From: an uncultured Acidobacteriia bacterium
GTDB taxonomy: Bacteria > Acidobacteriota > Terriglobia > Bryobacterales > Bryobacteraceae
DNA: 64,000 nt
Direction of reading: 5' to 3'
NCBI GenBank assembly: GCA_903828455.1
Contig: CAIKMJ010000078.1
Span: 1 to 64,000 of the forward strand
This document shows, one piece after another, positions 1 to 64,000 of the stretch. Under the pieces are notes generated by a model. The model had not been told where the DNA came from and did not search any database. It was given only the letters and a program-made list of their open reading frames with translations. The position numbers were made by a program, and so were the translations under genes. The first letter of the stretch is position 1. Each line of letters opens with the position of its first letter.

Positions 1-884
1 AACCGCCCGAGGAAGCGCGCAACAAGATCTTCTTCGACAACCTGACGCCGCTCTATCCGAACGGCCGGCTGAAGCTGGAAACCACGCGCGAGAACTTCTC
101 AGGCCGCGTGATGGATCTGGTGACGCCGATCGGTAAGGGTCAGCGCGGTCTCATCGTCGCGCCGCCCCGCACCGGTAAGACGATGCTCCTCCAGAACATC
201 GCCAATTCGGTGACCACCAATCATCCGGAAGTCTCGCTGATCGTGCTGCTCATCGACGAACGCCCGGAAGAAGTCACCGACATGCAGCGCTCCGTTCGCG
301 GCGAAGTCATCAGCTCCACCTTCGACGAACCGGCCACGCGCCACGTGCAGGTCGCCGAAATGGTGATCGAAAAGGCCAAGCGGCTTGTGGAACACAAGAA
401 GGATGTGGTGATTCTGCTCGACTCCATCACCCGCCTCGCCCGCGCCTACAACACCATCGTGCCGCCCTCCGGTAAAGTGCTTTCCGGCGGCGTCGACTCC
501 AACGCCCTGCAGCGCCCCAAGCGCTTCTTCGGCGCGGCGCGCAATATCGAAGAAGGCGGCTCGCTGACCATCATCGCCACCGCGCTCGTCGATACCGGCA
601 GCCGCATGGACGACGTGATCTTTGAAGAATTCAAGGGCACGGGCAACATGGAAATCCATCTGGACCGCAAACTCATCGATAAGCGCGTCTTCCCGGCCAT
701 CGACATCAACAAGAGCGGCACCCGTAAGGAAGAGCTGCTCATGCCGAAGGACGAACTCAACCGCGTCTACATCCTGCGCCGCGTGCTCAGCCCGCTGTCG
801 CCGGTCGAGACCATGGAACTGCTGCTCGATAAGCTCGGCAAGACCCGCACCAACGGCGAATTCCTCGCTTCGATGAGCGGTTAG
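1..884 (+). CDS. rho: Transcription termination factor Rho, C-terminal part (gene begins before the window)
   Basis: Rho is the hexameric RNA-dependent ATPase that ends transcription of untranslated RNA. The reading frame is open from base 3 and starts in mid-gene ([20 protein letters not shown]), so the N-terminal RNA-binding domain lies outside the window. Visible are the Walker A region [16 protein letters not shown], the Walker B stretch [16 protein letters not shown], and the R-loop and secondary RNA-site region [20 protein letters not shown]. The protein ends at a TAG followed within about 30 bp by a strong intrinsic terminator. Identity is secure; only the 5' end is missing. Confidence 0.97.
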
Positions 885-912
885 CCAGCGGCTCAGTTAC
901 CGAATGCGCGAA

Positions 913-940
913 CGCCCGGCAGCGATGCCGGGCGTTTTTT
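913..940 (+). terminator. Intrinsic terminator of rho
   Basis: A perfect 9-bp stem (CGCCCGGCA pairing with TGCCGGGCG) with a GCGA tetraloop is followed directly by six T. It sits 29 bp after the rho stop codon and separates rho from the toxin-antitoxin pair. Confidence 0.92.
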
Positions 941-948
941 ATTCGCTG

Positions 949-974
949 TAATACTGCGAAGGAGATTCGTATTA
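949..974. promoter_or_regulatory. Imperfect inverted repeat before the antitoxin gene, possible autoregulatory operator
   Basis: TAATA and CGAA in the left arm are mirrored by TTCG and TATTA in the right arm, with three extra bases in the left arm. The repeat ends 10 bp before the antitoxin start and covers its purine-rich GAAGGAGA stretch. Ribbon-helix-helix antitoxins normally bind such palindromes at their own promoter. The operator role is inferred. Confidence 0.4.
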
Positions 975-984
975 CCATGGTCGT

Positions 985-1227
985 ATGCAGACCATCTCCC
1001 TCAAGCTGCCCGACGATCTTCTGGCTCAGCTCGATAGCGAGGCGAACGCGCGGGGCATGACAAAATCCGGCTTCGTGCGGGACAGCATCGAAAAGGCACT
1101 GCGTAAAACGTCGCCGGGGGCCGCGGGCTCCTGTTATGAGCTCGCTTGCGATCTCGCCGGCTCTGTCCGCGGGTTGCCAAAGGACCTTGCCGAAAATCCG
1201 AAGTACATGAAAGGTTTCGGCGAATAA
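985..1227 (+). CDS. Ribbon-helix-helix antitoxin (VapB/CopG type)
   Basis: An 80-residue protein starting MQTISLKLPDDLLAQLDSEA, the beta-strand then helix pattern of a ribbon-helix-helix DNA-binding domain (about residues 2-45). The C-terminal tail would wrap the partner toxin. It lies 4 bp before a PIN-domain toxin gene, the usual VapB-VapC arrangement. A GAAGGAG stretch lies about 20 bp upstream, further than ideal for a ribosome binding site. The antitoxin would neutralise the toxin and repress the operon. Confidence 0.85.
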   Translation: MQTISLKLPDDLLAQLDSEANARGMTKSGFVRDSIEKALRKTSPGAAGSCYELACDLAGSVRGLPKDLAENPKYMKGFGE

Positions 1228-1231
1228 GCCC

Positions 1232-1651
1232 ATGCCGAAAGGCGTTGTCCTGCTCGACACCGGGCCGCTCGTCAGCTTCCTCGCCGCCGGACTCAAACAC
1301 CACGCCTGGACCGTTGCCGAGTGGAAGCGGCTGCGCCCGCCCCTGCTCACCACAGAGCCCGTCTTGACCGAGGCAGCCTTTCTGCTGAAACGGGAAGGCC
1401 GCGACGCCGACGCCCTGTTCGCCCTGCTGGAGCGCGGCGTGATAAGAATCGCGTTCAGTGTGCAGGAACAGCAGGCCGATCTGCGAGCATTAATGCATCG
1501 CTACCGCAACATGCCCATGTCGCTGGCCGACGCGAGTCTGGTGCGGCTCTCCGAGTTGCACGCGAACTCTGAAGTGCTCACTCTGGATTCCGATTTTCGC
1601 GTCTACCGGCGACACGGCAACAAGGTAATTCCCGTGCGGATGCCGAACTAG
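1232..1651 (+). CDS. PIN-domain toxin (VapC-like ribonuclease)
   Basis: A 139-residue single PIN domain, a Mg-dependent RNase fold used by VapC toxins to cut tRNA or rRNA. The acidic residues expected at the active site are present: D9 in VVLLDTGPL, E47 in PVLTEAAF, D100 in MSLADASL, and D119/D121 in LTLDSDF. It is the downstream partner of the ribbon-helix-helix gene 4 bp upstream. It ends 14 bp before the convergent der gene. No residue loss was noticed, so it looks intact. Confidence 0.85.
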   Translation: MPKGVVLLDTGPLVSFLAAGLKHHAWTVAEWKRLRPPLLTTEPVLTEAAFLLKREGRDADALFALLERGVIRIAFSVQEQQADLRALMHRYRNMPMSLADASLVRLSELHANSEVLTLDSDFRVYRRHGNKVIPVRMPN

Positions 1652-1665
1652 CGTGGATCCCGCCC

Positions 1666-3000
1666 CTACTTCAGCGGCTTCCGATCCTTCTTCCGCTCCC
1701 GCCCGCGTATCTTCAGATGAATCGGCGTCCCCTCAAACCCAAACCGCTTCCGCAGCTGATTCATCAGGTACCGCTCGTGCGAAAAGTGCAGCGGCCCGGC
1801 CTTATCGGTAAACAGAATGAACGCCGGCGGCCGCACACCCACCTGCGTCACATACAGCACCTTGCGCTCTTCAAAGTGCAGCGCCTCCACGAACCGGTTC
1901 AGCTCGCCCGTCGTCACCCGCTTGCGCGCCGATTCGTAAATCCGCGCCACCAGCGCGAACACATCCTTGATCCCCGAACCCTGCATCGCCGAAATAAACA
2001 CCATCGGCGCATAGTCGAGGAACTTCAGGTGGTCGCGCAGATTCTGCTCGAACTCCTTGCGCTTGCCCGTCGTAATCAGATCCCACTTGTTGATGCAGAG
2101 GATCACCGGCCGCCCGCCCTCGTGCGCGTAGCCCGCGATGGTCGCGTCGAGCGCCACAAAGCCCTCGCTCGCATCCATCACCACAATCACCACGTCCGCC
2201 AGTCGAATATGCCGCCGCGCCATCACGACGCTCAGCTTCTCCGCCATCAGCTTCGTCTTGCCCTTGCGGCGAATCCCCGCCGTATCCACGAAGATGAAGT
2301 CGCGCCCGCCGTACTGCGCCTTCTCGTCCACCGCGTCGCGCGTCGTCCCCGCAATCGGTGAAACAATGGAGCGCTCCATCCCGGTCAGCGCATTCAGCAG
2401 CGTCGATTTGCCCACATTCGGCCGCCCGATAATCGCCACCTTGATGACGTCGGATTCGCTCTCCTGCTTCTCCGCCGCGTCCTCTTCTTCCTCGTTCACC
2501 GGCAGATTTTCCACCACGTGATCGAGCAGCAGTTCCACCCCGAGCCCGTGCTCGGCCGATACCGCAAACACATCCTTGATGCCGAGCTTGTAGAAATCGT
2601 TGACCAGCGTCTCGTTCCTGCCGGTGTCGATCTTATTCACCGCCAGCGTCACCGGCTTGCCCAGCTTGCGCAGCATCGCCACCAGCTCGCGGTCCGACCC
2701 GGTAATTTCGCCTCGCCCGTCGATCAGAAAAATCACGTGCGACGCCTGCTGCAGCGCCACCTGCGCCTGCGCAAGAATCTGACTCGGTATGTACTCGGCG
2801 TCGCTGACGACAATTCCGCCCGTATCGATCAGTTCAAACCGTCGGCCCCGGTGCTTCGCCATCCCGCTGATGCGGTCTCGCGTGATTCCGGGTTCGTCGC
2901 CGACAATCGACCGGCGCTGGCCGGTGATCCGATTGAATAAGGTGGATTTGCCGACGTTGGGACGCCCCACGATCACGACCGTGGGCGTTTCGGCTGGCAT
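1666..3000 (-). CDS. der: Ribosome-assembly GTPase Der (EngA)
   Basis: Der has two GTPase domains in tandem and helps late maturation of the 50S ribosomal subunit. Both G domains are seen: GRPNVGKS occurs twice, with DTGG and DTAG switch II motifs and NKID and NKWD specificity motifs. The C-terminal KH-like domain ends in a basic tail (GRERKKDRKPLK). I chose the ATG at 3000 (MPAETPTVVIVGRPNVGKS), giving 444 residues, normal for the family. An ATG 45 bp further upstream would add 15 non-conserved residues. It is divergent from dinG. Confidence 0.96.
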   Translation of the reverse strand: MPAETPTVVIVGRPNVGKSTLFNRITGQRRSIVGDEPGITRDRISGMAKHRGRRFELIDTGGIVVSDAEYIPSQILAQAQVALQQASHVIFLIDGRGEITGSDRELVAMLRKLGKPVTLAVNKIDTGRNETLVNDFYKLGIKDVFAVSAEHGLGVELLLDHVVENLPVNEEEEDAAEKQESESDVIKVAIIGRPNVGKSTLLNALTGMERSIVSPIAGTTRDAVDEKAQYGGRDFIFVDTAGIRRKGKTKLMAEKLSVVMARRHIRLADVVIVVMDASEGFVALDATIAGYAHEGGRPVILCINKWDLITTGKRKEFEQNLRDHLKFLDYAPMVFISAMQGSGIKDVFALVARIYESARKRVTTGELNRFVEALHFEERKVLYVTQVGVRPPAFILFTDKAGPLHFSHERYLMNQLRKRFGFEGTPIHLKIRGRERKKDRKPLK

Positions 3001-3073
3001 GTACTTCAATGATAACAGCGCGCCATCTCCATCCGTGAGCTGCATGCGGAAGCGGTGTGCTCAACTAGTCGAT

Positions 3074-5011
3074 ATGAGCGCGGGCTCCACAGTCGATCTC
3101 CGGAAGTCGGTGCGGAAGTTTTTCCTCCCGCACGGCCTGCTCGCCGCCAAACATCCCGCCTTCGAATCGCGCCCCGGTCAGGTCGAAATGGCCGAAGCCG
3201 TCGAGCGCGCGCTGTCGGAAAACCGCAAACTCGTCGTCGAAGCCGGCACCGGCACAGGCAAGACGCTCGCCTATCTGGTGCCCGCGCTCCTCTCCGGACG
3301 CCGCGTCGTCATCTCCACCGGCACCAAGGCGCTGCAGGAGCAGCTCTTCTTTCGCGACATCCCGTTTCTCGAAGGCGTCTTCGGCCGTCCCCTGCGCGTC
3401 TGCTACATGAAGGGCCGCGGCAATTACGCCTGCCGCCAGAAAATCTATGAAGCCGAAAACTCGCCCGTCCTCGCCGGCATGGAGGAAGTCGCCGACTTTC
3501 AAATCATCCAGGAATGGGAGAAATCAACCGAGTTCGGCGATCGCGCCGAAATTCGCGCGCTGCCCGAAGACAGCTCGGCGTGGCTCAAGATCGACGCGCG
3601 TTCCGAACTCTGCGCCGGCGTCAAGTGTCCGCAGTACGAACGCTGCTTCATCACCCTCATGCAGCAGCGCGCCGCCGAAGCCGACATCGTCATCGTCAAC
3701 CACCACCTGTTCTTCGCCGATCTTGCGGTCCGCCGCGAGGACAAGGCGGCCATCCTGCCCGACTACAACGCGGTGATCTTCGACGAAGCGCATGAGATCG
3801 AAGACACCGCCGGCCAGTACTTCGGCTTTTCCCTCTCCAGCCATCGCGTCCTCGAACTGCGCCGCGACGTCGCCGTCATGTCGCGCGCGCGCAAGTTCGG
3901 CACCGAAGAGCTCGACCGTATCCTGATGCGCCTCGAAGAAATCTCGCTCTCCTTCTTCGGCGCTCTGCCGGGCGCCGAAGGGCGCACCAGCCTCACCGAA
4001 CGCGCCGAATTTCTCGAAGAAAACCACGATCTCTACCTCGATTTCCTTGGCGTGCTGGACCTTCTCGCCACCCACCTCAAAGTGATCCCCGATGCGCCGC
4101 AGGAAGTCATTCCGCTCTTCCGCCGCGCCAATGAACTCCGCGGCTCGCTCGAATTTCTCATGGAAGGCGAAAACCCCGGCGTCGTCTTCTGGGTCGAACG
4201 TCGCGGCCGCGGCGTCTTCCTCCAGGCAACTCCCATCGATGTTGCCGACCTGCTGCGCCAGCACCTCTGGGATAAGGTCGACGCCGCCATCCTCACCTCC
4301 GCCACGCTCGCCGTCGCCGGCAGCTTCGATTACGTCGAAAAGCGCCTCGGCCTCGATCACGCCCGCTCGCTGATCGTCGAAAGCCACTTCGACTACCGCT
4401 CGCAGGCCCTGCTCTACATCCCCAACCACCTGCCGCACCCTTCGAGCCCCGCCTACGTGAAGGCCGCCGCCGACGAAATCGTGCGCATCCTCAGCGCCAG
4501 CCGCGGCCGCGCGTTTGTGCTCTTCACCAGCTACCAGCAGATGCGCATGATTTACGACCGCGTCTCGTTTTCGCTCGATTTCCCCATGCTCGTCCAGGGC
4601 ACCGCCCCGCGCATGGCCCTGCTCGATGAATTCCGCCAGACGCCGCACTGCGTTCTGTTCGCTACCTCGTCCTTCTGGCAGGGCGTGGACGTGCCGGGCG
4701 AGCAGTTAAGCTGCGTTATTATTGATAAGTTGCCGTTTGCGGTGCCGAATGACCCTGTAGTTGAGGCGCGGATCCGCAACGTGCGTGAGGCCGGGGGCAA
4801 TCCCTTTTACGATTACCAGATCCCCCAGGCGGCCATTGCCCTCAAGCAGGGATTTGGCCGGCTCATCCGGACGCGGTCCGACCGCGGAGTTCTTTCGCTC
4901 CTCGACATCCGGATTACGCAGCAAAGATATGGTCAGGTTTTCTTCGACAGCCTGCCCGACTATTCGTTTACGATGCAGTTTTCCGACGTGGAGACGTTTT
5001 TCGATGTTTGA
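3074..5011 (+). CDS. dinG: DinG/YoaA-family ATP-dependent DNA helicase
   Basis: A 645-residue superfamily 2 helicase of the XPD/DinG group, probably acting on damaged or structured DNA. Motif I is EAGTGTGKT and motif II is DEAHEIED. Between them are four cysteines (NYACR, ELCAG, VKCPQ, ERCF), the pattern of the 4Fe-4S cluster in this family. Motif VI-like GFGRLIRTRSDRG lies near the C-terminus. The length suits the shorter YoaA-like members better than E. coli DinG. I chose the ATG at 3074; a longer open frame runs back through der on the other strand and is not coding. It overlaps the next gene by 8 bp. Confidence 0.92.
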   Translation: MSAGSTVDLRKSVRKFFLPHGLLAAKHPAFESRPGQVEMAEAVERALSENRKLVVEAGTGTGKTLAYLVPALLSGRRVVISTGTKALQEQLFFRDIPFLEGVFGRPLRVCYMKGRGNYACRQKIYEAENSPVLAGMEEVADFQIIQEWEKSTEFGDRAEIRALPEDSSAWLKIDARSELCAGVKCPQYERCFITLMQQRAAEADIVIVNHHLFFADLAVRREDKAAILPDYNAVIFDEAHEIEDTAGQYFGFSLSSHRVLELRRDVAVMSRARKFGTEELDRILMRLEEISLSFFGALPGAEGRTSLTERAEFLEENHDLYLDFLGVLDLLATHLKVIPDAPQEVIPLFRRANELRGSLEFLMEGENPGVVFWVERRGRGVFLQATPIDVADLLRQHLWDKVDAAILTSATLAVAGSFDYVEKRLGLDHARSLIVESHFDYRSQALLYIPNHLPHPSSPAYVKAAADEIVRILSASRGRAFVLFTSYQQMRMIYDRVSFSLDFPMLVQGTAPRMALLDEFRQTPHCVLFATSSFWQGVDVPGEQLSCVIIDKLPFAVPNDPVVEARIRNVREAGGNPFYDYQIPQAAIALKQGFGRLIRTRSDRGVLSLLDIRITQQRYGQVFFDSLPDYSFTMQFSDVETFFDV

Positions 5012-5396
5012 AGTTACCGTGGAGCACAGTTTCGCCGCAGGACACTTTCTTCGCAATTACAAAGGAAAGTGTGAGAACCTTCACGGCCATAACTACAAAA
5101 TTCAGGTCACCGTGCGCGGCGAAAAGCTCGACGATGCGGGCATGCTGACCGATTTCGTCGATCTCAAACGCCTGCTCCGCGCCATCTCCGAACCGCTCGA
5201 CCACGTTCTGCTGAACGAAATCGAACCCTTCACCGAATGGAATCCCTCGGCCGAATATATTGCTCTGTACTTCTGCCAGAAGCTGCAGGAGGGCCTTCCG
5301 CAAACCAACCCGGTTGAAGTGGCGGAGGTGAAGGTCTGGGAAACAGACATTCAGTCCGCCACTTATCGCCCGCCGTCGAAACTGTCCGGCCGGTAA
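5004..5396 (+). CDS. queD: 6-pyruvoyl-tetrahydropterin synthase / QueD family protein
   Basis: A 130-residue T-fold enzyme. The zinc-binding histidines are visible as H8 and H14 (EHSFAAGHF) and H27 and H29 (LHGHNY), with the candidate catalytic cysteine C23 four residues before HGH. This layout fits 6-carboxytetrahydropterin synthase QueD of the queuosine/7-deazaguanine pathway, but 6-pyruvoyl-tetrahydropterin synthase cannot be excluded by sequence reading. It overlaps the end of dinG by 8 bp, so the two are probably cotranscribed. No other queuosine genes are in the window. Confidence 0.87.
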   Translation: MFEVTVEHSFAAGHFLRNYKGKCENLHGHNYKIQVTVRGEKLDDAGMLTDFVDLKRLLRAISEPLDHVLLNEIEPFTEWNPSAEYIALYFCQKLQEGLPQTNPVEVAEVKVWETDIQSATYRPPSKLSGR

Positions 5397-5442
5397 GCCG
5401 GCACTGCTCCGGCGGTTTGCTTACTCCCTCCGGCCGGTCAGC

Positions 5443-5769
5443 TTACACGGTCCAGTAAGTGACCAGCAGGCCTTCGCCCGCCACGTCGGCGTCGATCGCA
5501 TAGTCGGCGAGGTGAATCGAATTCTCCCCCTCCTGCGCCTCCACGCTGAACGTCTCCGAAAACCCTCCGCTCGTGTTGGGCCAGAGAATGCGCGCAACGC
5601 CCGTAAGATTCGACTTCGTCATCGAAGCCTTGCCCACGTACGTTTTCCCGGTCAGACCGGGAATCACCTGGAAGAACAGCCGGTTGGCAACTACGGTTTC
5701 ATCGGTACTCAGCCGCACCGGCGTGCCCGGTGTGGGCACATTGATGCGGCCTTTTGTGTTGATGGTCAT
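5443..5769 (-). CDS. Small hypothetical protein
   Basis: A 108-residue protein of unknown function. It is rich in beta-prone segments (VRLSTDETVVANRLFFQVIPG, then GLLVTYWTV at the end) and has no signal peptide, membrane segment or cysteine. It could be a small beta-sandwich. The start is an ATG preceded by a GAGGAGCTC stretch on the coding strand, which fits a ribosome binding site. It lies alone between queD and the ferredoxin gene. I do not recognise a family. Confidence 0.6.
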   Translation of the reverse strand: MTINTKGRINVPTPGTPVRLSTDETVVANRLFFQVIPGLTGKTYVGKASMTKSNLTGVARILWPNTSGGFSETFSVEAQEGENSIHLADYAIDADVAGEGLLVTYWTV

Positions 5770-5906
5770 CAGAGCTCCTCAACCGCATCTTAGGGCGGGG
5801 AACCGGGCCTGATGCTGCCGGGGAAGGCTAAATGACTGAGGAGAAAAGGAAATATTTTGCGCGGACTGTTGTGATCGGCTTCTGAAGCGATAACGGTACA
5901 GACGCA

Positions 5907-5937
5907 AAAAAGCGCAACGCTCCGTGCGCTGCGCTTC
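5907..5937 (-). terminator. Intrinsic terminator after the ferredoxin gene
   Basis: Read on the minus strand, an 11-bp stem (AAGCGCAGCGC pairing with GCGTTGCGCTT, one G-U pair) with a 5-base loop runs into six T. It begins 23 bp after the ferredoxin stop codon. Confidence 0.88.
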
Positions 5938-5960
5938 CCTGTCAGATTTTCTGATTTTAT

Positions 5961-6221
5961 TTAGCGGCCGAAAAACGCGGCATTCTTGTCCGCGAACTCC
6001 GCCCATTTTTCCGGGAGATCGTCGAGCGCGAAGATCGCCGAAACGGGGCAGACGGGCACGCAGGCGCCGCAATCGATGCACTCCGCCGGATCGATGTAGA
6101 GCATCTCCGAATCAGCGTGCTTGTCTTCATCCTTCTTGGGGTGGATGCAATCGACGGGGCACGCGTCCACGCAAGCTGTGTCTTTTGTCCCGATGCAGGG
6201 TTCCGCAATGACGTAGGCCAT
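5961..6221 (-). CDS. Ferredoxin, FdxA-like [3Fe-4S]/[4Fe-4S] type
   Basis: An 86-residue electron carrier. The first cysteine motif is C-x7-C-x3-C-x3-C (around CIGTKDTACVDACPVDC) and the second is C-x2-C-x2-C-x3-C (CIDCGACVPVCP). The wide first spacing is that of seven-iron ferredoxins of the Azotobacter FdxI / FdxA group rather than the clostridial 2[4Fe-4S] type. I chose the ATG at 6221 (MAYVIAEPCIG), which matches family N-termini; a longer open frame upstream overlaps galU's promoter region and is unlikely. It is monocistronic with its own terminator. Confidence 0.93.
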   Translation of the reverse strand: MAYVIAEPCIGTKDTACVDACPVDCIHPKKDEDKHADSEMLYIDPAECIDCGACVPVCPVSAIFALDDLPEKWAEFADKNAAFFGR

Positions 6222-6340
6222 ATGTTTTTGAACTTCTAAAATATCACACGAACCCCGCCAAACAGAAGTGCCGAAAACAAACACCGCGCCCCGCCCGCAA
6301 TTTCCGCATTTCCAGTTGCGGTCCCTCCCCCTCGAAAGCA

Positions 6341-6346
6341 TATAGT
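6341..6346 (+). promoter_or_regulatory. -10-like hexamer TATAGT before galU
   Basis: TATAGT ends 7 bp before the galU ATG at 6354. A start of transcription at the usual distance would fall on the ATG itself, so the mRNA may be leaderless. A weak -35 candidate, TTGCGG, lies 19 bp upstream. No ribosome binding site is visible. Confidence 0.45.
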
Positions 6347-6353
6347 TGAATCG

Positions 6354-7241
6354 ATGCCAGTCGCGAAAGTACGCAAAGCAGTCTTCCCGGCCGCCGGTCT
6401 CGGCACCCGCTTCCTTCCCGCCACCAAAGCGCAGCCCAAGGAAATGCTGCCGCTTGTCGACAAGCCCATCATTCAGTACGGCGTCGAAGAGGCGCTGCAA
6501 TCGGGGATCAGCAACATCATCATCGTCACCGGCCGCGGCAAATCGGCCATTGAAGATCATTTCGATGTCAGCTTCGAGCTGGAAAATCTGCTGGAATCCC
6601 GCAGCAAAAAGGAACTGCTGAAGATCGTCCGCCAGGTCTCCGACCTCATCGACATCTCTTACATCCGCCAGAAGGAAGCGCTCGGGCTCGGCCACGCCGT
6701 GCTGCGCGCCAAAGAACTGGTGGGCCCGGAGCCCTTTGCAACCGTCCTCGCCGACGACGTCATCGACGCCGCAACCCCCTGCATCCGCCAGCTCCTCGAC
6801 GTGTACGAATTCTTCGGCGCACCCGTGCTTGCCGTCATGGAAGTGCCGAAAGAAGCCATCTCCTCCTACGGCTGCATCGACGCCGAACCCGTCACCTGCA
6901 ACGGCAGCAAAGGCCAGGTCTTCCGCATTCGCGATCTGGTCGAAAAACCGAAGGCCAGCGAAGCGCCCTCGAACCTCGCCATCATCGGCCGCTACATCCT
7001 CACGCCCGACATCTTCGATTCCATCGGCTCCATCACGCCCGGCGCGGGCGGGGAACTGCAACTCACCGACGCCCTGCGCCACCAGCTGCGCAGCCGTCCG
7101 CTCTACGCCGTCAAGTTCGAAGGCAAACGCTACGACGCCGGCGACAAACTCGGCTTCCTGAAGGCCACCGTCGAGTTCGCGCTCCGCCGTGCCGACCTCG
7201 GCGCCGACTTCCGCGAATACCTAAAAGGCCTCACTCTCTAG
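6354..7241 (+). CDS. galU: UTP-glucose-1-phosphate uridylyltransferase
   Basis: GalU makes UDP-glucose from UTP and glucose-1-phosphate, a precursor for surface polysaccharides and glycogen-type polymers. The protein has 295 residues. The nucleotide-binding signature AAGLGTRFLPATKAQPKEML is at residues 13-32, with DKPIIQY just after it. VLADDVID and the substrate lysine region VEKPKASEAP are also present. It may supply the polysaccharide locus at 30-44 kb. A downstream gene starts 5 bp after its stop, so the two may form an operon. Confidence 0.96.
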   Translation: MPVAKVRKAVFPAAGLGTRFLPATKAQPKEMLPLVDKPIIQYGVEEALQSGISNIIIVTGRGKSAIEDHFDVSFELENLLESRSKKELLKIVRQVSDLIDISYIRQKEALGLGHAVLRAKELVGPEPFATVLADDVIDAATPCIRQLLDVYEFFGAPVLAVMEVPKEAISSYGCIDAEPVTCNGSKGQVFRIRDLVEKPKASEAPSNLAIIGRYILTPDIFDSIGSITPGAGGELQLTDALRHQLRSRPLYAVKFEGKRYDAGDKLGFLKATVEFALRRADLGADFREYLKGLTL

Positions 7242-7246
7242 CCGCC

Positions 7247-8209
7247 GTGACGCCGTCTCTTTTCGATCTTCCGCTTCGTCTCGCCGATGCCGTCCCCCTC
7301 GCCGAACTGATCTTTCAGCACGCCGAAGGCAAGCCGGTGAATGACGATGTGCGCAGCCGCATCGGCGGACGCTCGCGTGCCCTGCAGACCGACGCCCTGC
7401 GCCTCTGCCCCGAATCGCTCGAACGCGACCCGATTCACCCTTCCGCCTATTACATGTGCGTCGACGGCATCGGCGGCCAGCCCCTCCTGCTGCGCATCGC
7501 GCTCGCCTCCGCCCCATCCAGCGGACTCTTCCCGAAAGCGATCCTGATCGGACGAACCAAACTGCTCTCGCGCGAGATGGTCATCAATACGGTGCCCTTC
7601 GGGCCCGCCGACGCGGAACGGATCCGCACGTTTTCCGAGCAGCTGAACCCCGCGTTTCTCCCGAAGCCGTTCGGCGCGCGGCCGGTCATCCGCGTGCGCA
7701 GCGCCGCGCCCGCCGCGACCTTCCCCGCGGCCTTCGAAGCCTTCCGCGAAATTCTGAAGTCCCGCGGCCAGAACCTGGCCTGCTTTGCGGCGCTGCCCGG
7801 CCAGAATGCGCCCGAATTTGGCGATGCCACCATCTGGAGCGCGATCCGCGCGGGCTGGCGCGAAGGCTTTGCCCTTGAGGCCTGTCCTTCCACCATCGAC
7901 GAAGCCAAAGCGGCTGCCGCGTTCACGCGCTTCGGCGTGCGCTCGGTGGCGGCGGTCGCCATGATCCGCTCGGCGCGCCGCAAGCCCTTCGATACCGAAT
8001 GGATTTCCACCACAGGCAACCTCGCCGCCGAACTGGAAAGCCTGCGCGAGGAAGGTTACGCCGCGCAATCGCTGGCCTTCGAAGGCGCCGTGCCTGCCGA
8101 TGCCGAGCAAATCGCCGCCCGCTACCGGGCCATTGTCAACTCGCGCGACGTGCTGCTCGATGCCGCCGCCTCGCGCGAAGCGATCCTCGACAATATCGTC
8201 GCCGCGTGA
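7247..8209 (+). CDS. Conserved-looking protein of unknown function
   Basis: A 320-residue protein with a GTG start 5 bp after the galU stop, so likely cotranscribed with galU. It has no signal peptide and no clear membrane segments. The alternation of helices and short strands (LACFAALPG, FALEACPSTIDEAKAAAAF, EGYAAQSLAFEGA) could fit an alpha/beta barrel, but I recognise no catalytic motif. The last codons are the first unit of a six-copy 14-bp repeat, so its C-terminus may vary between strains. Function not assigned. Confidence 0.7.
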   Translation: MTPSLFDLPLRLADAVPLAELIFQHAEGKPVNDDVRSRIGGRSRALQTDALRLCPESLERDPIHPSAYYMCVDGIGGQPLLLRIALASAPSSGLFPKAILIGRTKLLSREMVINTVPFGPADAERIRTFSEQLNPAFLPKPFGARPVIRVRSAAPAATFPAAFEAFREILKSRGQNLACFAALPGQNAPEFGDATIWSAIRAGWREGFALEACPSTIDEAKAAAAFTRFGVRSVAAVAMIRSARRKPFDTEWISTTGNLAAELESLREEGYAAQSLAFEGAVPADAEQIAARYRAIVNSRDVLLDAAASREAILDNIVAA

Positions 8210-8284
8210 CATACGCCGCGTGACATACGCCGCCTGACCCACACCGCCTGACATGCGCCGCCTCACACACACCGCCTGACATAT
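8201..8284 (+). repeat. 14-bp tandem repeat, six units
   Basis: Six contiguous 14-bp units: two identical (GCCGCGTGACATAC), then four diverging copies of a GCCGCCTGACACAC-like form. The first unit contains the last codons and TGA stop of the upstream gene. The array ends 25 bp before the next start codon. Confidence 0.92.
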
Positions 8285-8309
8285 CGCGGAACACGTTACG
8301 ATAAAAATC

Positions 8310-9269
8310 ATGCGCAACGCCTTCTCCCCGCGGCGATCCGCTCTCTGCGCCGCGCTCCTGCTGGCGCTGGCGGGCGCGGCGGTTTCGCAGGCTCCTGGCT
8401 TCGTGCCGCTCGTGATGAGCCTCGCCACCTCCGGCGATTTCGCTGATGCCGAAAAGCTGCTCGCCCAGTACCGCGCCTCGGCCGGCATCACGCCGGACTA
8501 CCTCGAAGCCCTCTCCTGGCTCGGCCGCGCGCACCTCAACCGCAACGAGTTCGACGCCGCCGCGCAGAACGCCGCCGAAGTCCGCAAACTCGCCGCCGCC
8601 GCGCTGCAGAAGCGGAAGCTGGACGCCGAAGCTCATCTGCCGCTCGCGCTCGGCGCTGCCATCGAAGTCGACGCCTCCGTGCTGGCCAAACGCCATCAGA
8701 CCGATCAGGCCGTCGTCATGCTGAAGGATGAAATCGCGCGCTGGCACGGCACCTCCATCGAGATGCGCCTGCGCAAGAATCTGAACCTGCTCACGCTCGA
8801 AGGCAAGCCCGCGCCGGAACTCGACGTCGCGCAGGGCCTCGGCGCCGTCCGCCCCCTGCCGCTCAGCGCGCACCGCGGCCATCCCGTGCTGCTGTTCCTG
8901 TGGGCGCACTGGTGCGTGGATTGTAAGAATGAGGTCGCCATCGTGCAGCGTCTCGAGGCCACCTACGGCGCGAAGGGCCTCGTCGTCATCGCGCCCACGC
9001 AGCGTTACGGCTACACTGCGGGCGGTGTCGACGCCACGGCTGCCGATGAAACCAGGTACATCGAAGCCATCTGGCAGCGCTACTACGCGGGCCTCGGCCC
9101 GGTCGAGGTGCCGCTCAGCGAGGCCAACTTCCTGCGCCTCGGCGTCAGCACCACACCGACGCTCGTGCTGCTCGATCCGCAGGGCATCGTGCGCCTGTAC
9201 CATCCCGGCAACGAGACCTACGAGAAACTCGCCGCCGCCATCGACGCGACGCTGAAGAGCAAATCGTAG
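8310..9269 (+). CDS. Exported TlpA/redoxin-like protein
   Basis: A 319-residue protein with an N-terminal signal peptide (RSALCAALLLALAGAAVSQA). A helical, TPR-like middle (about 40-160) leads to a thioredoxin-fold domain from about residue 165. The redox motif is C202-V-D-C205 in LFLWAHWCVDCKNE, followed by the cis-proline region VSTTPTLVLLD. It probably acts on periplasmic thiols, as TlpA or ResA does. A TACGAT hexamer ends 7 bp before the ATG and there is no ribosome binding site, which suggests a leaderless message. Confidence 0.85.
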   Translation: MRNAFSPRRSALCAALLLALAGAAVSQAPGFVPLVMSLATSGDFADAEKLLAQYRASAGITPDYLEALSWLGRAHLNRNEFDAAAQNAAEVRKLAAAALQKRKLDAEAHLPLALGAAIEVDASVLAKRHQTDQAVVMLKDEIARWHGTSIEMRLRKNLNLLTLEGKPAPELDVAQGLGAVRPLPLSAHRGHPVLLFLWAHWCVDCKNEVAIVQRLEATYGAKGLVVIAPTQRYGYTAGGVDATAADETRYIEAIWQRYYAGLGPVEVPLSEANFLRLGVSTTPTLVLLDPQGIVRLYHPGNETYEKLAAAIDATLKSKS

Positions 9270-9278
9270 CCCCGCCCG

Positions 9279-9396
9279 TCAGCGCAGTGGCGGAACCGCC
9301 AGTTGCCCACAAATCTTCACGGCGAGACGATTATCGATCTCCGTGTGACGGGGCGACGTGCATCGAAACTTGCCGCATCAACGCATGACGCTTCAG
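9279..9396 (-). pseudogene. Remnant of a HicA-type toxin gene
   Basis: Immediately downstream of the HicB-like gene, one frame reads LKRHALMRQVSMHV, like the start of HicA (KRxxLIRHLxxHG). Another frame then reads PRHTEIDNRLAVKICGQL and ends at a TGA, matching the HicA C-terminus. The central segment that carries the catalytic histidine is missing and the two ends are out of frame. The expected ATGA overlap with hicB reads CTGA. I conclude the toxin gene has lost an internal piece and cannot encode a working toxin. Assignment rests on motif recognition only. Confidence 0.65.
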
Positions 9397-9662
9397 CTTC
9401 GCGTTGTGCCCGCGTGAACCGCGAGCGGAATCAGTTCGATGAGATCAGCCTCGACGCACTGCGCCGCGGGATCCGGAACGGGCAACGGTCGCCCTTCTTC
9501 GAGTAATGACATGGCGAGTTCTTCCATTGCGCTTGCGATCATCACGCGCGCATCGGCAAGATCGAAACCCTGGCTGAGCACTCCGGGGAAATCGAGGGCT
9601 TCGGCGACCACCACGTCTCCGACAACGCGGGGCATGTGGAATGCAACGTGATATCGAAGCAT
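9393..9662 (-). CDS. HicB-like antitoxin
   Basis: An 89-residue HicB-type protein: a partial RNase-H-like fold starting MLRYHVAFHMPRVVGDVVVA, then ALDFPGVLSQGFDLADARVM and a helix rich in alanine and glutamate (MIASAMEELAMSLLEEG). HicB normally blocks the HicA mRNA interferase. The neighbouring hicA is decayed, so this looks like an orphan antitoxin. It has no separate DNA-binding domain that I can see. Confidence 0.75.
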   Translation of the reverse strand: MLRYHVAFHMPRVVGDVVVAEALDFPGVLSQGFDLADARVMIASAMEELAMSLLEEGRPLPVPDPAAQCVEADLIELIPLAVHAGTTRS

Positions 9663-9710
9663 ACCGACGTGTCACCGGAACGGATGCACCAGGCTCCGCC
9701 TCGCCCGTCC

Positions 9711-12700
9711 CTACGCCGCCGACGCCGCCTTCTCCGATGCATGGTGGAACTTCACCGACACCAGCTTCGACACACCGGCCTCCTGCATCGTCACCCCGTA
9801 CATCGCCTGCGCCGCTTCCATCGTCTTCTTCGAGTGCGTGATCACGATGAACTGCGTGTCCACCGCCATCTCGCTCAGCAGCCGCGTCAGCCGCCCGATA
9901 TTCGCTTCGTCCAGCGGCGCGTCCACTTCGTCCAGCACGCAGAACGGGCTCGGCTGATACTTGAAGATCGCCATCAGCAGCGACAGCGCCGTCAGCGCCT
10001 TCTCGCCGCCCGAAAGCAGCAGCACGTTCTGCAGCTTCTTGCCGGGAGGCGAAGCGTGAATGTCGATGCCGCTCTCGTTCACATTGCTCTCATCGGTCAG
10101 CCGCATCTCGCCCGATCCGCCGCCAAACAGCGTCTCGAACGCGATCTTGAAATTCTCGTTGATGACCTTGAACGCTTCCGTGAAGCGCGTCTTCGAGTAT
10201 TCGTCGATCTCCTGAATCGCTTTCTCCGTGTCGCGAATGGAATCCAGCAGATCCTGCCGCTGCGCCGAAAGGAAATCCTGCCGCAGCTGCGCCTCCTGGA
10301 ACTCTTCCCACGCCGTCGGATTCACCGCCCCCAGGTTCTCAATCTTCGTCTTCGTCTCCTGCCACGCGGTCTCCGCCGCCTGCAGAATCTCCGCCGAGCA
10401 GTCTTCCGGCACCGGCAGCTCCGCCACCGCCACGCTCAGTTCCTTGCGGCTCGTCTCATCGAGGAACTGCAGCTCGCTCTGCCGCCGCGTCAGCTCCACT
10501 TCAATCTCTGAACGCCGCCCGTGCAGCTCTTCGATCCGCCCGCGCAACACCCGCAGCACTTCATCGGCCGCGGCCAGCGATTCGCGCTGCCGTGCCTCCT
10601 GCTCGGCCAGCTCCAGCACCGTGCGGTCGGCCGCCGTAATCTGCTCGGCCAGCGCCGTCAGCTTCTGATCCAGCTCGATATTTTCCGTCAGGATGCGCGC
10701 CCGCGTCTCGCCCCAGCGCGCTACTTCCGCGCCCAGCTGCGCGCGCCGCGCCGACATTTCGCGGAACTGATTCTCCAGCCGCCCCAGCGTGCTCCGCTCT
10801 CCGCGATGCCGCTCTTCCACCGCCGCCAGCCGCGCCCGCAGTACCGCGTGCTCCTCGCCGATCCCCTGCGCTTCCGCCTGCGCCGCTTCCAGTTGTTCGC
10901 GCAGCGCCTCCAGCGCTTCCTCGCGGCCCGCCCGTTCCGTCTCTTTCTGCTCGGCGATGGCGAGATTTTCCGTGCGCTTCGCGTGCGCCCGTTCTTCTTC
11001 CCGCGTCAGCCGCTCCAGTTCGAGCCGCGACACGGAAATCCGCGACGTCGCCCGATGAATCTCCTCGCCCGCCCGGCGCAGTTCATGATCCAGCGAGACC
11101 GCTTCCTTTTCGCCGTTCTGCTGCAACTGCCGCAGCCGCTCCATTTCCGCTTCAATCGCCGCCGTCTCATGCTGCAGCGCTTCCTGCGCCGCCACCTGTT
11201 CGGCCAGTCGCGCTTCCGCCGTCTGCTCCTGCGTGGCGAACTCGCGCATCTCGCGCTTCAGCACCAGCGGACCGCTCGCCTTCTTTTTGCCGCCCGTAAG
11301 CATGCGCCCGCTGTAGCACTGGCCATCGGCCAGCAGGAAGTAACCGTCCGGATGCGCATCCGCCAGCGCCCGCGCCTGTTCGCTGTCGCTCGCCAGCCAG
11401 CACCGCGAAAGCCGCGGCAGCAGATTGCGCGTCTGCCCCGAAAGCCCGTTGGTGAACCGCACAAAGTCAGCCAGCCGCGGCAGTTCCAGATTCACCGCCG
11501 CCGCCGGATCCTCCGTTACCGGACTGCCTTCCACAAGGAAAGTCGCGCGCCCTTCCAGCTCGGCCCGCAGCAGCCCCATGCTCTTTTCCGCCTGATCCCA
11601 GTCGCGCACCACAACGTATTCCAGCTCGTCGTGCAGAAACTCTTCCGCCGCGCGCTCCCATGCCGGATCCACTTCCACAAAATCGGCCAGCACGCCTTCC
11701 GGCTTGAACGCTCCCGCGCGCCCGCTCTCCAGCGCTCCCAGCAGCTTGCGCGTCGATTCCGTCGTATAACTGTGGTGCGAAAGAATGTTTTCGAACGATT
11801 CGCGCCGCGCCCGCAGCCGCGAACATTCCGCCCGCAGCTGATCGATCTGCTGCCGCACCGCCGCCGCCGTCTGCCGCTTTTCGCCCAGACTCTCCTGCGC
11901 CTCGCGCCGCTCCCGCGTCACCGCTTCCAGCGTCGACTGCCGCTCGGCCTTGCGCGCCGTCAGCTGCTGCTTCACTTCTTCGAGCCGCGCAATCTCCGCC
12001 GTCGCCGCTTCTTCTTCCTTCGTCACCCGCGCCCGCTCGCGCTCAATTCCCGCCAGATACGTATCCGCCTGCGCCACCTGATTGCGAATGTTCGACGCCT
12101 CGCCCAGCAGCCGCAGAATCAACGAGCGCGACCCTTCAATCGTCCGCTCCGCTTCCCGCACCCGCGCCTGCACCGCATCGCGCGCCTGATTCTTTTCCAG
12201 CAGGCCGCTGCGAACCTCCTGCATCTCCTGCTCCAGCGCCGCCACGGTCTCGGCCAGCGCCGCCCGTTCCGTGTCGTTGTGCTGCAGCCGTCCTTCGAGG
12301 TCGCCCGTTTCCTGCTCGGCGCGCGCCATGCGCTGCTCGATATTGGCCGCCTCGCGCACCTGCGATTCCAGCCGGCCCTTGGAACGCTCCGACTCCACGT
12401 TCATCTCGCCCAGTTGCCGCCGCGCCTCCGTCAGCTGCGCTTCCAGCGCGTAGAAAACCTCCTGTGCCCGCTGCCGTTCGCCGTCGCGATCGGTCGCCTC
12501 CACCGTCGCGTCGCGCAGCGCCGCGGAAACTTCTTCCAGCGCCGCCGCCGCCTTCTCCGCTTCGGCCTTCAGCGTCACATAACGCCCCGCCAGTACCGTG
12601 CGCAGCTGGCCTTCCAGCTCGCCCTTCAGTTCCTGATAGCGCCGCGCCTTCGCCGCCTGCCGCTTCAGCGAATTCACCTGCCGCGTGACTTCTTCCAGAA

Positions 12701-13481
12701 TGTCGAACACGCGTGCCAGATTCTGCTTGGAACTCTCCAGCTTCGCTTCCGCCAGCCGCCGCCGGCTCTTGTATTTCGTAATCCCCGCCGCTTCTTCAAT
12801 CACCGCCCGCCGGTCCTGCGGCTTCGACGAAAGAATCTGCCCAATGCGCCCCTGCTCAATAATCGCGTAGCTCTCCGGCCCGAGCCCGCTCCCCATGAAG
12901 ATGTCCTGGATGTCGCGCAACCGCGCCTGCCGCCCGTCGATCAGGTACTCGCTCTCGCCCGAACGGTACAGCCGCCGCGTGATCGTAATCTCGCCCGGCT
13001 TGCCCGAATGATGCGCGTGCGTGATCTCCTGGACCTTGCCGTCCACAATCGCCGTCCCCTCGGCGAGCTGCACGCCCTGCTGCGCTCCGCCTTCGGCCGC
13101 CTGTCCGTCCGCCGCCTGTCCTTCCGCCGCCTGCCCTTCCGCCGTCTGCCCTTCGACGCCGCCCGCCGCCGGAATCTCCACCGGCGCCACCAACGGCAAC
13201 GGATGCTGCGCCGCCGGATCCACCAGCACCATCGTCACCGACGCCATCCCCACCGGCTTCCGCGACTTCGTCCCCGCGAAAATCACGTCTTCCATCCGCG
13301 CACCGCGCAGACTCTTCGCCGACTGCTCGCCCAGCACCCAGCTGATCGCGTCGCTCAGGTTCGACTTCCCGCACCCGTTCGGTCCCACCACGGCCGCAAT
13401 GCCGCCGCCGTTGAACCGCAATTCGGTCCGGTCACAAAATGACTTAAATCCCTGGAGTTCGACTCTGCGCAGTTTCAGCAC
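9711..13481 (-). CDS. smc: Chromosome segregation protein SMC
   Basis: SMC folds the chromosome together with ScpA and ScpB. The 1256-residue protein has Walker A GPNGCGKS at residues 33-40, two long coiled coils around a central hinge, and the C-terminal signature LLLSGGEKALTALSLL with Walker B PFCVLDEVDAPLDEAN. I chose the GTG at 13481 (LKLRRVELQGFKSF follows), which has a GAGAGG ribosome binding site; an ATG 51 bp upstream would add an unlikely leader. About residues 110-129, within the N-terminal head, are four five-residue repeats of EGQAA type encoded by 15-bp DNA repeats. ScpA and ScpB are not in the window. Confidence 0.95.
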   Translation of the reverse strand: MLKLRRVELQGFKSFCDRTELRFNGGGIAAVVGPNGCGKSNLSDAISWVLGEQSAKSLRGARMEDVIFAGTKSRKPVGMASVTMVLVDPAAQHPLPLVAPVEIPAAGGVEGQTAEGQAAEGQAADGQAAEGGAQQGVQLAEGTAIVDGKVQEITHAHHSGKPGEITITRRLYRSGESEYLIDGRQARLRDIQDIFMGSGLGPESYAIIEQGRIGQILSSKPQDRRAVIEEAAGITKYKSRRRLAEAKLESSKQNLARVFDILEEVTRQVNSLKRQAAKARRYQELKGELEGQLRTVLAGRYVTLKAEAEKAAAALEEVSAALRDATVEATDRDGERQRAQEVFYALEAQLTEARRQLGEMNVESERSKGRLESQVREAANIEQRMARAEQETGDLEGRLQHNDTERAALAETVAALEQEMQEVRSGLLEKNQARDAVQARVREAERTIEGSRSLILRLLGEASNIRNQVAQADTYLAGIERERARVTKEEEAATAEIARLEEVKQQLTARKAERQSTLEAVTRERREAQESLGEKRQTAAAVRQQIDQLRAECSRLRARRESFENILSHHSYTTESTRKLLGALESGRAGAFKPEGVLADFVEVDPAWERAAEEFLHDELEYVVVRDWDQAEKSMGLLRAELEGRATFLVEGSPVTEDPAAAVNLELPRLADFVRFTNGLSGQTRNLLPRLSRCWLASDSEQARALADAHPDGYFLLADGQCYSGRMLTGGKKKASGPLVLKREMREFATQEQTAEARLAEQVAAQEALQHETAAIEAEMERLRQLQQNGEKEAVSLDHELRRAGEEIHRATSRISVSRLELERLTREEERAHAKRTENLAIAEQKETERAGREEALEALREQLEAAQAEAQGIGEEHAVLRARLAAVEERHRGERSTLGRLENQFREMSARRAQLGAEVARWGETRARILTENIELDQKLTALAEQITAADRTVLELAEQEARQRESLAAADEVLRVLRGRIEELHGRRSEIEVELTRRQSELQFLDETSRKELSVAVAELPVPEDCSAEILQAAETAWQETKTKIENLGAVNPTAWEEFQEAQLRQDFLSAQRQDLLDSIRDTEKAIQEIDEYSKTRFTEAFKVINENFKIAFETLFGGGSGEMRLTDESNVNESGIDIHASPPGKKLQNVLLLSGGEKALTALSLLMAIFKYQPSPFCVLDEVDAPLDEANIGRLTRLLSEMAVDTQFIVITHSKKTMEAAQAMYGVTMQEAGVSKLVSVKFHHASEKAASAA
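13096..13155 (-). repeat. 15-bp tandem repeat inside smc, four units
   Basis: Four 15-bp units (type GCCGCCTGTCCTTCC on the plus strand) encode EGQ(T/A)A or DGQAA repeats in the SMC head domain. The unit is five codons, so gain or loss of copies keeps the frame. Confidence 0.9.
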
Positions 13482-13841
13482 GAAAATACCTCTCGATTCC
13501 CACTTCCGGACAACCCACGCACCCCAAGCCAAGGCCCGGCACGTTCCATTATCCTACTCGCGATCCAGACAAAAGTAAAGTGCCTCGTATACAGCATGAT
13601 GTGGCATTTTGCCCGCGACCACTACTAATTGTGCTCTTGTTGCGATTTGATTGCATCCGGAATCTGCCGGAGCCTCCCCCCGTCCACAGGGATTTCCACC
13701 GTTTCCCAACCGGCGCGCCGCACTTGCCCCACCTCCGCCCCCGTGTTTTCTGTCGCTTGGACGGCTCGCCCGGTACTACCAGTTTTCTGTGGAGGATCAG
13801 CCGGTGGAAAACGGAGAAATATCGCGCCGGCGTCTGAACTT
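13482..13841. other. Intergenic region between smc and the second VapBC pair
   Basis: No gene is supported here. It is the promoter region of smc at one end and the 3' flank of vapC at the other. Four short DnaA-box-like words occur: GTCCACAGG near 13682, TTTCCACCG near 13693, CTGTGGAGG near 13788 and GGTGGAAAAC near 13803. None is a perfect TTATCCACA box and no origin is claimed. Confidence 0.4.
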
Positions 13842-14276
13842 CTAGTCCAGACAGGGATTCACGATCGCCACCCCGCGCATCCGCGAAAAATCCCGGTCCG
13901 CCGACCACAACTCCCGCACCCCGTTCCCGCGGCAGATCGCATGGATCCGCGCATCATGCACCTGCGGCCCCGTCAGCTTCCCCCGCAAAAACGTCGCCCG
14001 CAGCTCTTCCCAATACCCGGCCTCTTCGCCCAGCAACCGCAGCGTCGGGCTTTCCATCCAGAACTCCACCTGACGGATCGCCACCGCCGGCGGACTCGGC
14101 GGCCGGAAGATCCGGACATTCGTCGCCACCGAAAGGAATTCATGCACGCACGGCCACGCAATCGCCCACGCCGCGCTGCCCTCCGCCAGCCGTTTAACGG
14201 CCGCCGCCGCCGCCGCATGATGCGGCGCATCGGCCCGGTGCGCATAAACGAGGATGTTCGTATCGACCGCGATCAT
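13842..14276 (-). CDS. PIN-domain toxin (VapC-like ribonuclease)
   Basis: A 144-residue PIN domain starting MIAVDTNILVYAHR. The expected acidic residues are D5, E46 (PCVHEFLSV), D108 (QVHDARI) and D127/D129 (WSADRDF). It is the second gene of a toxin-antitoxin pair and overlaps the antitoxin by 4 bp (ATGA). It is not closely similar to the PIN toxin near the start of the window, so the two pairs look independently acquired. It looks intact. Confidence 0.88.
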   Translation of the reverse strand: MIAVDTNILVYAHRADAPHHAAAAAAVKRLAEGSAAWAIAWPCVHEFLSVATNVRIFRPPSPPAVAIRQVEFWMESPTLRLLGEEAGYWEELRATFLRGKLTGPQVHDARIHAICRGNGVRELWSADRDFSRMRGVAIVNPCLD

Positions 14277-14530
14277 CGCTTCAGCGCCGAGCCTTCCTCT
14301 TCATAGGCCAGCGCCGTCAGCTCTTCCCACTTCACCCCCGGATGCAGCCCGCCGCCCTCCTGAAAACTGCCGTCCTGTAGGCGAAACGGCTCCGCCGCAA
14401 GCCTTTTCCGCGCCGCCACCACCGTCCGCAGCCCTTCTTCGATCAGGTCCCGGAACGTCAGCCCCTCCTCGCTGGCCACGGCCTTGGCCAGCTGGAAAAG
14501 CGGATCGGCAATCTCGACGGTGGTCTTCAT
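14273..14530 (-). CDS. VapB-family antitoxin
   Basis: An 85-residue antitoxin beginning MKTTVEIADPLFQLAKAVAS, a ribbon-helix-helix type N-terminus, with an acidic C-terminal tail (WEELTALAYEEEGSALKR) expected to occupy the toxin active site. It overlaps vapC by 4 bp. A TAATAT hexamer ends 6 bp before the ATG, inside a perfect inverted repeat, so transcription probably starts at or near the ATG and is repressed by the antitoxin complex. Confidence 0.85.
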   Translation of the reverse strand: MKTTVEIADPLFQLAKAVASEEGLTFRDLIEEGLRTVVAARKRLAAEPFRLQDGSFQEGGGLHPGVKWEELTALAYEEEGSALKR

Positions 14531-14531
14531 G

Positions 14532-14562
14532 CTCCCATATTACCGTATTGAAGATATGGGAG
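14532..14562 (-). promoter_or_regulatory. Operator/promoter of the second vapBC pair
   Basis: A perfect 9-bp inverted repeat, CTCCCATAT and ATATGGGAG, is separated by 13 bp and lies 1 bp upstream of the antitoxin ATG. On the coding strand the proximal arm contains the -10-like TAATAT. The placement is what is expected of an autoregulated VapBC operator. Confidence 0.7.
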
Positions 14563-14636
14563 TATGGGCGAATTCGGCGCACTGGGCCATATTGCAAAAA
14601 TGCAACGACAGCTATCCCTGCGGGAAAACGAATCTA

Positions 14637-15431
14637 TCAGCGAACTGTGGGCTTCCTTTTCGGAAGATTCCACGACTGAATGATTTTTTTTGTTGCCGGG
14701 TTTGATTGCATGATTCGGTCGTACCCATTCCAGTCATCGATCCATTTTCGGTAACGGAGAACGCGATTATGCCACTTGCGCCGGTTCTTTTGTTTTTTGT
14801 TGCTGATGCACCATCCAAATAGGTCCGCTAATTGAAGCCCAGGGCTGTCCCGCATATCGCACTGGGTGTTGCTGACGATGCGTTCATATACAGGACCGAT
14901 GGCGCGCTTGGCTTTCTTGCTGTCACGCCGATCAATAACGTAGCCCCTAAACGGCTCGTTCTGATCAAAGACGAAGTGGAAGAAGTCGGCCCCTAAATGC
15001 GCCCCTTGCTGCATGACGCGAAAAACCGACTGAACCGCGCAAAACTCGTTGGCATCGTTAGGTACTACGCTTGGATGATCCTTTGCGGCCCGATCAAGGT
15101 CTGCTAAAACCACGGTGAATACGTACGGAATCAGGCCTGGTTTGACGTTTGGAATGACGACGTGTTTTTCAGCGACGCGAACACAGTCGTTGAGAAATGA
15201 GTCGGCTCGTGTGACCGTCCATCCGTTTCGTGAGGTGAACGGATCTTTTACCAATGCTGCCACGTCGGTTGTGTGAAGCCACTTGGCATCGTTGCTTCTT
15301 AACATTTCGCGCCAATCAGATTCGAAATATCTCCATTGATCTGATGTCCCTGACACGGAGGCTAAGCTCAACACGTCGTACACGCGGCTGTCAGCTTGTT
15401 TGCTCCCGTCAAAAAAGCTTTTGAAAATCAC
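14637..15431 (-). CDS. DUF3800-like protein
   Basis: A 264-residue protein. It begins MIFKSFFDGSKQADS, with D8 in the position of the FxDxS motif of DUF3800 proteins. It also has an internal FHFVFDQNEPFRG and the C-terminal hallmark PGLQLADLFGW. These proteins have a predicted RNase-H-like fold and are often found near mobile or defence genes; their biochemical role is not settled. The DNA here is visibly richer in A and T than the flanking genes, and the gene stands alone beside a VapBC pair, so recent acquisition is likely. Family call is by motif, moderately sure. Confidence 0.65.
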   Translation of the reverse strand: MIFKSFFDGSKQADSRVYDVLSLASVSGTSDQWRYFESDWREMLRSNDAKWLHTTDVAALVKDPFTSRNGWTVTRADSFLNDCVRVAEKHVVIPNVKPGLIPYVFTVVLADLDRAAKDHPSVVPNDANEFCAVQSVFRVMQQGAHLGADFFHFVFDQNEPFRGYVIDRRDSKKAKRAIGPVYERIVSNTQCDMRDSPGLQLADLFGWCISNKKQKNRRKWHNRVLRYRKWIDDWNGYDRIMQSNPATKKIIQSWNLPKRKPTVR

Positions 15432-15612
15432 AATTCGATGGTCCTTTGGAATGATACCGGGCCGTTCAGTTTCCCGTCCCGTCCCGGTTCACCACTGCCC
15501 GGATTTTTCTCCCCAGCCAACTCAACAACTTACCGCCCTCCCGCCCGCCCCATCCCTCCTCCGCCGTGCTACCGTTTCTCCAGGCGGCCTGTCCGTCGCG
15601 CCACTGATCTTT

Positions 15613-15640
15613 GAAATTGGGTTCGTTTTTTCGTTTCGCC
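15613..15640. repeat. Dispersed repeat copy A (GAAATTGGGTTCGTTTTTTC type)
   Basis: About 28 bp matching, on the other strand, the AAACGAAAAAACGAAGCCAA core of the tandem array near 26.4 kb, with one base changed in the core. Confidence 0.7.
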
Positions 15641-15736
15641 CGAATGGCTTCGAACGTGCAAAGTTCCGCCAGCCACCGACGCAAAAACGCCGCGCCCCTT
15701 TCCATCTGCATGGTCCGGGTACGCGGCGTCCAATCC

Positions 15737-15756
15737 GAAATTGGCTTCGTTTTTGC
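15737..15756. repeat. Dispersed repeat copy B (GAAATTGGCTTCGTTTTTGC)
   Basis: Second copy in the same orientation, 124 bp from copy A. It abuts the 3' end of the PEBP gene. Confidence 0.7.
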
Positions 15757-15759
15757 TTT

Positions 15760-16371
15760 TTACTTCTGCCCGAAAATCCCGATGTAAACGCCCTTCGCGA
15801 TCACCTTGCCGTTCATCGCCGCCAGCAGGTCGGCGCGCGACGTGTCCGACGGCAGTCCCAGCTTCGCGCTCAGCGCGTAGATTTCGAACGTATAGTGATG
15901 GTCGCCATGTCCGGGAGGCGCGCACGGGCCGCCGTAAGCCGGCATCCGTCCCTGATTCGGAATCTGCTTCGAACCGTCCGGCAGGTCGCCGCTCGCGAGG
16001 CCCTCGGCCAGCCCCTTCGCATCGCCCGGGATGTCGAAGATCGCCCAGTGCAGCACGTCGGTCGCGGCCGATCCGTTCAGCACCGGATCCGGGTCGTGCA
16101 TGATCAGCACGTAGCTCGCCGTGTTGGCCGGCGCTCCGGTCCACGTCATGGCCGGCGACGGTGCCTTCGCCGGCGCCGCGCACGTGTACTTGTCCGGAAT
16201 GCGTCCGCCGTCCGGGAACGCCGCAATATTCAGATGGATCATCGGCGGCAACTGCATCGGTCCTTTTTTGCCGCCGCCCTTTTCCTGCGCCACCGCGTGC
16301 GCCGGCGCGATCGCGAGTCCGGCCAGCAGCGCGGCCGCGGCCGTGACGCCGAGAATGAATTTGTTTTGCAT
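15760..16371 (-). CDS. YbhB/YbcL-type phosphatidylethanolamine-binding protein (PEBP), exported
   Basis: A 203-residue protein starting MQNKFILGVTAAAALLAGL, a signal peptide ending near AVAQE. The PEBP domain shows IPDKYTC, SPAMTWTGAP, the ligand-site motif DPDPV, LHWAIFDIP, and the C-terminal GKGVYIGIFGQK-like end. Bacterial members bind small anionic ligands; the role is unknown. I chose the ATG at 16371, which has AGGAG 6 bp upstream, over an ATG 18 bp earlier. It lies 32 bp after the enoyl-CoA hydratase gene on the same strand and may be read through from that operon. Confidence 0.88.
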   Translation of the reverse strand: MQNKFILGVTAAAALLAGLAIAPAHAVAQEKGGGKKGPMQLPPMIHLNIAAFPDGGRIPDKYTCAAPAKAPSPAMTWTGAPANTASYVLIMHDPDPVLNGSAATDVLHWAIFDIPGDAKGLAEGLASGDLPDGSKQIPNQGRMPAYGGPCAPPGHGDHHYTFEIYALSAKLGLPSDTSRADLLAAMNGKVIAKGVYIGIFGQK

Positions 16372-16403
16372 GGGATCTCCTGTCAGCACAGCTTATCGAA
16401 CCG

Positions 16404-17165
16404 CTATGACTTCTTCAACGACGGCCACTCCGGCTTCCGCTTCTCGGCAAAGGCCAGCACGCCTTCTTTATAGTCGTCGCTCGCCAGCAGCCGGTCGCGT
16501 ATCTGCCGCCCGATCTGCCCCGCGTGCGCCCACCCCGCTCCGCTGCCGGTCTGATGCACCAGGTCCAGCCCCGCGCCGATCGCCATCGGGCTGAACCCCG
16601 CAATCATCGTCGCGATCTCCGCCGCGCGCGCCTCCGGCTGCTCGGCGATCTCGGAAACGAGGCCCCACGTCAGCGCCTCGCCCGCCGTAAAATCGCGCCC
16701 CGTCAGGCTGAGCTCCAGCATGCGCCGCTGCCCCACCGCGTGCTCCACCGCCCGATAGATCAGCATCGGCCACAGCCCCACGCGGATCTCGGTCAGCGCG
16801 AACCGCGTCTCCGGATGCGCCACCACAATATGTGCGTTCGCCGCCAGTCCCACGCCCGCCGCCAGCGCCGCGCCGCCAATGCCCGCCACCACCGGCTTGC
16901 GCACCCGGTGGATCATTGTGAACAGCTTTTCGTGGATGCCCGCCAGTTGCACCGTGTCGCACGCCAGCGATTCGCGCAGGTCCATCCCGGCACAGAACAT
17001 GTCGCCCTTGCCGGTCAGCAGCACCGCGCCGATCGAGGCATCGTTGCTCGCGTGGTCGAACGCCTCCACCAGCCTGCGGCACAGTTCAATGGTGAGCGCA
17101 TTCCGCTTCTCCGGCCGGTCCAGCGTTATGTGGTACACGCGGCCCGTTTGTTTGAGGTCAATCAA
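16404..17165 (-). CDS. Enoyl-CoA hydratase/isomerase family protein
   Basis: A 253-residue crotonase-fold enzyme that hydrates or isomerises an enoyl-CoA. The oxyanion-hole segments are GDMFCAGMDL (about residues 54-63) and GIGGAALAAGVGLAA (about 96-110). The segment ALTEIRVGLWP lies where a second catalytic acid is expected. In the first site, where the usual glutamate of hydratases stands, I see alanines, so activity as a classical hydratase is uncertain. It overlaps the AtuA C-terminal-domain gene by 8 bp and is the last core gene of the operon, matching the AtuE/LiuC position in terpene or leucine degradation operons. Confidence 0.88.
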   Translation of the reverse strand: MIDLKQTGRVYHITLDRPEKRNALTIELCRRLVEAFDHASNDASIGAVLLTGKGDMFCAGMDLRESLACDTVQLAGIHEKLFTMIHRVRKPVVAGIGGAALAAGVGLAANAHIVVAHPETRFALTEIRVGLWPMLIYRAVEHAVGQRRMLELSLTGRDFTAGEALTWGLVSEIAEQPEARAAEIATMIAGFSPMAIGAGLDLVHQTGSGAGWAHAGQIGRQIRDRLLASDDYKEGVLAFAEKRKPEWPSLKKS

Positions 17166-17472
17166 TTTCGATCTCCATGCGCAGCAGCGCCGCGCCGTAC
17201 GTCTTGCCCTGCGCGTCGATGCGCAGCGATACCGTGCCGCCGCCGCCCAGCGCGCCGTGCAGCAGCAGATTGATCGCGCCGAGGTTCGGCAGCTCGAAGC
17301 GCTCCACCTCGCCCGTCACGCGGTCGCCGAAGAAGGCCTTCACGCGCTCCGGCGTCACTTCGCGCAGGATCACCGGATAGTATTCCGGCCGCAGCGCGAT
17401 CACGCCGATATTCGACGTGTCGCCCTTGTCGCCCGAGCGCGTATGGGCGACCGTGGAAAGCGGTTGCTTCAT
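17158..17472 (-). CDS. AtuA-related C-terminal-domain protein
   Basis: A 104-residue protein beginning with VAHTRSGDKGDTSNIGVIAL, the signature of the C-terminal domain of AtuA proteins, followed by ELPNLGAINLLLHGALGGGG. In many bacteria this domain is fused to the AtuA body; here it is a separate gene that overlaps the AtuA gene by 4 bp, so the two products probably form a complex. The exact reaction of AtuA is not established. Confidence 0.85.
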   Translation of the reverse strand: MKQPLSTVAHTRSGDKGDTSNIGVIALRPEYYPVILREVTPERVKAFFGDRVTGEVERFELPNLGAINLLLHGALGGGGTVSLRIDAQGKTYGAALLRMEIEID

Positions 17473-18803
17473 GCCACCACCTCCACGCGTGTCTCGATCT
17501 CTTCACGCGGGATCAGCGCGGACCAGTACGCCACGATCTCGCGCACCGGCGGACGCCCTTCGCCGAAGCCGGTCGCTCCCGGCGGCCCGTTGAGTACCAG
17601 CGGGATCAGTTCGCGCGTGAACCGGTCCACCATCCTGCGGTCCTCGCCGCGCACGCCAATGCGCAGCTGGATCTCCGGCGGATCGGGGTTCGGCGGCGCC
17701 GCCGGCCCGGCGCACGCGTTGTAGCCGAAGTATTCGGTGTGGATTTCGTCGAACCGCAGGCCGAGCGTTTCGAGCCGCTGCCGCACCACGCGGTCGGCCG
17801 CGCGTGCTTTTTCGAGCGCCTGCGGCCACGAATAAACCAGCGTCCCGATGGACTTCCATCCATCGGTGTAGCTGATCGAAAGCTTCAGCGTCGGCGGGCG
17901 CGCGCCCCCGCGGATGCCGGTCACGCGCACGCGGTCCGGCGCCGTGTCGGCCAGCTGGATGGTAGTGAAGTCGGCCGTGCAGTCGGGCGTCATGTAGCGA
18001 TGCGGGTCGCCCAGCTCGTACAGCAATTGTTCTTTGACAACGTCGGAATGCACGCGCCCGCCCGCCTTCGCGTGCTTTGTCACCGTGAACGATCCATCGG
18101 CTTCGGCTTCGATGATCGGATACCCGATGTTCGCCATATCGGGAATCGCCTGCCAGTCCATCTGGCAGTTGCCGCCCGTGCACTGCGCGCCGCATTCGAT
18201 GATGTGCCCGGCAATCGTGCCCGCCGCCAGCTTGTCGTACTCATCCGGCCGCCAGCCGAACCGGTGTACCATCGGCGCCAGCGTCAGCGCCGTGTCGGTC
18301 GAGCGGCCCGCGATCACCACGTCGGCTCCCGTGTCGAGCGCCTCGGCGAGCGGAAACGCGCCGATATAAGCGTTCGCCGAAAGGATGCGCGGCCGTATCG
18401 AAGCGATCGGCTCGCCCGTATCCATATCGCGCATCTCGTAGCCCTTGCCCGTGAATTCATCGATGCGATGAAACACATCGTCGCCATGCACAACCGCGAC
18501 CTTCAGCCCGGGCGCCGCGGCCAACACCGCCCGCGCGCAGGCCACCGGATTGACGCCGCCCGCATTCGCGACGACCTTGATGTTGCGCTCCCGCAGCCGC
18601 GCGGCGAGCCGCCCGATCAGGGGAGGGAAGTCGCGCGCGTAACCGAGCGCCGGGTCCTCCTGCTTCTGCTTCTGCAGGATCGACATCGTCACTTCCGCCA
18701 GATAGTCGAGCACCAGAAAGTCGATGGGGCCTTCATCGACAAGGCGTACCGGCGCTTCCAGCCAGTCGCCCCAAAAGCCCTGTCCATTGGCGATGCGGAT
18801 CAT
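17469..18803 (-). CDS. atuA: Acyclic terpene utilisation AtuA family protein (main domain)
   Basis: A 444-residue protein of the AtuA (DUF1446) family, starting MIRIANGQGFWGDWLEAP. Family-like segments are DFLVLDYLAEVTMSIL, VANAGGVNPVACARAVL, ADVVIAGRSTDTALTL and GHIIECGAQCTGGN. AtuA is needed for growth on acyclic terpenes in Pseudomonas, but its catalytic role is unknown. It overlaps both the upstream carboxyltransferase gene and the downstream C-terminal-domain gene by 4 bp each. Confidence 0.9.
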   Translation of the reverse strand: MIRIANGQGFWGDWLEAPVRLVDEGPIDFLVLDYLAEVTMSILQKQKQEDPALGYARDFPPLIGRLAARLRERNIKVVANAGGVNPVACARAVLAAAPGLKVAVVHGDDVFHRIDEFTGKGYEMRDMDTGEPIASIRPRILSANAYIGAFPLAEALDTGADVVIAGRSTDTALTLAPMVHRFGWRPDEYDKLAAGTIAGHIIECGAQCTGGNCQMDWQAIPDMANIGYPIIEAEADGSFTVTKHAKAGGRVHSDVVKEQLLYELGDPHRYMTPDCTADFTTIQLADTAPDRVRVTGIRGGARPPTLKLSISYTDGWKSIGTLVYSWPQALEKARAADRVVRQRLETLGLRFDEIHTEYFGYNACAGPAAPPNPDPPEIQLRIGVRGEDRRMVDRFTRELIPLVLNGPPGATGFGEGRPPVREIVAYWSALIPREEIETRVEVVA

Positions 18804-20434
18804 CCGAGCGTCTCCAGCGCCAGCGGCGTCGCGCGCGGATGGTTCATTGCGACCTCCACCGCCAGCGTCAATACTTCGCGTGTCTCCAGCGGATCGATCA
18901 CCGCATCGCAGTGGCCGCGAGCCGCGGCGTACTTCGCGTCGAGCCAGCGTTCGTAGTCGGCGCGCGTGCGTTCAATCGAAGCCGCCAGCTCATCCGGCAC
19001 CGGCGCGCCGGACTTCTTCAGCTTCTCCAGCTCCGGAGCGAACAGCGCCTGCACCGCCGAGTCGCCCTCCATCACGCCGATGCGCGCCGTCGGCCAGCTG
19101 AACGTGAAGTTCGGATCGAAGCCCTGCCCGGCCATCGCGTAGTAGCCGGCCCCGCTCGCGTGATTCGTCGTCAGCACAATGCGCGGCACCGATGCGCAGG
19201 ACATGGTCTCCACCATCTCGGCCCCTGCACGTATGATGCCTTCGCTCTCCGCTTCGAGCCCGACCATGAAGCCCGAAACGTCCTGAACGTAGATGATCGG
19301 CATGCCGCCGCGATCGGCCATCTCGACGAAATACGCCACCTTGCGCGCCGTCTCGGTGTAGATGATGCCGCCGATGCGCGGCTTGAGGAAGCCGCGGCGA
19401 TTGGCGATCACCGCCACCGGATGCCCGTTCAGCCGCGCCGTCGCGCACAGCATCTCGGGCGCGAATTCCGCCTGGAACTCGACGAAGTCGTCGCGGTCGA
19501 AGATGCGGCTGAGCAGCTCTTCCACCGGATAGGGCAGCCGGTGATCGGGCGGCAATACGCCGTACAGGCCGTCCGCCGGATGCGCCGGCGTACTTGCCGG
19601 CGGGGCGGCCGCGGGCAGCGGCAACTGGCGGAAGCGCATGCGGATCCTGTCGAGGCAATCGCCGTCGCTCTTCGCCACGTAGTGGGCAACGCCGCTGGTG
19701 GCGTTATGCAGATGCGCTCCGCCCAGCGCTTCCTGGCTGATCGCCTGGCCGGTCGCGCCCTTCACCAGATTCGGCCCGCCGAGTCCCATGAAGCTCGTGC
19801 CTTCCACCATGATGATGAAGTCGCTGAGCGCCGGCAGGTACGCGCCTCCCGCGATGCACGGCCCCATGACGGCGGAAATCTGCGGCACCCGCAGCTTGCG
19901 CCGCATCAGCGAGTTGTAGAAGAAGATGCGGCCGGCGCCGTACTGGCCGGGGAAGATGCCGTCCTGATAAGGAAGATTGACGCCCGCCGAATCGACCAGA
20001 TAAACGATCGGCACGCGGTTACGCATGGCGATCTCCTGCGCGCGCAGAATCTTGGTGATCGTCTCCGGCCACCACGCGCCGGCCTTCACCGTGGCGTCGT
20101 TGGCGACGATCACAGCCGCGCGCCCTTCGATCTTCCCGATGCCCGTAATTACACCGGCGGCGGGTGCCTGGCCGTCGTACTGGTCGTATGCGACGAGCAG
20201 CCCGATTTCAAGCAAGCGAGAGCCGGGATCGACGAGCGCCGCGATTCGCTCCCGCGCCGTCATCTTTCCGGCGCTGTGCTGCTTTTCGATGCGCTGCGCG
20301 CCGCCGCCCTCGCGGAGCTTCGCTTCAAGGTGACGAAGCGAATCGACCAGATGCCGCATCTGCGCCGACCGCGCCACCGACTGCGCGGCGGAAGGCGACT
20401 CATCCGGCGGTTCACTCGAAGGCGACTGGATCAT
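18800..20434 (-). CDS. Acyl-CoA carboxylase carboxyltransferase (beta) subunit
   Basis: A 544-residue biotin-dependent carboxyltransferase of the methylcrotonyl-/geranyl-CoA carboxylase beta type (LiuB/AtuC-like). Two crotonase-like halves are seen, with GPCIAGGAYLPALSDF and GGPNLVKGATGQ in the first and NRRGFLKPRIGG and NHASGAGYYAMAG in the second. I chose the ATG at 20434 (MIQSPSSEPP); an upstream ATG at 20506 would overlap the divergent promoter. It heads the operon, but no biotin carboxylase/biotin carrier subunit is in the window. Substrate inferred from context only. Confidence 0.9.
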   Translation of the reverse strand: MIQSPSSEPPDESPSAAQSVARSAQMRHLVDSLRHLEAKLREGGGAQRIEKQHSAGKMTARERIAALVDPGSRLLEIGLLVAYDQYDGQAPAAGVITGIGKIEGRAAVIVANDATVKAGAWWPETITKILRAQEIAMRNRVPIVYLVDSAGVNLPYQDGIFPGQYGAGRIFFYNSLMRRKLRVPQISAVMGPCIAGGAYLPALSDFIIMVEGTSFMGLGGPNLVKGATGQAISQEALGGAHLHNATSGVAHYVAKSDGDCLDRIRMRFRQLPLPAAAPPASTPAHPADGLYGVLPPDHRLPYPVEELLSRIFDRDDFVEFQAEFAPEMLCATARLNGHPVAVIANRRGFLKPRIGGIIYTETARKVAYFVEMADRGGMPIIYVQDVSGFMVGLEAESEGIIRAGAEMVETMSCASVPRIVLTTNHASGAGYYAMAGQGFDPNFTFSWPTARIGVMEGDSAVQALFAPELEKLKKSGAPVPDELAASIERTRADYERWLDAKYAAARGHCDAVIDPLETREVLTLAVEVAMNHPRATPLALETLG

Positions 20435-20530
20435 CGACGAATAGTTTATCCGGCGCGAGGCCGGAATGGCGAGTACGCATGTGAGCCACGTATGTAAGCG
20501 CGGCATCGCCGGCGCGCGGAGTCCAGCCGG

Positions 20531-20536
20531 TAAAAT
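20531..20536 (+). promoter_or_regulatory. -10-like hexamer TAAAAT before the exported RidA-like gene
   Basis: TAAAAT lies 14 bp before the ATG at 20551 in the short divergent gap with the carboxyltransferase operon. No convincing -35 or ribosome binding site is visible. Confidence 0.3.
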
Positions 20537-20550
20537 AGCGGCACGGACTC

Positions 20551-21588
20551 ATGACAGAACCGATGGACGTGCGGCGACCGGAGTGGCGACCGGGGCATCT
20601 GTGCGTGACCGCGCTGCTGCTCGCGGCGCTGGCTGCGCCGTTGCCCGCGGCGAAGAAGTCTGCCGACGACTTCAGCGACAGCGTCACGCAGGTCCTCGCG
20701 CTGCCGAAGGATCCGCCCGCCGTGGCAACCGGCGAGACGCGGCGGCTGGTCTTTCATGTCTCGCCGCTTACGGCGAAGGGCCTGCTGTCTCAGCAAACGA
20801 AGGACGCGATGCACGCAATCCTCAAGGCAAATGGCGGCGCGCCGGTGATCCACATCCGAGCGTTTGTCGGCGGCAGCGGAGACCTGCGCCGCGTGCCGCA
20901 GCTGGTGAGCGAAGTTCTCGCGGGGAAGAAGGTGCCGCTGCCGTCGGTCACGGTGGTGCGAGCAGGCGGTCTGGCGCTGCAGGGTGCGGAAGTGGTGCTG
21001 GAAGCCGTGTCGCTGGCGAAGAAGGACGCGAATCCGGACGGCATCGGCTTCATCGAAGGCCAGCAGGCGGCGGGCGAAACGGGAACGACGGCGCTCGGGA
21101 AGTCGCTCGATGCGGTGAAGGCGCGGGCCGGCGCTGCTGTGGTGGTGCGGGTGAGCTGCTTTGTGAGTGCGGATGGCGCGCTGAACGAAATGACGGCACT
21201 GGCTGCCTCGCGCTTTCCCGTCGCCGCGATCGACGTGGTCCAGACGGTGCGTGCTCCGCTGCGGACCGAAGCCACCTGCGAAGCGGTGACGCGCGGCGGC
21301 GACGTCAAGGCGGCGAAGCTGGCGTTCACCGGCACGCGCATCGCCATCGGGGCGGATGAAAAGGCGGCGGCGACCGCGTTCCAGCGTCTCGACAGAGATC
21401 TGGCCGAGGCCGGAGCCGGGCAGGGAAGCATCGTCGCGACGGGGATCTATCCTTTGCTCGACCGGATCGGCGAGATGGCGCGCGGGTTGCGAGGCAAGGC
21501 CGGGGCCGTGACCGTGGTTCCGTTCGAGGGCGTATCCACCCTCGATGCAGCATTCGCGGTCGATGCTGTCGCGACCGCGGCCCAATAG
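20551..21588 (+). CDS. Exported protein, possibly two RidA-like (YjgF) domains
   Basis: A 345-residue protein with a signal peptide (HLCVTALLLAALAAPLPAA). Two segments resemble RidA subunits. The first (about 40-155) ends VPLPSVTVVRAGGLALQGAEVVLEAVS. The second (about 160-250) has AAVVVRVSCFVSADG and ends with TVRAPLRTEATCEAV. RidA proteins deaminate reactive enamines or bind small metabolites in the cytosol; an exported tandem form would be unusual. I see no clear active-site arginine, so function is open. Alternative start: ATG at 20563. Confidence 0.6.
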   Translation: MTEPMDVRRPEWRPGHLCVTALLLAALAAPLPAAKKSADDFSDSVTQVLALPKDPPAVATGETRRLVFHVSPLTAKGLLSQQTKDAMHAILKANGGAPVIHIRAFVGGSGDLRRVPQLVSEVLAGKKVPLPSVTVVRAGGLALQGAEVVLEAVSLAKKDANPDGIGFIEGQQAAGETGTTALGKSLDAVKARAGAAVVVRVSCFVSADGALNEMTALAASRFPVAAIDVVQTVRAPLRTEATCEAVTRGGDVKAAKLAFTGTRIAIGADEKAAATAFQRLDRDLAEAGAGQGSIVATGIYPLLDRIGEMARGLRGKAGAVTVVPFEGVSTLDAAFAVDAVATAAQ

Positions 21589-21595
21589 CCTTGCG

Positions 21596-21922
21596 CTAGC
21601 GTCGGCGCCGCTGGCGGCGCTGCACGGCGGAGGCGGTCGCGAGGATCAGGATCGCGTTCAGCCCGCCGCACATGACCGGGAACATCACGCACATGCCGAG
21701 GGCGGTGTTCAGCGGACGCAACATTTCCGCGCCGTACGGCAGCAATTCCACCAGCTGCCAGGTGAGCAGCGCGAACAGGCTCCACGGCATGGTGAGGAGA
21801 ATCACCGGAACGCTGCCATGGCCCGTCATGTTGAGGCCGAGACGCTGCGAAAAGAAAAACACCGCGAGAACCAGGACCCAGTAGATACCCGCGATTGCCG
21901 GAGCTCGCTCCGCGGAGAACAT
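21596..21922 (-). CDS. Small integral membrane protein, unknown function
   Basis: A 108-residue protein with about three hydrophobic segments (GIYWVLVLAVFFFSQ, VPVILLTMPWSLFALLTWQL, MCVMFPVMCGGLNAILILA) and a very basic C-terminal tail (QRRQRRRR). It lies 14 bp downstream of the DsbD-TlpA gene on the same strand and is probably cotranscribed with it. No family recognised. Confidence 0.65.
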   Translation of the reverse strand: MFSAERAPAIAGIYWVLVLAVFFFSQRLGLNMTGHGSVPVILLTMPWSLFALLTWQLVELLPYGAEMLRPLNTALGMCVMFPVMCGGLNAILILATASAVQRRQRRRR

Positions 21923-21936
21923 TGCGCCTCCCTGTA

Positions 21937-24285
21937 TCAGCCGGCGTTCTGCGCCTTTGCCACGGCGGCGCGAATCTCGGCCGGTTTGGCAAGGCCGTTG
22001 AAGCGCTGTACGGGTTTGCCGGCGCGGTCGAACACAATGGTCACCGGCAGCGCGTCGAACGAGCCCGTGCCGATCCCGACTGTGTAGCGCATCGGGGTCT
22101 TTGCGAGGAACGGCTTCACCGCGTCGACTCCGCCGTCATCCATCGCGATGCCGACGACTTCGACGCCCTTCGACGCCATTTCTTCGTGGAGGCGATTGAA
22201 CTCGGGAATCTCCTCGCGGCAGGGCACGCACCAGGTGGCCCAGTAGTTCAGCACCACGACTTTGCCCCTCCATGAGGACGTTGCGAGAGCGGCGCCATCG
22301 AGCGTGTGGAACGGAGCGCCATCGAGCGCGGGCTCGGCAGCGGTCGCCGCTGTTGACTTCGCCGCGGCGGGCGGGTTCAGGAACGCGAGGTACTTTGCTG
22401 AGTCGGTGGTGCGGTCGGCAAAGGTGGAGAGCACATTGTGCGAGGAGTCGTAGAGGACGTAGAAGGGAATTGCGACTGTGTGGAACTGGTCTTCTTCGAG
22501 CTTCTGGAACTTCTTCGCCGCTTCGTCGGTGCGATCGGTATAGAGCTCCACCAGCACCAGGTTCTTCATGGCGGCGCTGATTTCGGGGCGTGTGAAGAGA
22601 TTCGCCTTCATCCATTTGCAGTTGGTGCAGGAGTCGCCGGTGAAGTCGACGAGGACGCGCTTGTCTTCGGCTTTGGCGCGGGCGAAGGCGGCGTCGAGAT
22701 CGTTTTCCAGCCAGAGCAGCTGGCTCGATTCGGTGGCGGCGGCGCCGACCGGGCAGGCATCGGGCGGCGGCAGATACGTTTCGATTTCGCCGAGGCGCTG
22801 GCAGTACATGCCGGGCACGAGGCTCAGTCCGAAGGCGACGATGGCCAGTCCGATGAGCAGGCGGGGCACGCCGAGTTCGTGGTCGCGTGAGATGCCGGGC
22901 AGACGGACGAAGCCGAGCAGGTAGAAGCCGGCGATGGCGAACAGCACGATCCATCCGGCGAGGAAGCGATCGCGCGAGAGCAGGCCCCAGTTGAGGACTT
23001 CGTCGACGTTGTGCAGATACTTCATCATCGCGGCGAGGACGAAGAAGCCCATCACCACTTTCACGCGCGACAGCCATTCGCCCGAGCGCGGCAGCTTCGC
23101 CAGCACGCCGGGGAAGAGCGCGAGCAGGAAGAACGGCAGGGCAAGGCCGGCGGAGAAGACCACCATGCCGAGCACGGGCCGGAGTTTTTCGGCGCCCACC
23201 GAAGCGGCGAGCAGCGTGCCCATGAACGGTCCGACGCAGGCGAACGAGGCCAGCGCGAAGGTCAGCCCCATCAGCAGCGTGCCGAGGATGCCGCCCTGGC
23301 CGGAAGCGTTGTTGAGTTTGGTGAGAACGCCCGAGGGAATGGTGATTTCGAAGGCGCCCAGCAGGCTCATGCCAAAGGTGAAGAACACGATGGAGATGAA
23401 GCCGTTGACCCACACGTTGGAGCCAAGCTGCACGACGCCGGCCGGCCCGACGAACGCGGTGACGAGAAGCCCGAGGCCGCTGAACAGAACCATGATGCCG
23501 AGGCAGAAGGTGATGGCCTGGCCGAGTCCGCTGGCTTTTGGTTTGCCCGGCGCGGGCTGATTGCTCTGGCCCACGAAGTAGGACATGGTGATCGGAATCA
23601 TCGGGAAGACGCAGGGGGTGAAGACGGCGGCGAGGCCGAAGCCGAAGGCCAGAAGGAGGAAGCTGCCGAGTCCGCTTTCGGCGGCGGCGGGAACGGGGGC
23701 AACGGCGGCGCTGGCGGCGGCGCTGGCGACACTGCCGACGGCCGGCCGGGCGGCCGGGGTCTGGTCGTCATCCTTCACTTCGATGTAGCCGGCGGGGAGG
23801 TTGGCTGCGGCGGAGGCGGTTCCCGGCGCGATGTTCAGCGTGGCGGTGACGGTGCGGGTGCGGGGCGGGATGCAGGAGGTTCCGCTGCAGGTCTGGTAGC
23901 GCGGGATGAGCGTGATGGTGGCCGGGCCGGCGGCAGCATCCTTCTTCAGCGCGATGCGGGCGTAGAAGGTCTGCGCGCCTTCGTAGGTCTCGGTGTCCGA
24001 GTTGAAGTTGGGATCGAACCGGCGCACGGGCGGCGGTTCGAAGACGGTGACGCTTTCGATGGCCGGGCTGTCGTTCGACTCCAGCGACGTCGCGATGGGG
24101 CCGGGCGGCGTGGTGAAAGAGTACATGTGCCAGTCCGGATCGATGGCGGCATCGAGACGGCCGAGCACGGTGGCGCCCGGGGCGGCGGCCGGCGGGAGGG
24201 TCAGCTTCCACTGGACGTGGTTAAATTTTTCGCTTTGGCCGAACGAGAGAGCGGCGAGAGAAAGGAGAAGGAACGCGGCGCGCAT
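21937..24285 (-). CDS. DsbD-type thiol:disulfide interchange protein fused to a TlpA-like thioredoxin domain
   Basis: A 782-residue protein. After a signal peptide (MRAAFLLLSLAALSFG) comes a DsbD alpha-like domain with the cysteine pair C-S-G-T-S-C. A membrane domain of about eight helices follows, with cysteines in FTPCVFPMIP and FACVGPFMG. Next is a DsbD gamma-like thioredoxin domain (DSCTNCKWMK). An extra C-terminal TlpA-like domain carries YWATWCVPCREE. It should pass electrons from cytoplasmic thioredoxin across the membrane to periplasmic disulfides. I chose the ATG at 24285 because the signal peptide starts there; longer open sequence upstream lies in plsX. It starts 5 bp after the plsX stop. 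Confidence 0.9.
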   Translation of the reverse strand: MRAAFLLLSLAALSFGQSEKFNHVQWKLTLPPAAAPGATVLGRLDAAIDPDWHMYSFTTPPGPIATSLESNDSPAIESVTVFEPPPVRRFDPNFNSDTETYEGAQTFYARIALKKDAAAGPATITLIPRYQTCSGTSCIPPRTRTVTATLNIAPGTASAAANLPAGYIEVKDDDQTPAARPAVGSVASAAASAAVAPVPAAAESGLGSFLLLAFGFGLAAVFTPCVFPMIPITMSYFVGQSNQPAPGKPKASGLGQAITFCLGIMVLFSGLGLLVTAFVGPAGVVQLGSNVWVNGFISIVFFTFGMSLLGAFEITIPSGVLTKLNNASGQGGILGTLLMGLTFALASFACVGPFMGTLLAASVGAEKLRPVLGMVVFSAGLALPFFLLALFPGVLAKLPRSGEWLSRVKVVMGFFVLAAMMKYLHNVDEVLNWGLLSRDRFLAGWIVLFAIAGFYLLGFVRLPGISRDHELGVPRLLIGLAIVAFGLSLVPGMYCQRLGEIETYLPPPDACPVGAAATESSQLLWLENDLDAAFARAKAEDKRVLVDFTGDSCTNCKWMKANLFTRPEISAAMKNLVLVELYTDRTDEAAKKFQKLEEDQFHTVAIPFYVLYDSSHNVLSTFADRTTDSAKYLAFLNPPAAAKSTAATAAEPALDGAPFHTLDGAALATSSWRGKVVVLNYWATWCVPCREEIPEFNRLHEEMASKGVEVVGIAMDDGGVDAVKPFLAKTPMRYTVGIGTGSFDALPVTIVFDRAGKPVQRFNGLAKPAEIRAAVAKAQNAG

Positions 24286-24290
24286 GGCGC

Positions 24291-25301
24291 TCAGCCCGCG
24301 ATGGCGAATTCGCGCAGGCCTTCCTGAATTCGCTGGTTCATTTTGCTGGCCGCAAAGTCGCCGGCGACGCGAACCGCGTTCTTGATCGCATTGGCGTCGC
24401 TGCGTCCGTGGCATATGATGCACACACCCTTCACTCCGAGGAGCGGGGCGCCTCCATATTCAGAATAGTCGACTCGCTTCTTAAAATCCTTGTAGGCCGA
24501 GCGCGAAAGCGCGTAGCCGATCTTGCGCGTTACGGTGGCTTCGAGCGATTCGCGCAGCATGGAGCGAATCATTTCAACCAGCCCTTCGCTGACCTTCAGC
24601 GCCACGTTGCCGACAAAGCCGTCGCAGACGATGACGTCGGCGTGGCCGGAGAACAGGTCGCGGCCTTCCACGTTGCCGATGAAGTGAACCGGCAGCGACT
24701 TGAGCAGCGGCGTGGCGTCGCGCGTGAGTGCGTTCCCTTTGTGCTCTTCCTCGCCGATGGAGAGCAGGCCGACGCGCGGGCGCTTCACCTTGAGGACGTG
24801 GCGCGAATAGGCCTCGCCCATGAGGCCGAACTGCTGGAGCATTTCCGGTTCGCAATCCACATTGGCGCCGACGTCGACGACGACGACGGGAGTGCCCTTG
24901 TGGGTGGGGAAGATGCCGGTGAGCGCGGGACGATCGACGCCGGGCACTTTGCCGAGCACCATTTTGGCGATGGCCATGCACGCGCCGGTGTTGCCGGCGG
25001 AGATGAAACCATCGGCCTTGCCGCTCGAAACGAGCCGGGCGGCGAGGTGCATGGAACTTCCCTTTTTGGTGCGCGCCGCTTTGGCGGCGTGGTCTTCCAT
25101 GGTGATCCGCTCGTCGGCGTGGATCACTTCAATGGGCAGACTACGGGCTCCCGGATGCGCGGCGAGGGCCGGTTCGACAATGTTCCGGTCCCCCACCAGC
25201 AGAATACGGTGGCCAAGTTCTTTCGCGGCGTGGATTGCGCCTTCGATTTCAGGCGTTGGGGCTTTATCGCCCCCCATCGCGTCTACTGCAATGGTTACCA
25301 T
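24291..25301 (-). CDS. plsX: Phosphate acyltransferase PlsX
   Basis: PlsX turns acyl-ACP into acyl-phosphate, the first step of phospholipid synthesis in most bacteria. The 336-residue protein starts [21 protein letters not shown], the family N-terminus, and shows [13 protein letters not shown] and [14 protein letters not shown]. It lies downstream of rpmF, the conserved yceD-rpmF-plsX order. Confidence 0.96.
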
Positions 25302-25418
25302 TCGCTCAGTCAGCTTATCTCGGATTGAGAGAGAATGCTACGCATGCCGGATTTAGAGACAGCGCGACGGATCTCGCCGTAAAAGAGATTGCCGCGCATC
25401 TCCGCCTGACCGGGATTG

Positions 25419-25601
25419 CTAGGCAGTGGTGGTCTCGATGACTTCGCGACCCTTGTACTGGCCGCAGCTCGGGCAAACGCGGTGCGGGAGTTTGGGTTCG
25501 TGGCAATTGGGGCACTCGGCGAAGGCCGGCTTGCGGAGGGCGTCGTGCGCGCGGCGCTTCTGCGTGCGGGCGTTGGAGTGGCGTCGTTTCGGATTCGGCA
25601 T
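25419..25601 (-). CDS. rpmF: 50S ribosomal protein L32
   Basis: A 60-residue protein starting MPNPKRRHSNARTQKRRAHD, typical of L32. It has a zinc ribbon made of CPNC and CPSC. It sits between the YceD-like gene and plsX as in many bacteria. Confidence 0.97.
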   Translation of the reverse strand: MPNPKRRHSNARTQKRRAHDALRKPAFAECPNCHEPKLPHRVCPSCGQYKGREVIETTTA

Positions 25602-25622
25602 TGCTTAATTCACTTTCTCGGA

Positions 25623-26165
25623 CTACGGATTTTGCTTTACTGCAATCTCTTTCAAAGCGGCCCAGCGGTCGTCGCCGGGGTGGGCTTCACACGTACAGGA
25701 TTTCTCGTTGCGATTCGCCCCGCAGACGGGGCAGATACCGAGGCAGTCGTCCTTGCACAGGCGCTGCATCGGGAGCTGAAATAAAACCTGCTCTCTTACT
25801 ATATCGTCCAGCTCAAGGCCTGGCAATTCATAGAATCCCATTTCCGCCGCGCCTTCGTCCAGCGCGACTTCCTCTTCGGCGCCGGCGCGGACTTTTTCGG
25901 CGGGGCAATAGAAGAGATCGAAGGGCGTTTCGAGGTGAAAAGAGGCGCGGCCGAGGCAGCGGTCACAGTCGGTTTCGAGGTCGGCGACGATGTTTCCCTG
26001 CACGCGGACTTCGCCGCCGGTATCGGGGAGGAGTTCTGCGACGCCCTGGGCGGTCAGCGGCCCCTTTTGAACGGCGCCGGAATCGGCCAGATCGAACGTG
26101 CCGGGCTGCCAGGTCTCCGCAAAGGGCAGCTTGCGGACTTCCATCTCCTTGATATTCAGTAACAT
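25623..26165 (-). CDS. yceD: YceD/DUF177-family protein
   Basis: A 180-residue protein of the DUF177 family, usually linked to rpmF and 50S subunit or 23S rRNA function. The cysteine motifs are CDRCLG in the middle and CKDDCLGICPVCG near the C-terminus, with a further CTCE. It starts the yceD-rpmF-plsX cluster; only 21 bp separate it from rpmF. Confidence 0.9.
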   Translation of the reverse strand: MLLNIKEMEVRKLPFAETWQPGTFDLADSGAVQKGPLTAQGVAELLPDTGGEVRVQGNIVADLETDCDRCLGRASFHLETPFDLFYCPAEKVRAGAEEEVALDEGAAEMGFYELPGLELDDIVREQVLFQLPMQRLCKDDCLGICPVCGANRNEKSCTCEAHPGDDRWAALKEIAVKQNP

Positions 26166-27081
26166 GGCAGTAAGGTCGAAGTCTCCAGTTTAGCACGGGC
26201 GGCGCGGCCCGGCGCTTGCCGCCGAACGGGATCGAAAACCGGCGGCTCGGCGAAATGAAAAAACGAAGCCAGGTGCCGGGGCAGGGCCCGGGCGGCCCGT
26301 TTGGCGGGTCGATCCGGGCCCGGCGAAATCCCGCTTACCTGGCGGGGCAAAACGAAAAAACGAAGCCAGGCTGACGGCGTGCTCTGACCGGGCCCTGCGT
26401 GCGGTGGCCGGTTGGCTCCGGCCGGGAGCGGGCTCACTCCGGATCGAATCGCCGACAAAACGAAAAAACGAAGCCAAGCTGGCGGCGTGCTCTGACCGGG
26501 CCCTGCGTGCGGTGGCCGGTTGGCTCCGGCCGGGAGCGGACTCACTCCGGATCGAATCGCCGGCAAAACGAAAAAACGAAGCCAAGCTGACGGCGTGCTC
26601 TGACCGGGCCCTGCGTGCGGTGGCCGGTTGGCTCGGGCCGGGAGCGGACTCACTCCGGATTGAATCGCCGGCAAAACGAAAAAACGAAGCCAATTTCCCG
26701 GGCAGCGACGGGGCTCCCGGAAAGACTGAGTATAGGTCGGCCGCCGGGGAGTGTTTGCGTAACCTTAATCGCTGCAACGAAAAGTGCCTGTGACTGGGTT
26801 GTCTGAGGGCGGGAAGGGTGCTGCGGGAGTATTCGGGGGCGGAGGCGTCGGTGCGGATTGAGCGGCTGGGGGCGGCGGTGTCGCCGGGCGAACTTTACGC
26901 TTCGGCACTCGATCCGGACTGAGGTTTGCGGCGGGATTTGCCGCGACGGCACCCGGGCCGGATTCGTGCTACTGTTAGACAGCTGTAAAATTTTGGCATC
27001 TTCGCGTTAGTCCGGTCCAAGCCGCCCTCGTTCGATCCTGCCCCGATTCTCCCGGCCAAAGTAGTTAGTCAAAGGAAAAAC
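26166..27081. other. Repeat-rich intergenic region
   Basis: No gene is supported in these 916 bp. The first half holds dispersed repeat cores and a 108-bp tandem array. The second half (about 26,800-27,080) contains the probable promoter and leader of the RRM gene, with a -10-like TAAAAT at 26986-26991. Open frames of 60-195 codons across the array exist in several frames because the unit is a multiple of three. Confidence 0.7.
26353..26692. repeat. 108-bp tandem repeat, three full units plus the start of a fourth
   Basis: The core CGAAAAAACGAAGCCA begins at 26353, 26461, 26569 and 26677, a spacing of exactly 108 bp. Unit 1 differs from unit 2 at four positions and unit 2 from unit 3 at three. 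A more diverged core (ATGAAAAAACGAAGCCAGG) lies upstream near 26255. Each unit also carries a GC-rich inner part with CTCTGACCGGGCCCTGCG. The same core is seen at 15.6-15.8 kb. Confidence 0.95.
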
Positions 27082-27381
27082 ATGAAGAATATATTTGTAG
27101 GCAACCTCAACTTCGGTGCAACTGAAGACGGGGTTCGATCGCTGTTCGAGGCATATGGCACCGTGGAGCGCGTCAGCATCGTTACCGACCGCGACAGCGG
27201 TCAGCCGCGTGGGTTTGGATTTGTGGAAATGACCGCGAACGCGGAAGCGGATCGCGCGATTGCCGAACTGAACGGCCGCGAGCTGGATGGCCGCGCGCTG
27301 AACGTGAACGAAGCCCGTCCGAAGACGGACCGCGGCGGTTCCGGTGGCGGCGGCGGTCCTCGCCGCAACAATCGCTGGTAA
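27082..27381 (+). CDS. RRM-domain RNA-binding protein
   Basis: A 99-residue protein made of one RNA-recognition motif. RNP2 is IFVGNL (residues 4-9), RNP1 is RGFGFVEM (about 44-51), and a glycine/arginine-rich tail (GGSGGGGGPRRNNRW) follows. Such small RRM proteins in bacteria bind RNA and are often cold- or stress-induced. It has an AAAGGAAAAAC ribosome binding region just before the ATG, a leader of roughly 90 nt if TAAAAT at 26986 is its -10, and its own terminator. Confidence 0.94.
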   Translation: MKNIFVGNLNFGATEDGVRSLFEAYGTVERVSIVTDRDSGQPRGFGFVEMTANAEADRAIAELNGRELDGRALNVNEARPKTDRGGSGGGGGPRRNNRW

Positions 27382-27397
27382 TCGAGAGATCTCTGGC

Positions 27398-27431
27398 AGG
27401 GGGTCGCGAGCGCGGCCCCCTTCAATTTTTT
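27398..27431 (+). terminator. Intrinsic terminator of the RRM gene
   Basis: AGGGGG pairs with CCCCCT around a 12-base GC-rich loop, followed by TCAATTTTTT. It starts 17 bp after the stop codon. Confidence 0.75.
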
Positions 27432-27510
27432 CGGGCAGCGCGGTCTTTCGGGCAGCGCGGTCTTTCGGGCAGCGCGGTCTTTCGGGCAGCGTGGTCTTTC
27501 GAGCAGCCTT
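27431..27510. repeat. 17-bp tandem repeat, four units plus a partial fifth
   Basis: Units of TCGGGCAGCGCGGTCTT start at 27431, 27448, 27465 and 27482; the fourth has one change and a partial, altered fifth follows. The array begins at the T-run of the RRM terminator. Confidence 0.92.
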
Positions 27511-27754
27511 GCATGAGCCTTTCCGCAGAGAATCGCGACCGGCAAAATCGGGGCAGCTGCGCGTCCGGTCCCTCAAGCTTTGGCTACTGTTTGGTTGTTC
27601 GCCGCAGTAGCCGGAAAATCCCCCCTCAAAATCATTTTTCTCACGCGGCCGCGGGCGACAAGGGCCCGGGCGTGAAGGGCAACAGAGTTTCGTACGGAAA
27701 CGGCGTGCCTGCGTGAGAAGCGCCACCGCCGTCGCCGCCGGAAGGAGCGCAAAA

Positions 27755-28102
27755 ATGCAGTTCATACTGACGGGCTTCACCCACCATACGGGGTTTCGCG
27801 TATTCGCCTTTGAGCGAATCGGAGAAGACCGGGTGCGGACCAAGTGTACGGTGAAGGCCGATCTGGGGCTGATCCGGACGTACGGGATCCACATTCAGGA
27901 ACTGCCGCTGTTGTGCCGCGGTTTGCTGGACCGCACGAGCGAAGGGGACGGCGCGCCGGCGCTGATCTTCACCGAGGCCGAAATGCGGGCATGCGCCGGA
28001 GAGCGGGCGGCCGCGCGGGCGGCGGCGATCCAGCGGAAACGCACGCCGCACAAGCCGGTGGGCGAGAACGTGGGCGCGGCATGGCGCGGGCAGCCAGCTT
28101 AG
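27755..28102 (+). CDS. Small hypothetical protein
   Basis: A 115-residue protein starting MQFILTGFTHHTGFRVFAFER. The N-terminal half is beta-rich; the C-terminal half is an alanine/arginine-rich helix (ERAAARAAAIQRKR). GAAGGAG lies 8 bp before the ATG at 27755, which decides this start over an upstream ATG at 27713. No signal peptide, no known motif. It may bind nucleic acid given its basic tail, but that is a guess. Confidence 0.65.
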   Translation: MQFILTGFTHHTGFRVFAFERIGEDRVRTKCTVKADLGLIRTYGIHIQELPLLCRGLLDRTSEGDGAPALIFTEAEMRACAGERAAARAAAIQRKRTPHKPVGENVGAAWRGQPA

Positions 28103-28128
28103 GCCGGACGGTTCGGCGACATCGTTTA

Positions 28129-28200
28129 TATCTGCCGCCATATCTGCCGCCATATCTGCCGCACACTGCCATATCTGCTACACGCTGCCATGTTTACCGC
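28129..28200. repeat. 12-bp tandem repeat running into a start codon
   Basis: Units of TATCTGCCGCCA lie at 28129-28140 and 28141-28152, with a near copy at 28153-28164. Degenerate CACTGCCATATCTGC-like copies then extend to about 28200 and include the ATG at 28190. Confidence 0.8.
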
Positions 28201-28360
28201 ACACTGCCCGTACTGTAAATCGGTGGAATTCCGCGGAGTCGGGCTCCGCAATGCCATGGAGCGCGCGCTCAACTGGCTGCTGCTGCCGTACCGCTGTTCG
28301 CTGTGCGGCCACCATTTCTTCCTGGTGCGATGGACGGCGCCGGCGGAAGGCACCTCGTAG
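28190..28360 (+). CDS. Zinc-ribbon microprotein
   Basis: A 56-residue protein with CPYC at residues 6-9 and CSLC at about 36-39, a zinc-ribbon arrangement, joined by a helix that includes NWLLLPYR. It ends TAG at 28360. The ATG lies at the edge of a 12-bp repeat array and I see no good ribosome binding site, so the start is uncertain. Similar tiny zinc ribbons occur as unknown proteins in many soil bacteria. Confidence 0.6.
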   Translation: MFTAHCPYCKSVEFRGVGLRNAMERALNWLLLPYRCSLCGHHFFLVRWTAPAEGTS

Positions 28361-28370
28361 CAGCGGGGCG

Positions 28371-29702
28371 CTAAAAATCCAGCCACTGCGCGCAGGGCGT
28401 TCCGGCGGAGAGGCAGATCCAGCCGGACGGCGCGCTGGCGGCCGAATTCCAGACCACATCCCCTTTCCCATTGGTTCCCGACTGCGGCGGAGAGGCCGCG
28501 GAGGTGACGGCCGGAGTGTTGCTGTAAGTGACGACGGGCGCCGGGCCGCCGGCGGGGTCGAGCGCGGCCGCGAGCGTCTTGCCGGACGGCTGCACGTCGC
28601 GAAATGAAATGTTGGTGATGCCGGCGGCGTAGCCGAGCGAGGCGAGCGGCGTATCGATGGCCGAGGAGATGACCGAGACGTTGGCCGCCTGATGCAGGCC
28701 GAGCGAACCGCTGAGCTGCGTGTTCTGGATGGCGATGTTCTGGTAAAGCGCGCCGGCGCCGGCCAGCGGGGCGTCCACCTGAAACTGGACGGCGTAGTCT
28801 TCGGCGAGCGGCTGGAGTCCGGCGTCGAGCGAGGAATCGACGATCCGGATATTGCTGCGCGGCTGGTAGTTTGGCGCCGACGGCTGTTCGTGGGTGATGA
28901 AAAACAGCGACCGCTGGAAATTATTGCGGAAGACGCAGCCGAAAAAGAGCACGTCGCTGAGGCCTTCGCCGGCCACGCCGGTGCGGTAGTCTTCGTACCA
29001 AAAACCGGAGCCGTAACACTGGGCCGCGCCGGAAGCGGGGCCGGGCGAGCTGGCGCAGAGGTCGCCTTCGGCGAGGCCGCCGGCGACGGTTGTGCCGTTG
29101 TTGAGGAATGAGACGTGATCGAAGGTGGCGTTGTTGATCCCGTCCGCGCTGATGCCGCTGCGGCGGTTAAAAGAAAACTGTGAGTTGCGCACGGCGATGT
29201 TCTGAAACGGCAGGTCGGCCGGATTGTCGCTGGTGCTGACGCCCCAGGAGACGAAGGCGATGCCGTCGGTGGCGCAGTAGCTGCCGGAGGAATCCTCAAT
29301 GACGAGGCCGGAGACGCGGCCGAGAATGCGGAAGCAGTGGCGGCCGCCGTCTTCCTGGCCCGCGTAGCCGATGTTGGTCTGCTCGTGGCGGTCACCGAAG
29401 ACCTGCACGCGGCGGAGCGTGACGTTGGCGACGGGCTGACCGCGGCCATCGATGGTGACCGGGGAGGCGAAGTCGAGCGCGCCCGGGAGCGTGGTGAGCG
29501 AGCAGTTCTGCATCGTCATGTTGGATTTCAGCAGAAGCGAACTCACCACATACGACGCGCCCTGGCAGTCGAGGATTCCGCCGGGGGGAAGCGCGTCGAT
29601 GGCCTGCTGCAGGAGTGCCGTCTGGTCGGCGGGCGCAGAGGCAGCGGCCGCCTGACACAGCAACAGCAACCCCAGAGGCAGGGCCGCACAGCAGGATTTC
29701 AT
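28371..29702 (-). CDS. Exported right-handed beta-helix (pectate-lyase-like) protein
   Basis: A 443-residue protein with a signal peptide (LPLGLLLLCQAAAASA). The body is a parallel beta-helix: repeated NV/NI-turns such as SNMTMQNCSL, VANVTLRRVQVFG, VSGLVIEDSS, FQNIAVRNSQFSFN and YQNIAIQNTQLSG. Cysteines (DCQG, MQNC, HCFRI, YCATDG) may form disulfides. Such folds bind or cleave polysaccharides, and its position beside the polysaccharide locus fits. No catalytic residues could be assigned. Confidence 0.8.
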   Translation of the reverse strand: MKSCCAALPLGLLLLCQAAAASAPADQTALLQQAIDALPPGGILDCQGASYVVSSLLLKSNMTMQNCSLTTLPGALDFASPVTIDGRGQPVANVTLRRVQVFGDRHEQTNIGYAGQEDGGRHCFRILGRVSGLVIEDSSGSYCATDGIAFVSWGVSTSDNPADLPFQNIAVRNSQFSFNRRSGISADGINNATFDHVSFLNNGTTVAGGLAEGDLCASSPGPASGAAQCYGSGFWYEDYRTGVAGEGLSDVLFFGCVFRNNFQRSLFFITHEQPSAPNYQPRSNIRIVDSSLDAGLQPLAEDYAVQFQVDAPLAGAGALYQNIAIQNTQLSGSLGLHQAANVSVISSAIDTPLASLGYAAGITNISFRDVQPSGKTLAAALDPAGGPAPVVTYSNTPAVTSAASPPQSGTNGKGDVVWNSAASAPSGWICLSAGTPCAQWLDF

Positions 29703-30030
29703 TTGACCTGCTTATCGGCGCGGCGCGGGGAAGTTTTATGAAGTGGCGGTGGCCGAGTGGGCCCGTGGCGGGAAGTGGCGGTGGCTGCTGGGGCCCGTGG
29801 CGGGAAGCGGCGCGGGAAGCGGGCGTCCGCGGCGGGAAGCGGCGGTGGCCGGGTAGAGACGGCCGGGTCGTGTTGGTTGGGTTGAGAAAGCTGGGTTGAG
29901 AAAGCTGCGTTGCGAAAGCTGCGTTGCGAAGGCTGGGTTGCGAAAGCTGGGTCGTGCTGGCTGGGTTGAGAAAGCTGGGTTGCGAAAGCTGGGTTGCGAA
30001 GGCTGGGACGCCCCGTGCGGGGGGACGTGA
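29703..30030. other. Intergenic region made mostly of repeats
   Basis: The first part (about 29,740-29,860) is a degenerate GGCGGGAAGCGGCGGTGGCC-type repeat; the second is the 14-bp array at 29867-30006. No gene is supported. Confidence 0.6.
29867..30006. repeat. 14-bp tandem repeat, ten units
   Basis: Ten contiguous 14-bp units of the type GTTGCGAAAGCTGG, with GTTGAG and GTCGTG variants. The array ends 24 bp from the stop codon of the PEP-CTERM gene. The unit is unrelated in sequence to the 14-bp array at 8.2 kb. Confidence 0.93.
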
Positions 30031-30921
30031 CTATTCAGCGGACGAGGGCGCGCGACGACGGGTTCGCCGCCGGATGAAGAAGACTCCGCCGGCGAGGGCG
30101 ACGATGGCGAGGCCGATGGTGCGGGGTTCGGGAGCAGCGGTGAGGTGCAGGACGAGGTCGTTGTAGTCGCTGTCGCTGACCTGGGTGCTGCGGTCGTTGA
30201 CGCTTATATACATGCCGCCGCTCTGGTCATTGAAAGCGGTGAAGTGCTGGTAGGCGGATTCGGGTCCGAGCGCAATGTTGTTGGAGCTGGCGTACTGCTG
30301 GTCGGCGAGGGCGATGCCGTTGAGGGCGGCGTTGGTGAAGTAAGCGGGATCGGTGGAAAAGGGCGCGCCGGTGGGGCTGAAGCTCAGGTTGTTGGGGATG
30401 AAGAACAGGCCGAACTGCGAAGTGGGGGTGAAAGCGACGGTGGTGGGAATGGCGGGCACGGAGCCGTTGGCCTGAAAGATCCAGCCCCAGGCGCTGGAGT
30501 TGGGATCGTACCAGCCGAGCGAATCGACCGAAGCCCACTGGGTGTTTTCGAGGACCAGGGTGGCGATCTGCAGCTGTCCGTCGCTCTTGAAATAGAACGA
30601 GGGCACGGCACTGCCGTCCGGGTTCCCCCAGAAGGGCAAGTGCGCGTTGGGACTGTAGGGATTGCCGGTGAAGGCGCCGCCGCCCTCGATGAAGTAGGCG
30701 ATGTTTTCGTTGACTCCGTCCCAGGACCAGCCGTCGAAATAGGCGGTGCCGATGGTGCCGGGTCCGGCGGCGTGGTAGATGGGGTTGAGGAAGGTCTGCC
30801 AGTCGGAATTGCAGGCTCCGGTGACGGGGCAGATTTCGGTGGCGCGCAGGGCGCCGCTGAAGCCGAGCGCAAAAACGGCGGCGCGTCCGAGCAATCGGCG
30901 AACTATATTCCTGGGTGCCAT
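30031..30921 (-). CDS. PEP-CTERM sorting-domain protein
   Basis: A 296-residue exported protein. The N-terminus has a signal peptide (GRAAVFALGFSGALRA). The C-terminus is a classic PEP-CTERM signal: A-P-E-P at about residues 263-266, a hydrophobic stretch (IGLAIVALAGGVFFI) and an arginine cluster (RRRTRRR). The middle is a beta-rich domain with DSDYNDLVLHL near the end, typical of surface proteins with this signal. An exosortase would cut it during export of exopolysaccharide; none is in the window. Confidence 0.9.
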   Translation of the reverse strand: MAPRNIVRRLLGRAAVFALGFSGALRATEICPVTGACNSDWQTFLNPIYHAAGPGTIGTAYFDGWSWDGVNENIAYFIEGGGAFTGNPYSPNAHLPFWGNPDGSAVPSFYFKSDGQLQIATLVLENTQWASVDSLGWYDPNSSAWGWIFQANGSVPAIPTTVAFTPTSQFGLFFIPNNLSFSPTGAPFSTDPAYFTNAALNGIALADQQYASSNNIALGPESAYQHFTAFNDQSGGMYISVNDRSTQVSDSDYNDLVLHLTAAPEPRTIGLAIVALAGGVFFIRRRTRRRAPSSAE

Positions 30922-30957
30922 GGCAGGGATACTAACCCTGGCCAGAGGGTAACATCA

Positions 30958-32160
30958 CTACTGATAACTTGTCGCCGGGTACGGTTCTGGTACTGCGACT
31001 AAGTTGCAGTAAATAAACACAAAAAACCACGTGGCCACGGCTGGATTGTGGAGCGGAAACTCGGCTGCGGCCTGAATCAAGACGGCTGCGATACCGAGCG
31101 TCCAGGGGGCGGTGGTGGCTTTGCGGATGGCGATGAGGGCGAGAAGGAGCAGGAGGGCGGGGAGCAGGAGACCGCCTTCGGCAGCCCATTCCAGCCAGTC
31201 GTTGTGGGCGTGTTCGACGTAAAGGCCGACGTCGGTGGGTTCGTAGGCGGGGTAGACGGTGCTGAAGGAGCCGAGGCCGAAGCCGGTGAGAGGGCGGTCG
31301 TGAATCATGCCGAGGGCGGCGCGGGCGAAGAGGGGGCGGAGGTCGTCGCGGGTGGGTTCGGCGAACCGGGCGGCGATGCCCTGCGAGCCGATGCCGGCGA
31401 CGAGGACGACGGCGGGGCCGGCGATGAGCAGGAGTCGGCGCCAGGGAAACGATGGGGCAGGCAGCAGGCGGGCGCCGAGCAGAAGTACGGCGGCGAGTTC
31501 GGCGAGCACGATGATGGAACCGGAGCGCGAGCCGGTCATCCAGACGGCGCAGACCATGAGGGCGGCGGCCCAGGTGTGAAACAGGTCGGCCTTCGGCGAG
31601 CGAAGCGCGGCCCAGGCGGCGGGAGCGAGGGCGAGTTCGAGGAAGGCGGCGAAGTGGGAGTGATTGAGGATGGGAAAGGTGGAGCGCAGCTGGTAGGGGT
31701 TGGGCCAGGTCCAGAAGATGAGGCCGGGTGAAGTGTACCAGTGGACGGCACCGAGGAGGCTCACGACGACGCCGGCGGCGACGAGCAGGCGGCGGAATGT
31801 GGCGGCGAAGTTTTCCTTGCCGGCCAGTTGCACGGCGAGCCAGGCGGCGGCGGCAAGGGCGGCCCAATCGAGCGTGCTGACGGCAGTCTTCCACGGATAG
31901 GCGGCGGTTTTCGCCAGCAATTGCAGGACGCCGAGGCAGGGAATCGCGGCAAGAAGGGCGAGCGGCGGCGGCGCGGTGAACGGGATATTGCGGCGGAGCA
32001 TGCGCGGCGGCCAGCAGGCAGCGAGGAGCCAGCAGGCAGCGAGCAGAAAGATGCCGCACTGGCAGAGGGAAAGATAGATCCGCTGCGACAGCCACGAGGT
32101 GCAGAGCAGCGCGATGAGCAGAGCGGTGAAGAGGCAGACGAACCAGGAACGGAATTTCAC
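30958..32160 (-). CDS. O-antigen ligase/polymerase family membrane protein
   Basis: A 400-residue protein with about ten to twelve membrane helices. The large periplasmic loop carries the family signature HNDWLEWAAEGGLL (about 300-320) and the upstream arginine/histidine region GFGLGSFSTVYPAYEP. It would join or polymerise lipid-linked glycans. I chose the GTG at 32160, which overlaps the upstream stop as GTGA; an ATG much further up would add about 69 arginine-rich non-family residues. Confidence 0.87.
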   Translation of the reverse strand: MKFRSWFVCLFTALLIALLCTSWLSQRIYLSLCQCGIFLLAACWLLAACWPPRMLRRNIPFTAPPPLALLAAIPCLGVLQLLAKTAAYPWKTAVSTLDWAALAAAAWLAVQLAGKENFAATFRRLLVAAGVVVSLLGAVHWYTSPGLIFWTWPNPYQLRSTFPILNHSHFAAFLELALAPAAWAALRSPKADLFHTWAAALMVCAVWMTGSRSGSIIVLAELAAVLLLGARLLPAPSFPWRRLLLIAGPAVVLVAGIGSQGIAARFAEPTRDDLRPLFARAALGMIHDRPLTGFGLGSFSTVYPAYEPTDVGLYVEHAHNDWLEWAAEGGLLLPALLLLLALIAIRKATTAPWTLGIAAVLIQAAAEFPLHNPAVATWFFVFIYCNLVAVPEPYPATSYQ

Positions 32161-33416
32161 CGCGGGGTCACCTGAGGCGGCGAGAGTTGGCGGAGCCGGA
32201 GCGAGTCGACACGGACGGAGCCGCGCAGGGGCGTTTCGCCGCGGGGGCGGGCGTAGTCGAGGGCAACGGTGACGAACGGGCCGGTGGGGGTGAATTGCAG
32301 GGTAGAGGCGGCGGCACCGGCGGCGGCGAGAAGTTTCTCGGTGCCGGAGCCTTCGACGGCGCGCCAAAGAAGGCCGTCGGCGCCGGAGCGGATGTCGGGC
32401 TGCATGCGGTAGCTCAGGACATAAGTGGCGCCGGGCTGCACGGGCACGGTCTGGCTGAGGAGTCGCCAGCGTTCGGGCTGGTCGCCGGAGAGGGTGAAGC
32501 TGAAGCCGGCGGTCGGCGGGTCGGCGAGCGGCTCGATGCCGGTGGTGGGGAAGAGGCGCCAGTCGAAGGTGCGGCCGGAGGGCGGGGTGGAAAAGGCGGC
32601 GTTGGTGAGCAGGTTATTGGGGTCGGCACCGAGGGGCGGGAACGGCAGCAGATGTTGCGAGCAGAGGCGGTTCCAGAGAGCCGTCGAACTGGCGGCATCG
32701 CCGGCGTTGCGCAGCGCAGCTGTCCAGGAATCGAGGGCGGGAACATCGTCCGGCACGGCGGTGGAAAGAAGGCCGGAGACGGTTGCGAAGGGCGCTTCGA
32801 GAGGATGTTCGCTCATCAGGAATTTGAGGAATTGGTGGCGCGAGCGCGGGGTGGAGGGGATGGCGCGGCTGAGCAGCGTGGCGGCGTCGGGCGACATGCG
32901 CCAGGCGAGGCGAATTGCGGTGAGGGCGGAGGCGTCGTCGCGGCCGGGATCGAGGGAGGCCAGAGCCTCGCGGGTCCAGTACCAGAACGATTGCGAGGCG
33001 GCGCCGCGGCCGTAATAATAGTTCGCCAGCGCCCAGCGAGGGGCGAAGCCGCGATCGACGGAGGCGGCTTTGAGTAAGTCGCGTTCGGCGGACTCGCTGG
33101 AGTTTGCATCCGGCGAAGTGAGGGCGAGTTGGATCCACGCCCAGGAGTAGTAGGGGTTGGAAGCGACGGCCCGGCGCAGCGATTCGACGGATTGATTGCG
33201 ATCGTCTGTGACGAGCGACCACTGGGCGAGATAGTCGGCGTTGAGCGGGGCGAGGCGGAGGGCGCTGGCGATGCCGGCGCTGTCGCCGCGGCGGAACCGG
33301 AGATCGGCGTAGCCTGGGATCAGCGCCGCGAGCGCGCAGAAGAGGGCTATTAGTCCCATGGTTCCGCACAGCAGCAGACGCGGACCGGATACTGCCGCCG
33401 TTGACAAGCGGGACAT
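32157..33416 (-). CDS. Membrane-anchored protein with TPR-like region, polysaccharide locus
   Basis: A 419-residue protein with one N-terminal membrane anchor (LLLCGTMGLIALFCALAALIP). A helical repeat-like region (about 40-190, for example SVESLRRAVASNPYYSWAWIQLAL) leads to a beta-rich C-terminal domain (about 260-415). That domain looks like a carbohydrate-binding jelly roll (FSFTLSGDQPERWRLLSQTVPVQPGATYVLSYRM, shown here only as a guide to about residues 299-332). It overlaps the ligase gene by 4 bp, so the two probably work together. Role not established. Confidence 0.7.
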   Translation of the reverse strand: MSRLSTAAVSGPRLLLCGTMGLIALFCALAALIPGYADLRFRRGDSAGIASALRLAPLNADYLAQWSLVTDDRNQSVESLRRAVASNPYYSWAWIQLALTSPDANSSESAERDLLKAASVDRGFAPRWALANYYYGRGAASQSFWYWTREALASLDPGRDDASALTAIRLAWRMSPDAATLLSRAIPSTPRSRHQFLKFLMSEHPLEAPFATVSGLLSTAVPDDVPALDSWTAALRNAGDAASSTALWNRLCSQHLLPFPPLGADPNNLLTNAAFSTPPSGRTFDWRLFPTTGIEPLADPPTAGFSFTLSGDQPERWRLLSQTVPVQPGATYVLSYRMQPDIRSGADGLLWRAVEGSGTEKLLAAAGAAASTLQFTPTGPFVTVALDYARPRGETPLRGSVRVDSLRLRQLSPPQVTPR

Positions 33417-33429
33417 TCCGCCCCATTAT
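33401..33429 (+). promoter_or_regulatory. Promoter with consensus -35 box
   Basis: TTGACA at 33401-33406 and CATTAT at 33424-33429 are 17 bp apart. Transcription would start about 33436-33437, on the GTG chosen for the next gene. The -35 overlaps the start of the divergent gene ending its 5' side at 33416. Confidence 0.6.
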
Positions 33430-33436
33430 AGTCGCT

Positions 33437-34381
33437 GTGCGAAGGCCTGTCCGGCTTATTTCCGTGTGTGCGTTGCTGTGGTGTGGGTTGTTGTTGTGCT
33501 GCGCGAGCAGCAACGGCGCAGACACGGCAGCGGGCACGATTACGTGCGGTGCGCCGTTTCTGCTGGACGGACTGAGTGTGCCGAATACGGCAACGGTGTT
33601 CGCCGGCAGTCAGATTGAAGTTGCGTCGGGCTTCTGCACGATTCGCATGCCGGGGAGCGGCACGGAGCCGAATGAAATCCGGGTGTGGGATAAATCCGGC
33701 GTGACGATGACCAAACGCGGGTTCGAACTGACGCACGGGGATGCGCGCACGACGGGTCTGGTGCCGTTCCGGATTCCGCACACATCGTCCGAGGTGCAGT
33801 TCGCCGAAGCGCAGCCCGGGGCGGTGCAGTCCGGCAAGCAGACGACGATCAACACGCAGTTTCTGGACGACCTGTGGACGGTGAACGTGGTGACCGGTTC
33901 GGCGCAGCTGAACGGCGACGTGAAAGATGCGGCGGGCGATGAGCCGTACGTGCGGTTCGACGCAGGCACCATGATTTCCTTTTCGCCGGATACGTACAGG
34001 CCGGGCGGCGTCTACATGCGGGTGAAGGGCTGCCTGACCAAGGAAGGCGACCGTTGGTTCCTTGAAGACGAGCACCTGAAGCGGAAGATTGAACTGCTGG
34101 AGGACAAGGTTCGCAAGGAGGGGCAGCGCGTGGGCGTTGCCGCGTCGCTGGAGCGGCTGCCGGCGGGCGCGGTTAACCTTGCGGCGCGGGTTCACGTGCT
34201 GGCGGAGCAGAAGTACGACGGCAAGTGCCAGCCGTTTGTGCCGCTGCTGACGCTGGGCGGAGTCGGGGTGGGCGTGAGCGCAATTCCTCCGGCCGTGATT
34301 GGCGGTGTAGGGCTTGCGGTGCCCGGAGTACTTACAACTACGGGACCCGGAGCGGCACCAATTCCCGCCAGCGTTCCGTAG
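33437..34381 (+). CDS. Exported protein of unknown function, polysaccharide locus
   Basis: A 314-residue protein with a signal peptide (RLISVCALLWCGLLLCCASSN); cysteines near the cleavage site make a lipoprotein possible. A beta-rich middle (about 30-190) contains a FecR-like stretch (WDKSGVTMTKRGFELTHG). A charged helix (HLKRKIELLEDKVRKEGQR) and a glycine/valine-rich C-terminal segment (LTLGGVGVGVSAIPPAVIGG) follow. The GTG at 33437 is chosen because a consensus promoter occupies the upstream in-frame sequence, including the TTG at 33401. It precedes the wza-like gene and may be part of the export apparatus. Confidence 0.65.
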   Translation: MRRPVRLISVCALLWCGLLLCCASSNGADTAAGTITCGAPFLLDGLSVPNTATVFAGSQIEVASGFCTIRMPGSGTEPNEIRVWDKSGVTMTKRGFELTHGDARTTGLVPFRIPHTSSEVQFAEAQPGAVQSGKQTTINTQFLDDLWTVNVVTGSAQLNGDVKDAAGDEPYVRFDAGTMISFSPDTYRPGGVYMRVKGCLTKEGDRWFLEDEHLKRKIELLEDKVRKEGQRVGVAASLERLPAGAVNLAARVHVLAEQKYDGKCQPFVPLLTLGGVGVGVSAIPPAVIGGVGLAVPGVLTTTGPGAAPIPASVP

Positions 34382-34587
34382 TGAATTGTAGAGTTAGGTT
34401 CTAGTACTGCCCGCCGTGTTTCCTGCCGGAGCTAACCGTTAAATTCTTCTAAGTAATTGAAAGAAAAGTATAAGGTCAGTAACTGACCGGTACTAAGTCC
34501 ACCCCTTCGGTAGTAGTAATAGACCCGTATCCATAGCGGAAGATAATAGTCCCATGCAATAACTTGAGTTGTAAGTAGATTTACATC
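34382..34587. other. AT-richer control region before the wza-like gene
   Basis: A 206-bp gap, noticeably AT-richer than its surroundings, with a perfect palindrome at 34474-34488. It is the likely promoter region of the polysaccharide operon. Confidence 0.5.
34474..34488. promoter_or_regulatory. 15-bp palindrome, possible operator of the polysaccharide operon
   Basis: GGTCAGT-A-ACTGACC is a perfect 7-bp inverted repeat around one base, 100 bp before the wza-like start codon. The size fits a dimeric repressor or activator site. No adjacent regulator gene is seen. Confidence 0.5.
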
Positions 34588-35559
34588 ATGTGTAACAGCG
34601 GGTATTACCGCGAGTGCCGCCGTGCGCTCTATTTATTCCGGATCTGTCTGGTCGCCGGGATGATATGGGCCAGCTGCGGAACTGCGCTGCCGCAGGCGGC
34701 GACGGGGACGTTTCCGCTGCCGATGGTGCCGCTGGGGCCGAACGACTTAGTGGCGGTGGCGGTGTACGGAGTGCCCGAGCTTTCGCGAACGCTGCGCATC
34801 GGGCGCGACGGCAAGCTGCAAATGCCCATGGTGGAGCAGCCGATTGCGGCGGCAGGCAAGCTGCCATCGGGGCTTGAGGCGGACATCGCGGCGGCGCTGC
34901 GGGCCAATGACTTAGTGGTCAGTCCGCTGGTGACCGTTACGGTGACCGAGTATGTGAGCCGGCAGGTCACGATCGCCGGCGCGGTGCATAACCCGACGAC
35001 GATCCAGGCGATCACGAGCATCCGGCTGCTGGAAGCGATTGCGCGGGCCGGCGGGCTGACGGAAGACGCGGGCGCCGAGGTTCTGGTGCAGAGCCGGGCG
35101 GAGAGCGGCGCGGAGTCGTCGCGGCGAATATCCGTTAAAGAGCTGATGGGGCATCCGGACGATGAGTCGAATCCGCAGCTTTATCCGGGCGATGAGATCC
35201 GGGTGCCGCGCGCGCCGCGCGTGTTCGTGATGGGAAATGTGCGCAAGCAGGGTGCGATTCCGCTGGTGGACAGTTCGGCCACGAGTGTGATGAAAGCGGT
35301 AGCGCTGGCCGAAGGGCTGGCACCGTACTCGAACAGCGAGGCGTGGATTCTGCGGCCGAAGGCAGGGTCGTCGGAAAAGGAGCAGATTCCGGTCCCGCTG
35401 GCGAACATTATGAGCCGGAAGAGCCCGGACATGGAACTGAAGCCCGAAGACATATTTTATGTGCCGGACAACAAGACGAAGCGGCTTTCGGCGGACATTC
35501 TGAATCGGATGGCTTCATTTGGCTCGTCGACGGCCTCGGGAGTTCTGATCTGGAAGTGA
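34588..35559 (+). CDS. Polysaccharide export outer-membrane protein (Wza-like, SLBB domain)
   Basis: A 323-residue exported protein. After a hydrophobic N-terminus (LYLFRICLVAGMIWASC) comes the polysaccharide export domain (VPLGPNDLVAVAVYGVPELS, then IGRDGKLQMPMV). Two SLBB-type segments follow (VTIAGAVHNPTTIQAI and VFVMGNVRKQGAIPLVD). Wza-like proteins form the outer-membrane channel for capsule or exopolysaccharide. It is 10 bp before the wzc-like gene. Confidence 0.92.
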   Translation: MCNSGYYRECRRALYLFRICLVAGMIWASCGTALPQAATGTFPLPMVPLGPNDLVAVAVYGVPELSRTLRIGRDGKLQMPMVEQPIAAAGKLPSGLEADIAAALRANDLVVSPLVTVTVTEYVSRQVTIAGAVHNPTTIQAITSIRLLEAIARAGGLTEDAGAEVLVQSRAESGAESSRRISVKELMGHPDDESNPQLYPGDEIRVPRAPRVFVMGNVRKQGAIPLVDSSATSVMKAVALAEGLAPYSNSEAWILRPKAGSSEKEQIPVPLANIMSRKSPDMELKPEDIFYVPDNKTKRLSADILNRMASFGSSTASGVLIWK

Positions 35560-35569
35560 GAGGATTCGC

Positions 35570-37762
35570 ATGAACCCAGATATCCAGACACCGACAGCGG
35601 AAGCGATTCGCGTGCCTGCCGCGTCGCCGGCCGTGATTTCGGTCCCGCCGGCGGTGGTGGCGGAAACGCCGGTGGCGTATTTCCTGCAGGCGATCCGGGA
35701 CCGCGCGTGGCTGATCTTTACCGTGGTGGCGCTGACAATGGCGGCAACGTACGGTGTTTCGCGGCTGATCACGCCGTCGTACGAATCGGTGGCGACGGTG
35801 GATATCGATTTGCGGATGCCGGCCGGGATTGTGGGGGCGGACTCGCGGCAGCTTTCCTCGCTCGACGGCGATCAGTTCATGGCGACGCAGATGAAGCTGA
35901 TCCAGTCCGATTCGGTGTTGCGCGCGGTGGCGGAGAAGTACAAGCTGCCGGAGATTGAGAAGCAGGATCCGGCGACGGCCGAGCTTCCCGCGTCGACGAT
36001 CAAAAATGCGCCGGTGCTGCTGAAGAAGCTGCGGGTGAGCCGGCCGCCGAATACGTTTCTGATCGAGATCAGTTATCGCTCGCCGAGCCGCGAGCTTTCG
36101 AGCAAGGTGGCGAATGAGATTGCTGCTTCGTATATCAAACATACGTACGATCTGCGGTTCCAGTCGACCGAAGGGCTCTCTGCGTTCATGCAGAAGCAGC
36201 TGGAAGAGCTGCGGGCGAAGATGGAGCGTTCGAGCGACAAGCTGGCGGCGTTCGAGCGCGACCTCAGCGTAGCCGATCCGGAACAGAAGACGGCGATCCT
36301 TTCATCGCGGCTGATTCAGCTGAACAACGAGTATGCGGCGGCGGAGGCGGACCGGCTGCGGAAAGAGGCGGCGTTCCATTCGATGCAAAACGGGTCGATG
36401 GAAGCGGCGCAGGCTTCGACGCAGGGCGAGTCGCTGAAGCAGCTGACGGAGCGGCTGAGCGAGGCGAAGGAGAAGTTCGCCGCGGTACGCAGCCAGTTCG
36501 GCAAGAATTTTCCGGAGTATCGCAAGGCGGCGCAGGCGGTGGATGAGCTGCAGGCGCAGCTGGAGCAGGCGCGAGACAGCGTGTCGAAGCGGGTGGAGAT
36601 TGAGTTCCACCAGGCGGTGAATCGCGAGACGATGCTGGCTTCGACGGTGGCGGGGCTGAAGCACGAGTTCGACGGACTGAACGCGCGCACCTTCCAGTAC
36701 CAGACGCTGAAGCGCGATGCGGAGGCGGACAAGAAGCTGTACGACGAGATCGATCAGAAGATTCGCGAGGCGGGGATCAATGCGGGCTTCCAGAACAGCT
36801 CGATCCGGCTGGCGGATCCGGCGCGGCCCGCGATTCAACCGGTGTCGCCGGATATGCGGCTGAATCTGCTGCTGGCGTTTTGTTTTTCGCTGTGCGGGGC
36901 GGTGGTGCTGGCGGTGGCGGCGGACCGGCGGGATTCGACGGTGAAGGATCCGGAGGTCGTCTACAACGCGTTTTACACGAATGTGGTGGGGAGCCTGCCG
37001 CTGGTGCGGCAGAAGGGCGGAGTTTCGCCGGTGGTTTTTGCGGAGGCGAATTCGAAAGAGCCGCAGTCGCTGGAACGGGCGATGTTCGACGAGGCGGTGC
37101 TGGCGCTGCGCAGCGGACTGCTGCTGGCGCCGCAGAACAGCAATCTGCGCTGTCTGGCGGTGACGAGCGCGCTGCCGGGGGACGGCAAGACGCTGTCGGC
37201 GTGTCACCTTGCGGCGGCGAACGCGCGCAAGGGGCGGCGAACGCTGCTGATCGACTTCGATCTGCGACGTCCGATGGTGTACAAGTGCCTCGGGATTGAC
37301 GCCGCCGACAAGTCGGACACGGTGCTGAAGGGCAAGGGGCAGTGGGGCAATCTGCGGCTGCGCTGCGATGCGGGGCGCATCGCGAATCTGGATGTGCTGT
37401 CGGTGGTGACTAAGAAGTCTGCGTCGGCGCCGAACGGGCCGTCGATCGATCTGGAGAGTCACGAAATATCGCGGATCGTGGCCGAGGCGAGGCATGAGTA
37501 CGATCTGGTGATTGTGGATTCGCCGCCGCTGGTGGGTTTTGCGACGCCGCTGGAGATTGCGGCGTGTGCGGACGCCGTGCTGCTGGTGGCGGTGGCGGGC
37601 GAGACGAATTCGCGGATGCTGGGGCAGTGCATTACGTCGCTGCGCCAGGTGGGCGCGAATAATCTGAGTCTGGTGCTGAATAAAGTTACCGCGTCGAACA
37701 GCCACGGAGGCTACTACGGCAACTATCTGAAGCATTACCAGCGATACCGCAAGAGCGCCTGA
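35570..37762 (+). CDS. Polysaccharide copolymerase with tyrosine kinase domain (Wzc/GumC-like)
   Basis: A 730-residue inner-membrane protein. The Wzz domain is flanked by membrane helices (AWLIFTVVALTMAATYGV near 45-62 and LNLLLAFCFSLCGAVVLAV near 430-450), with a long coiled coil between them. The cytoplasmic BY-kinase domain has Walker A ALPGDGKTLSA, Walker A' LLIDFDLRRP and a Walker B-like DLVIVDSPPL. The C-terminus has a tyrosine cluster (GGYYGNYLKHYQRYRKSA) expected to be autophosphorylated. It controls chain length and export with the Wza-like protein. Confidence 0.92.
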   Translation: MNPDIQTPTAEAIRVPAASPAVISVPPAVVAETPVAYFLQAIRDRAWLIFTVVALTMAATYGVSRLITPSYESVATVDIDLRMPAGIVGADSRQLSSLDGDQFMATQMKLIQSDSVLRAVAEKYKLPEIEKQDPATAELPASTIKNAPVLLKKLRVSRPPNTFLIEISYRSPSRELSSKVANEIAASYIKHTYDLRFQSTEGLSAFMQKQLEELRAKMERSSDKLAAFERDLSVADPEQKTAILSSRLIQLNNEYAAAEADRLRKEAAFHSMQNGSMEAAQASTQGESLKQLTERLSEAKEKFAAVRSQFGKNFPEYRKAAQAVDELQAQLEQARDSVSKRVEIEFHQAVNRETMLASTVAGLKHEFDGLNARTFQYQTLKRDAEADKKLYDEIDQKIREAGINAGFQNSSIRLADPARPAIQPVSPDMRLNLLLAFCFSLCGAVVLAVAADRRDSTVKDPEVVYNAFYTNVVGSLPLVRQKGGVSPVVFAEANSKEPQSLERAMFDEAVLALRSGLLLAPQNSNLRCLAVTSALPGDGKTLSACHLAAANARKGRRTLLIDFDLRRPMVYKCLGIDAADKSDTVLKGKGQWGNLRLRCDAGRIANLDVLSVVTKKSASAPNGPSIDLESHEISRIVAEARHEYDLVIVDSPPLVGFATPLEIAACADAVLLVAVAGETNSRMLGQCITSLRQVGANNLSLVLNKVTASNSHGGYYGNYLKHYQRYRKSA

Positions 37763-37763
37763 G

Positions 37764-39044
37764 ATGCCGCCACGCCGTTTTTTCAGCAACTCGGCCTGGT
37801 CGGTGGCGGGGAGTGCGATCTACGCGGTCTGCCAGTGGGCGATGGTGGCGATTCTCGCGAAGGCGGGGAGCACGGCGGTGGTGGGCCAGTTCGCCATGGG
37901 ACTGGCGGTGGCCGCGCCGGTGTTCCTGTTCGCGAACCTGCAGATACGCGCGCTCCAGACGACCGATATTGCGGAAGAGCATTCGTTCGGCGAGTATCTG
38001 GGGCTGCGGCTGCTGACGAGCGGCGCGGCGCTGCTGATTGTGACGGGCTTCGTATTTGTGGCGGGCTACGATGCGGCGCTGCGGCGGGTGATTGTGGCGG
38101 TGGCGCTGGCCAAGGCGTTCGAAGCGGTGAGCGATGTTTTTCACGGCGACCTGCAGCGGCGGGAGCGGATGGATTCGGTGGCGCGCTACGTGATCGGGAA
38201 GGGCGTGCTGTCGGTGGCGGCGATCGGGCTGGCATTCCGGCTCACGGGAAGCGTGGAGATTGCGGTGATGGCGATGGCGGCGGTGTTCGCCGGTGTCCTT
38301 CTGCTCGGCGAAGCGCGGTTTGCGCTTGCTCCGGCCAGGCCGGTATGGAACCGGGCGGCGTTCGGGCGACTGTGCGTCACCGCGCTGCCGCTGGGCTTCG
38401 TGATGATGATGATTTCGGTGACGGCCAACATGCCGCGCTATTTTGTGGAGGGCTCGCTGGGCGCAAAGTCGCTGGGGATTTTCGCCGCGCTGAGCTACCT
38501 CGGCATAGCGGCCACAACGGTGGTGAACGCGGTGGGGCTGGCGGCGACGCCGCGGCTGGCACGGCTGTTTCTGGCCGAAGACCGCGCGGCGTTTCCGCGC
38601 GTGCTGCTGCGCTCCTGTCTGCTGTCGACTGTGCCGGGGATCGCCGGCGTGATTCTGCTGGCGGCGGGCGGCGGACCGTTGCTGCGCGTGCTCTACGGGC
38701 CGGCGTACGCGGCGCGGGTGGACGTGGCGATCTGGGTGATGGCGGCGGCGTCGATTACCTGCGCGGCGTGCGTGCTGGGTTACGGGTTGACCGCGGCGCG
38801 CTGTTTCCGGCAACAGGTGCCGCTGTTCATTGGCGTGGCCGGAGTGGCGGCGATGGCGTCGGCGACTCTGATCCCGCGCTATGGGCTGGCGGGCGCGGCG
38901 GCCGGGCAGATCGTCACGGCGCTGGCGCAACTGGCCGGCAGCGCAATCATTTTGCTTTTTGCCGTGCGTCGCAGCGCGTCCGCACAGGTCTACGGAGCAG
39001 CATCCGGAAACACTGAGCAGACCGCCGCGGGACTCGCCGCATGA
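37764..39044 (+). CDS. Polysaccharide flippase (Wzx-like, MOP/MATE superfamily)
   Basis: A 426-residue protein with about twelve membrane helices, starting MPPRRFFSNSAWSVAGSAIY. It matches the layout of lipid-linked oligosaccharide flippases: FFSN near the N-terminus, PRLARLFLAEDRAAFPRVLLR mid-protein at the second half start. It begins 1 bp after the wzc-like stop and overlaps the next gene by 4 bp. Confidence 0.88.
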   Translation: MPPRRFFSNSAWSVAGSAIYAVCQWAMVAILAKAGSTAVVGQFAMGLAVAAPVFLFANLQIRALQTTDIAEEHSFGEYLGLRLLTSGAALLIVTGFVFVAGYDAALRRVIVAVALAKAFEAVSDVFHGDLQRRERMDSVARYVIGKGVLSVAAIGLAFRLTGSVEIAVMAMAAVFAGVLLLGEARFALAPARPVWNRAAFGRLCVTALPLGFVMMMISVTANMPRYFVEGSLGAKSLGIFAALSYLGIAATTVVNAVGLAATPRLARLFLAEDRAAFPRVLLRSCLLSTVPGIAGVILLAAGGGPLLRVLYGPAYAARVDVAIWVMAAASITCAACVLGYGLTAARCFRQQVPLFIGVAGVAAMASATLIPRYGLAGAAAGQIVTALAQLAGSAIILLFAVRRSASAQVYGAASGNTEQTAAGLAA

Positions 39045-40303
39045 GCGCCGGGCCCATCCGGTTGCCTGGGTCCATGCGGGTGCCTGGGCCCATACGGGTG
39101 CTTCACGTTGTGCGCGTGATGAAGCGCGCCGGAGTGGAGACGTGGCTGATGCATCTGTTGCGGCACTTCGACCGCGGCGAGATTGCCATCGACATTTTGG
39201 TTTATTCGGACGAAGCGGGCGATTACGACGACGAGGTCCGCGCACTGGGCGCGCGCATTTTTCGCTGCCCGCATCCGCGGCGGCCTTGGCGTTATGCGAG
39301 CCATTTCCTGCGGGTACTGCGGACGGAGGGGCCGTGGGATGTGGTGCACAGCCACAACTATTTTTTCAGCGGCGTCGATATGCGGCTGGCGGCGTACGCG
39401 GGGGTGCCGCAGCGCATTGCGCACATGCATCCGGTGCGCGACATCGAAGACGGCCGGTTGCTTCGGGGGCTGTACCGGCGATGGATGAGCCGGTGGATCG
39501 TGCGCTACAGCGACAGAATTGTGGCGCCGTCGCAGGCGAGCCTCGAGGCGTTTGCGCAGTACGCCGATCTGAGCGGCAAAGCGCAGGCGGTGGTGCGGAA
39601 CTGCGTGGATGCAGTCGCTATGTCGGCCGCGGTGGATCGCATGCGGGTGCGGCGTGAGCTGGGTTTGCCGGCCGACCGGCCGGTGATTGCGTACGTCGCG
39701 CGCTTTGTTCCGCACAAGAATCACGTTCTGATGGCGGAGCTGGCGGATGCGCTGGAGCGGATGGGCGTTCGGGCTCACTTCGTGGCAGCGGGAACCGACG
39801 GGCCGGCGCGCGCGGCGTTTGAGCAGCGCGTCGCGGGGCGCGGCGACTTTTCCGTTTTCCTCAACCACGCCGATATTCAACCGCTGCTGCGCGCCTCGGA
39901 CCTGTTCTTCTTTCCTTCGACCGAGGAAGGCTTCGGCGTGGTGGCGATTGAAGCCGCCGCGGCGGGGCTGCCAGTGGTGGCGACGAATCTGCCGGGGATC
40001 CGCGAGGCTTGCTGTGCCGGGCAGCGCGCGTTCCTGTTCGAGCCGAACGACACCCGGGCGGCGGCGCAAAATGTTGCGCGGCTCTTATCCGATGCGGAGC
40101 TTTATCGCGTGCTGCGCGACGAAGGGGTGCGGTGGGCGAAGGAGTTTTCGGTTGAGGCGGTGGCGAAGCAACTGCGGGCGATCTATGCGGGCGCGTGGAC
40201 GGAGGGTGGCGCGCGGATGGAGGGTGGAGCGCGGGCGGAGGGTGCGGCGCGCGGTACTTCATCGGTGGGTCCGGTTTCGAACGCGGTGCGGGGGCAGGCA
40301 TGA
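39041..40303 (+). CDS. Glycosyltransferase family 4, repeat-bearing ends
   Basis: A 420-residue GT-B enzyme. The first Rossmann domain starts at VLHVVRVMKRAGVETWL. The second contains the retaining-GT motif E-x7-E in STEEGFGVVAIEAAAAGLP. The enzyme core matches EpsF-like transferases. The N-terminus before the core is three six-residue repeats (GPIRLP, GSMRVP, GPIRVL). The C-terminus has three more of type EGGARM/EGGARA. Both come from 18-bp DNA repeats. ATGs at 39041 and 39074 are both in frame; the first overlaps the upstream stop (ATGA) and is preferred. Confidence 0.88.
   Translation: MSAGPIRLPGSMRVPGPIRVLHVVRVMKRAGVETWLMHLLRHFDRGEIAIDILVYSDEAGDYDDEVRALGARIFRCPHPRRPWRYASHFLRVLRTEGPWDVVHSHNYFFSGVDMRLAAYAGVPQRIAHMHPVRDIEDGRLLRGLYRRWMSRWIVRYSDRIVAPSQASLEAFAQYADLSGKAQAVVRNCVDAVAMSAAVDRMRVRRELGLPADRPVIAYVARFVPHKNHVLMAELADALERMGVRAHFVAAGTDGPARAAFEQRVAGRGDFSVFLNHADIQPLLRASDLFFFPSTEEGFGVVAIEAAAAGLPVVATNLPGIREACCAGQRAFLFEPNDTRAAAQNVARLLSDAELYRVLRDEGVRWAKEFSVEAVAKQLRAIYAGAWTEGGARMEGGARAEGAARGTSSVGPVSNAVRGQA
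39050..39103 (+). repeat. 18-bp tandem repeat, three units, 5' end of a glycosyltransferase gene
   Basis: Units start at 39050, 39068 and 39086 (type GGGCCCATACGGGTGCTT) and encode three related six-residue blocks before the conserved core. Confidence 0.88.
40193..40246 (+). repeat. 18-bp tandem repeat, three units, 3' end of the same glycosyltransferase gene
   Basis: Units start at 40193, 40211 and 40229 (type GCGCGGATGGAGGGTGGA) and encode (W/R)xEGGA-like blocks after the conserved core. Confidence 0.88.
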
Positions 40304-41622
40304 CGGCTTCGATGGCCATCGACAGCCGGGTGCGTTCGCAGACACTGCTGAGCGCGGCGCCGTTCCTGCTGTGGTTCGTGGTGAGTGCGTTCCTGCCGGA
40401 CACGCTTGTGCCGAAGCCGGTGTTTTTCGGTGTGCCGATGCGCGCGTCCGACCTGATGGTCCCGTTCGCCGGGCTGGTGTCGTTTGCCGGATGGTTTTTG
40501 GCCGGTCAGGTATCGCCGCGGCGGTCGCACTGGCACCGCGGTCTGCCGCTCTGGTTCACGCTGATTGTCGGGTACGCGGCGATTTCAACGGCGTGGGCGG
40601 GACTGGATCAGTACAACAGCCGCGCGATGCTGTACAGCCTTTTGCTGGCGGCGACGGCATTCTTACTCCCGTTTTCGGTGATCGCTTCGCTTTCGCCGGA
40701 GCTGGTTCGATCGGTAACGCGCTGGGTCGCGCTGGGGCTCGCCGTGGTGGGACTGGTCTATTGCGCGGTTTCATTTTTCGGCCTGAGCGTGCGCAGTGAG
40801 CTGGGCCATTTTTACACCGGCGGATTCGGTCTGGAGCGGGTGAAGGGACCGATGTTTGAGTCGAGCACGGGACATATCATTCTGCTGCCGGCGGCGGCGT
40901 TCCTGCTGCAGGACTGGTTCGACAGGCCGAGGCATGCTCTGACGAACGCGATCGGACTGGTGGCGCTTTCGATCACGCTGATCGGACTCGGCTCGCGCTT
41001 CGCTCTGATTGTGGTCGGGCTGTTTCTGGTGCTGATCACGGTGACGAGCCGCGGGGCGCGCAGCTTCCTGCTTACCGGAGTTGCGCTGGCGGGCCTTGCG
41101 GTGAGCGCGGGCGTGGTGTTTCATTACGCGACGGGAGAACGGCTGCAGTCCTTTTCGGATCCGCAGCGCAGCGAAACTTACGAGACGTCGCTGCGGGCGG
41201 TGCAGGAACGTGAAGTGGCGCTGAATATTTCCGGGTCCGGTTACGGCTCGGTCTGGCCCTGGTACATGCGCGAATGGGAGATGGGCGAGCGTATTTCGCG
41301 CGGCGACATGCTGGTTGCGACCGATTACGGGAGAATGCTCTACCAGCCGCATTCGGTGCTGCTGCTGCTCGGCGTGGAGCTGGGAATGGTGGGGCTTTTG
41401 TTTTTCCTGATGCTGTGGGTCACGCTTGGCCGCATGGTGCTTCGCGCCGTGATCGGCCGGCAGAACGCCTTCGCTGCGATCGGAGTGGCTTGCGCGGCGC
41501 TGGGCATGTTCGCCGATCTGATCCTTTTCAAAGGCCCGAGAGTATCGGCGCTCTGGTGGTTCTTCTTCCTTTCCGCACTGGCCATGGCGGCAACCGAGCC
41601 GACGGAGGCGCGGCAGCGATGA
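40300..41622 (+). CDS. O-antigen polymerase/ligase-like membrane protein (Wzy-like)
   Basis: A 440-residue protein with about eleven hydrophobic segments. The O-antigen ligase/polymerase region shows SSTGHIILLPAAAFLL, GLGSRFALIVVGLF and the loop PHSVLLLLGVELGMVG. In the Wzx/Wzy pathway it would polymerise repeat units in the periplasm. The ATG at 40300 overlaps the preceding stop by 4 bp, which fixes the start; open sequence further upstream is inside the glycosyltransferase gene. Confidence 0.85.
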   Translation: MTASMAIDSRVRSQTLLSAAPFLLWFVVSAFLPDTLVPKPVFFGVPMRASDLMVPFAGLVSFAGWFLAGQVSPRRSHWHRGLPLWFTLIVGYAAISTAWAGLDQYNSRAMLYSLLLAATAFLLPFSVIASLSPELVRSVTRWVALGLAVVGLVYCAVSFFGLSVRSELGHFYTGGFGLERVKGPMFESSTGHIILLPAAAFLLQDWFDRPRHALTNAIGLVALSITLIGLGSRFALIVVGLFLVLITVTSRGARSFLLTGVALAGLAVSAGVVFHYATGERLQSFSDPQRSETYETSLRAVQEREVALNISGSGYGSVWPWYMREWEMGERISRGDMLVATDYGRMLYQPHSVLLLLGVELGMVGLLFFLMLWVTLGRMVLRAVIGRQNAFAAIGVACAALGMFADLILFKGPRVSALWWFFFLSALAMAATEPTEARQR

Positions 41623-42854
41623 CGATCTGCGTCGTAGTGGAGCACCGGTTCGAACGCACGCCCGATGGCGCCGTGTGGACGGGCAGCAGCCACAGCTATG
41701 CGGATTCGCAGCGCTACCTCGAAGTATTCGGACACGTGCGCGTTCTGGCGAGGGTGCGCGATGTCGCGGCGGCTGCGCCGGGAGCCGCGCGGGCCGATGG
41801 TGACGGCGTTAGTTTCGCGCCGCTCCCTTACTACGTGGGGTTCGGAGGGTTCTGCCTGCGCGCGCGGGCCGTGCGTCGCGCCGCGCTGCGGGCTGTGGGC
41901 GAGGCGGATGCGGTGCTGCTGAAGGCTCCGTCGCCACTCACCTGTTTGATTGAGCCGGCGTTGCACCGGATGGGCCGTCCGTTTGCGCTGCAGGTGATTG
42001 GCGATCCCTGGGGGACTTACGCGAAGGGCGCGACGCGGCATCCGCTGCGGCCGGTTCTTCGCTCCGTGCTCACGCGGCTGACGGCGGCGCAGGCGCGTCA
42101 TGCGGCGGCGGTGAGCTATGTGACGCGCGAGTCGCTGCAGGCGCGCTATCCGGCTGCGGAGCTGGCATTCCGCACGGGTGTTTCGGATGTCCAGCTTGCG
42201 GACGATGCCTTTGTGGCCGAGCCGCGGGCCGTTCGCGATGAGGCGTCGCCGCTGCGTCTGATTGCGGTGTGTGCGCTGGAGCAGCCGTACAAGGGCATCG
42301 ACGTTCTGTTGCGCGCGCTGGCGGTTTGCGCGGCGGGCGGTCTGGATTTCCGGCTGTCGATTGTGGGCGACGGGCGGCTGCGGGCGGAGCTGGCCGAGCT
42401 GGCGGCGCAGCTGGGCATCGGCGAACGGGTGGAGTTTCGCGGGGCGTTGCCGGCGGGGCCGAGGAGTGTGGAAGCGCTGGATGGGGCGGATCTTTTCGTG
42501 ATGCCGTCGCGCAGCGAAGGGCTGCCGCGGGCGATGGTGGAGGCGATGGCGCGCGCGCTGCCGTGCATCGGGTCGGCGACGGGCGGCATTCCGGAGTTGC
42601 TCGATGCGGAGGATTTGGTGGCGCCGGGGGACGCGCGGGAGCTGGCGGCGCGGATCGCGGAAGTGGCGTTGTCGCCGGAGCGATTGCGGCGGATGTCGGA
42701 GCGTTCGCTGGGGCGCGCGGGTGAGTTCCGGGACGATGCTCTGCGCGGACGCCGGCGGGAGTTTCTGGTGCGGCTGCAGGAGATTACCGCGCTCTGGTGC
42801 GCGGGGCGCGCGAGGGCCGCCGGGCGGTTCGCGGCCACGGAGGTTTGCTCATGA
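41619..42854 (+). CDS. Glycosyltransferase family 4
   Basis: A 411-residue GT-B enzyme starting MTICVVVEHRFERTPDGAVW. The donor-binding domain shows LRLIAVCALEQPYKGIDVLL, the loop GRLRAELAEL and the E-x7-E motif in SRSEGLPRAMVEAMARALP followed by SATGGIPELL. The start overlaps the polymerase stop by 4 bp (ATGA). Sugar donor and acceptor cannot be told from sequence. Confidence 0.88.
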   Translation: MTICVVVEHRFERTPDGAVWTGSSHSYADSQRYLEVFGHVRVLARVRDVAAAAPGAARADGDGVSFAPLPYYVGFGGFCLRARAVRRAALRAVGEADAVLLKAPSPLTCLIEPALHRMGRPFALQVIGDPWGTYAKGATRHPLRPVLRSVLTRLTAAQARHAAAVSYVTRESLQARYPAAELAFRTGVSDVQLADDAFVAEPRAVRDEASPLRLIAVCALEQPYKGIDVLLRALAVCAAGGLDFRLSIVGDGRLRAELAELAAQLGIGERVEFRGALPAGPRSVEALDGADLFVMPSRSEGLPRAMVEAMARALPCIGSATGGIPELLDAEDLVAPGDARELAARIAEVALSPERLRRMSERSLGRAGEFRDDALRGRRREFLVRLQEITALWCAGRARAAGRFAATEVCS

Positions 42855-44116
42855 GCGGCGCGGCCGGTCCGATGGGCGGCGGTGCGGGGCCGCGCGTTTT
42901 GCAGGTGCTGACGCGGCTGGGCGCGGGTGGGCCGCCGCTGTTCGTGATCCTGCTGACGCGGGAGCTGAACCGGCTGGGCTACAACGCGAGCCTGGTGACG
43001 GGGAAGTGCGATCACGCCGATCTCGATATGTCGTATTTGTTGCGCGGGGACGATCCGGTGCAGTGGGTTCCGGAGATGTCGCGCTCGGTTTCGGTTCGCA
43101 ACGATCTGGCGGCGGTGTGGCACCTTTACCGGCTGATGCGCGCGGAAAAGCCGGACATTGTGCAGACGCATACGGCGAAGGCGGGAGCGCTGGGGCGCAT
43201 GGCGGCGCGCCTTGCGGGCGTGCCGGTGGTGATCCATACGTTCCACGGGCATGTGATGAGCGGCTATTTTCCGCGGCACGTGAGTTTCGCGATCCGCATG
43301 GCGGAACGCTTACTGGCGCTGCTCAGCGATGCGATCTGCGTGCTGGCGCCGCAGCAGCGGCGGGATCTGGTGGAGCGGTTCCGCATCGCGGGCGAGGACA
43401 AGGTGCGGGTGGTGCCGCTGGGGCTGGAGCTGGAGCAGTTCCGCAGGCTGGCGCCGCCGGTGGCGCGGGCCGATGGAGTGCTGACGGTCGGGTGGCTGGG
43501 GCGCTTTGTGGGGGTGAAGAATCTGCCGCTGCTGGTGGAGGTGGTGGAGAAAACGCTGGCGCGCAACCAGCGGATTCGCTTTCTGGTGGCCGGCGACGGG
43601 GCCGAAGGCGACTGCATCAAAGCGGCGGCGGAACGGTGGGGCGCGGAGCGTTTCGAGTGGCTGGGCTGGACGCACGATGTGGCGGGAGTGATTGCGCGCT
43701 GCGACCTGCTGGTGCAGACGTCGCGCAACGAAGGCACGCCGGTGGCGCTGATTCAGGGGATGGCCGCGGGCCGGCCGTTCGTGTCAACGCCGGCGGGCGG
43801 TGTGGTGGATATGGTGGCGGGAGAGGGCGTGGCCGGTTCGGCGGGGTCGCGGTGGTTTTCAAACGCGGTGCTGGTGGAGCCGGATGCCGACGCGTTTGCG
43901 GCGGTGCTGGACCGGTTGCAGGGCCGGCGGGATTCGCTGGCGTCCATGGGACAGGCGGCGGCGGGCTTTGCCTGCAGCCACTACGGGCTGGAACTGCTGG
44001 CGAGGAACTACGCCGAAATGTACACGGGGCTGCTCGAAGCGAGGCATGTCAGCCATGCGGCACCGCAGGCAACTGCGAGCGAACAGCCGGTCTATCGGGG
44101 CAGCTGGGGAGATTAA
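42851..44116 (+). CDS. Glycosyltransferase family 4
   Basis: A 421-residue GT-B enzyme. The N-terminal domain has VLQVLTRLGAGGPPLFVILL and VQTHTAKAGALGRMAARLAG, like WbnK/PelF-type transferases of surface glycans. The C-terminal domain has VGWLGRFVGVKNLPLLVEVV. The E-x7-E motif is altered: NEGTPVALIQGMAAG ends in Q where the second glutamate normally stands. It overlaps the previous gene by 4 bp and is the last gene of the polysaccharide operon before a tRNA gene on the other strand. Confidence 0.87.
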   Translation: MSGAAGPMGGGAGPRVLQVLTRLGAGGPPLFVILLTRELNRLGYNASLVTGKCDHADLDMSYLLRGDDPVQWVPEMSRSVSVRNDLAAVWHLYRLMRAEKPDIVQTHTAKAGALGRMAARLAGVPVVIHTFHGHVMSGYFPRHVSFAIRMAERLLALLSDAICVLAPQQRRDLVERFRIAGEDKVRVVPLGLELEQFRRLAPPVARADGVLTVGWLGRFVGVKNLPLLVEVVEKTLARNQRIRFLVAGDGAEGDCIKAAAERWGAERFEWLGWTHDVAGVIARCDLLVQTSRNEGTPVALIQGMAAGRPFVSTPAGGVVDMVAGEGVAGSAGSRWFSNAVLVEPDADAFAAVLDRLQGRRDSLASMGQAAAGFACSHYGLELLARNYAEMYTGLLEARHVSHAAPQATASEQPVYRGSWGD

Positions 44117-44141
44117 GGGCGGGGACTGGCGGAGCGGGGAC

Positions 44142-44231
44142 TGGCGGAGAGAGTGGGATTCGAACCCACGTTAGAGTTTCCCCTAAACACGCTTTCCAAG
44201 CGTGCGCCTTCAACCACTCGGCCATCTCTCC
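44142..44231 (-). tRNA. tRNA-Ser (anticodon GGA)
   Basis: The acceptor stem GGAGAGA pairs with TCTCTCC. The anticodon stem-loop ACGCTTGGAAAGCGT gives anticodon GGA. There is a long variable arm, as expected for serine, and a T arm with GGTTCGAATCC. The CCA end is encoded (44142-44144). It borders the polysaccharide locus; no integrase or attachment-site repeat was seen next to it. Confidence 0.97.
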
Positions 44232-44398
44232 GTTTTTGGGAAGCAACGCCTTGCCGGAAACAGGAGGCGAAACACCAGGATATCACGTCGGTCTGCGGCT
44301 AGCCGCAATCGGGTGAGCGGTGCTGTTGCGTGAGCGGTGCTGTTGCGGGCGCTGTGCCGCTGTGTGCGAAGCTCGCCTCGCCGTTTACTTCGCGCCGT

Positions 44399-45514
44399 TT
44401 ACTTCGCGGTTGTGGCGGCGGCGTGGCTCGGTCCGGAGTGAGTGGCCCGCGTGCTGCCCGGAGCCGCGATTCCGGCCGAAGGGATTCCGGCGGAGGAATG
44501 GATAGACTGGAATGCCGGAGCGCTGGCCCGGGCCGCGGCCATGGAGGCTTCGCTGGAGCGCTGGGCTGCCACTGCGGCGGCGCCGTTGCGCAGCGTGTTG
44601 CCGAGGGCCGGCGGAATACCGGCGCCGGGTCCCGCCACGGGAGCGAGGCCGGACGATTTCAACGAAGGCGCGCCGGTGTTGTGCGCCGCGGCCATGAATA
44701 CCGCGGGCGTGATTCCGTTGTCGCCGAAGATCGTGGCCGGGCTGTAGAAGCCATAGCCGAACGGGCTGTACATCATGCCGCCCATGGGCACGTAGGTGAA
44801 CATGCCGAACGACGGATTGTAAAACCAGCCGCCGCTCCACCGGGTGGGCGACGAGTAGCCGTAACCGGTGTTGATGGCGCCGGCGGCAAACATATTGGCC
44901 GTGGATAGTTCCTGCGACCGGTCCTTCGACCAGGCCAGCAGATCGTCGGAGACCTTATTGTTGAACTTTTCGGCCCTGAGGTCGCCGGTGAGCCGTGTGT
45001 AGTGGCCGTCCTTCAGCAGCACGCGGCTGCTGTTGTCGGCCACTTCCGCCTCGCCGCGAAAGACGTTGACCTGGGCTGCGTCGGCGCCGATTTCGACGAG
45101 GCCGTGTTTCACGATCCGGATCTGCGTCTGGCCGTACACCAGGGTAACGGGCGCGTTCTTCACCGACATCTGCGGATCGTCCGATTCCACCATGGCGGTT
45201 CCGCTCAGTATTTCGAGGCTTGTGTGCCCGAGATCGGCATCTTCCATGCGGACGGCGCTGTTATCGCCGAGGCGCAGAAACACGCCCGGCGTCAGCAGTA
45301 TTTCCACCTTGCCGACCTGCGTGCGCAGCGTGCTTCCCTCGCGGAGCTGCGGAAAGTACCCGGGCTTCATTTGCAGGGGCGCGTCGTCAATGGAGACCGA
45401 GCCGCTGAAAAAATGCAGGGTGCCGGAGCGTGCCGACGTTACATTCTGCGCCGAGCCGAGCCCCGCGGCCAGCACGATCAAAGCGGTCGCGGCGAAAACA
45501 GGATGCAGACGCAT
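44399..45514 (-). CDS. Exported FecR-domain protein
   Basis: A 371-residue protein with a signal peptide (FAATALIVLAAGLGSA). The FecR-like beta domain (about 30-170) has VSIDDAPLQMKPGYFPQLREG, then TQVGKVEILLTPGVFLRLG. A proline/alanine/serine-rich region with GIPxAG-type motifs fills the C-terminus. FecR domains otherwise sense siderophore signals, but free exported forms like this are common in Acidobacteria and of unknown role. I chose the ATG at 45514, with AGGAG 8 bp upstream. Confidence 0.82.
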   Translation of the reverse strand: MRLHPVFAATALIVLAAGLGSAQNVTSARSGTLHFFSGSVSIDDAPLQMKPGYFPQLREGSTLRTQVGKVEILLTPGVFLRLGDNSAVRMEDADLGHTSLEILSGTAMVESDDPQMSVKNAPVTLVYGQTQIRIVKHGLVEIGADAAQVNVFRGEAEVADNSSRVLLKDGHYTRLTGDLRAEKFNNKVSDDLLAWSKDRSQELSTANMFAAGAINTGYGYSSPTRWSGGWFYNPSFGMFTYVPMGGMMYSPFGYGFYSPATIFGDNGITPAVFMAAAHNTGAPSLKSSGLAPVAGPGAGIPPALGNTLRNGAAAVAAQRSSEASMAAARASAPAFQSIHSSAGIPSAGIAAPGSTRATHSGPSHAAATTAK

Positions 45515-45601
45515 GGGTGGAACTCCTGGCAACAATGATCCCGCCGGGGAGCGGCCAAGTCAATCGTCAATTTGCGGCGACCGGGGGCGTCCGGGCCGGA
45601 C

Positions 45602-47005
45602 TCAGCGCATCCGCTTGACGATGGAATAAGTTCTGGTGGCGGCCCGGAACATCAGGGATCCGGGCTGGATGAGGGTTCTCAGCTTTTGCGCGCCTTCGTG
45701 CTCGAAGCGGTGGAGAATATGGTCGAACGGCGCGCGGCTGCGGTAGGCGCTGAAGTATTCCGCCAGTTGTTCGCGGGTTTTGGAGCCTCCGTTATCGGCG
45801 TAGCGGGTCACCCAGGGGGTGAAGTGCGGGTACAGGACGTTGGGCGCGAGCGAAGTCCCCCAGTTGCCGTGAATGGTGGTCTTCATAAAGTTGCCGATGA
45901 GGAGGTCATCGAAAAACTCGTAACGGACCGCATCCATGAGAGAGCCGCGGGGGACTTCGAAGGTGACCCCGCGACCGGCGGGCGTGCGGGGCTTCAGGTC
46001 GATGCTGTGTTCCTTGCCGCCGACGCGCAGGCGCACGAAATCGAGGTGATCGCCAAGATATTCGATGGACGAAAAGTAGCGGTTCACGGCCGCGATTTCG
46101 TCGTGATCGAGAGCTTCGGCCCAGTTATCGCCAAATTCGGAGGGACTCTTCGGCGTGGCGCTGCAGGCAACCGGACTGAGGTGGGAGAGCGCACCTTTTT
46201 CGCAATCGAACCGGACAAACGCGGGGAGAACTTCGCATCCGGGCAGTTTGGCGGATTCGAGGAGTTCGCCGGGCGTGCGGTAGGCTTCGGCCCAGATGCT
46301 GTCTTCGCGCTGGTAGACGTGGAACATGCTGAACGGGATCATGTGCGTGCAGCCGAAGAAACGAGTCCAGAAGAGCATCTTTTCCTGAAGGTAGCCATCC
46401 CAGAACTGGCGGGCTTCCGAACTGGCGCCCGGCGCCGGGGGCAGCAGGCGGGTGCCGTCTTCACGGAAGATGTTGATCATGTCGGCGTCGCCGTAGCCGA
46501 ACAGTTTGAGCAGGAAGGATTCTTTGTAACCGGCGATGATCTTTCTGACGAAACGGCCCCAGCCGCGCTCGACCGCGTCGTTGACATCGACGAGAAGGCG
46601 GCCGGCGACATCGATCAGAAGAATGGCGTCCTGGTTGTAGTCGGAAATGCACATGGCTTTGATGTGCGGCGAAAGGGTGAGCCACTGCCGGTCCGGCATG
46701 ATCTGAACGGAGAAGCCGAGGCCGGTGAGATCGCGGGCCATGCGGCCGCCGTGATGATCGGGCAGCAGAATGGTTCGTCCGGAGAGCAGATCGAGGGACG
46801 CGAGGTTGGTGTGGTCCGGGTGGCCGTGGGAAAGCCAGACGTATTTGACGCGGGCGATGGCGTCGAGTTGGGCGGGGGGAATTTCAAAGGGAGCGGCCCA
46901 GCTGCCGAAGTAGGCGCTGCCGGCGATCCAGGGGTCCGTGACAAGGACCGGATCGGTGTCGTAGCAGATGACTGTGGCGTTACCGATCGTTTCGAAGCCA
47001 AGCAT
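45602..47005 (-). CDS. Metallo-beta-lactamase-fold hydrolase, CMAH/UlaG-like
   Basis: A 467-residue protein. The metal-binding motif HGHPDH lies near residue 60 in VKYVWLSHGHPDHTNL, with a further LLPDHHGGRM. The size and the region after the MBL domain (about 200-460, including EYFSAYRSRAPFDHILHRFE) recall the non-Rieske part of CMP-sialate hydroxylase-like proteins. I see no Rieske cluster ligands. Substrate unknown. It is monocistronic between the FecR gene and a 192-bp gap. Confidence 0.78.
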   Translation of the reverse strand: MLGFETIGNATVICYDTDPVLVTDPWIAGSAYFGSWAAPFEIPPAQLDAIARVKYVWLSHGHPDHTNLASLDLLSGRTILLPDHHGGRMARDLTGLGFSVQIMPDRQWLTLSPHIKAMCISDYNQDAILLIDVAGRLLVDVNDAVERGWGRFVRKIIAGYKESFLLKLFGYGDADMINIFREDGTRLLPPAPGASSEARQFWDGYLQEKMLFWTRFFGCTHMIPFSMFHVYQREDSIWAEAYRTPGELLESAKLPGCEVLPAFVRFDCEKGALSHLSPVACSATPKSPSEFGDNWAEALDHDEIAAVNRYFSSIEYLGDHLDFVRLRVGGKEHSIDLKPRTPAGRGVTFEVPRGSLMDAVRYEFFDDLLIGNFMKTTIHGNWGTSLAPNVLYPHFTPWVTRYADNGGSKTREQLAEYFSAYRSRAPFDHILHRFEHEGAQKLRTLIQPGSLMFRAATRTYSIVKRMR

Positions 47006-47137
47006 ATTGTTGTTTCACTATAACAGCGCAAATGATTACAGATTGGCGGGGCGCACACCGCGGCGGGCTGTCGCGCAGAGCCTGCCGCGCGAAGAAACAA
47101 GCCGGACAGGAGGCGTTTTACTGCCGGTTCCGCACAT

Positions 47138-47178
47138 GTATTCGAACCGGGTATTCGAACCGGGTATTTGAATGATGG
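47138..47178. repeat. 13-bp tandem repeat, two units plus a partial third
   Basis: GTATTCGAACCGG occurs at 47138-47150 and 47151-47163, followed by a degenerate GTATTTGAATGATGG. It lies just after the 3' end of the TlpA-like gene. Confidence 0.7.
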
Positions 47179-47197
47179 GCGGGTTGGAGAATGACGG

Positions 47198-48502
47198 CTA
47201 TTTTCGGGCGGACTGGCGGGCTTCCTGAATGCGGGCCGTCAGGAGTTCCTCGAAGCGATCGGCGACAAAGCCGGCGAGGCGGCTGGAAACTTCACCGGAG
47301 GGATCGATCACCAGCACCGTCGGGATGGCGGAAACGGTGAGTTTCACCGCCATGCCGTCCTGAAAGTAGACGTTGGCGGTCTCCCAGCCGATGTCTTTGA
47401 GGAAGGGCCGCACCAGGCTGTGGTCTTCGTCGGTGTCGATCGAGAGAAAGACCACGTCGGCGGGATTGCCCAGCTTCTTCCGGACGGCTTCGATCATCGG
47501 GTGCTGCACTTTGCAGGGGGCGCACCAGGTGGCCCAGAAGTCCATCACGATGGTTTTGCCTTTGAGGGACCTGAGGACGAGCGGCGGGCCATCGAGGGCG
47601 GGAAGGGTGAAATCCATCGCGGCGGCGGCATCGGCATTCGGATCCTTCGCCCGCAGCAGCGCCTTCTGGCCGGCGATCAGCGCGGCGGTGCGGTCATACG
47701 CGTTCAGGATGGCATCGCCGAGGCCTTTTTCCGATCCGTTCAGCGCCGTGTAGAGTGCGCCCAGCGTGGCCCGGTCATGCGCGCGATCCTGATCGGTGTT
47801 GCGGGCGTCCTGAAGGGTGAAGGCATCGGCGTAATACTCGATGGCTTCCTTACCGCGGCCCAGTTTCTCCAGCCAGAGGCCCGCGGTGCGTGCGCCTTCG
47901 CTGGTGGGAAATGTTTGCCAGGACTGCAGGGCGAGCCGCACGGCTTCTTCGGCGTTGCCCAGACCGCCCGTGGCGTCGGCTTCGAGCGCGAGGGCGCGCG
48001 CGGCAATGCGGTTCAGTTCCTCGGTGTAGGCGGCGAGGGTGAATGCGCCTGGAGCGCCTTTGGCGAGCCAGTCGGCCGCGGCCTTGCGGTAGCGTTTCGG
48101 GTAATCCACCGCGCGTCTCAGGCGGGCCTGATTGAGCGAGCCGGTGCCGGTTTCGACGAGCGCGGCGGTGAGCTTGTCGAGCACCTTCATGTCGTCGCCG
48201 CCGCCGGCCGCCAGCGCCTTTTCGCCGTAGAGGATGATGCGCTCCTTGTCGTTCATCTCCATGGCCAGCGCCAGCAGGCTGCGTTCAATGGTGGCGCGCT
48301 GGGTGGAATCGGGATACTTCTGAATGTGGCGCTCGAAGGCCTTCACGCGGTCGATCATGCTCTGGCCGGCGTCGCCGAGCGACTGGCTGAGTTCGTTATT
48401 TTCCTGGATCAGACGGGCCTGTGAGGCGGGGTCGGAAGCGGGCGACTGGCCGAAGCAGGCCAGCGCGAGGGTCATCAGAATTGCTGTCCGAAGCCGGATC
48501 AT
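47198..48502 (-). CDS. Exported TlpA-family thioredoxin with helical N-terminal region
   Basis: A 434-residue protein with a signal peptide (RLRTAILMTLALACFG). A TPR-like helical region covers about 25-280. The C-terminal thioredoxin domain has the motif FWATWCAPCKVQH and the cis-proline segment VSAIPTVLVIDPSG. It should reduce or isomerise disulfides outside the cytoplasm. The ATG overlaps the upstream gene's stop (ATGA), so it is the last gene of the yebC-ruvC operon. Confidence 0.88.
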   Translation of the reverse strand: MIRLRTAILMTLALACFGQSPASDPASQARLIQENNELSQSLGDAGQSMIDRVKAFERHIQKYPDSTQRATIERSLLALAMEMNDKERIILYGEKALAAGGGDDMKVLDKLTAALVETGTGSLNQARLRRAVDYPKRYRKAAADWLAKGAPGAFTLAAYTEELNRIAARALALEADATGGLGNAEEAVRLALQSWQTFPTSEGARTAGLWLEKLGRGKEAIEYYADAFTLQDARNTDQDRAHDRATLGALYTALNGSEKGLGDAILNAYDRTAALIAGQKALLRAKDPNADAAAAMDFTLPALDGPPLVLRSLKGKTIVMDFWATWCAPCKVQHPMIEAVRKKLGNPADVVFLSIDTDEDHSLVRPFLKDIGWETANVYFQDGMAVKLTVSAIPTVLVIDPSGEVSSRLAGFVADRFEELLTARIQEARQSARK

Positions 48503-49116
48503 TTATTCCCCCGGATACTTTCCGCCAGCGCCGCCGCACGCTCGCGCGCGATGTGGAGAAAGCTTTCGGTCTTCGCCACGCGGTCGAGGAAAGGCAGGAA
48601 CTGTTCCTCGGCGACGAGGCGCTTTTCCGCGCGCGACGATTCGATGCGCAGGATGGCGTCCTGCACGCCGAGTTTGTCGAAGCGCACGGCGCGTTCGATG
48701 GCGATGCGCTCGAGTTCGGTTTCCACGATGCGTTCGAACCAGTCCTGCAGGGCCCTGGCATCCGGGTCTTCCGAGTAATTGAACTTTACTTCGCGAGGGG
48801 GGCCGTCGCCTTCATAGCGATAGGTTTTCATCCCCATTTTCGCCACCTTGAGGTTCGATTCGAGGGGGCGGCCGAAGCGGTCGAGCTTCTCGGCTCCGGC
48901 GAAGATCTGCTGGGTGTCCGCCGCCGAAAGATGGAAGGGCAGGGGATTGTCGTCGTTCGGATCTTCCTTGTAAAGGCCGTCGCCGGACTTCTCAATGGTG
49001 ACTTCCACGTACGCCGGGACGCTGCCAGGAAACGATTTCGAGTAGACGATGCGCGGGGCGGTCTGGGCGAAGGCCGCGGCCGCTGCGACGAGATGGATCA
49101 GCAGAAGTGTTCTCAC
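48499..49116 (-). CDS. Exported protein of unknown function
   Basis: A 205-residue protein with a GTG start that overlaps the ruvC stop as GTGA. The signal peptide is [17 protein letters not shown]. The mature part has a beta-rich first half ([20 protein letters not shown]) and a helical second half ([20 protein letters not shown]). No family recognised. An open frame continues upstream through ruvC in another frame and is not coding. Translation is probably coupled to ruvC. Confidence 0.75.
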
Positions 49117-49622
49117 GCACGCACCTTTTGTGGCGTCTGCGTCACGGCCCGGAACGCGGCGTTGGTCGCGTGGCAGATGGCGATCGCCAAAGCGTCGCAG
49201 GCATCTTCGGATTTTACCGGCTCGCTGAGGCGGAGCAGGGAAGCGACCATCTCCTGCACCTGCGATTTTTCGGCGCGGCCGTAGCCGACAACGCTCATCT
49301 TCACTTCGAGCGGCGAGTATTCGGCGAATTCGACGGAGGCTTCGGCGATCGCCAGCAACGCCACGCCGCGCACGTGCGACAGCTTCAGCGCGCTTTTGGC
49401 GTTGACGGCGAAAAACACCTCTTCCACCGCGGCCGAATCGGGCGTCCAGGCGGCAATGAGCGCGCGCAGTTCGGTGGCAATGTTGAGCAGCCGCAGTTCG
49501 AGCGGGAGTCTGGACGAGCTGCGGATGCAGCCCGCCGCGACCATGCGGTGGGCGCGACCGTCGCTTTCGATCACGCCGTAGCCGGTGCGTTCGGTGCCGC
49601 AGTCGATGCCGAGTACCCGCAT
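49113..49622 (-). CDS. ruvC: Holliday-junction endonuclease RuvC
   Basis: RuvC resolves Holliday junctions together with RuvAB. The 169-residue protein starts [19 protein letters not shown], with the first catalytic aspartate at D7. Further acidic residues lie in [11 protein letters not shown] and near the end in [14 protein letters not shown]. The length is normal. It is 39 bp downstream of yebC, a common order; ruvA and ruvB are not in the window. Confidence 0.96.
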
Positions 49623-49661
49623 GTTCGGGTTGCCGCCTTTGTGTCGAAGCCGACCTCGAAA

Positions 49662-50402
49662 CTAATCGAGATCCGCGTTTTCGTCGACGTCGAAGTTCGA
49701 GTAAACGTTCTGCACGTCGTCGTGGTCTTCGAGCGCGTCGTGGAGCTTCATCATGCCCTGCGCGGTCTTGCCTTCGAGGGTCATGAGATTTTTCGGCACC
49801 ATGGAGACTTCCGCCGAAACGGTTTCGATCTTCGCCTTGGCCAGGGCTTCCACCACGGCTTCGTGCGAGCCGACATCGGAGAGAATCTCCCATGTTTCGC
49901 CGTTGTCTTTCAGGTCGTCGGCGCCGGCTTCAAGCACCAGATCCATGAGCTGATCTTCGGTGGCCTTTTCCTTTTCGATGGTGACCACGCTCTTGCGCTC
50001 GAACATCCAGGCGACGCTGCCCTGTTCGCCGAGGTTGCCGCCGTTCTTGGAGAACATGTGGCGGATTTCGCTCACGGTGCGGTTGCGGTTATCGGTTGCA
50101 ACCATAACCAGCACGGCCGCGCCGCCGGGCCCGTAGCCTTCGAACATGACTTCGTCGATCTGGCCGCCTTCGAGCTCACCGGTGCCGCGCAGAATCGCTT
50201 TCTTGATGTTGTCCGACGGCATGGAAACGGCCTTGGCCGCCGCAATCGCCGTGCGCAGACGGGGGTTGCCGTCCGGGTCGCCACCGCCGCCGCGAGCCGC
50301 GATCTGGATTTCCTTAATCAGCCGCGTGAACGACTTACCGCGTTTGGCATCGAGGGCGGCCTTTTTGTGTTTAATCGTCGCCCACTTTGAATGACCTGAC
50401 AT
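49662..50402 (-). CDS. yebC: YebC/PmpR-family protein
   Basis: A 246-residue protein starting MSGHSKWATIKHKKAALDAK, the family N-terminus. It also shows GGGGDPDGNPRLRTAIAAAKA and GYGPGGAAVLV. Members are DNA-binding regulators or assist translation of difficult sequences. I chose the ATG at 50402; an ATG 54 bp upstream adds an unrelated leader. It heads the yebC-ruvC operon. Confidence 0.95.
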   Translation of the reverse strand: MSGHSKWATIKHKKAALDAKRGKSFTRLIKEIQIAARGGGGDPDGNPRLRTAIAAAKAVSMPSDNIKKAILRGTGELEGGQIDEVMFEGYGPGGAAVLVMVATDNRNRTVSEIRHMFSKNGGNLGEQGSVAWMFERKSVVTIEKEKATEDQLMDLVLEAGADDLKDNGETWEILSDVGSHEAVVEALAKAKIETVSAEVSMVPKNLMTLEGKTAQGMMKLHDALEDHDDVQNVYSNFDVDENADLD

Positions 50403-50583
50403 GTTTGAGAAAACTCCGGAAGTGTGAGCCGGGGCGCAGTGACGCAGCCCGGGCATCGGTTTTTATTGCAAACAGTCAGGATATCAGATCGGGCCGGTAC
50501 CGCCACGGGACCTGGAGCTTTTGGCGCGGGAGCTGGCGGTGCCCTGGCTTTTGTCTTCGGTGTTCGTCGCGCCGGTCGCAGCC

Positions 50584-50612
50584 AGGACACCGGTCCGGAA
50601 CGCACCTATAAT
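50584..50612 (+). promoter_or_regulatory. Promoter before the hybrid histidine kinase
   Basis: AGGACA (50584-50589) and a perfect TATAAT (50607-50612) are 17 bp apart. Transcription would begin near 50618-50619, slightly after the ATG at 50616, so translation may start at the GTG at 50667. Confidence 0.6.
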
Positions 50613-50615
50613 TGG

Positions 50616-53006
50616 ATGAGTCGCCTGGCCGAACCGGACGACGTTACAGCATCACGATATTGCGCCGTGCCGAATTCCGCCAAACTCGCTCCCCTCGCGG
50701 CGCTGCTCCAGTCCGGCAGCGCACCGGACAGTCTGCTCTCCGCTCTGCTGGACGCGATTCCCGAGCCGATCGTTATCTACGATCGACAAGCGCAGTTCGT
50801 ATTCGCCAACACCGCCGGGCAACAATATTTCGAACCGTTCGGGATTACGCCGGAGGGCTGCATTGCGAGCTCCCACGCGAGCGGCCGATTTTTCGAGATG
50901 CCTTCCGGGCGTCCGCTCACGGTGGATGATCTTCCGCTGGCCAGAGCATTTCGCGGCGAGCCGGAGCCGCGTGTCGAATTTCTCGTTACCGGGGTGGACG
51001 GGCAACCGCCGTTCTGGCTGGATTGCTCCGCGCGACCGCTCATCACCCCGACCGGCGAATGGGTGGGCGTCATTCTGACCATCCGCAACATCACCAGCGT
51101 GAAGGAAAAAGACGCCGAAGTGGCAGCCCAGCGGCTGCTGCTCGATCATGTTTTCGACCGGAGCCTGGCGGGCGTGGTCCACTCCACGTTCGAGGGCGAC
51201 ATCATCGACTGCAATGACGCCTTCGCGAACATGCTGGGCTATGCGACGAAGGACGAACTGCTCGGGCTCAATGTCGCGGCGCTGCACTTTTTTGCGGAAA
51301 CGCGCGTCGAAATGCTGCGCCAGCTGGAATCCCGCGCGCAGCTCAGTGAGTATGAAATCTGTTACCGGCACAAGGACGGGTCGCCGCGCTGGGGGCTGAT
51401 TAACGTTTCCGTTTTCCGGCCGCTGGGGGCCGAGAGCAGGAACGTGATTTCCACCGTCGTCGATATCACGGCGCGCAGGCTTTCGGAGGAGTCGGTGCGG
51501 CAGAGCGAGCGCCGCTTTGCCGCTTTCATGCGCCACCTGCCGGGCGTTGCGTTCACCAAAGACCTGGACGGCCGCTACGTCTATTACAACGAAGCCGCGT
51601 GGCCGCTGTTCGGGAAGCCGCCGGAGGCTCTGATTGGCCGCAGAGATGAAGAGATCTGGCCGGCCGAAGATGCGGCGCTGTATCGCAGCCATGACGAGCA
51701 GGTGATTGCCACGGGCCGGCCGGTGGAAGTCCTCGAACCCGGCTTGCATGCCGATGGCCGGCATTTCTGGCTGATGTACAAGTTTCCCATTGTGGAGAAC
51801 GGCAGGGTGGTGCTGATCGGCGGCATCGGCATCGATGTTACGGAGCGGCAGCGGCTCGAAGAACAACTGGCGCAGACCAGCCGGATGGAGGCGCTGGGCC
51901 GTCTCGCCGGCGGCGTGGCGCACGACTTCAATAATCTGCTGACCATCATTTCCGGCTACGGCCAGCTGCTGATCGAGGGGCTGGCTCCCTCCGCTGGCGC
52001 CACGATGCCGGTGAGCCGGCTGACCAGCTATGCCGATGAGGTGCTGAATTCGGCGCGGCGCGCGGCGTCGCTCACGAGCCAGTTGCTGGCCTTCAGCCGC
52101 CGTCAGAACGTGGAGCCGGATGCGTTCGACCTGCGCGGGCTGGTCCTGCGCCTCGAACAGTTGCTCGGCCGCATGCTGGGCGAGGACATCGAGCTGACGG
52201 TGCATTGCGATCCCGAGCCCTGCCCGGTTCGCGCCGACGTGCATCAGATGGAGCAGGCCCTGATCAACCTCGCGGTCAACGCGCGCGATGCTTTACCTCT
52301 TGGGGGAACGCTCGGGATTGAGTGCCGCCGCGTGGAATCGCCGCCGGGCGTGCTGCTGGAAGTGCGCGACGACGGCATTGGGATGGATGAAACCACCCGC
52401 GAGCATCTGTTCGAGCCGTTCTTCACCTCCAAGCCCGCCGGCAAGGGCACGGGGCTCGGACTGTCGACTGTCTACGGTGTGATTTCGCAGGCCGCCGGCA
52501 CGATCGATGTGGAAAGCGCTCCGGGCGAGGGCACCATCTTCCGGATCCGGTTGCCGCTGGTGGAGAACTTTCATCCGAGGGAATCGGTTTCGGCGGAAGC
52601 GCCCGCGCCCGGTTCGGAACTGGTCCTTGTGGTGGAGGACGAACCCAGCCTGCGCGCCCTGATCGCCACGATTCTTGGGGACATCGGCTATCGTGTGGAG
52701 GTGGCCGAGTCCGGCGCGGAGGCGCTCGAGATTGTGGCGCGGCTCGAACGTCCCGTGGACGTTGTTCTCACGGACGTCATCATGCCGCGAATGAGCGGCG
52801 CGCAACTGGTGGTGGAGCTGCGCAAAGCCGACCCGGGGCTGCGCGTGCTGTTCATGTCGGGCTACACCGACGACATGCTGGCCGGCTACGGCATTCTGAA
52901 GGGACAGACGCGGCTGATCCAGAAGCCGTTTACGGCCGATTCGCTGGCGCGCGCGCTGCGTTCGGTTCTCGATGCGCCCGCCGGTTCGCCGGCAACGGCC
53001 GCGTAA
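50616..53006 (+). CDS. PAS-domain hybrid histidine kinase with C-terminal receiver
   Basis: A soluble 796-residue sensor kinase with no membrane helix. Three PAS-like domains (about 20-155, 165-295, 305-420) lead to the kinase. The phospho-accepting H436 is in GGVAHDFNNLL, the N box is INLAVNARDA, and the G boxes are DDGIGMD and GKGTGLGLS. The C-terminal receiver has acidic VVEDEPS and the phospho-acceptor D720 in VLTDVIMPRMSG. It would sense a cytoplasmic ligand or redox state. The start is uncertain: ATG 50616 or GTG 50667 (see promoter). Confidence 0.9.
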   Translation: MSRLAEPDDVTASRYCAVPNSAKLAPLAALLQSGSAPDSLLSALLDAIPEPIVIYDRQAQFVFANTAGQQYFEPFGITPEGCIASSHASGRFFEMPSGRPLTVDDLPLARAFRGEPEPRVEFLVTGVDGQPPFWLDCSARPLITPTGEWVGVILTIRNITSVKEKDAEVAAQRLLLDHVFDRSLAGVVHSTFEGDIIDCNDAFANMLGYATKDELLGLNVAALHFFAETRVEMLRQLESRAQLSEYEICYRHKDGSPRWGLINVSVFRPLGAESRNVISTVVDITARRLSEESVRQSERRFAAFMRHLPGVAFTKDLDGRYVYYNEAAWPLFGKPPEALIGRRDEEIWPAEDAALYRSHDEQVIATGRPVEVLEPGLHADGRHFWLMYKFPIVENGRVVLIGGIGIDVTERQRLEEQLAQTSRMEALGRLAGGVAHDFNNLLTIISGYGQLLIEGLAPSAGATMPVSRLTSYADEVLNSARRAASLTSQLLAFSRRQNVEPDAFDLRGLVLRLEQLLGRMLGEDIELTVHCDPEPCPVRADVHQMEQALINLAVNARDALPLGGTLGIECRRVESPPGVLLEVRDDGIGMDETTREHLFEPFFTSKPAGKGTGLGLSTVYGVISQAAGTIDVESAPGEGTIFRIRLPLVENFHPRESVSAEAPAPGSELVLVVEDEPSLRALIATILGDIGYRVEVAESGAEALEIVARLERPVDVVLTDVIMPRMSGAQLVVELRKADPGLRVLFMSGYTDDMLAGYGILKGQTRLIQKPFTADSLARALRSVLDAPAGSPATAA

Positions 53007-53017
53007 CGCTCACCGCG

Positions 53018-53023
53018 TAAAAT
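53018..53023 (+). promoter_or_regulatory. -10-like hexamer TAAAAT before hpt
   Basis: TAAAAT ends 6 bp before the hpt ATG at 53030, so the predicted start of transcription falls on the ATG. No ribosome binding site is visible. Confidence 0.45.
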
Positions 53024-53029
53024 AGCCAG

Positions 53030-53548
53030 ATGGCACTCCGTCCGCTTCTGACCGACGAAACCATCGAGGCGCGCATTCGCGAAATGGGCGCTCAGATTGA
53101 CGCCGATTATCCGACCGCCACGCCGCTCTGGCTCATCTGCATCCTGAAAGGCGCCTGTTATTTTATGGCGGACCTTTCGCGCGCGATCCGCCGCGAAGTC
53201 TTCATCGACTTCATGGGGATCTCCAGCTACGGCAAGGAAAAGACGACGTCGGGCGAAGTGAAAATCACCAAGGATATCGATATCTCGCTCGAAGGCGTCG
53301 ATGTGCTGATCATTGAGGACATCATCGACAGCGGCGTGACTTTGTCGTATCTGGTCCGGCTCCTGCAGCAGCGCAAGCCGCGGTCGGTGCGGATCGCGAC
53401 GCTGCTGGATAAGCCGGAGCGCCGGCTGCGTCCGGTGGATGTGGCGTATGTGGGATTCAGAATCCCGGATGAATTCGTGGTCGGCTACGGGCTCGACCAT
53501 GCCGAGCAGTATCGCAATCTGCGCGATCTGTGCGTGCTGGAAGAGTAG
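53030..53548 (+). CDS. hpt: Hypoxanthine phosphoribosyltransferase
   Basis: A 172-residue purine-salvage enzyme that makes IMP or GMP from the base and PRPP. The PRPP-binding motif is VLIIEDIIDSGVTL (about residues 91-105). The flexible-loop region FMGISSYGKEKTTSGEVKI and the base-recognition end VAYVGFRIPDEFVVGYGLD are also seen. It stands close to dut and the ThyX-like gene, forming a small nucleotide-metabolism group. Confidence 0.96.
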   Translation: MALRPLLTDETIEARIREMGAQIDADYPTATPLWLICILKGACYFMADLSRAIRREVFIDFMGISSYGKEKTTSGEVKITKDIDISLEGVDVLIIEDIIDSGVTLSYLVRLLQQRKPRSVRIATLLDKPERRLRPVDVAYVGFRIPDEFVVGYGLDHAEQYRNLRDLCVLEE

Positions 53549-53577
53549 GGCCGCGCGGCGCGCAGACCGGCCGCGAG

Positions 53578-54015
53578 TTACCTTCCCGACGAGCCGAAGC
53601 CGCCGTGGCCGCGCACGGAGTCGCCGAGGTCGCCTTCATCCCATTCGACGGCTTCATAGCGCGCGATGACCATCTGCGCGATGCGGTCGCCCACGGCAAT
53701 TTCAAACGCCGCGCTCCCGAAGTTGTGCAGGATGACTTTGACTTCGCCGCGATAGCCGGGGTCGATGGTCGCCGGCGCGTTCGGCAGCGTAATTCCGTGC
53801 TTCAGCGCGAGGCCGCTGCGAGGGCGGATCTGCGCCTCGAAGCCGGGCGGGATCTCAAGCGCAAGGCCGGTGGCGACGAGGCGCGTCTCTCCGGCGGCGA
53901 GCACAACGGCTTCCACGCTGTGAAGGTCCATGCCGGCGTCTTCGTCCGGACCGTGCGCGTAGCGCGGTAAAACGGCGTACTCATGAAGTTTGCGAATCCG
54001 GACTCGTGTGGCCAT
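53578..54015 (-). CDS. dut: dUTP diphosphatase
   Basis: A 145-residue trimeric dUTPase that makes dUMP and keeps uracil out of DNA. The five motifs can be followed: [40 protein letters not shown], and the C-terminal [10 protein letters not shown] arm. Motif 1 has M where Y is common. It is divergent from the ThyX-like gene, whose product would use the dUMP. Confidence 0.96.
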
Positions 54016-54039
54016 GGTTTGGGGGAACGGAGCTAACCC

Positions 54040-54050
54040 GATATGATATC
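54040..54050. promoter_or_regulatory. Divergent promoter between dut and the ThyX-like gene
   Basis: The palindrome GATAT-G-ATATC contains TATGAT on the plus strand and TATCAT on the minus strand, so the two genes may share overlapping -10 elements. TATGAT (54042-54047) ends 6 bp before the TTG at 54054. Confidence 0.45.
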
Positions 54051-54053
54051 CGT

Positions 54054-55472
54054 TTGACCAAACGAGTCATCACCGTCGCCCCGCTGCCGCCCGAAAAAAG
54101 TGCGTACGCGCTTGCCCGCTACTCGCGCTCGGCCGATTCCATCCGTCAGTCGATCGACTGGGTCCGTACGCACAATTCGCAGTCGTTCCTCGAAAGCTAC
54201 TACTTTCAGTACGGCCATCAGTCGATCGCCGATCTGGGCCATACGGTGCTGTGCTTTGAAGGCATCAGCGAGCTGGCCGCGACGGAGATTGAAGATGAAA
54301 CGCTGTGGGACGGGCAGGCCAAGTCGTCCCGCTACCAGGACTTCTCCAAAAGCGGCTTCATCACGCCTCCGGAGCTGAGCGAGGCCGATGCGGCGGCTTA
54401 TCAGGCGGCCGGAAGTGCGCTGCTTGCGGCGTATCAGGACATTCACGGGCGCGTGAACGAGCATCTGCAGACGGCGTTGCCGCGGCCGGAATCGATGAAG
54501 CCGGACGCGTACGCGCGCAACATTGCGGCGCGCGCCTTCGACGTTGCCCGGTACCTGCTTTTCTGGGGCGTGCCGACCAACGTGGGGCAGATGACGTCGA
54601 TCCGCACGCTGGAGAAGCAAATCCGCCGCCTGCGCGTTTCCGAGTACGCCGAGCTGCGGAGCCTCGCCGAGGAGATCGCCGCCGCCTGCGCCGCGCCGCC
54701 CGATTGCATCTGGACCGATGCCGACGCCGAGCCGCTGGCGCCGACGCTGGCGCGCCATGCCGAGCCGGATGAGTATCTGCGGCAGTCGAATGCCGATGTG
54801 GCGCAGTGGGCGGCGCAGAATCTGAAAATAGCGGCCGCCGATGCGCCGCGCGTCGATCTGGTGAAGCCGGCCGAGGTGCTGGCGGAGATTGCGGCGACGC
54901 TGCTCTATCCGGTGTCGACGCACTCTTTCCGTTCGATCTACGAAACGGTGCGTGGATGGTCGCGCGCGCGCCAGGCCGAAGTCCTGGACGTGGCGGTGCA
55001 GTCACGCGGCCAGCGCGATGACCTGTTGCGGGCCTTCCGCGGCGGCCAGTACTGCTTCGACATGCTGATCGACATCGGCGCCTACCGCGACTTCCACCGG
55101 CATCGCCGCTGCCACCAGTACCGCCAGGCGTACGACGGCACGCACGGCTACGATACGCCGGATCTGCTGGCCGCCGCCGGCGCTGTAGTTCCCTACACCG
55201 ATGCCATGGAGTCCGCGCTCGCCGCGCTGCGCACACTGCCCGACCCGGCGCGCCAGTATCTGCTGCCGTTCGGCGCGCGCTCGCGTTTCCTCTTTAAGAT
55301 GGATTTCGCCGAGGCCGAGTACATTGCGCGCGTGCGCAGCGGCGTGAAGGGCCACTTCAGCTATCGCCAGGTGGCGTGGGAAATGAAGCAGCGCGTGGAG
55401 GAGATCGACCCCGAACTGGGCCGCCTCATACAGGCCACGCCGCCGTGGATCGAAGATCCGCTCAAGCGTTAA
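54054..55472 (+). CDS. thyX: FAD-dependent thymidylate synthase (ThyX) family, double-length
   Basis: A 472-residue protein with two ThyX-like halves; single ThyX subunits are about 200-270 residues. The first half has [22 protein letters not shown] and then QAKSSRYQ. The second has [14 protein letters not shown], the RG-Q region [11 protein letters not shown], and [20 protein letters not shown], which carries the RHR-type motif. ThyX turns dUMP to dTMP with methylene-THF and FAD; divergent dut would feed it. Which half keeps the active site is unclear. The start is not certain: the TTG at 54054 fits the -10 hexamer; an ATG at 54006 lies inside dut. Confidence 0.82.
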
Positions 55473-56021
55473 TCAATAGAACAGATACTTGCGCCACTGC
55501 TCGTCGCCCTTGCCGAGCAGACGCATCAGATGGCGGCTGGTATGCAGGCTGAACGGCCGCGGCTGGCGCGCCAGCTTGAAGCCCGCTTCCTCCGGCGTGC
55601 GGCTGCCCTTCCGGTTGTTGCACTGATGGCAGCAGGCCACCAGGTTCTCCCACGCCGATTCGCCGGCGCGCGAGCGCGGAATCACGTGGTCGAGCGTCAG
55701 CTCCCCGGCCGGCAGCACTTTGGCGCAGTACTGGCAGGTGTAACGGTCGCGCATCAAAATGTTTTTCCGCGACAGGGCGCGCGTCTGGTGCGGGATTCTG
55801 CGGTACTCGAGCAGTCGAATGACGGAGGGAACGCGCATGGTTCGGCGCGTGGAATGGATGGCGCTTGCCGACACTTCTTCGGCCGAGGCGATGCCTTTCA
55901 GCACCAGCACCAGCGCTCTCCGCGCGGCACAAATGTTAATGGGTTCGTAGCTTGCGTTGAGGACAAGCACGGGTTTCTGCAGTCGGCTCCAGGTCGGCAT
56001 GTGGTTCGTTATTCTCTCCAT
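55473..56021 (-). CDS. HNH endonuclease family protein
   Basis: A 182-residue protein. The N-terminal part has [20 protein letters not shown], a mark of a widespread HNH family. The HNH domain follows with [23 protein letters not shown] and CHQCNNRKG, which supply zinc ligands and the catalytic histidine. Its cellular role is unknown; it is not linked to a phage or restriction system here. ATGs at 56021 and 56000 are both possible; the first overlaps comF by 13 bp. It converges on the ThyX-like gene with no gap. Confidence 0.88.
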
Positions 56022-56914
56022 CGTCGATCTACTCTGGCCAATGTCAGAAGGGAAACGGATTTTGCGCCCCCTCGTTTCAGCGCCGCCGCGCACGCGCGTG
56101 CCGTAGCGCCGGTCGTCATCACGTCGTCAATTAACAGAATGGTTTTGTCGTTGAGATCCAGTCCGGAGCGGACGGCGAAGGCGCCGCTCACATTTTTTTT
56201 GCGTCCCGCGCTGGCGAGGCCCGCCTGCACCGCGGTCGCCCGCTTCCGCCGCAGAGCCCTCACCATCGGCATGGCGCGGCGTTTCGCCACGTGTGCGGCG
56301 AGCAGTTCCGCCTGATTGAAGCCGCGCTGCCAGCGGCGCTTCCAGTGCAGCGGGACGGGCACGACGGCGTCGTAGCGGTCTTCGATGGGCAGCACGCGGT
56401 CCATGAGGCGGCCGAGCGGTTCGGCCAGCGGCTTCATGCCGGAATATTTGAAAAGGTGAATGAGGCCGCGCAGATTGCCTTCATAGCCGCCGAAGCAGAT
56501 GGCGCGATCGAAGCCGCGCAGCCCGCCGCGGCACGCCGCGCAGACGCTGTGTTCATCCAGCGGATAGTCGTTCACGAACGGCGTGTTGCAAACCGCGCAA
56601 CTGAACTCGGCCTGCAGCGGGGCCGGCGACACCATGCACTCCGCGCACACGGGAACTCGCGTCCAGCCGTTCAGCGGGCGTTTGCACAGACGGCAGTCGT
56701 CAGGGAAAAACAGCGAAAAAAGACCGTGGGGGATCCCGCGGATTACGTCGAAGGCGCCGGTTCTCGTTAGCAGGCTACTCGAGAAGGCGCACCTCCCTGT
56801 ATTGGTTGGGCCTGTATTGGTTGGGCCTGTACTGGTCGGGCCTGTACTGGTCGGGCCTGAATTGGCCGTATTCGGTGTGAAACCGCGGCGCGGGCGACCG
56901 TCGCGTGGCGCCAT
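56009..56914 (-). CDS. ComF-family phosphoribosyltransferase-like protein
   Basis: A 301-residue protein. The conserved part begins about residue 60 ([18 protein letters not shown]), with a double zinc finger (CRLC, CAEC, CAVC, CAAC) and the phosphoribosyltransferase motif [17 protein letters not shown] near 265-280. ComF proteins are linked to DNA uptake. The first 45 residues include [10 protein letters not shown] repeats encoded by 15-bp DNA repeats. I find no in-frame ATG, GTG or TTG between these and the conserved part, so the repeats are probably translated. Confidence 0.85.
56796..56870 (-). repeat. 15-bp tandem repeat within comF, four units plus a degenerate fifth
   Basis: Units of CCTGTATTGGTTGGG (twice) and CCTGTACTGGTCGGG (twice) start at 56796, 56811, 56826 and 56841. 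Read on the minus strand they encode GPTNT and GPTST. Confidence 0.92.
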
Positions 56915-57119
56915 GACAGGCGCAGGGCTTCCGGTGCAGGCATCTCACAGCCCGCGGCCAGGATTCTCCGGTAGTGCGTGTACTGTCCGGAACGAAGCGC
57001 CATAGCGGCTCTCTGTCTTATGCACTCAAGTGTAGGAAGACGGCGCGGGTCTTGTCAAATGCGTCGGGTTGGCCGAGTGCGGCCGGGCCGGGTCGTTTTG
57101 GCCGCGCCGCGCATCTGAA

Positions 57120-57153
57120 TGAATGAGCATCTAACCTGAATGAGCATCTAACC
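57120..57153. repeat. 17-bp direct repeat, two units
   Basis: TGAATGAGCATCTAACC occurs twice in a row, about 22 bp before the dioxygenase start codon. The rest of the 261-bp gap between comF and this gene shows nothing recognisable. Confidence 0.85.
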
Positions 57154-57175
57154 TGAAGGAGAGGCGAAGCTGACA

Positions 57176-57952
57176 ATGTCCACCCGGCAACCGGTTGTCT
57201 TTCTCGGACACGGCAATCCGATGAACACGATTTCGCGGAATCGGTTTACCGAGGCGTGGGCAGCGCTCGGCCGCTCACTGCCGCGCCCGAAGGCGATTCT
57301 GGCGGTCTCGGCCCACTGGTACACGCGCGGTTCGGCGGTCACGATCAACACCGCGCCCGAAACCATCCACGATTTCGGCGGCTTTCCGCAGGCCCTTTAC
57401 GACGTCCAATATCCCGCGCCGGGCGACCCCGGGTTGGCGCGCCGCGTCCACGCGCTGCTCGCTCCGGTGGAGACCGATCTTTCCGAAGCGTGGGGGCTCG
57501 ATCACGGCACCTGGTCCGTGCTGCGCCATGCGTATCCGGATGCCGAGGTGCCCGTCGTACAGCTCAGCATCGACGGCACGCGGCCGGCGGCCTATCATTA
57601 CGAACTGGGCCGGCGGCTGGCGGCACTGCGCGAGGAAGGCGTGCTGATTCTCGGCTCCGGCAACATTGTGCACAACTTCCGCGCCTACGTTCCGGGGCAG
57701 GATGTGGGCCCTTATCCATGGGCAGCGGCATTCGACGAACGGGTGCGCGAGTCGGTTCAGTCCGGCGATCATGCGCCGCTGATCGGCTATGAAAAGCTCG
57801 GCCGCGATGCCGCGCTCGCCGTGCCGACGCCGGATCACTACCTGCCGCTGCTCTATGTGCTGGGCGCCGGCCTGCCGGATGAGGCGGTCACATTCCCGGT
57901 CGACGGCTTCGAAGGCGGCTCCATGTCGATGCTGGCCGTGCAACTCGGCTGA
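57176..57952 (+). CDS. ygiD: DODA-type (LigB family) extradiol dioxygenase
   Basis: A 258-residue iron or zinc-dependent ring-cleaving dioxygenase of the 4,5-DOPA dioxygenase group. The metal-ligand regions are FLGHGNP (H12), VSAHWYT, HDFGGFP and WGLDHGTW. GSGNIVHNF near residue 165 is also typical. The natural substrate in such bacteria is unknown. AAGGAGAGG lies about 10 bp before the ATG. Confidence 0.92.
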   Translation: MSTRQPVVFLGHGNPMNTISRNRFTEAWAALGRSLPRPKAILAVSAHWYTRGSAVTINTAPETIHDFGGFPQALYDVQYPAPGDPGLARRVHALLAPVETDLSEAWGLDHGTWSVLRHAYPDAEVPVVQLSIDGTRPAAYHYELGRRLAALREEGVLILGSGNIVHNFRAYVPGQDVGPYPWAAAFDERVRESVQSGDHAPLIGYEKLGRDAALAVPTPDHYLPLLYVLGAGLPDEAVTFPVDGFEGGSMSMLAVQLG

Positions 57953-58000
57953 CGCGCGCGTGGCGGTCACTGCTACGCTGTTTGTTTCGGCCAAATTCTC

Positions 58001-58990
58001 ATGAAATCGCGCGTTCTTTCCGGCGTCCAGCCGTCCGGCAATCTGCATATCGGCAACTACCTCGGGGCGCTCTCGAACTGGGTCAAAATCCAGTACGACT
58101 ACGAGAGCATCTTCTGCATCGTGGATCTCCACGCCATCACGGTGTATCAGAATCCGGACGAACTGCGCGCCAAAATCCGCGAACTGGCGGCGCTGTTTCT
58201 CGCCTGCGGCATCGACCCGAAGCATTCGAAGATCGTGGTGCAGTCCACCGTGCAGGCGCATTCCGAGCTTGCCTGGCTGCTGACCTGCGTTACGCCCATG
58301 GGCTGGCTGGAGCGGATGACGCAGTTCAAGGCGAAGTCGGCCGCGCAGGAATCGGTCGGCGACGGCCTTTTCCAGTACCCGGTTCTGATGGCTGCCGATA
58401 TTCTGCTCTACCAGGCGGGTATCGTGCCGGTCGGGGAAGATCAGATGCAGCATCTGGAACTGGCGCGCGACATTGCGCAGCGCTTCAATTCGCTGTACGG
58501 CGATACCTTCGTGATGCCGGCGACGAAGCTGCCCGCCGTGGGCGCGCGCGTGATGGGCTTTGACGATCCGACGGCGAAGATGAGCAAGTCGGCGGCCGGT
58601 TCCGGCCACGCGGTGGCGCTGCTCGATCCGCCGGATCGCATCCGCAAGACCATCATGCGGGCCACCACCGACTCCAATCCGGCGGTCGATTTCGAAACGA
58701 TGGGCCCGGGCGTGCAGAATCTGCTGACGGTGTACCAGGCGTTCGCGGAATGGTCGAACGACCAGATGCAGGCCCACTTCGCCGGCATGCGTTATGGCGA
58801 CCTGAAGAAGCAGGTGGCCGAAATGGTGGTGTCGAAGCTGGAACCGATCCAGCAGCGGTATCAGGAGATCGTTGCCGAGCCGGGCTATCTGGACGGCATT
58901 ATCCGCCAGGGCGCCGAGGCCGTCACTCCCATCGCAAACTCCACCGTTGAACTGGTGAAGCTGCGGATGGGAATCTATACTGCGGCGTAA
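58001..58990 (+). CDS. trpS: Tryptophan-tRNA ligase
   Basis: A 329-residue class I aminoacyl-tRNA synthetase that charges tRNA-Trp. The HIGH-type motif is HIGN (residues 16-19, in GVQPSGNLHIGNYLGAL) and the KMSKS motif is at about residue 193 (TAKMSKSAAG). GEDQMQHLELARDIA is also typical of TrpS. It converges on the permease gene; a short perfect inverted repeat (GCGGCGT-A-ACGCCGC, 58982-58996) spans the two stop codons but has no T-run. Confidence 0.97.
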   Translation: MKSRVLSGVQPSGNLHIGNYLGALSNWVKIQYDYESIFCIVDLHAITVYQNPDELRAKIRELAALFLACGIDPKHSKIVVQSTVQAHSELAWLLTCVTPMGWLERMTQFKAKSAAQESVGDGLFQYPVLMAADILLYQAGIVPVGEDQMQHLELARDIAQRFNSLYGDTFVMPATKLPAVGARVMGFDDPTAKMSKSAAGSGHAVALLDPPDRIRKTIMRATTDSNPAVDFETMGPGVQNLLTVYQAFAEWSNDQMQAHFAGMRYGDLKKQVAEMVVSKLEPIQQRYQEIVAEPGYLDGIIRQGAEAVTPIANSTVELVKLRMGIYTAA

Positions 58991-58996
58991 CGCCGC

Positions 58997-61231
58997 TTAG
59001 TGGTGGCGCAGTTCGGATTCGATGTCGATGAGCGTCTCGGGCCGCCGCTCGGCGCTTTCGAGGTCGCGTTCCAGCCTGCGCAGCGCCACGCCGACCACAT
59101 CGCGATGATGGATGCGCGAGCCGAATTCGCCTTCGCTCAGTCCGAGCCAGAGCTGGTGCAGACGGTCCACATCTTCCGGCCAGAGGCGCGGCGGATGCGG
59201 GCCGAGGTTGGCGAAGAACGACGGCCGCCCCGGAGCCAGCACTTCGAGCGAGAACGGATGCCGCGGTTCCGGGAGCCGCTCCCATGCCAGACCGATGCGC
59301 CGCGCCAGTTCGTCGGACGCCATGCGCTGCGAAACGCCGGTCACCACGCGCGAGGCCTTCATCCTGGCCGCGGTCTGCACGATCGCCTCGAACGGGTCGG
59401 TACTGGGAACGCAAAGCAGTTCGACCGTTTTGCCTTCCTTCTCCGCCATTTCCACCACGCGTGAGAACAACGACTGCTCGTAGCTGGTGAAGAGCTGGTT
59501 ATCGCCGAGCTGATATTCGCCGGCGCCGGTCGAGACCTGGCGGACCGTCATCACCACCACGTCGTGACGCCGCATGTTGGTCTTATGCAGCACCGAACGG
59601 AGGTGTTCGAGGTTGCTGGAATCGCGCACGGCGACGAGAATCGCGCCCGGCCGGGCCTTGAGCGAGGAAGATTCCACCTCGGCCTGCATGTCGAGGTTGA
59701 ACTCCTCCATGGGATGGCCGTGGACAATCGCGGCGTGCTTCTTCTTGCGGTTGATGTGTTCGGACACCGTGAAGATCACGAACAGAATCACCGTGAACAT
59801 CACGCCGTAGATGGTCGCCACGCGTTTGGAGAAGAGGTTGGCGATTGCCACCAGGCCGAGGAACACCGTGGTGGCGCCGAGCCCGATGGGAATTTCCACG
59901 CCGCCCAGCGTAATGTTGCCGGGGAACTTGTATTCCTGATCCTTGCGGTGATAGCGGAGCACCAGCACGCCGAGCGCCTTGAGGAAGAAGCTCCACACCA
60001 CGCCGAAAGCGTACGCTTCGCCCAGCAGGTAGACATCGCCGCCGCTCATGATGATGGTGATGATCTGCAGGATGGAGATGATGTGAATGATGCGGAATGT
60101 GGTGCCGTACTTCGCATGCGGCTTGCGGAACCAGTCGACGAGGACGCCGTCTTCCGCCACGCGGTTCATGACGCCGTTGGCGCCGATCATGGAAGTGTTG
60201 ACCGCGCCGGCCAGAATCAGCACGCCGACCGCGACCACGAAGACATGGAAGCCGAGGCGCATTATCTCCGGCCCGGCAAGATGCATCGCCAGTCCGCCGA
60301 GCAGGTTGTCGACGTACTTGGGCCGGATGGCGTCCGGAATGATGAGGGCGGCGAAGACCGTGATCAGGCCGGTGCTCACGGCTGCGTAGATGCAGACGAT
60401 GTTGCCGGTGATCATCAGGTTCTTCAGCTTCGGATAAGCGATTTCGCGATAGACCTGCGCCAGCGTTTCGAAGCCGGACATCGAAAGCAGCGAGTGGCCG
60501 AGCGCGATGATCACGGCAATCGGCCCGATCGCGGGCCAGAATGTGCCTTTGAACCAGCCGAGCGCGTCATCGGCAAAAACGATATTGGAGGGGATCGGAG
60601 CCGGCGGAATCTGCGCCGGACCGCCGCGCAGCAGGATCGTCAGCGGGCACCAGATCAGGAAGATGACCACCATGACGGTGGTGATCTGCATGATGCGCAG
60701 CGCCTTGCCGCTCGATTCATGCATGCCCTGGATATTCAGCCACCAGAAGTAGATGGTGACGATGACCGCGAAGCCCGCCGAGAACCAGTTCGGCGAAACA
60801 TGAATCGGCGAGTGCATCGCCGCCGTGATTTCGTTAACGAGGCCGGCCAGGTACTGGCCCGCGCTGACCACGCTGATGGGGCCGGTCAGAATGTAGTCGA
60901 ACAGCAGCGACGAAACGGAGATGCGCGCGATGAACGGGCCCATGGCGTCGCGCACCACGACGTAAACGCCGCCGCGCACAAACATGGACGAGCTTTCGAG
61001 GTACACCGAGCGCACCGCGAAGCTGAACAGCATGACGCCGAGCACGAACCACGGCGCGGAACGGCCCACGGCGTGTTCCGCAATGCCGCCCGCGTAAAAG
61101 GCGGAAGACGCCAGATCGCTGAGAACGATGGAGGCCGCGCGCCAGAAAGAGATAAACGCAAGCGCGACGGTGGTGGCGACAACGATTTTCGCGCCGGAAG
61201 CGGAGCGCGATGCGGTCGATTGGGTGCTCAT
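58997..61231 (-). CDS. APC-superfamily permease, KimA-like (probable potassium importer)
   Basis: A 744-residue protein. The first about 480 residues hold some twelve membrane helices with APC-type features (SDLASSAFYAGG, FDYILTGPISVVSAGQYL). The rest is cytoplasmic and resembles a universal-stress-protein fold (AILVAVRDSSNLEHLRSVL, then ASRVVTGVSQRMA). The layout matches KimA, the c-di-AMP-controlled potassium importer of Bacillus, but with a longer tail. GGAGG lies 9 bp before the ATG. It is a paralogue of the next permease. Confidence 0.82.
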   Translation of the reverse strand: MSTQSTASRSASGAKIVVATTVALAFISFWRAASIVLSDLASSAFYAGGIAEHAVGRSAPWFVLGVMLFSFAVRSVYLESSSMFVRGGVYVVVRDAMGPFIARISVSSLLFDYILTGPISVVSAGQYLAGLVNEITAAMHSPIHVSPNWFSAGFAVIVTIYFWWLNIQGMHESSGKALRIMQITTVMVVIFLIWCPLTILLRGGPAQIPPAPIPSNIVFADDALGWFKGTFWPAIGPIAVIIALGHSLLSMSGFETLAQVYREIAYPKLKNLMITGNIVCIYAAVSTGLITVFAALIIPDAIRPKYVDNLLGGLAMHLAGPEIMRLGFHVFVVAVGVLILAGAVNTSMIGANGVMNRVAEDGVLVDWFRKPHAKYGTTFRIIHIISILQIITIIMSGGDVYLLGEAYAFGVVWSFFLKALGVLVLRYHRKDQEYKFPGNITLGGVEIPIGLGATTVFLGLVAIANLFSKRVATIYGVMFTVILFVIFTVSEHINRKKKHAAIVHGHPMEEFNLDMQAEVESSSLKARPGAILVAVRDSSNLEHLRSVLHKTNMRRHDVVVMTVRQVSTGAGEYQLGDNQLFTSYEQSLFSRVVEMAEKEGKTVELLCVPSTDPFEAIVQTAARMKASRVVTGVSQRMASDELARRIGLAWERLPEPRHPFSLEVLAPGRPSFFANLGPHPPRLWPEDVDRLHQLWLGLSEGEFGSRIHHRDVVGVALRRLERDLESAERRPETLIDIESELRHH

Positions 61232-61578
61232 TACCGCAGCCTCCTCGGGAAGTCCGGGGTGTGGCTCGGCGAAGGAAGACGAAGCTCTGCGTTCATTGAC
61301 AACAAGGAGGCTCCTGATTCCTGCTGCCGCCGGATTCGGCGACTGCAGTTAATGGTCGCTTTGTCAGCGATAAGACCGGAGCGCTGTTGTCGGTGACGGG
61401 AATTGCGCCCCATCCGGACGTCAGGGTCCGGCGCCTTCGCGAAGGTGATGTATCGCAATGGTTACCTGCGATACTAGCACGCGAGGCCCGGCCTGACGCC
61501 CGATGGCGCCGGGGAATTGGCTATAGGCGCCCGGGAATTGGCTATAGAAGAGACGCAGCCGGCGGCTGGCCCCCCTCC
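61232..61578. other. Intergenic region between the two permease genes
   Basis: No gene is supported in 347 bp. It holds a 21-bp direct repeat (61506-61547) and, near the downstream permease, a small hairpin (CGCCGAATCCGGCG). I looked for a second c-di-AMP riboswitch and did not find its conserved stretches. Confidence 0.5.
61506..61547. repeat. 21-bp direct repeat, two units
   Basis: GCGCCGGGGAATTGGCTATAG and a copy with one change follow each other directly, 32 bp after the 3' end of the upstream permease gene. Confidence 0.88.
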
Positions 61579-63846
61579 TTACCCGGCGGTTTCGACGGCG
61601 GCCTTTCCGGACGACCCGTGCTCGTGGATGACGCTCAGGACTTCCGGAAGCAGCCTGTCGTCGGCGGCCGAGTCGATGTCGCGCTGCAACCGGCGGAGCG
61701 CGATGCTGACGACGTCGCGATGGCGGAGTTCGTCCCCGGCGCCTTTGTCAATCAGCGTGAGCCAGAGACGGTGAGTGAGATCCACATCCTCGGGCCACAA
61801 GCGCGGCGGGTGCGGACCGAGGTTGAAGTACGTCGACTGCGCGCCATCCGGCAGAACGATTTCGAGCGACAGCGAGGGGCGCGGCGCCGGCAGCTTTTCC
61901 CACACATTGCCAACGGCGCGGCCCTGCTCGGCCGGCGTCAGCGATCCGGAAAGCGCGGTCACAATGCGCGAGGCATTCAGCATGGCAGCCGTCTGGACGA
62001 TGGCCGTCCACGGATCGCCGCCGGGCACGGTGAGCAGCTCCACGTGCTTGCCCGCCTTTTCCGCCAGTGCCACGACGCGGGAAAAGAGCAGCACTTCAGA
62101 CCGGGCGAATACCTGATCGGTATCGAGGCCATGCTCGCCGGACTCGGCCTGGCCAACCAGGCGAACCGTCAGAACCACGATGTCCTGACGCCGCGTATCC
62201 GTCTTGGCCAGCACTCGTTCCAGATGCGCAAGGTGGTGCGGATTGCGCGCCGCCACCACGATGCAGCCCGGCCGCAGATTCATCTGCGCGGGCGACAGTT
62301 CGTCGCTGGCATGCAGGCGGAATTCTTCTTCTTCCTGGCCCGCGTGCGAGACCGCCTTATTGTGACGCTTGTTATAGCGCTCCGACAGCTCGAAAACGAG
62401 GAAAAACGCGATCGTGAAGGATACGCCGGAAATGGTGGCGACTTTCTTCGTCAGGACGTTGACGATCGCCAGGGCGAACAACGCCAGCGTGATCAGAAAC
62501 AGCCCGACCGGAAGTTCCTTGCCGCCCAGCCGGAAATTGAGCGGCACCTTCCATTCCCGCCCCTCCGGCATCTTAAAGCGCAGCACCAGCACCGAGAGCG
62601 ACTTCATCGCAAAGCTCCAGACCACGCCGAACGCGTAGGCTTCGCCCAGCATGCCCACGTCGCCCCGGCTCACCAGAATGGTCACAAGCTGCAGCACGGC
62701 GATCAGGTTGATGATGCGGCTGGTGGTGCCGAAGCGGTGGTGAGGTTTGCGGAACCACGGCGTGAGTACGCCGTCCTCAGCCACGCGGTTCATCACGCCG
62801 TTGGAACCGATCAGCGCTGTGTTCACCGCTCCCGCCAGAATCAGCACGCCAACGAGCACCACAAACGCGTGGAAAGCGAGCCGCGCGCCGACGGGGCCGG
62901 CGAGAAACATAGACAATCCGCCGATCAGGTTATCCAGATACTTCTGCCGCTCCACGTCGGGTATCAGCATCACCGCGAAGAAGGACACCAGAGACGTGAA
63001 GACCATGCTGTAGATGAAGATCACGAAACCGGCGCGTTCCAGATTTTTCAGCTTCGGCGAGGCGATTTCCCGGTTCACCTGGGCGAGGCTTTCTTCGCCG
63101 CTCATGGCCAGCAGGGAGTGGCCCAGCCCCACCAGAATGGCCACCGCGGGAATCGCGTGCCAGCCCGTTCCCTTCAGCCACCCGAGCGCGTCGGGGCCGA
63201 ACTGGATATTGCTCATGGAAGGGAAGGGCACCGGCTGGTAACCCTTGCTGAGAATCGTGACGAGGCACCAGATGATCAGCATCACCACCATCACCGTAGT
63301 GACCTGCATGATCCGCAGCGCCTTTTCGCTCGATTCGTGGATGCCGATAATGTTCTTGCGCCAGAAGTAGAACGTGACCAGCGCGGCAAAGCCCGCCGCG
63401 AAATGTTCGGGCTGGACGGGCGCCCACGCGAGATGGAAATACTGGATGGATTCGTTGATCAGCCCCGCCAGATAAAGGCCCGCGCTGACGCCGCTGATGG
63501 GCCCGGTCAGCACATAATCGAACATCAGCGCCGAAACGGAGAACTTGGCCAGTTGCGCGCCCATCGCTTCGTGAACCACGCGGTAGACGCCTCCGCGCAC
63601 GAACATGCTGCAACTTTCGATGTAAATCGCGCGCACGGCATACGAAAACAGCATGATGCCGAGAATGAACCAGGGCGCCGACTTTCCGATGGCGGTCTCG
63701 GCAATTCCGCCAACGTAATAGGCGGAAGAGGCAAGATCGCTCAGGACAATGGCGGCGGCGCGCCAAAAGGAAATAAACGACAGCATGACTGTCGTAGCGA
63801 CAACGACCTTGGTGGCCGTCGAGCCCGCAGGCTTTGAGACGTTCAC
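61579..63846 (-). CDS. APC-superfamily permease, KimA-like (probable potassium importer), riboswitch-controlled
   Basis: A 755-residue paralogue of the neighbouring permease with the same layout: about twelve helices (SDLASSAYYVGG, FDYVLTGPISGVSAGLYL), then a large cytoplasmic universal-stress-like domain (IVVAARNPHHLAHLERVL, then ASRIVTALSGSL). It starts with a GTG at 63846, preceded by GGAG. A c-di-AMP-type riboswitch lies about 53 nt upstream. In Firmicutes the same riboswitch controls potassium importers, which supports the transport call. Amino-acid transport is the main alternative. Confidence 0.85.
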   Translation of the reverse strand: MNVSKPAGSTATKVVVATTVMLSFISFWRAAAIVLSDLASSAYYVGGIAETAIGKSAPWFILGIMLFSYAVRAIYIESCSMFVRGGVYRVVHEAMGAQLAKFSVSALMFDYVLTGPISGVSAGLYLAGLINESIQYFHLAWAPVQPEHFAAGFAALVTFYFWRKNIIGIHESSEKALRIMQVTTVMVVMLIIWCLVTILSKGYQPVPFPSMSNIQFGPDALGWLKGTGWHAIPAVAILVGLGHSLLAMSGEESLAQVNREIASPKLKNLERAGFVIFIYSMVFTSLVSFFAVMLIPDVERQKYLDNLIGGLSMFLAGPVGARLAFHAFVVLVGVLILAGAVNTALIGSNGVMNRVAEDGVLTPWFRKPHHRFGTTSRIINLIAVLQLVTILVSRGDVGMLGEAYAFGVVWSFAMKSLSVLVLRFKMPEGREWKVPLNFRLGGKELPVGLFLITLALFALAIVNVLTKKVATISGVSFTIAFFLVFELSERYNKRHNKAVSHAGQEEEEFRLHASDELSPAQMNLRPGCIVVAARNPHHLAHLERVLAKTDTRRQDIVVLTVRLVGQAESGEHGLDTDQVFARSEVLLFSRVVALAEKAGKHVELLTVPGGDPWTAIVQTAAMLNASRIVTALSGSLTPAEQGRAVGNVWEKLPAPRPSLSLEIVLPDGAQSTYFNLGPHPPRLWPEDVDLTHRLWLTLIDKGAGDELRHRDVVSIALRRLQRDIDSAADDRLLPEVLSVIHEHGSSGKAAVETAG

Positions 63847-63898
63847 AAAAACTCCATTTCAACTCCCGGGGAGGGAGGGTTGCTCTCAAATTTGGTCT

Positions 63899-63980
63899 AC
63901 GGGGTTAGCTGACGGGCTAGAGCTTGAAAGTACTCCGTCCGGCCTTACCGGACTTCGCCCCTGGAACCTGGGTTCCCCGT
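63899..63980 (-). promoter_or_regulatory. ydaO/yuaA-type c-di-AMP riboswitch
   Basis: Read on the minus strand, P1 is ACGGGG (63975-63980) pairing with CCCCGU (63899-63904). Inside are the conserved words GGGGAACCCA and GGGGCGAA, a GUCCGG/CCGGAC hairpin (63937-63953), and GCCCGUCAGCUAACCCCGUAG, whose core is the hallmark of this class. Between it and the start codon is a CCCUCCCUCCCC stretch that could pair with the ribosome binding site, so control may be at translation. High c-di-AMP would be expected to turn the permease off. Confidence 0.85.
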
Positions 63981-64000
63981 TTCGGACGCGCAGAGTGTCG

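Follow-up and report, generated by a model that had tools for sequence, protein, structure and literature searches.

Does the RNA leader that ends this stretch of acidobacterial DNA couple potassium import to c-di-AMP, and if so, at which level of gene expression? The window, i.e. the whole 64,000-nucleotide stretch of contig C78 that was analysed, closes with the leader, ahead of two paralogous permease genes. Judging by a protein search of named genomes, the host is an acidobacterium near Bryobacterales: the best matches carry the names Acidobacteriia, Bryobacteraceae and Bryobacterales, and a single Betaproteobacteria label occurs among the 80 rows listed. The features of the locus are collected in Table 1. 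The sole tRNA gene in the window is that of tRNA-Ser(GGA) (44142-44231, minus strand).

Table 1. Leader features and permease genes, in window coordinates unless the contig is named.
Feature	Position	Strand	Remarks
c-di-AMP aptamer (RF00379)	63878..64000, onward to contig C78 64024	-	51.8 bits in the window, 61.9 at full length
Stem ACGGGG/CCCCGU, 5′ strand	63975..63980	-	100% of cells paired in 23 leaders; two pairs changed on both sides
Stem ACGGGG/CCCCGU, 3′ strand	63899..63904	-	
P1, 3′ strand (GAC)	63895..63897	-	pairs with GUC beyond the window end (contig 64011-64013); P1 100% paired
3′ pseudoknot, loop strand (CUUUC)	63926..63930	-	pairs counted over 23 leaders
3′ pseudoknot, tail strand (GAGAG)	63883..63887	-	five core pairs, each kept in at least 21 of 23 leaders
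Hairpin CUCCC-UCCCC-GGGAG, between pseudoknot tail and ribosome site	63863..63877	-	z = -1.89
GGAG, presumed ribosome-binding site	63852..63855	-	5 nt before the start
Permease 1, KimA-like	61579..63846	-	755 aa, GUG start; AA_permease_2 domain and C-terminal part
Permease 2	58997..61231	-	744 aa; paralogue, 58% identical to permease 1

A cmscan search of the window matches the c-di-AMP aptamer model of Rfam (RF00379, ydaO-yuaA) on the minus strand at 63998-63878, with 51.8 bits and an E-value of 4.1e-9. The end of the window cuts the aptamer, leaving the 5′ strand of P1 (contig 64013-64011) outside, and once the sequence beyond is included, the score rises to 61.9 bits (E = 9.7e-14; contig C78 63878-64024, whole-genome search), compared to a gathering score of 38 bits. 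The assignment to the ydaO type made in an earlier note on this DNA thus comes through the covariance-model search proposed there as its check. The landmarks named in that note are present as well, namely: the conserved GUCAGCUAACCCCGUAG (63913-63897, minus strand) and the ACGGGG (63980-63975) and CCCCGU (63904-63899) strands, which pair as claimed. The element is therefore real, but the span first given to it (63893-63986) is too short on both sides, and the GAGAG tail of the pseudoknot (63887-63883) lies outside that span. The 4.4 Mb genome (98.6% complete) yields no second RF00379 match at E ≤ 10, and no decayed second aptamer is found before permease 2 (61150-61650 searched, spacer 347 nt).

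The structure was examined in 23 related leaders; L020, which has no clear start, was left out of the 24. In a 34-pair structure, 89.9% of the cells are paired, compared to 83.8% in column shuffles and only 31.7-55.4% when the same structure is slid by 1-3 columns. The slid structure is the better control, because related sequences can exceed the shuffles. Individually, the helices are paired in 85.9-100% of the cells. Changes on both sides of a pair are found in 62 cells (22.4 in column shuffles) and affect 18 of the 34 pairs (10.4 in shuffles). The window aptamer itself has the rarer U-A pair in P1, a C-G to U-A change, and the rarer A-U pair in the second stem, and pairing is kept in both. 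Of the pseudoknot pairs, the five core ones are each open in no more than one leader by the count over 23, and a sixth, A169-U219, is missing in the window aptamer and in 16 of the 23 leaders. Among the 46 columns that are at least 95% uniform, 36 match the letter of the crystallised ydaO sequence given in PMC5393176, most of the ten mismatches being pseudoknot and loop letters; a counterpart of the CUUUC/GAGAG pseudoknot is readable in that sequence. Judged by sequence and covariation, the RNA is a member of the c-di-AMP (ydaO/yuaA) riboswitch class and would be expected to bind two molecules of this ligand.

The window genome also has a gene from which the host would make c-di-AMP. Its one DAC-domain match (PF02457, 143 bits; G000:C14 64768-65658, L030) opens a row of genes that read by eye as cdaA-cdaR (YbbR-like)-glmM-like. 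The sole cyclase found is thus of the CdaA type and not of the DisA type that the earlier note had suggested looking for. As for turnover, no phosphodiesterase of the DhhP, GdpP or PgpH type was seen in the window genome: its two DHHA1 matches look like RecJ and alanyl-tRNA synthetase, and a sensor domain of the PgpH type is absent.

On the upstream side of the aptamer, 18 of the 24 leaders have the motif TGnTAnnnT, which we take to be the extended -10 form, at a distance of 6-8 nt from P1. Shuffles give 0.14 leaders on average and never more than 2, and elsewhere in this upstream DNA a window of the kind has the motif in one leader of 24 at most; these counts are to be read in light of the fact that the motif was picked after viewing the upstream sequences and that the leaders are related. 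The copy of the window genome, TGTTACGAT, is at contig 64028-64020, outside the window. The best sigma-70 score over the 24 leaders is 7.67, compared to 7.03 (sd 0.89) in shuffles, so that only the extended -10 motif carries weight. From its position, the transcript would probably begin at P1. A promoter-like TTGATC-17-TGTTACGAT (G000:C78 64020-64055) was noted between the aptamer and a divergent frame that resembles a CCA-adding enzyme (named by eye), the ATG of which is at contig 64053, about 28 nt from the aptamer. The pair TTGATC-17-TACGAT scores only 8/12, and a consensus promoter scan gave no match at its threshold.

On the downstream side, a hairpin is found between the pseudoknot tail and the ribosome site in all of the 23 folded leaders, with a mean z of -2.17 with respect to dinucleotide shuffles (below -1 in 18, weaker in five). 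Its position is conserved and its sequence is not. By fixed columns just 60.7% is paired, because the aligner does not line the hairpins up, and z-scores for each leader were used instead. The GGAG lies outside this hairpin. In the window, the closest start codon that is in frame and preceded by a GGAG is the GUG at 63846, 52 nt after GUAG, which agrees with the distance of about 53 nt first reported; predicted starts lie 25-41 nt past the aptamer in 23 of the 24 leaders, those of L004 and L025 having been chosen by hand. A five-codon frame, AUG GAG UUU UUG UGA (63848-63862), runs across the ribosome site and into the GUG of permease 1, probably by chance.

None of the 24 leaders has a terminator-like hairpin between aptamer and start, in keeping with the earlier view that the platform is not of the terminator type. 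When applied to other aptamer loci, the terminator search was positive for L003 (G087) and L013 (G095), where a T-run terminator-like hairpin is present and the start is more than 250 nt away, and negative for L007; with the same aptamer, both platform types thus occur within one class. A supposed terminator at L029 5795-5777 falls inside a gene and was discarded. The proposal that the pyrimidine run CCCUCCCUCCCC masks the GGAG is not supported as a general mechanism: the run forms one arm of the platform hairpin, and no common partner of the ribosome site was found in the 23 leaders. In the window leader, the GGAG is unpaired with a value of 0.36 or 0.84, varying with the length of gene folded. 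Over the 23 leaders, accessibility of the ribosome site is 0.38 with and 0.37 without the aptamer (p = 0.96) in nested folds that carry neither a pseudoknot nor a ligand term. A presumably fortuitous helix between UUUGAGA and a UCUCAAA near the start of the coding sequence was also set aside, no counterpart being visible by eye in the related leader L017.

We take translation to be the most likely level of control on account of the missing terminator and the short distance to the start; such control would have a precedent in the nlpC switch of C. glutamicum (PMC9960051). Neither a conserved pairing that hides the ribosome site nor a difference between the folds with and without aptamer was found, which speaks against this reading. 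The main competing view is that the aptamer acts on transcription without an intrinsic terminator, for which Rho or pausing would be examples; such a mode of action is under debate for Streptomyces. The S. coelicolor switch is described in PMC9960051 as having no canonical terminator, with an action on transcription still under discussion, and leaders in which the ribosome site has no conserved partner would be compatible with such a mechanism. However, a start this close to the aptamer leaves little untranslated RNA, and we regard control of transcription as unlikely.

What would be controlled depends on the nature of permease 1. AA_permease_2 is its sole Pfam domain above the cut-off and is found in all 21 aligned members of its family (alignment A1, 21 of 29 sequences; L092 was dropped for a stop in frame, as were L068, L072, L084, L093, L111, L112 and L127). 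A Usp domain is matched in seven of the 21 (best E = 0.0003), the match in permease 1 (E = 0.21) falling below the cut-off. The potassium and proton residues of KimA were taken from PMC6994465. D36, Y43, D117, T121, S125, E233 and Y377 correspond to D37, Y44, D110, T114, S118, E252 and Y404, each present in 21 of 21 sequences; T121, Y377 and E233 were mapped by the printed alignment and D36/Y43 by motif spacing, and in the latter stretch BLASTP against the acidobacterial KimA L007 shifts the register by one residue. T230 of KimA is S in all 21 and N237 is Q throughout, while Y118 is kept as Y in 19 and is F in two. R337, a c-di-AMP contact of KimA, is not kept, the 21 sequences having D (14), P (4), E (2) or L (1) at the approximate position; according to PMC10284832, this residue is not strictly required in KimA itself.

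As a single sequence, permease 1 has no KimA match in the PDB at 1e-3, and the family profile places KimA (6s3k, E = 0.09) third of three rows, below two plant cationic amino-acid transporters, at values that are not significant. BLASTP against the acidobacterial KimA L007 gives an E-value of 1e-6 (23% identity over 439 aa). The AlphaFold model of permease 1 (pLDDT 76.7, pTM 0.62) has an APC transmembrane fold with a cytosolic alpha/beta domain, as does KimA. Among the matches listed by VIA, three KimA entries come first (Z 39.0-37.7), followed by ApcT (34.0); NKCC1 reaches 28.3. The KimA alignment (Z 39.0) has an rmsd of 17.4 over 527 residues at 15-16% identity, the high rmsd arising because the domains sit differently; the KimA rows also cover the C-terminal domain, so that part of the lead in Z reflects length. 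The C-terminal domain folded alone from one sequence reached a pLDDT of 47.1 and was set aside. Residues, structure and the BLASTP match thus agree with the earlier description of the permease as KimA-like. Without regarding permease 1 as an established KimA, we assign it to a remote branch of the KimA type that would import potassium.

The company kept by the aptamer was followed in other genomes. It scores above the cut-off in 26 of 101 related genomes and in 68 of 396 genomes sampled across the phylum (strict filters, by which weak matches are lost), so that the account of the class as one of Firmicutes and Actinobacteria was incomplete. The open literature searched yielded nothing on c-di-AMP riboswitches of Acidobacteriota, which does not prove their absence from print. 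In the relatives, 24 of the 27 aptamer copies precede a permease at least 60% identical to permease 1; of the remaining three, L003 and L013 stand ahead of different AA_permease_2 proteins, and the third is L007. Under the strict filters, 44 of the 69 genomes with the permease family give no aptamer match. The aptamer precedes copies nearer permease 2 in relatives G001, G002, G005, G006, G008, G013, G015 and G017, and G012 has one ahead of each permease kind. Tandem permease pairs on a single contig recur, e.g. in G010, G011, G033 and G055. In relative G085, the aptamer stands before a true KimA (PDB 6s3k match, E = 2.1e-113; ATG 167 nt downstream), and this genome has no match to the permease family (at E 1e-60), TrkH or Kup. 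The exchange of permease for KimA in G085 is the best single hint of a shared function.

In the wider phylum, the Pfam scan covered 20 of 33 loci, whose downstream proteins comprise three Kup (K_trans), nine AA_permease_2, six without Pfam match and two others; the longest downstream frame was taken, which may differ from the controlled gene, and two of the 33 loci had none. Among the proteins without Pfam match, that of L155 has a KimA match at E = 6.1e-57. The aptamers L141, L144, L149 and L168 precede proteins that share a common beginning and have no Pfam match, perhaps an unnamed c-di-AMP-linked membrane family; a PDB match was not found for the L144 protein.

The window genome gives no match to TrkH or Kup and one to KdpA. 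Since Kdp is the only other importer found among the three searched (TrkH, Kup and Kdp), the leader may set most of the potassium entry. Among the related genomes, TrkH is present in 8 of 69 with the permease family and in 22 of 32 without it (Fisher p = 1.4e-8, uncorrected for kinship). Part of this contrast stems from a single family, f3, which supplies 17 of the 22. Within family f1 the numbers are 8 of 55 and 3 of 6 (p = 0.066, or 0.10 without the genus of the window genome itself). TrkH is found in none of the 26 aptamer-bearing genomes, and 10 of the 101, G085 among them, have neither the permease family nor TrkH nor Kup.

These data also bear on the substrate. The riboswitch could be genuine and the permease a carrier of amino acids or of another osmolyte, in which case c-di-AMP would tune osmolyte uptake. 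This would suit the Pfam name and the plant amino-acid transporters that head the profile search, albeit at non-significant values, and PMC7266159 describes amino-acid transporters behind this riboswitch class. However, the bona fide KimA relatives L152 and L007, both behind the aptamer, are also AA_permease_2 proteins, so the Pfam name does not discriminate. In addition, the KimA potassium and proton residues are invariant, and the permease family seldom occurs together with TrkH. An amino-acid or osmolyte substrate is, in our judgement, rather improbable. Even less probable, to the point of being hard to defend, is an assignment of the permease to bacterial cation-chloride cotransporters (SLC12-like) instead of to the relatives of KimA. 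Both kinds couple an APC fold with a C-terminal alpha/beta domain, and the best eight of the Foldseek matches listed are human NCC or NKCC1, with KimA ninth (4.1e-14 vs. 3.2e-13), but KimA leads by TM-score among the rows covering the full protein (by target, 0.59-0.62 for KimA and 0.31-0.40 for the cotransporters listed), and both the VIA Z values and the BLASTP match to the acidobacterial KimA favour KimA. Finally, that the aptamer is a functionless relic or a chance match is barely credible: it has three non-standard pairs with respect to the model and belongs to the lowest score tier among its relatives, but its full-length score is far from chance in the genome, P1 and the next stem stay paired through two-sided changes in the window sequence, and conservation extends to the promoter-like motif and the order of the genes.

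We therefore consider it probable that this acidobacterium regulates a KimA-like potassium importer at its leader by means of a c-di-AMP riboswitch of the ydaO/kimA class, which works as a translational off-switch, the off direction following from the description of the class as off-switches in PMC9960051. The transcript would probably begin with the first aptamer strand, and its promoter, of the extended -10 type as suggested by the conserved motif, would lie in the gap that separates the aptamer from the divergent cca-like gene. With ample potassium, CdaA would make c-di-AMP, the aptamer would close P1, and the 3′ tail would be locked in the pseudoknot. Closed aptamer, pseudoknot and hairpin would then form a folded block that ends a few nucleotides before the GGAG and by which translation of the permease would fall; the blocking step itself is a guess. 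At low levels of potassium and c-di-AMP, the tail would be free and the permease translated.

A bolder version of this reading is possible, though we hold it to be doubtful: that the longer KimA-like branch has replaced Trk as the housekeeping importer in Acidobacteriota and also runs on the most compact c-di-AMP riboswitch layout described, in which the ligand-closed aptamer itself would block the 30S subunit without a sequestering pairing. That layout would consist of an extended -10 abutting P1, the aptamer, a single hairpin of conserved position that stacks downstream of the 3′ pseudoknot, and finally the ribosome site.

No new kind of system is involved here, and what makes the locus worth attention is the phylum it comes from, the branch to which the importer belongs and the compactness of the layout. 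The finding links c-di-AMP and potassium within a large soil phylum of which little has been cultured and provides some two dozen natural leaders for the study of terminator-free translation control by a c-di-AMP aptamer, a question that PMC9960051 leaves open for C. glutamicum. The nlpC switch of that bacterium is likewise described there as having no canonical terminator, with a translational, repressing control proposed through CUCC-GGAG pairing, much as the earlier note had suggested for the window leader. In contrast, nlpC encodes a cell-wall peptidase in another phylum, and in the acidobacterial leaders the CUCC run is unconserved and forms a local hairpin. The B. subtilis switch shares with the window leader the aptamer fold, the conserved core, the 3′ pseudoknot and the place before a potassium-importer gene (PMC9960051, PMC7266159), but it belongs to a different phylum and uses a terminator (PMC9960051), of which the window leader has none. 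B. subtilis KimA (PDB 6s3k, 8b70 and 8b71) shares with permease 1 the APC fold, the potassium and proton residues, the cytosolic alpha/beta domain and the c-di-AMP riboswitch (PMC6994465, PMC10284832), whereas permease 1 is only 15-16% identical to it, is about 150 residues longer and differs in the unconserved R337, in T230 (S) and in N237 (Q). In B. thuringiensis, a c-di-AMP riboswitch also serves a potassium importer, although there it is the kdp operon that is controlled, at the level of transcription (PMC6488665).
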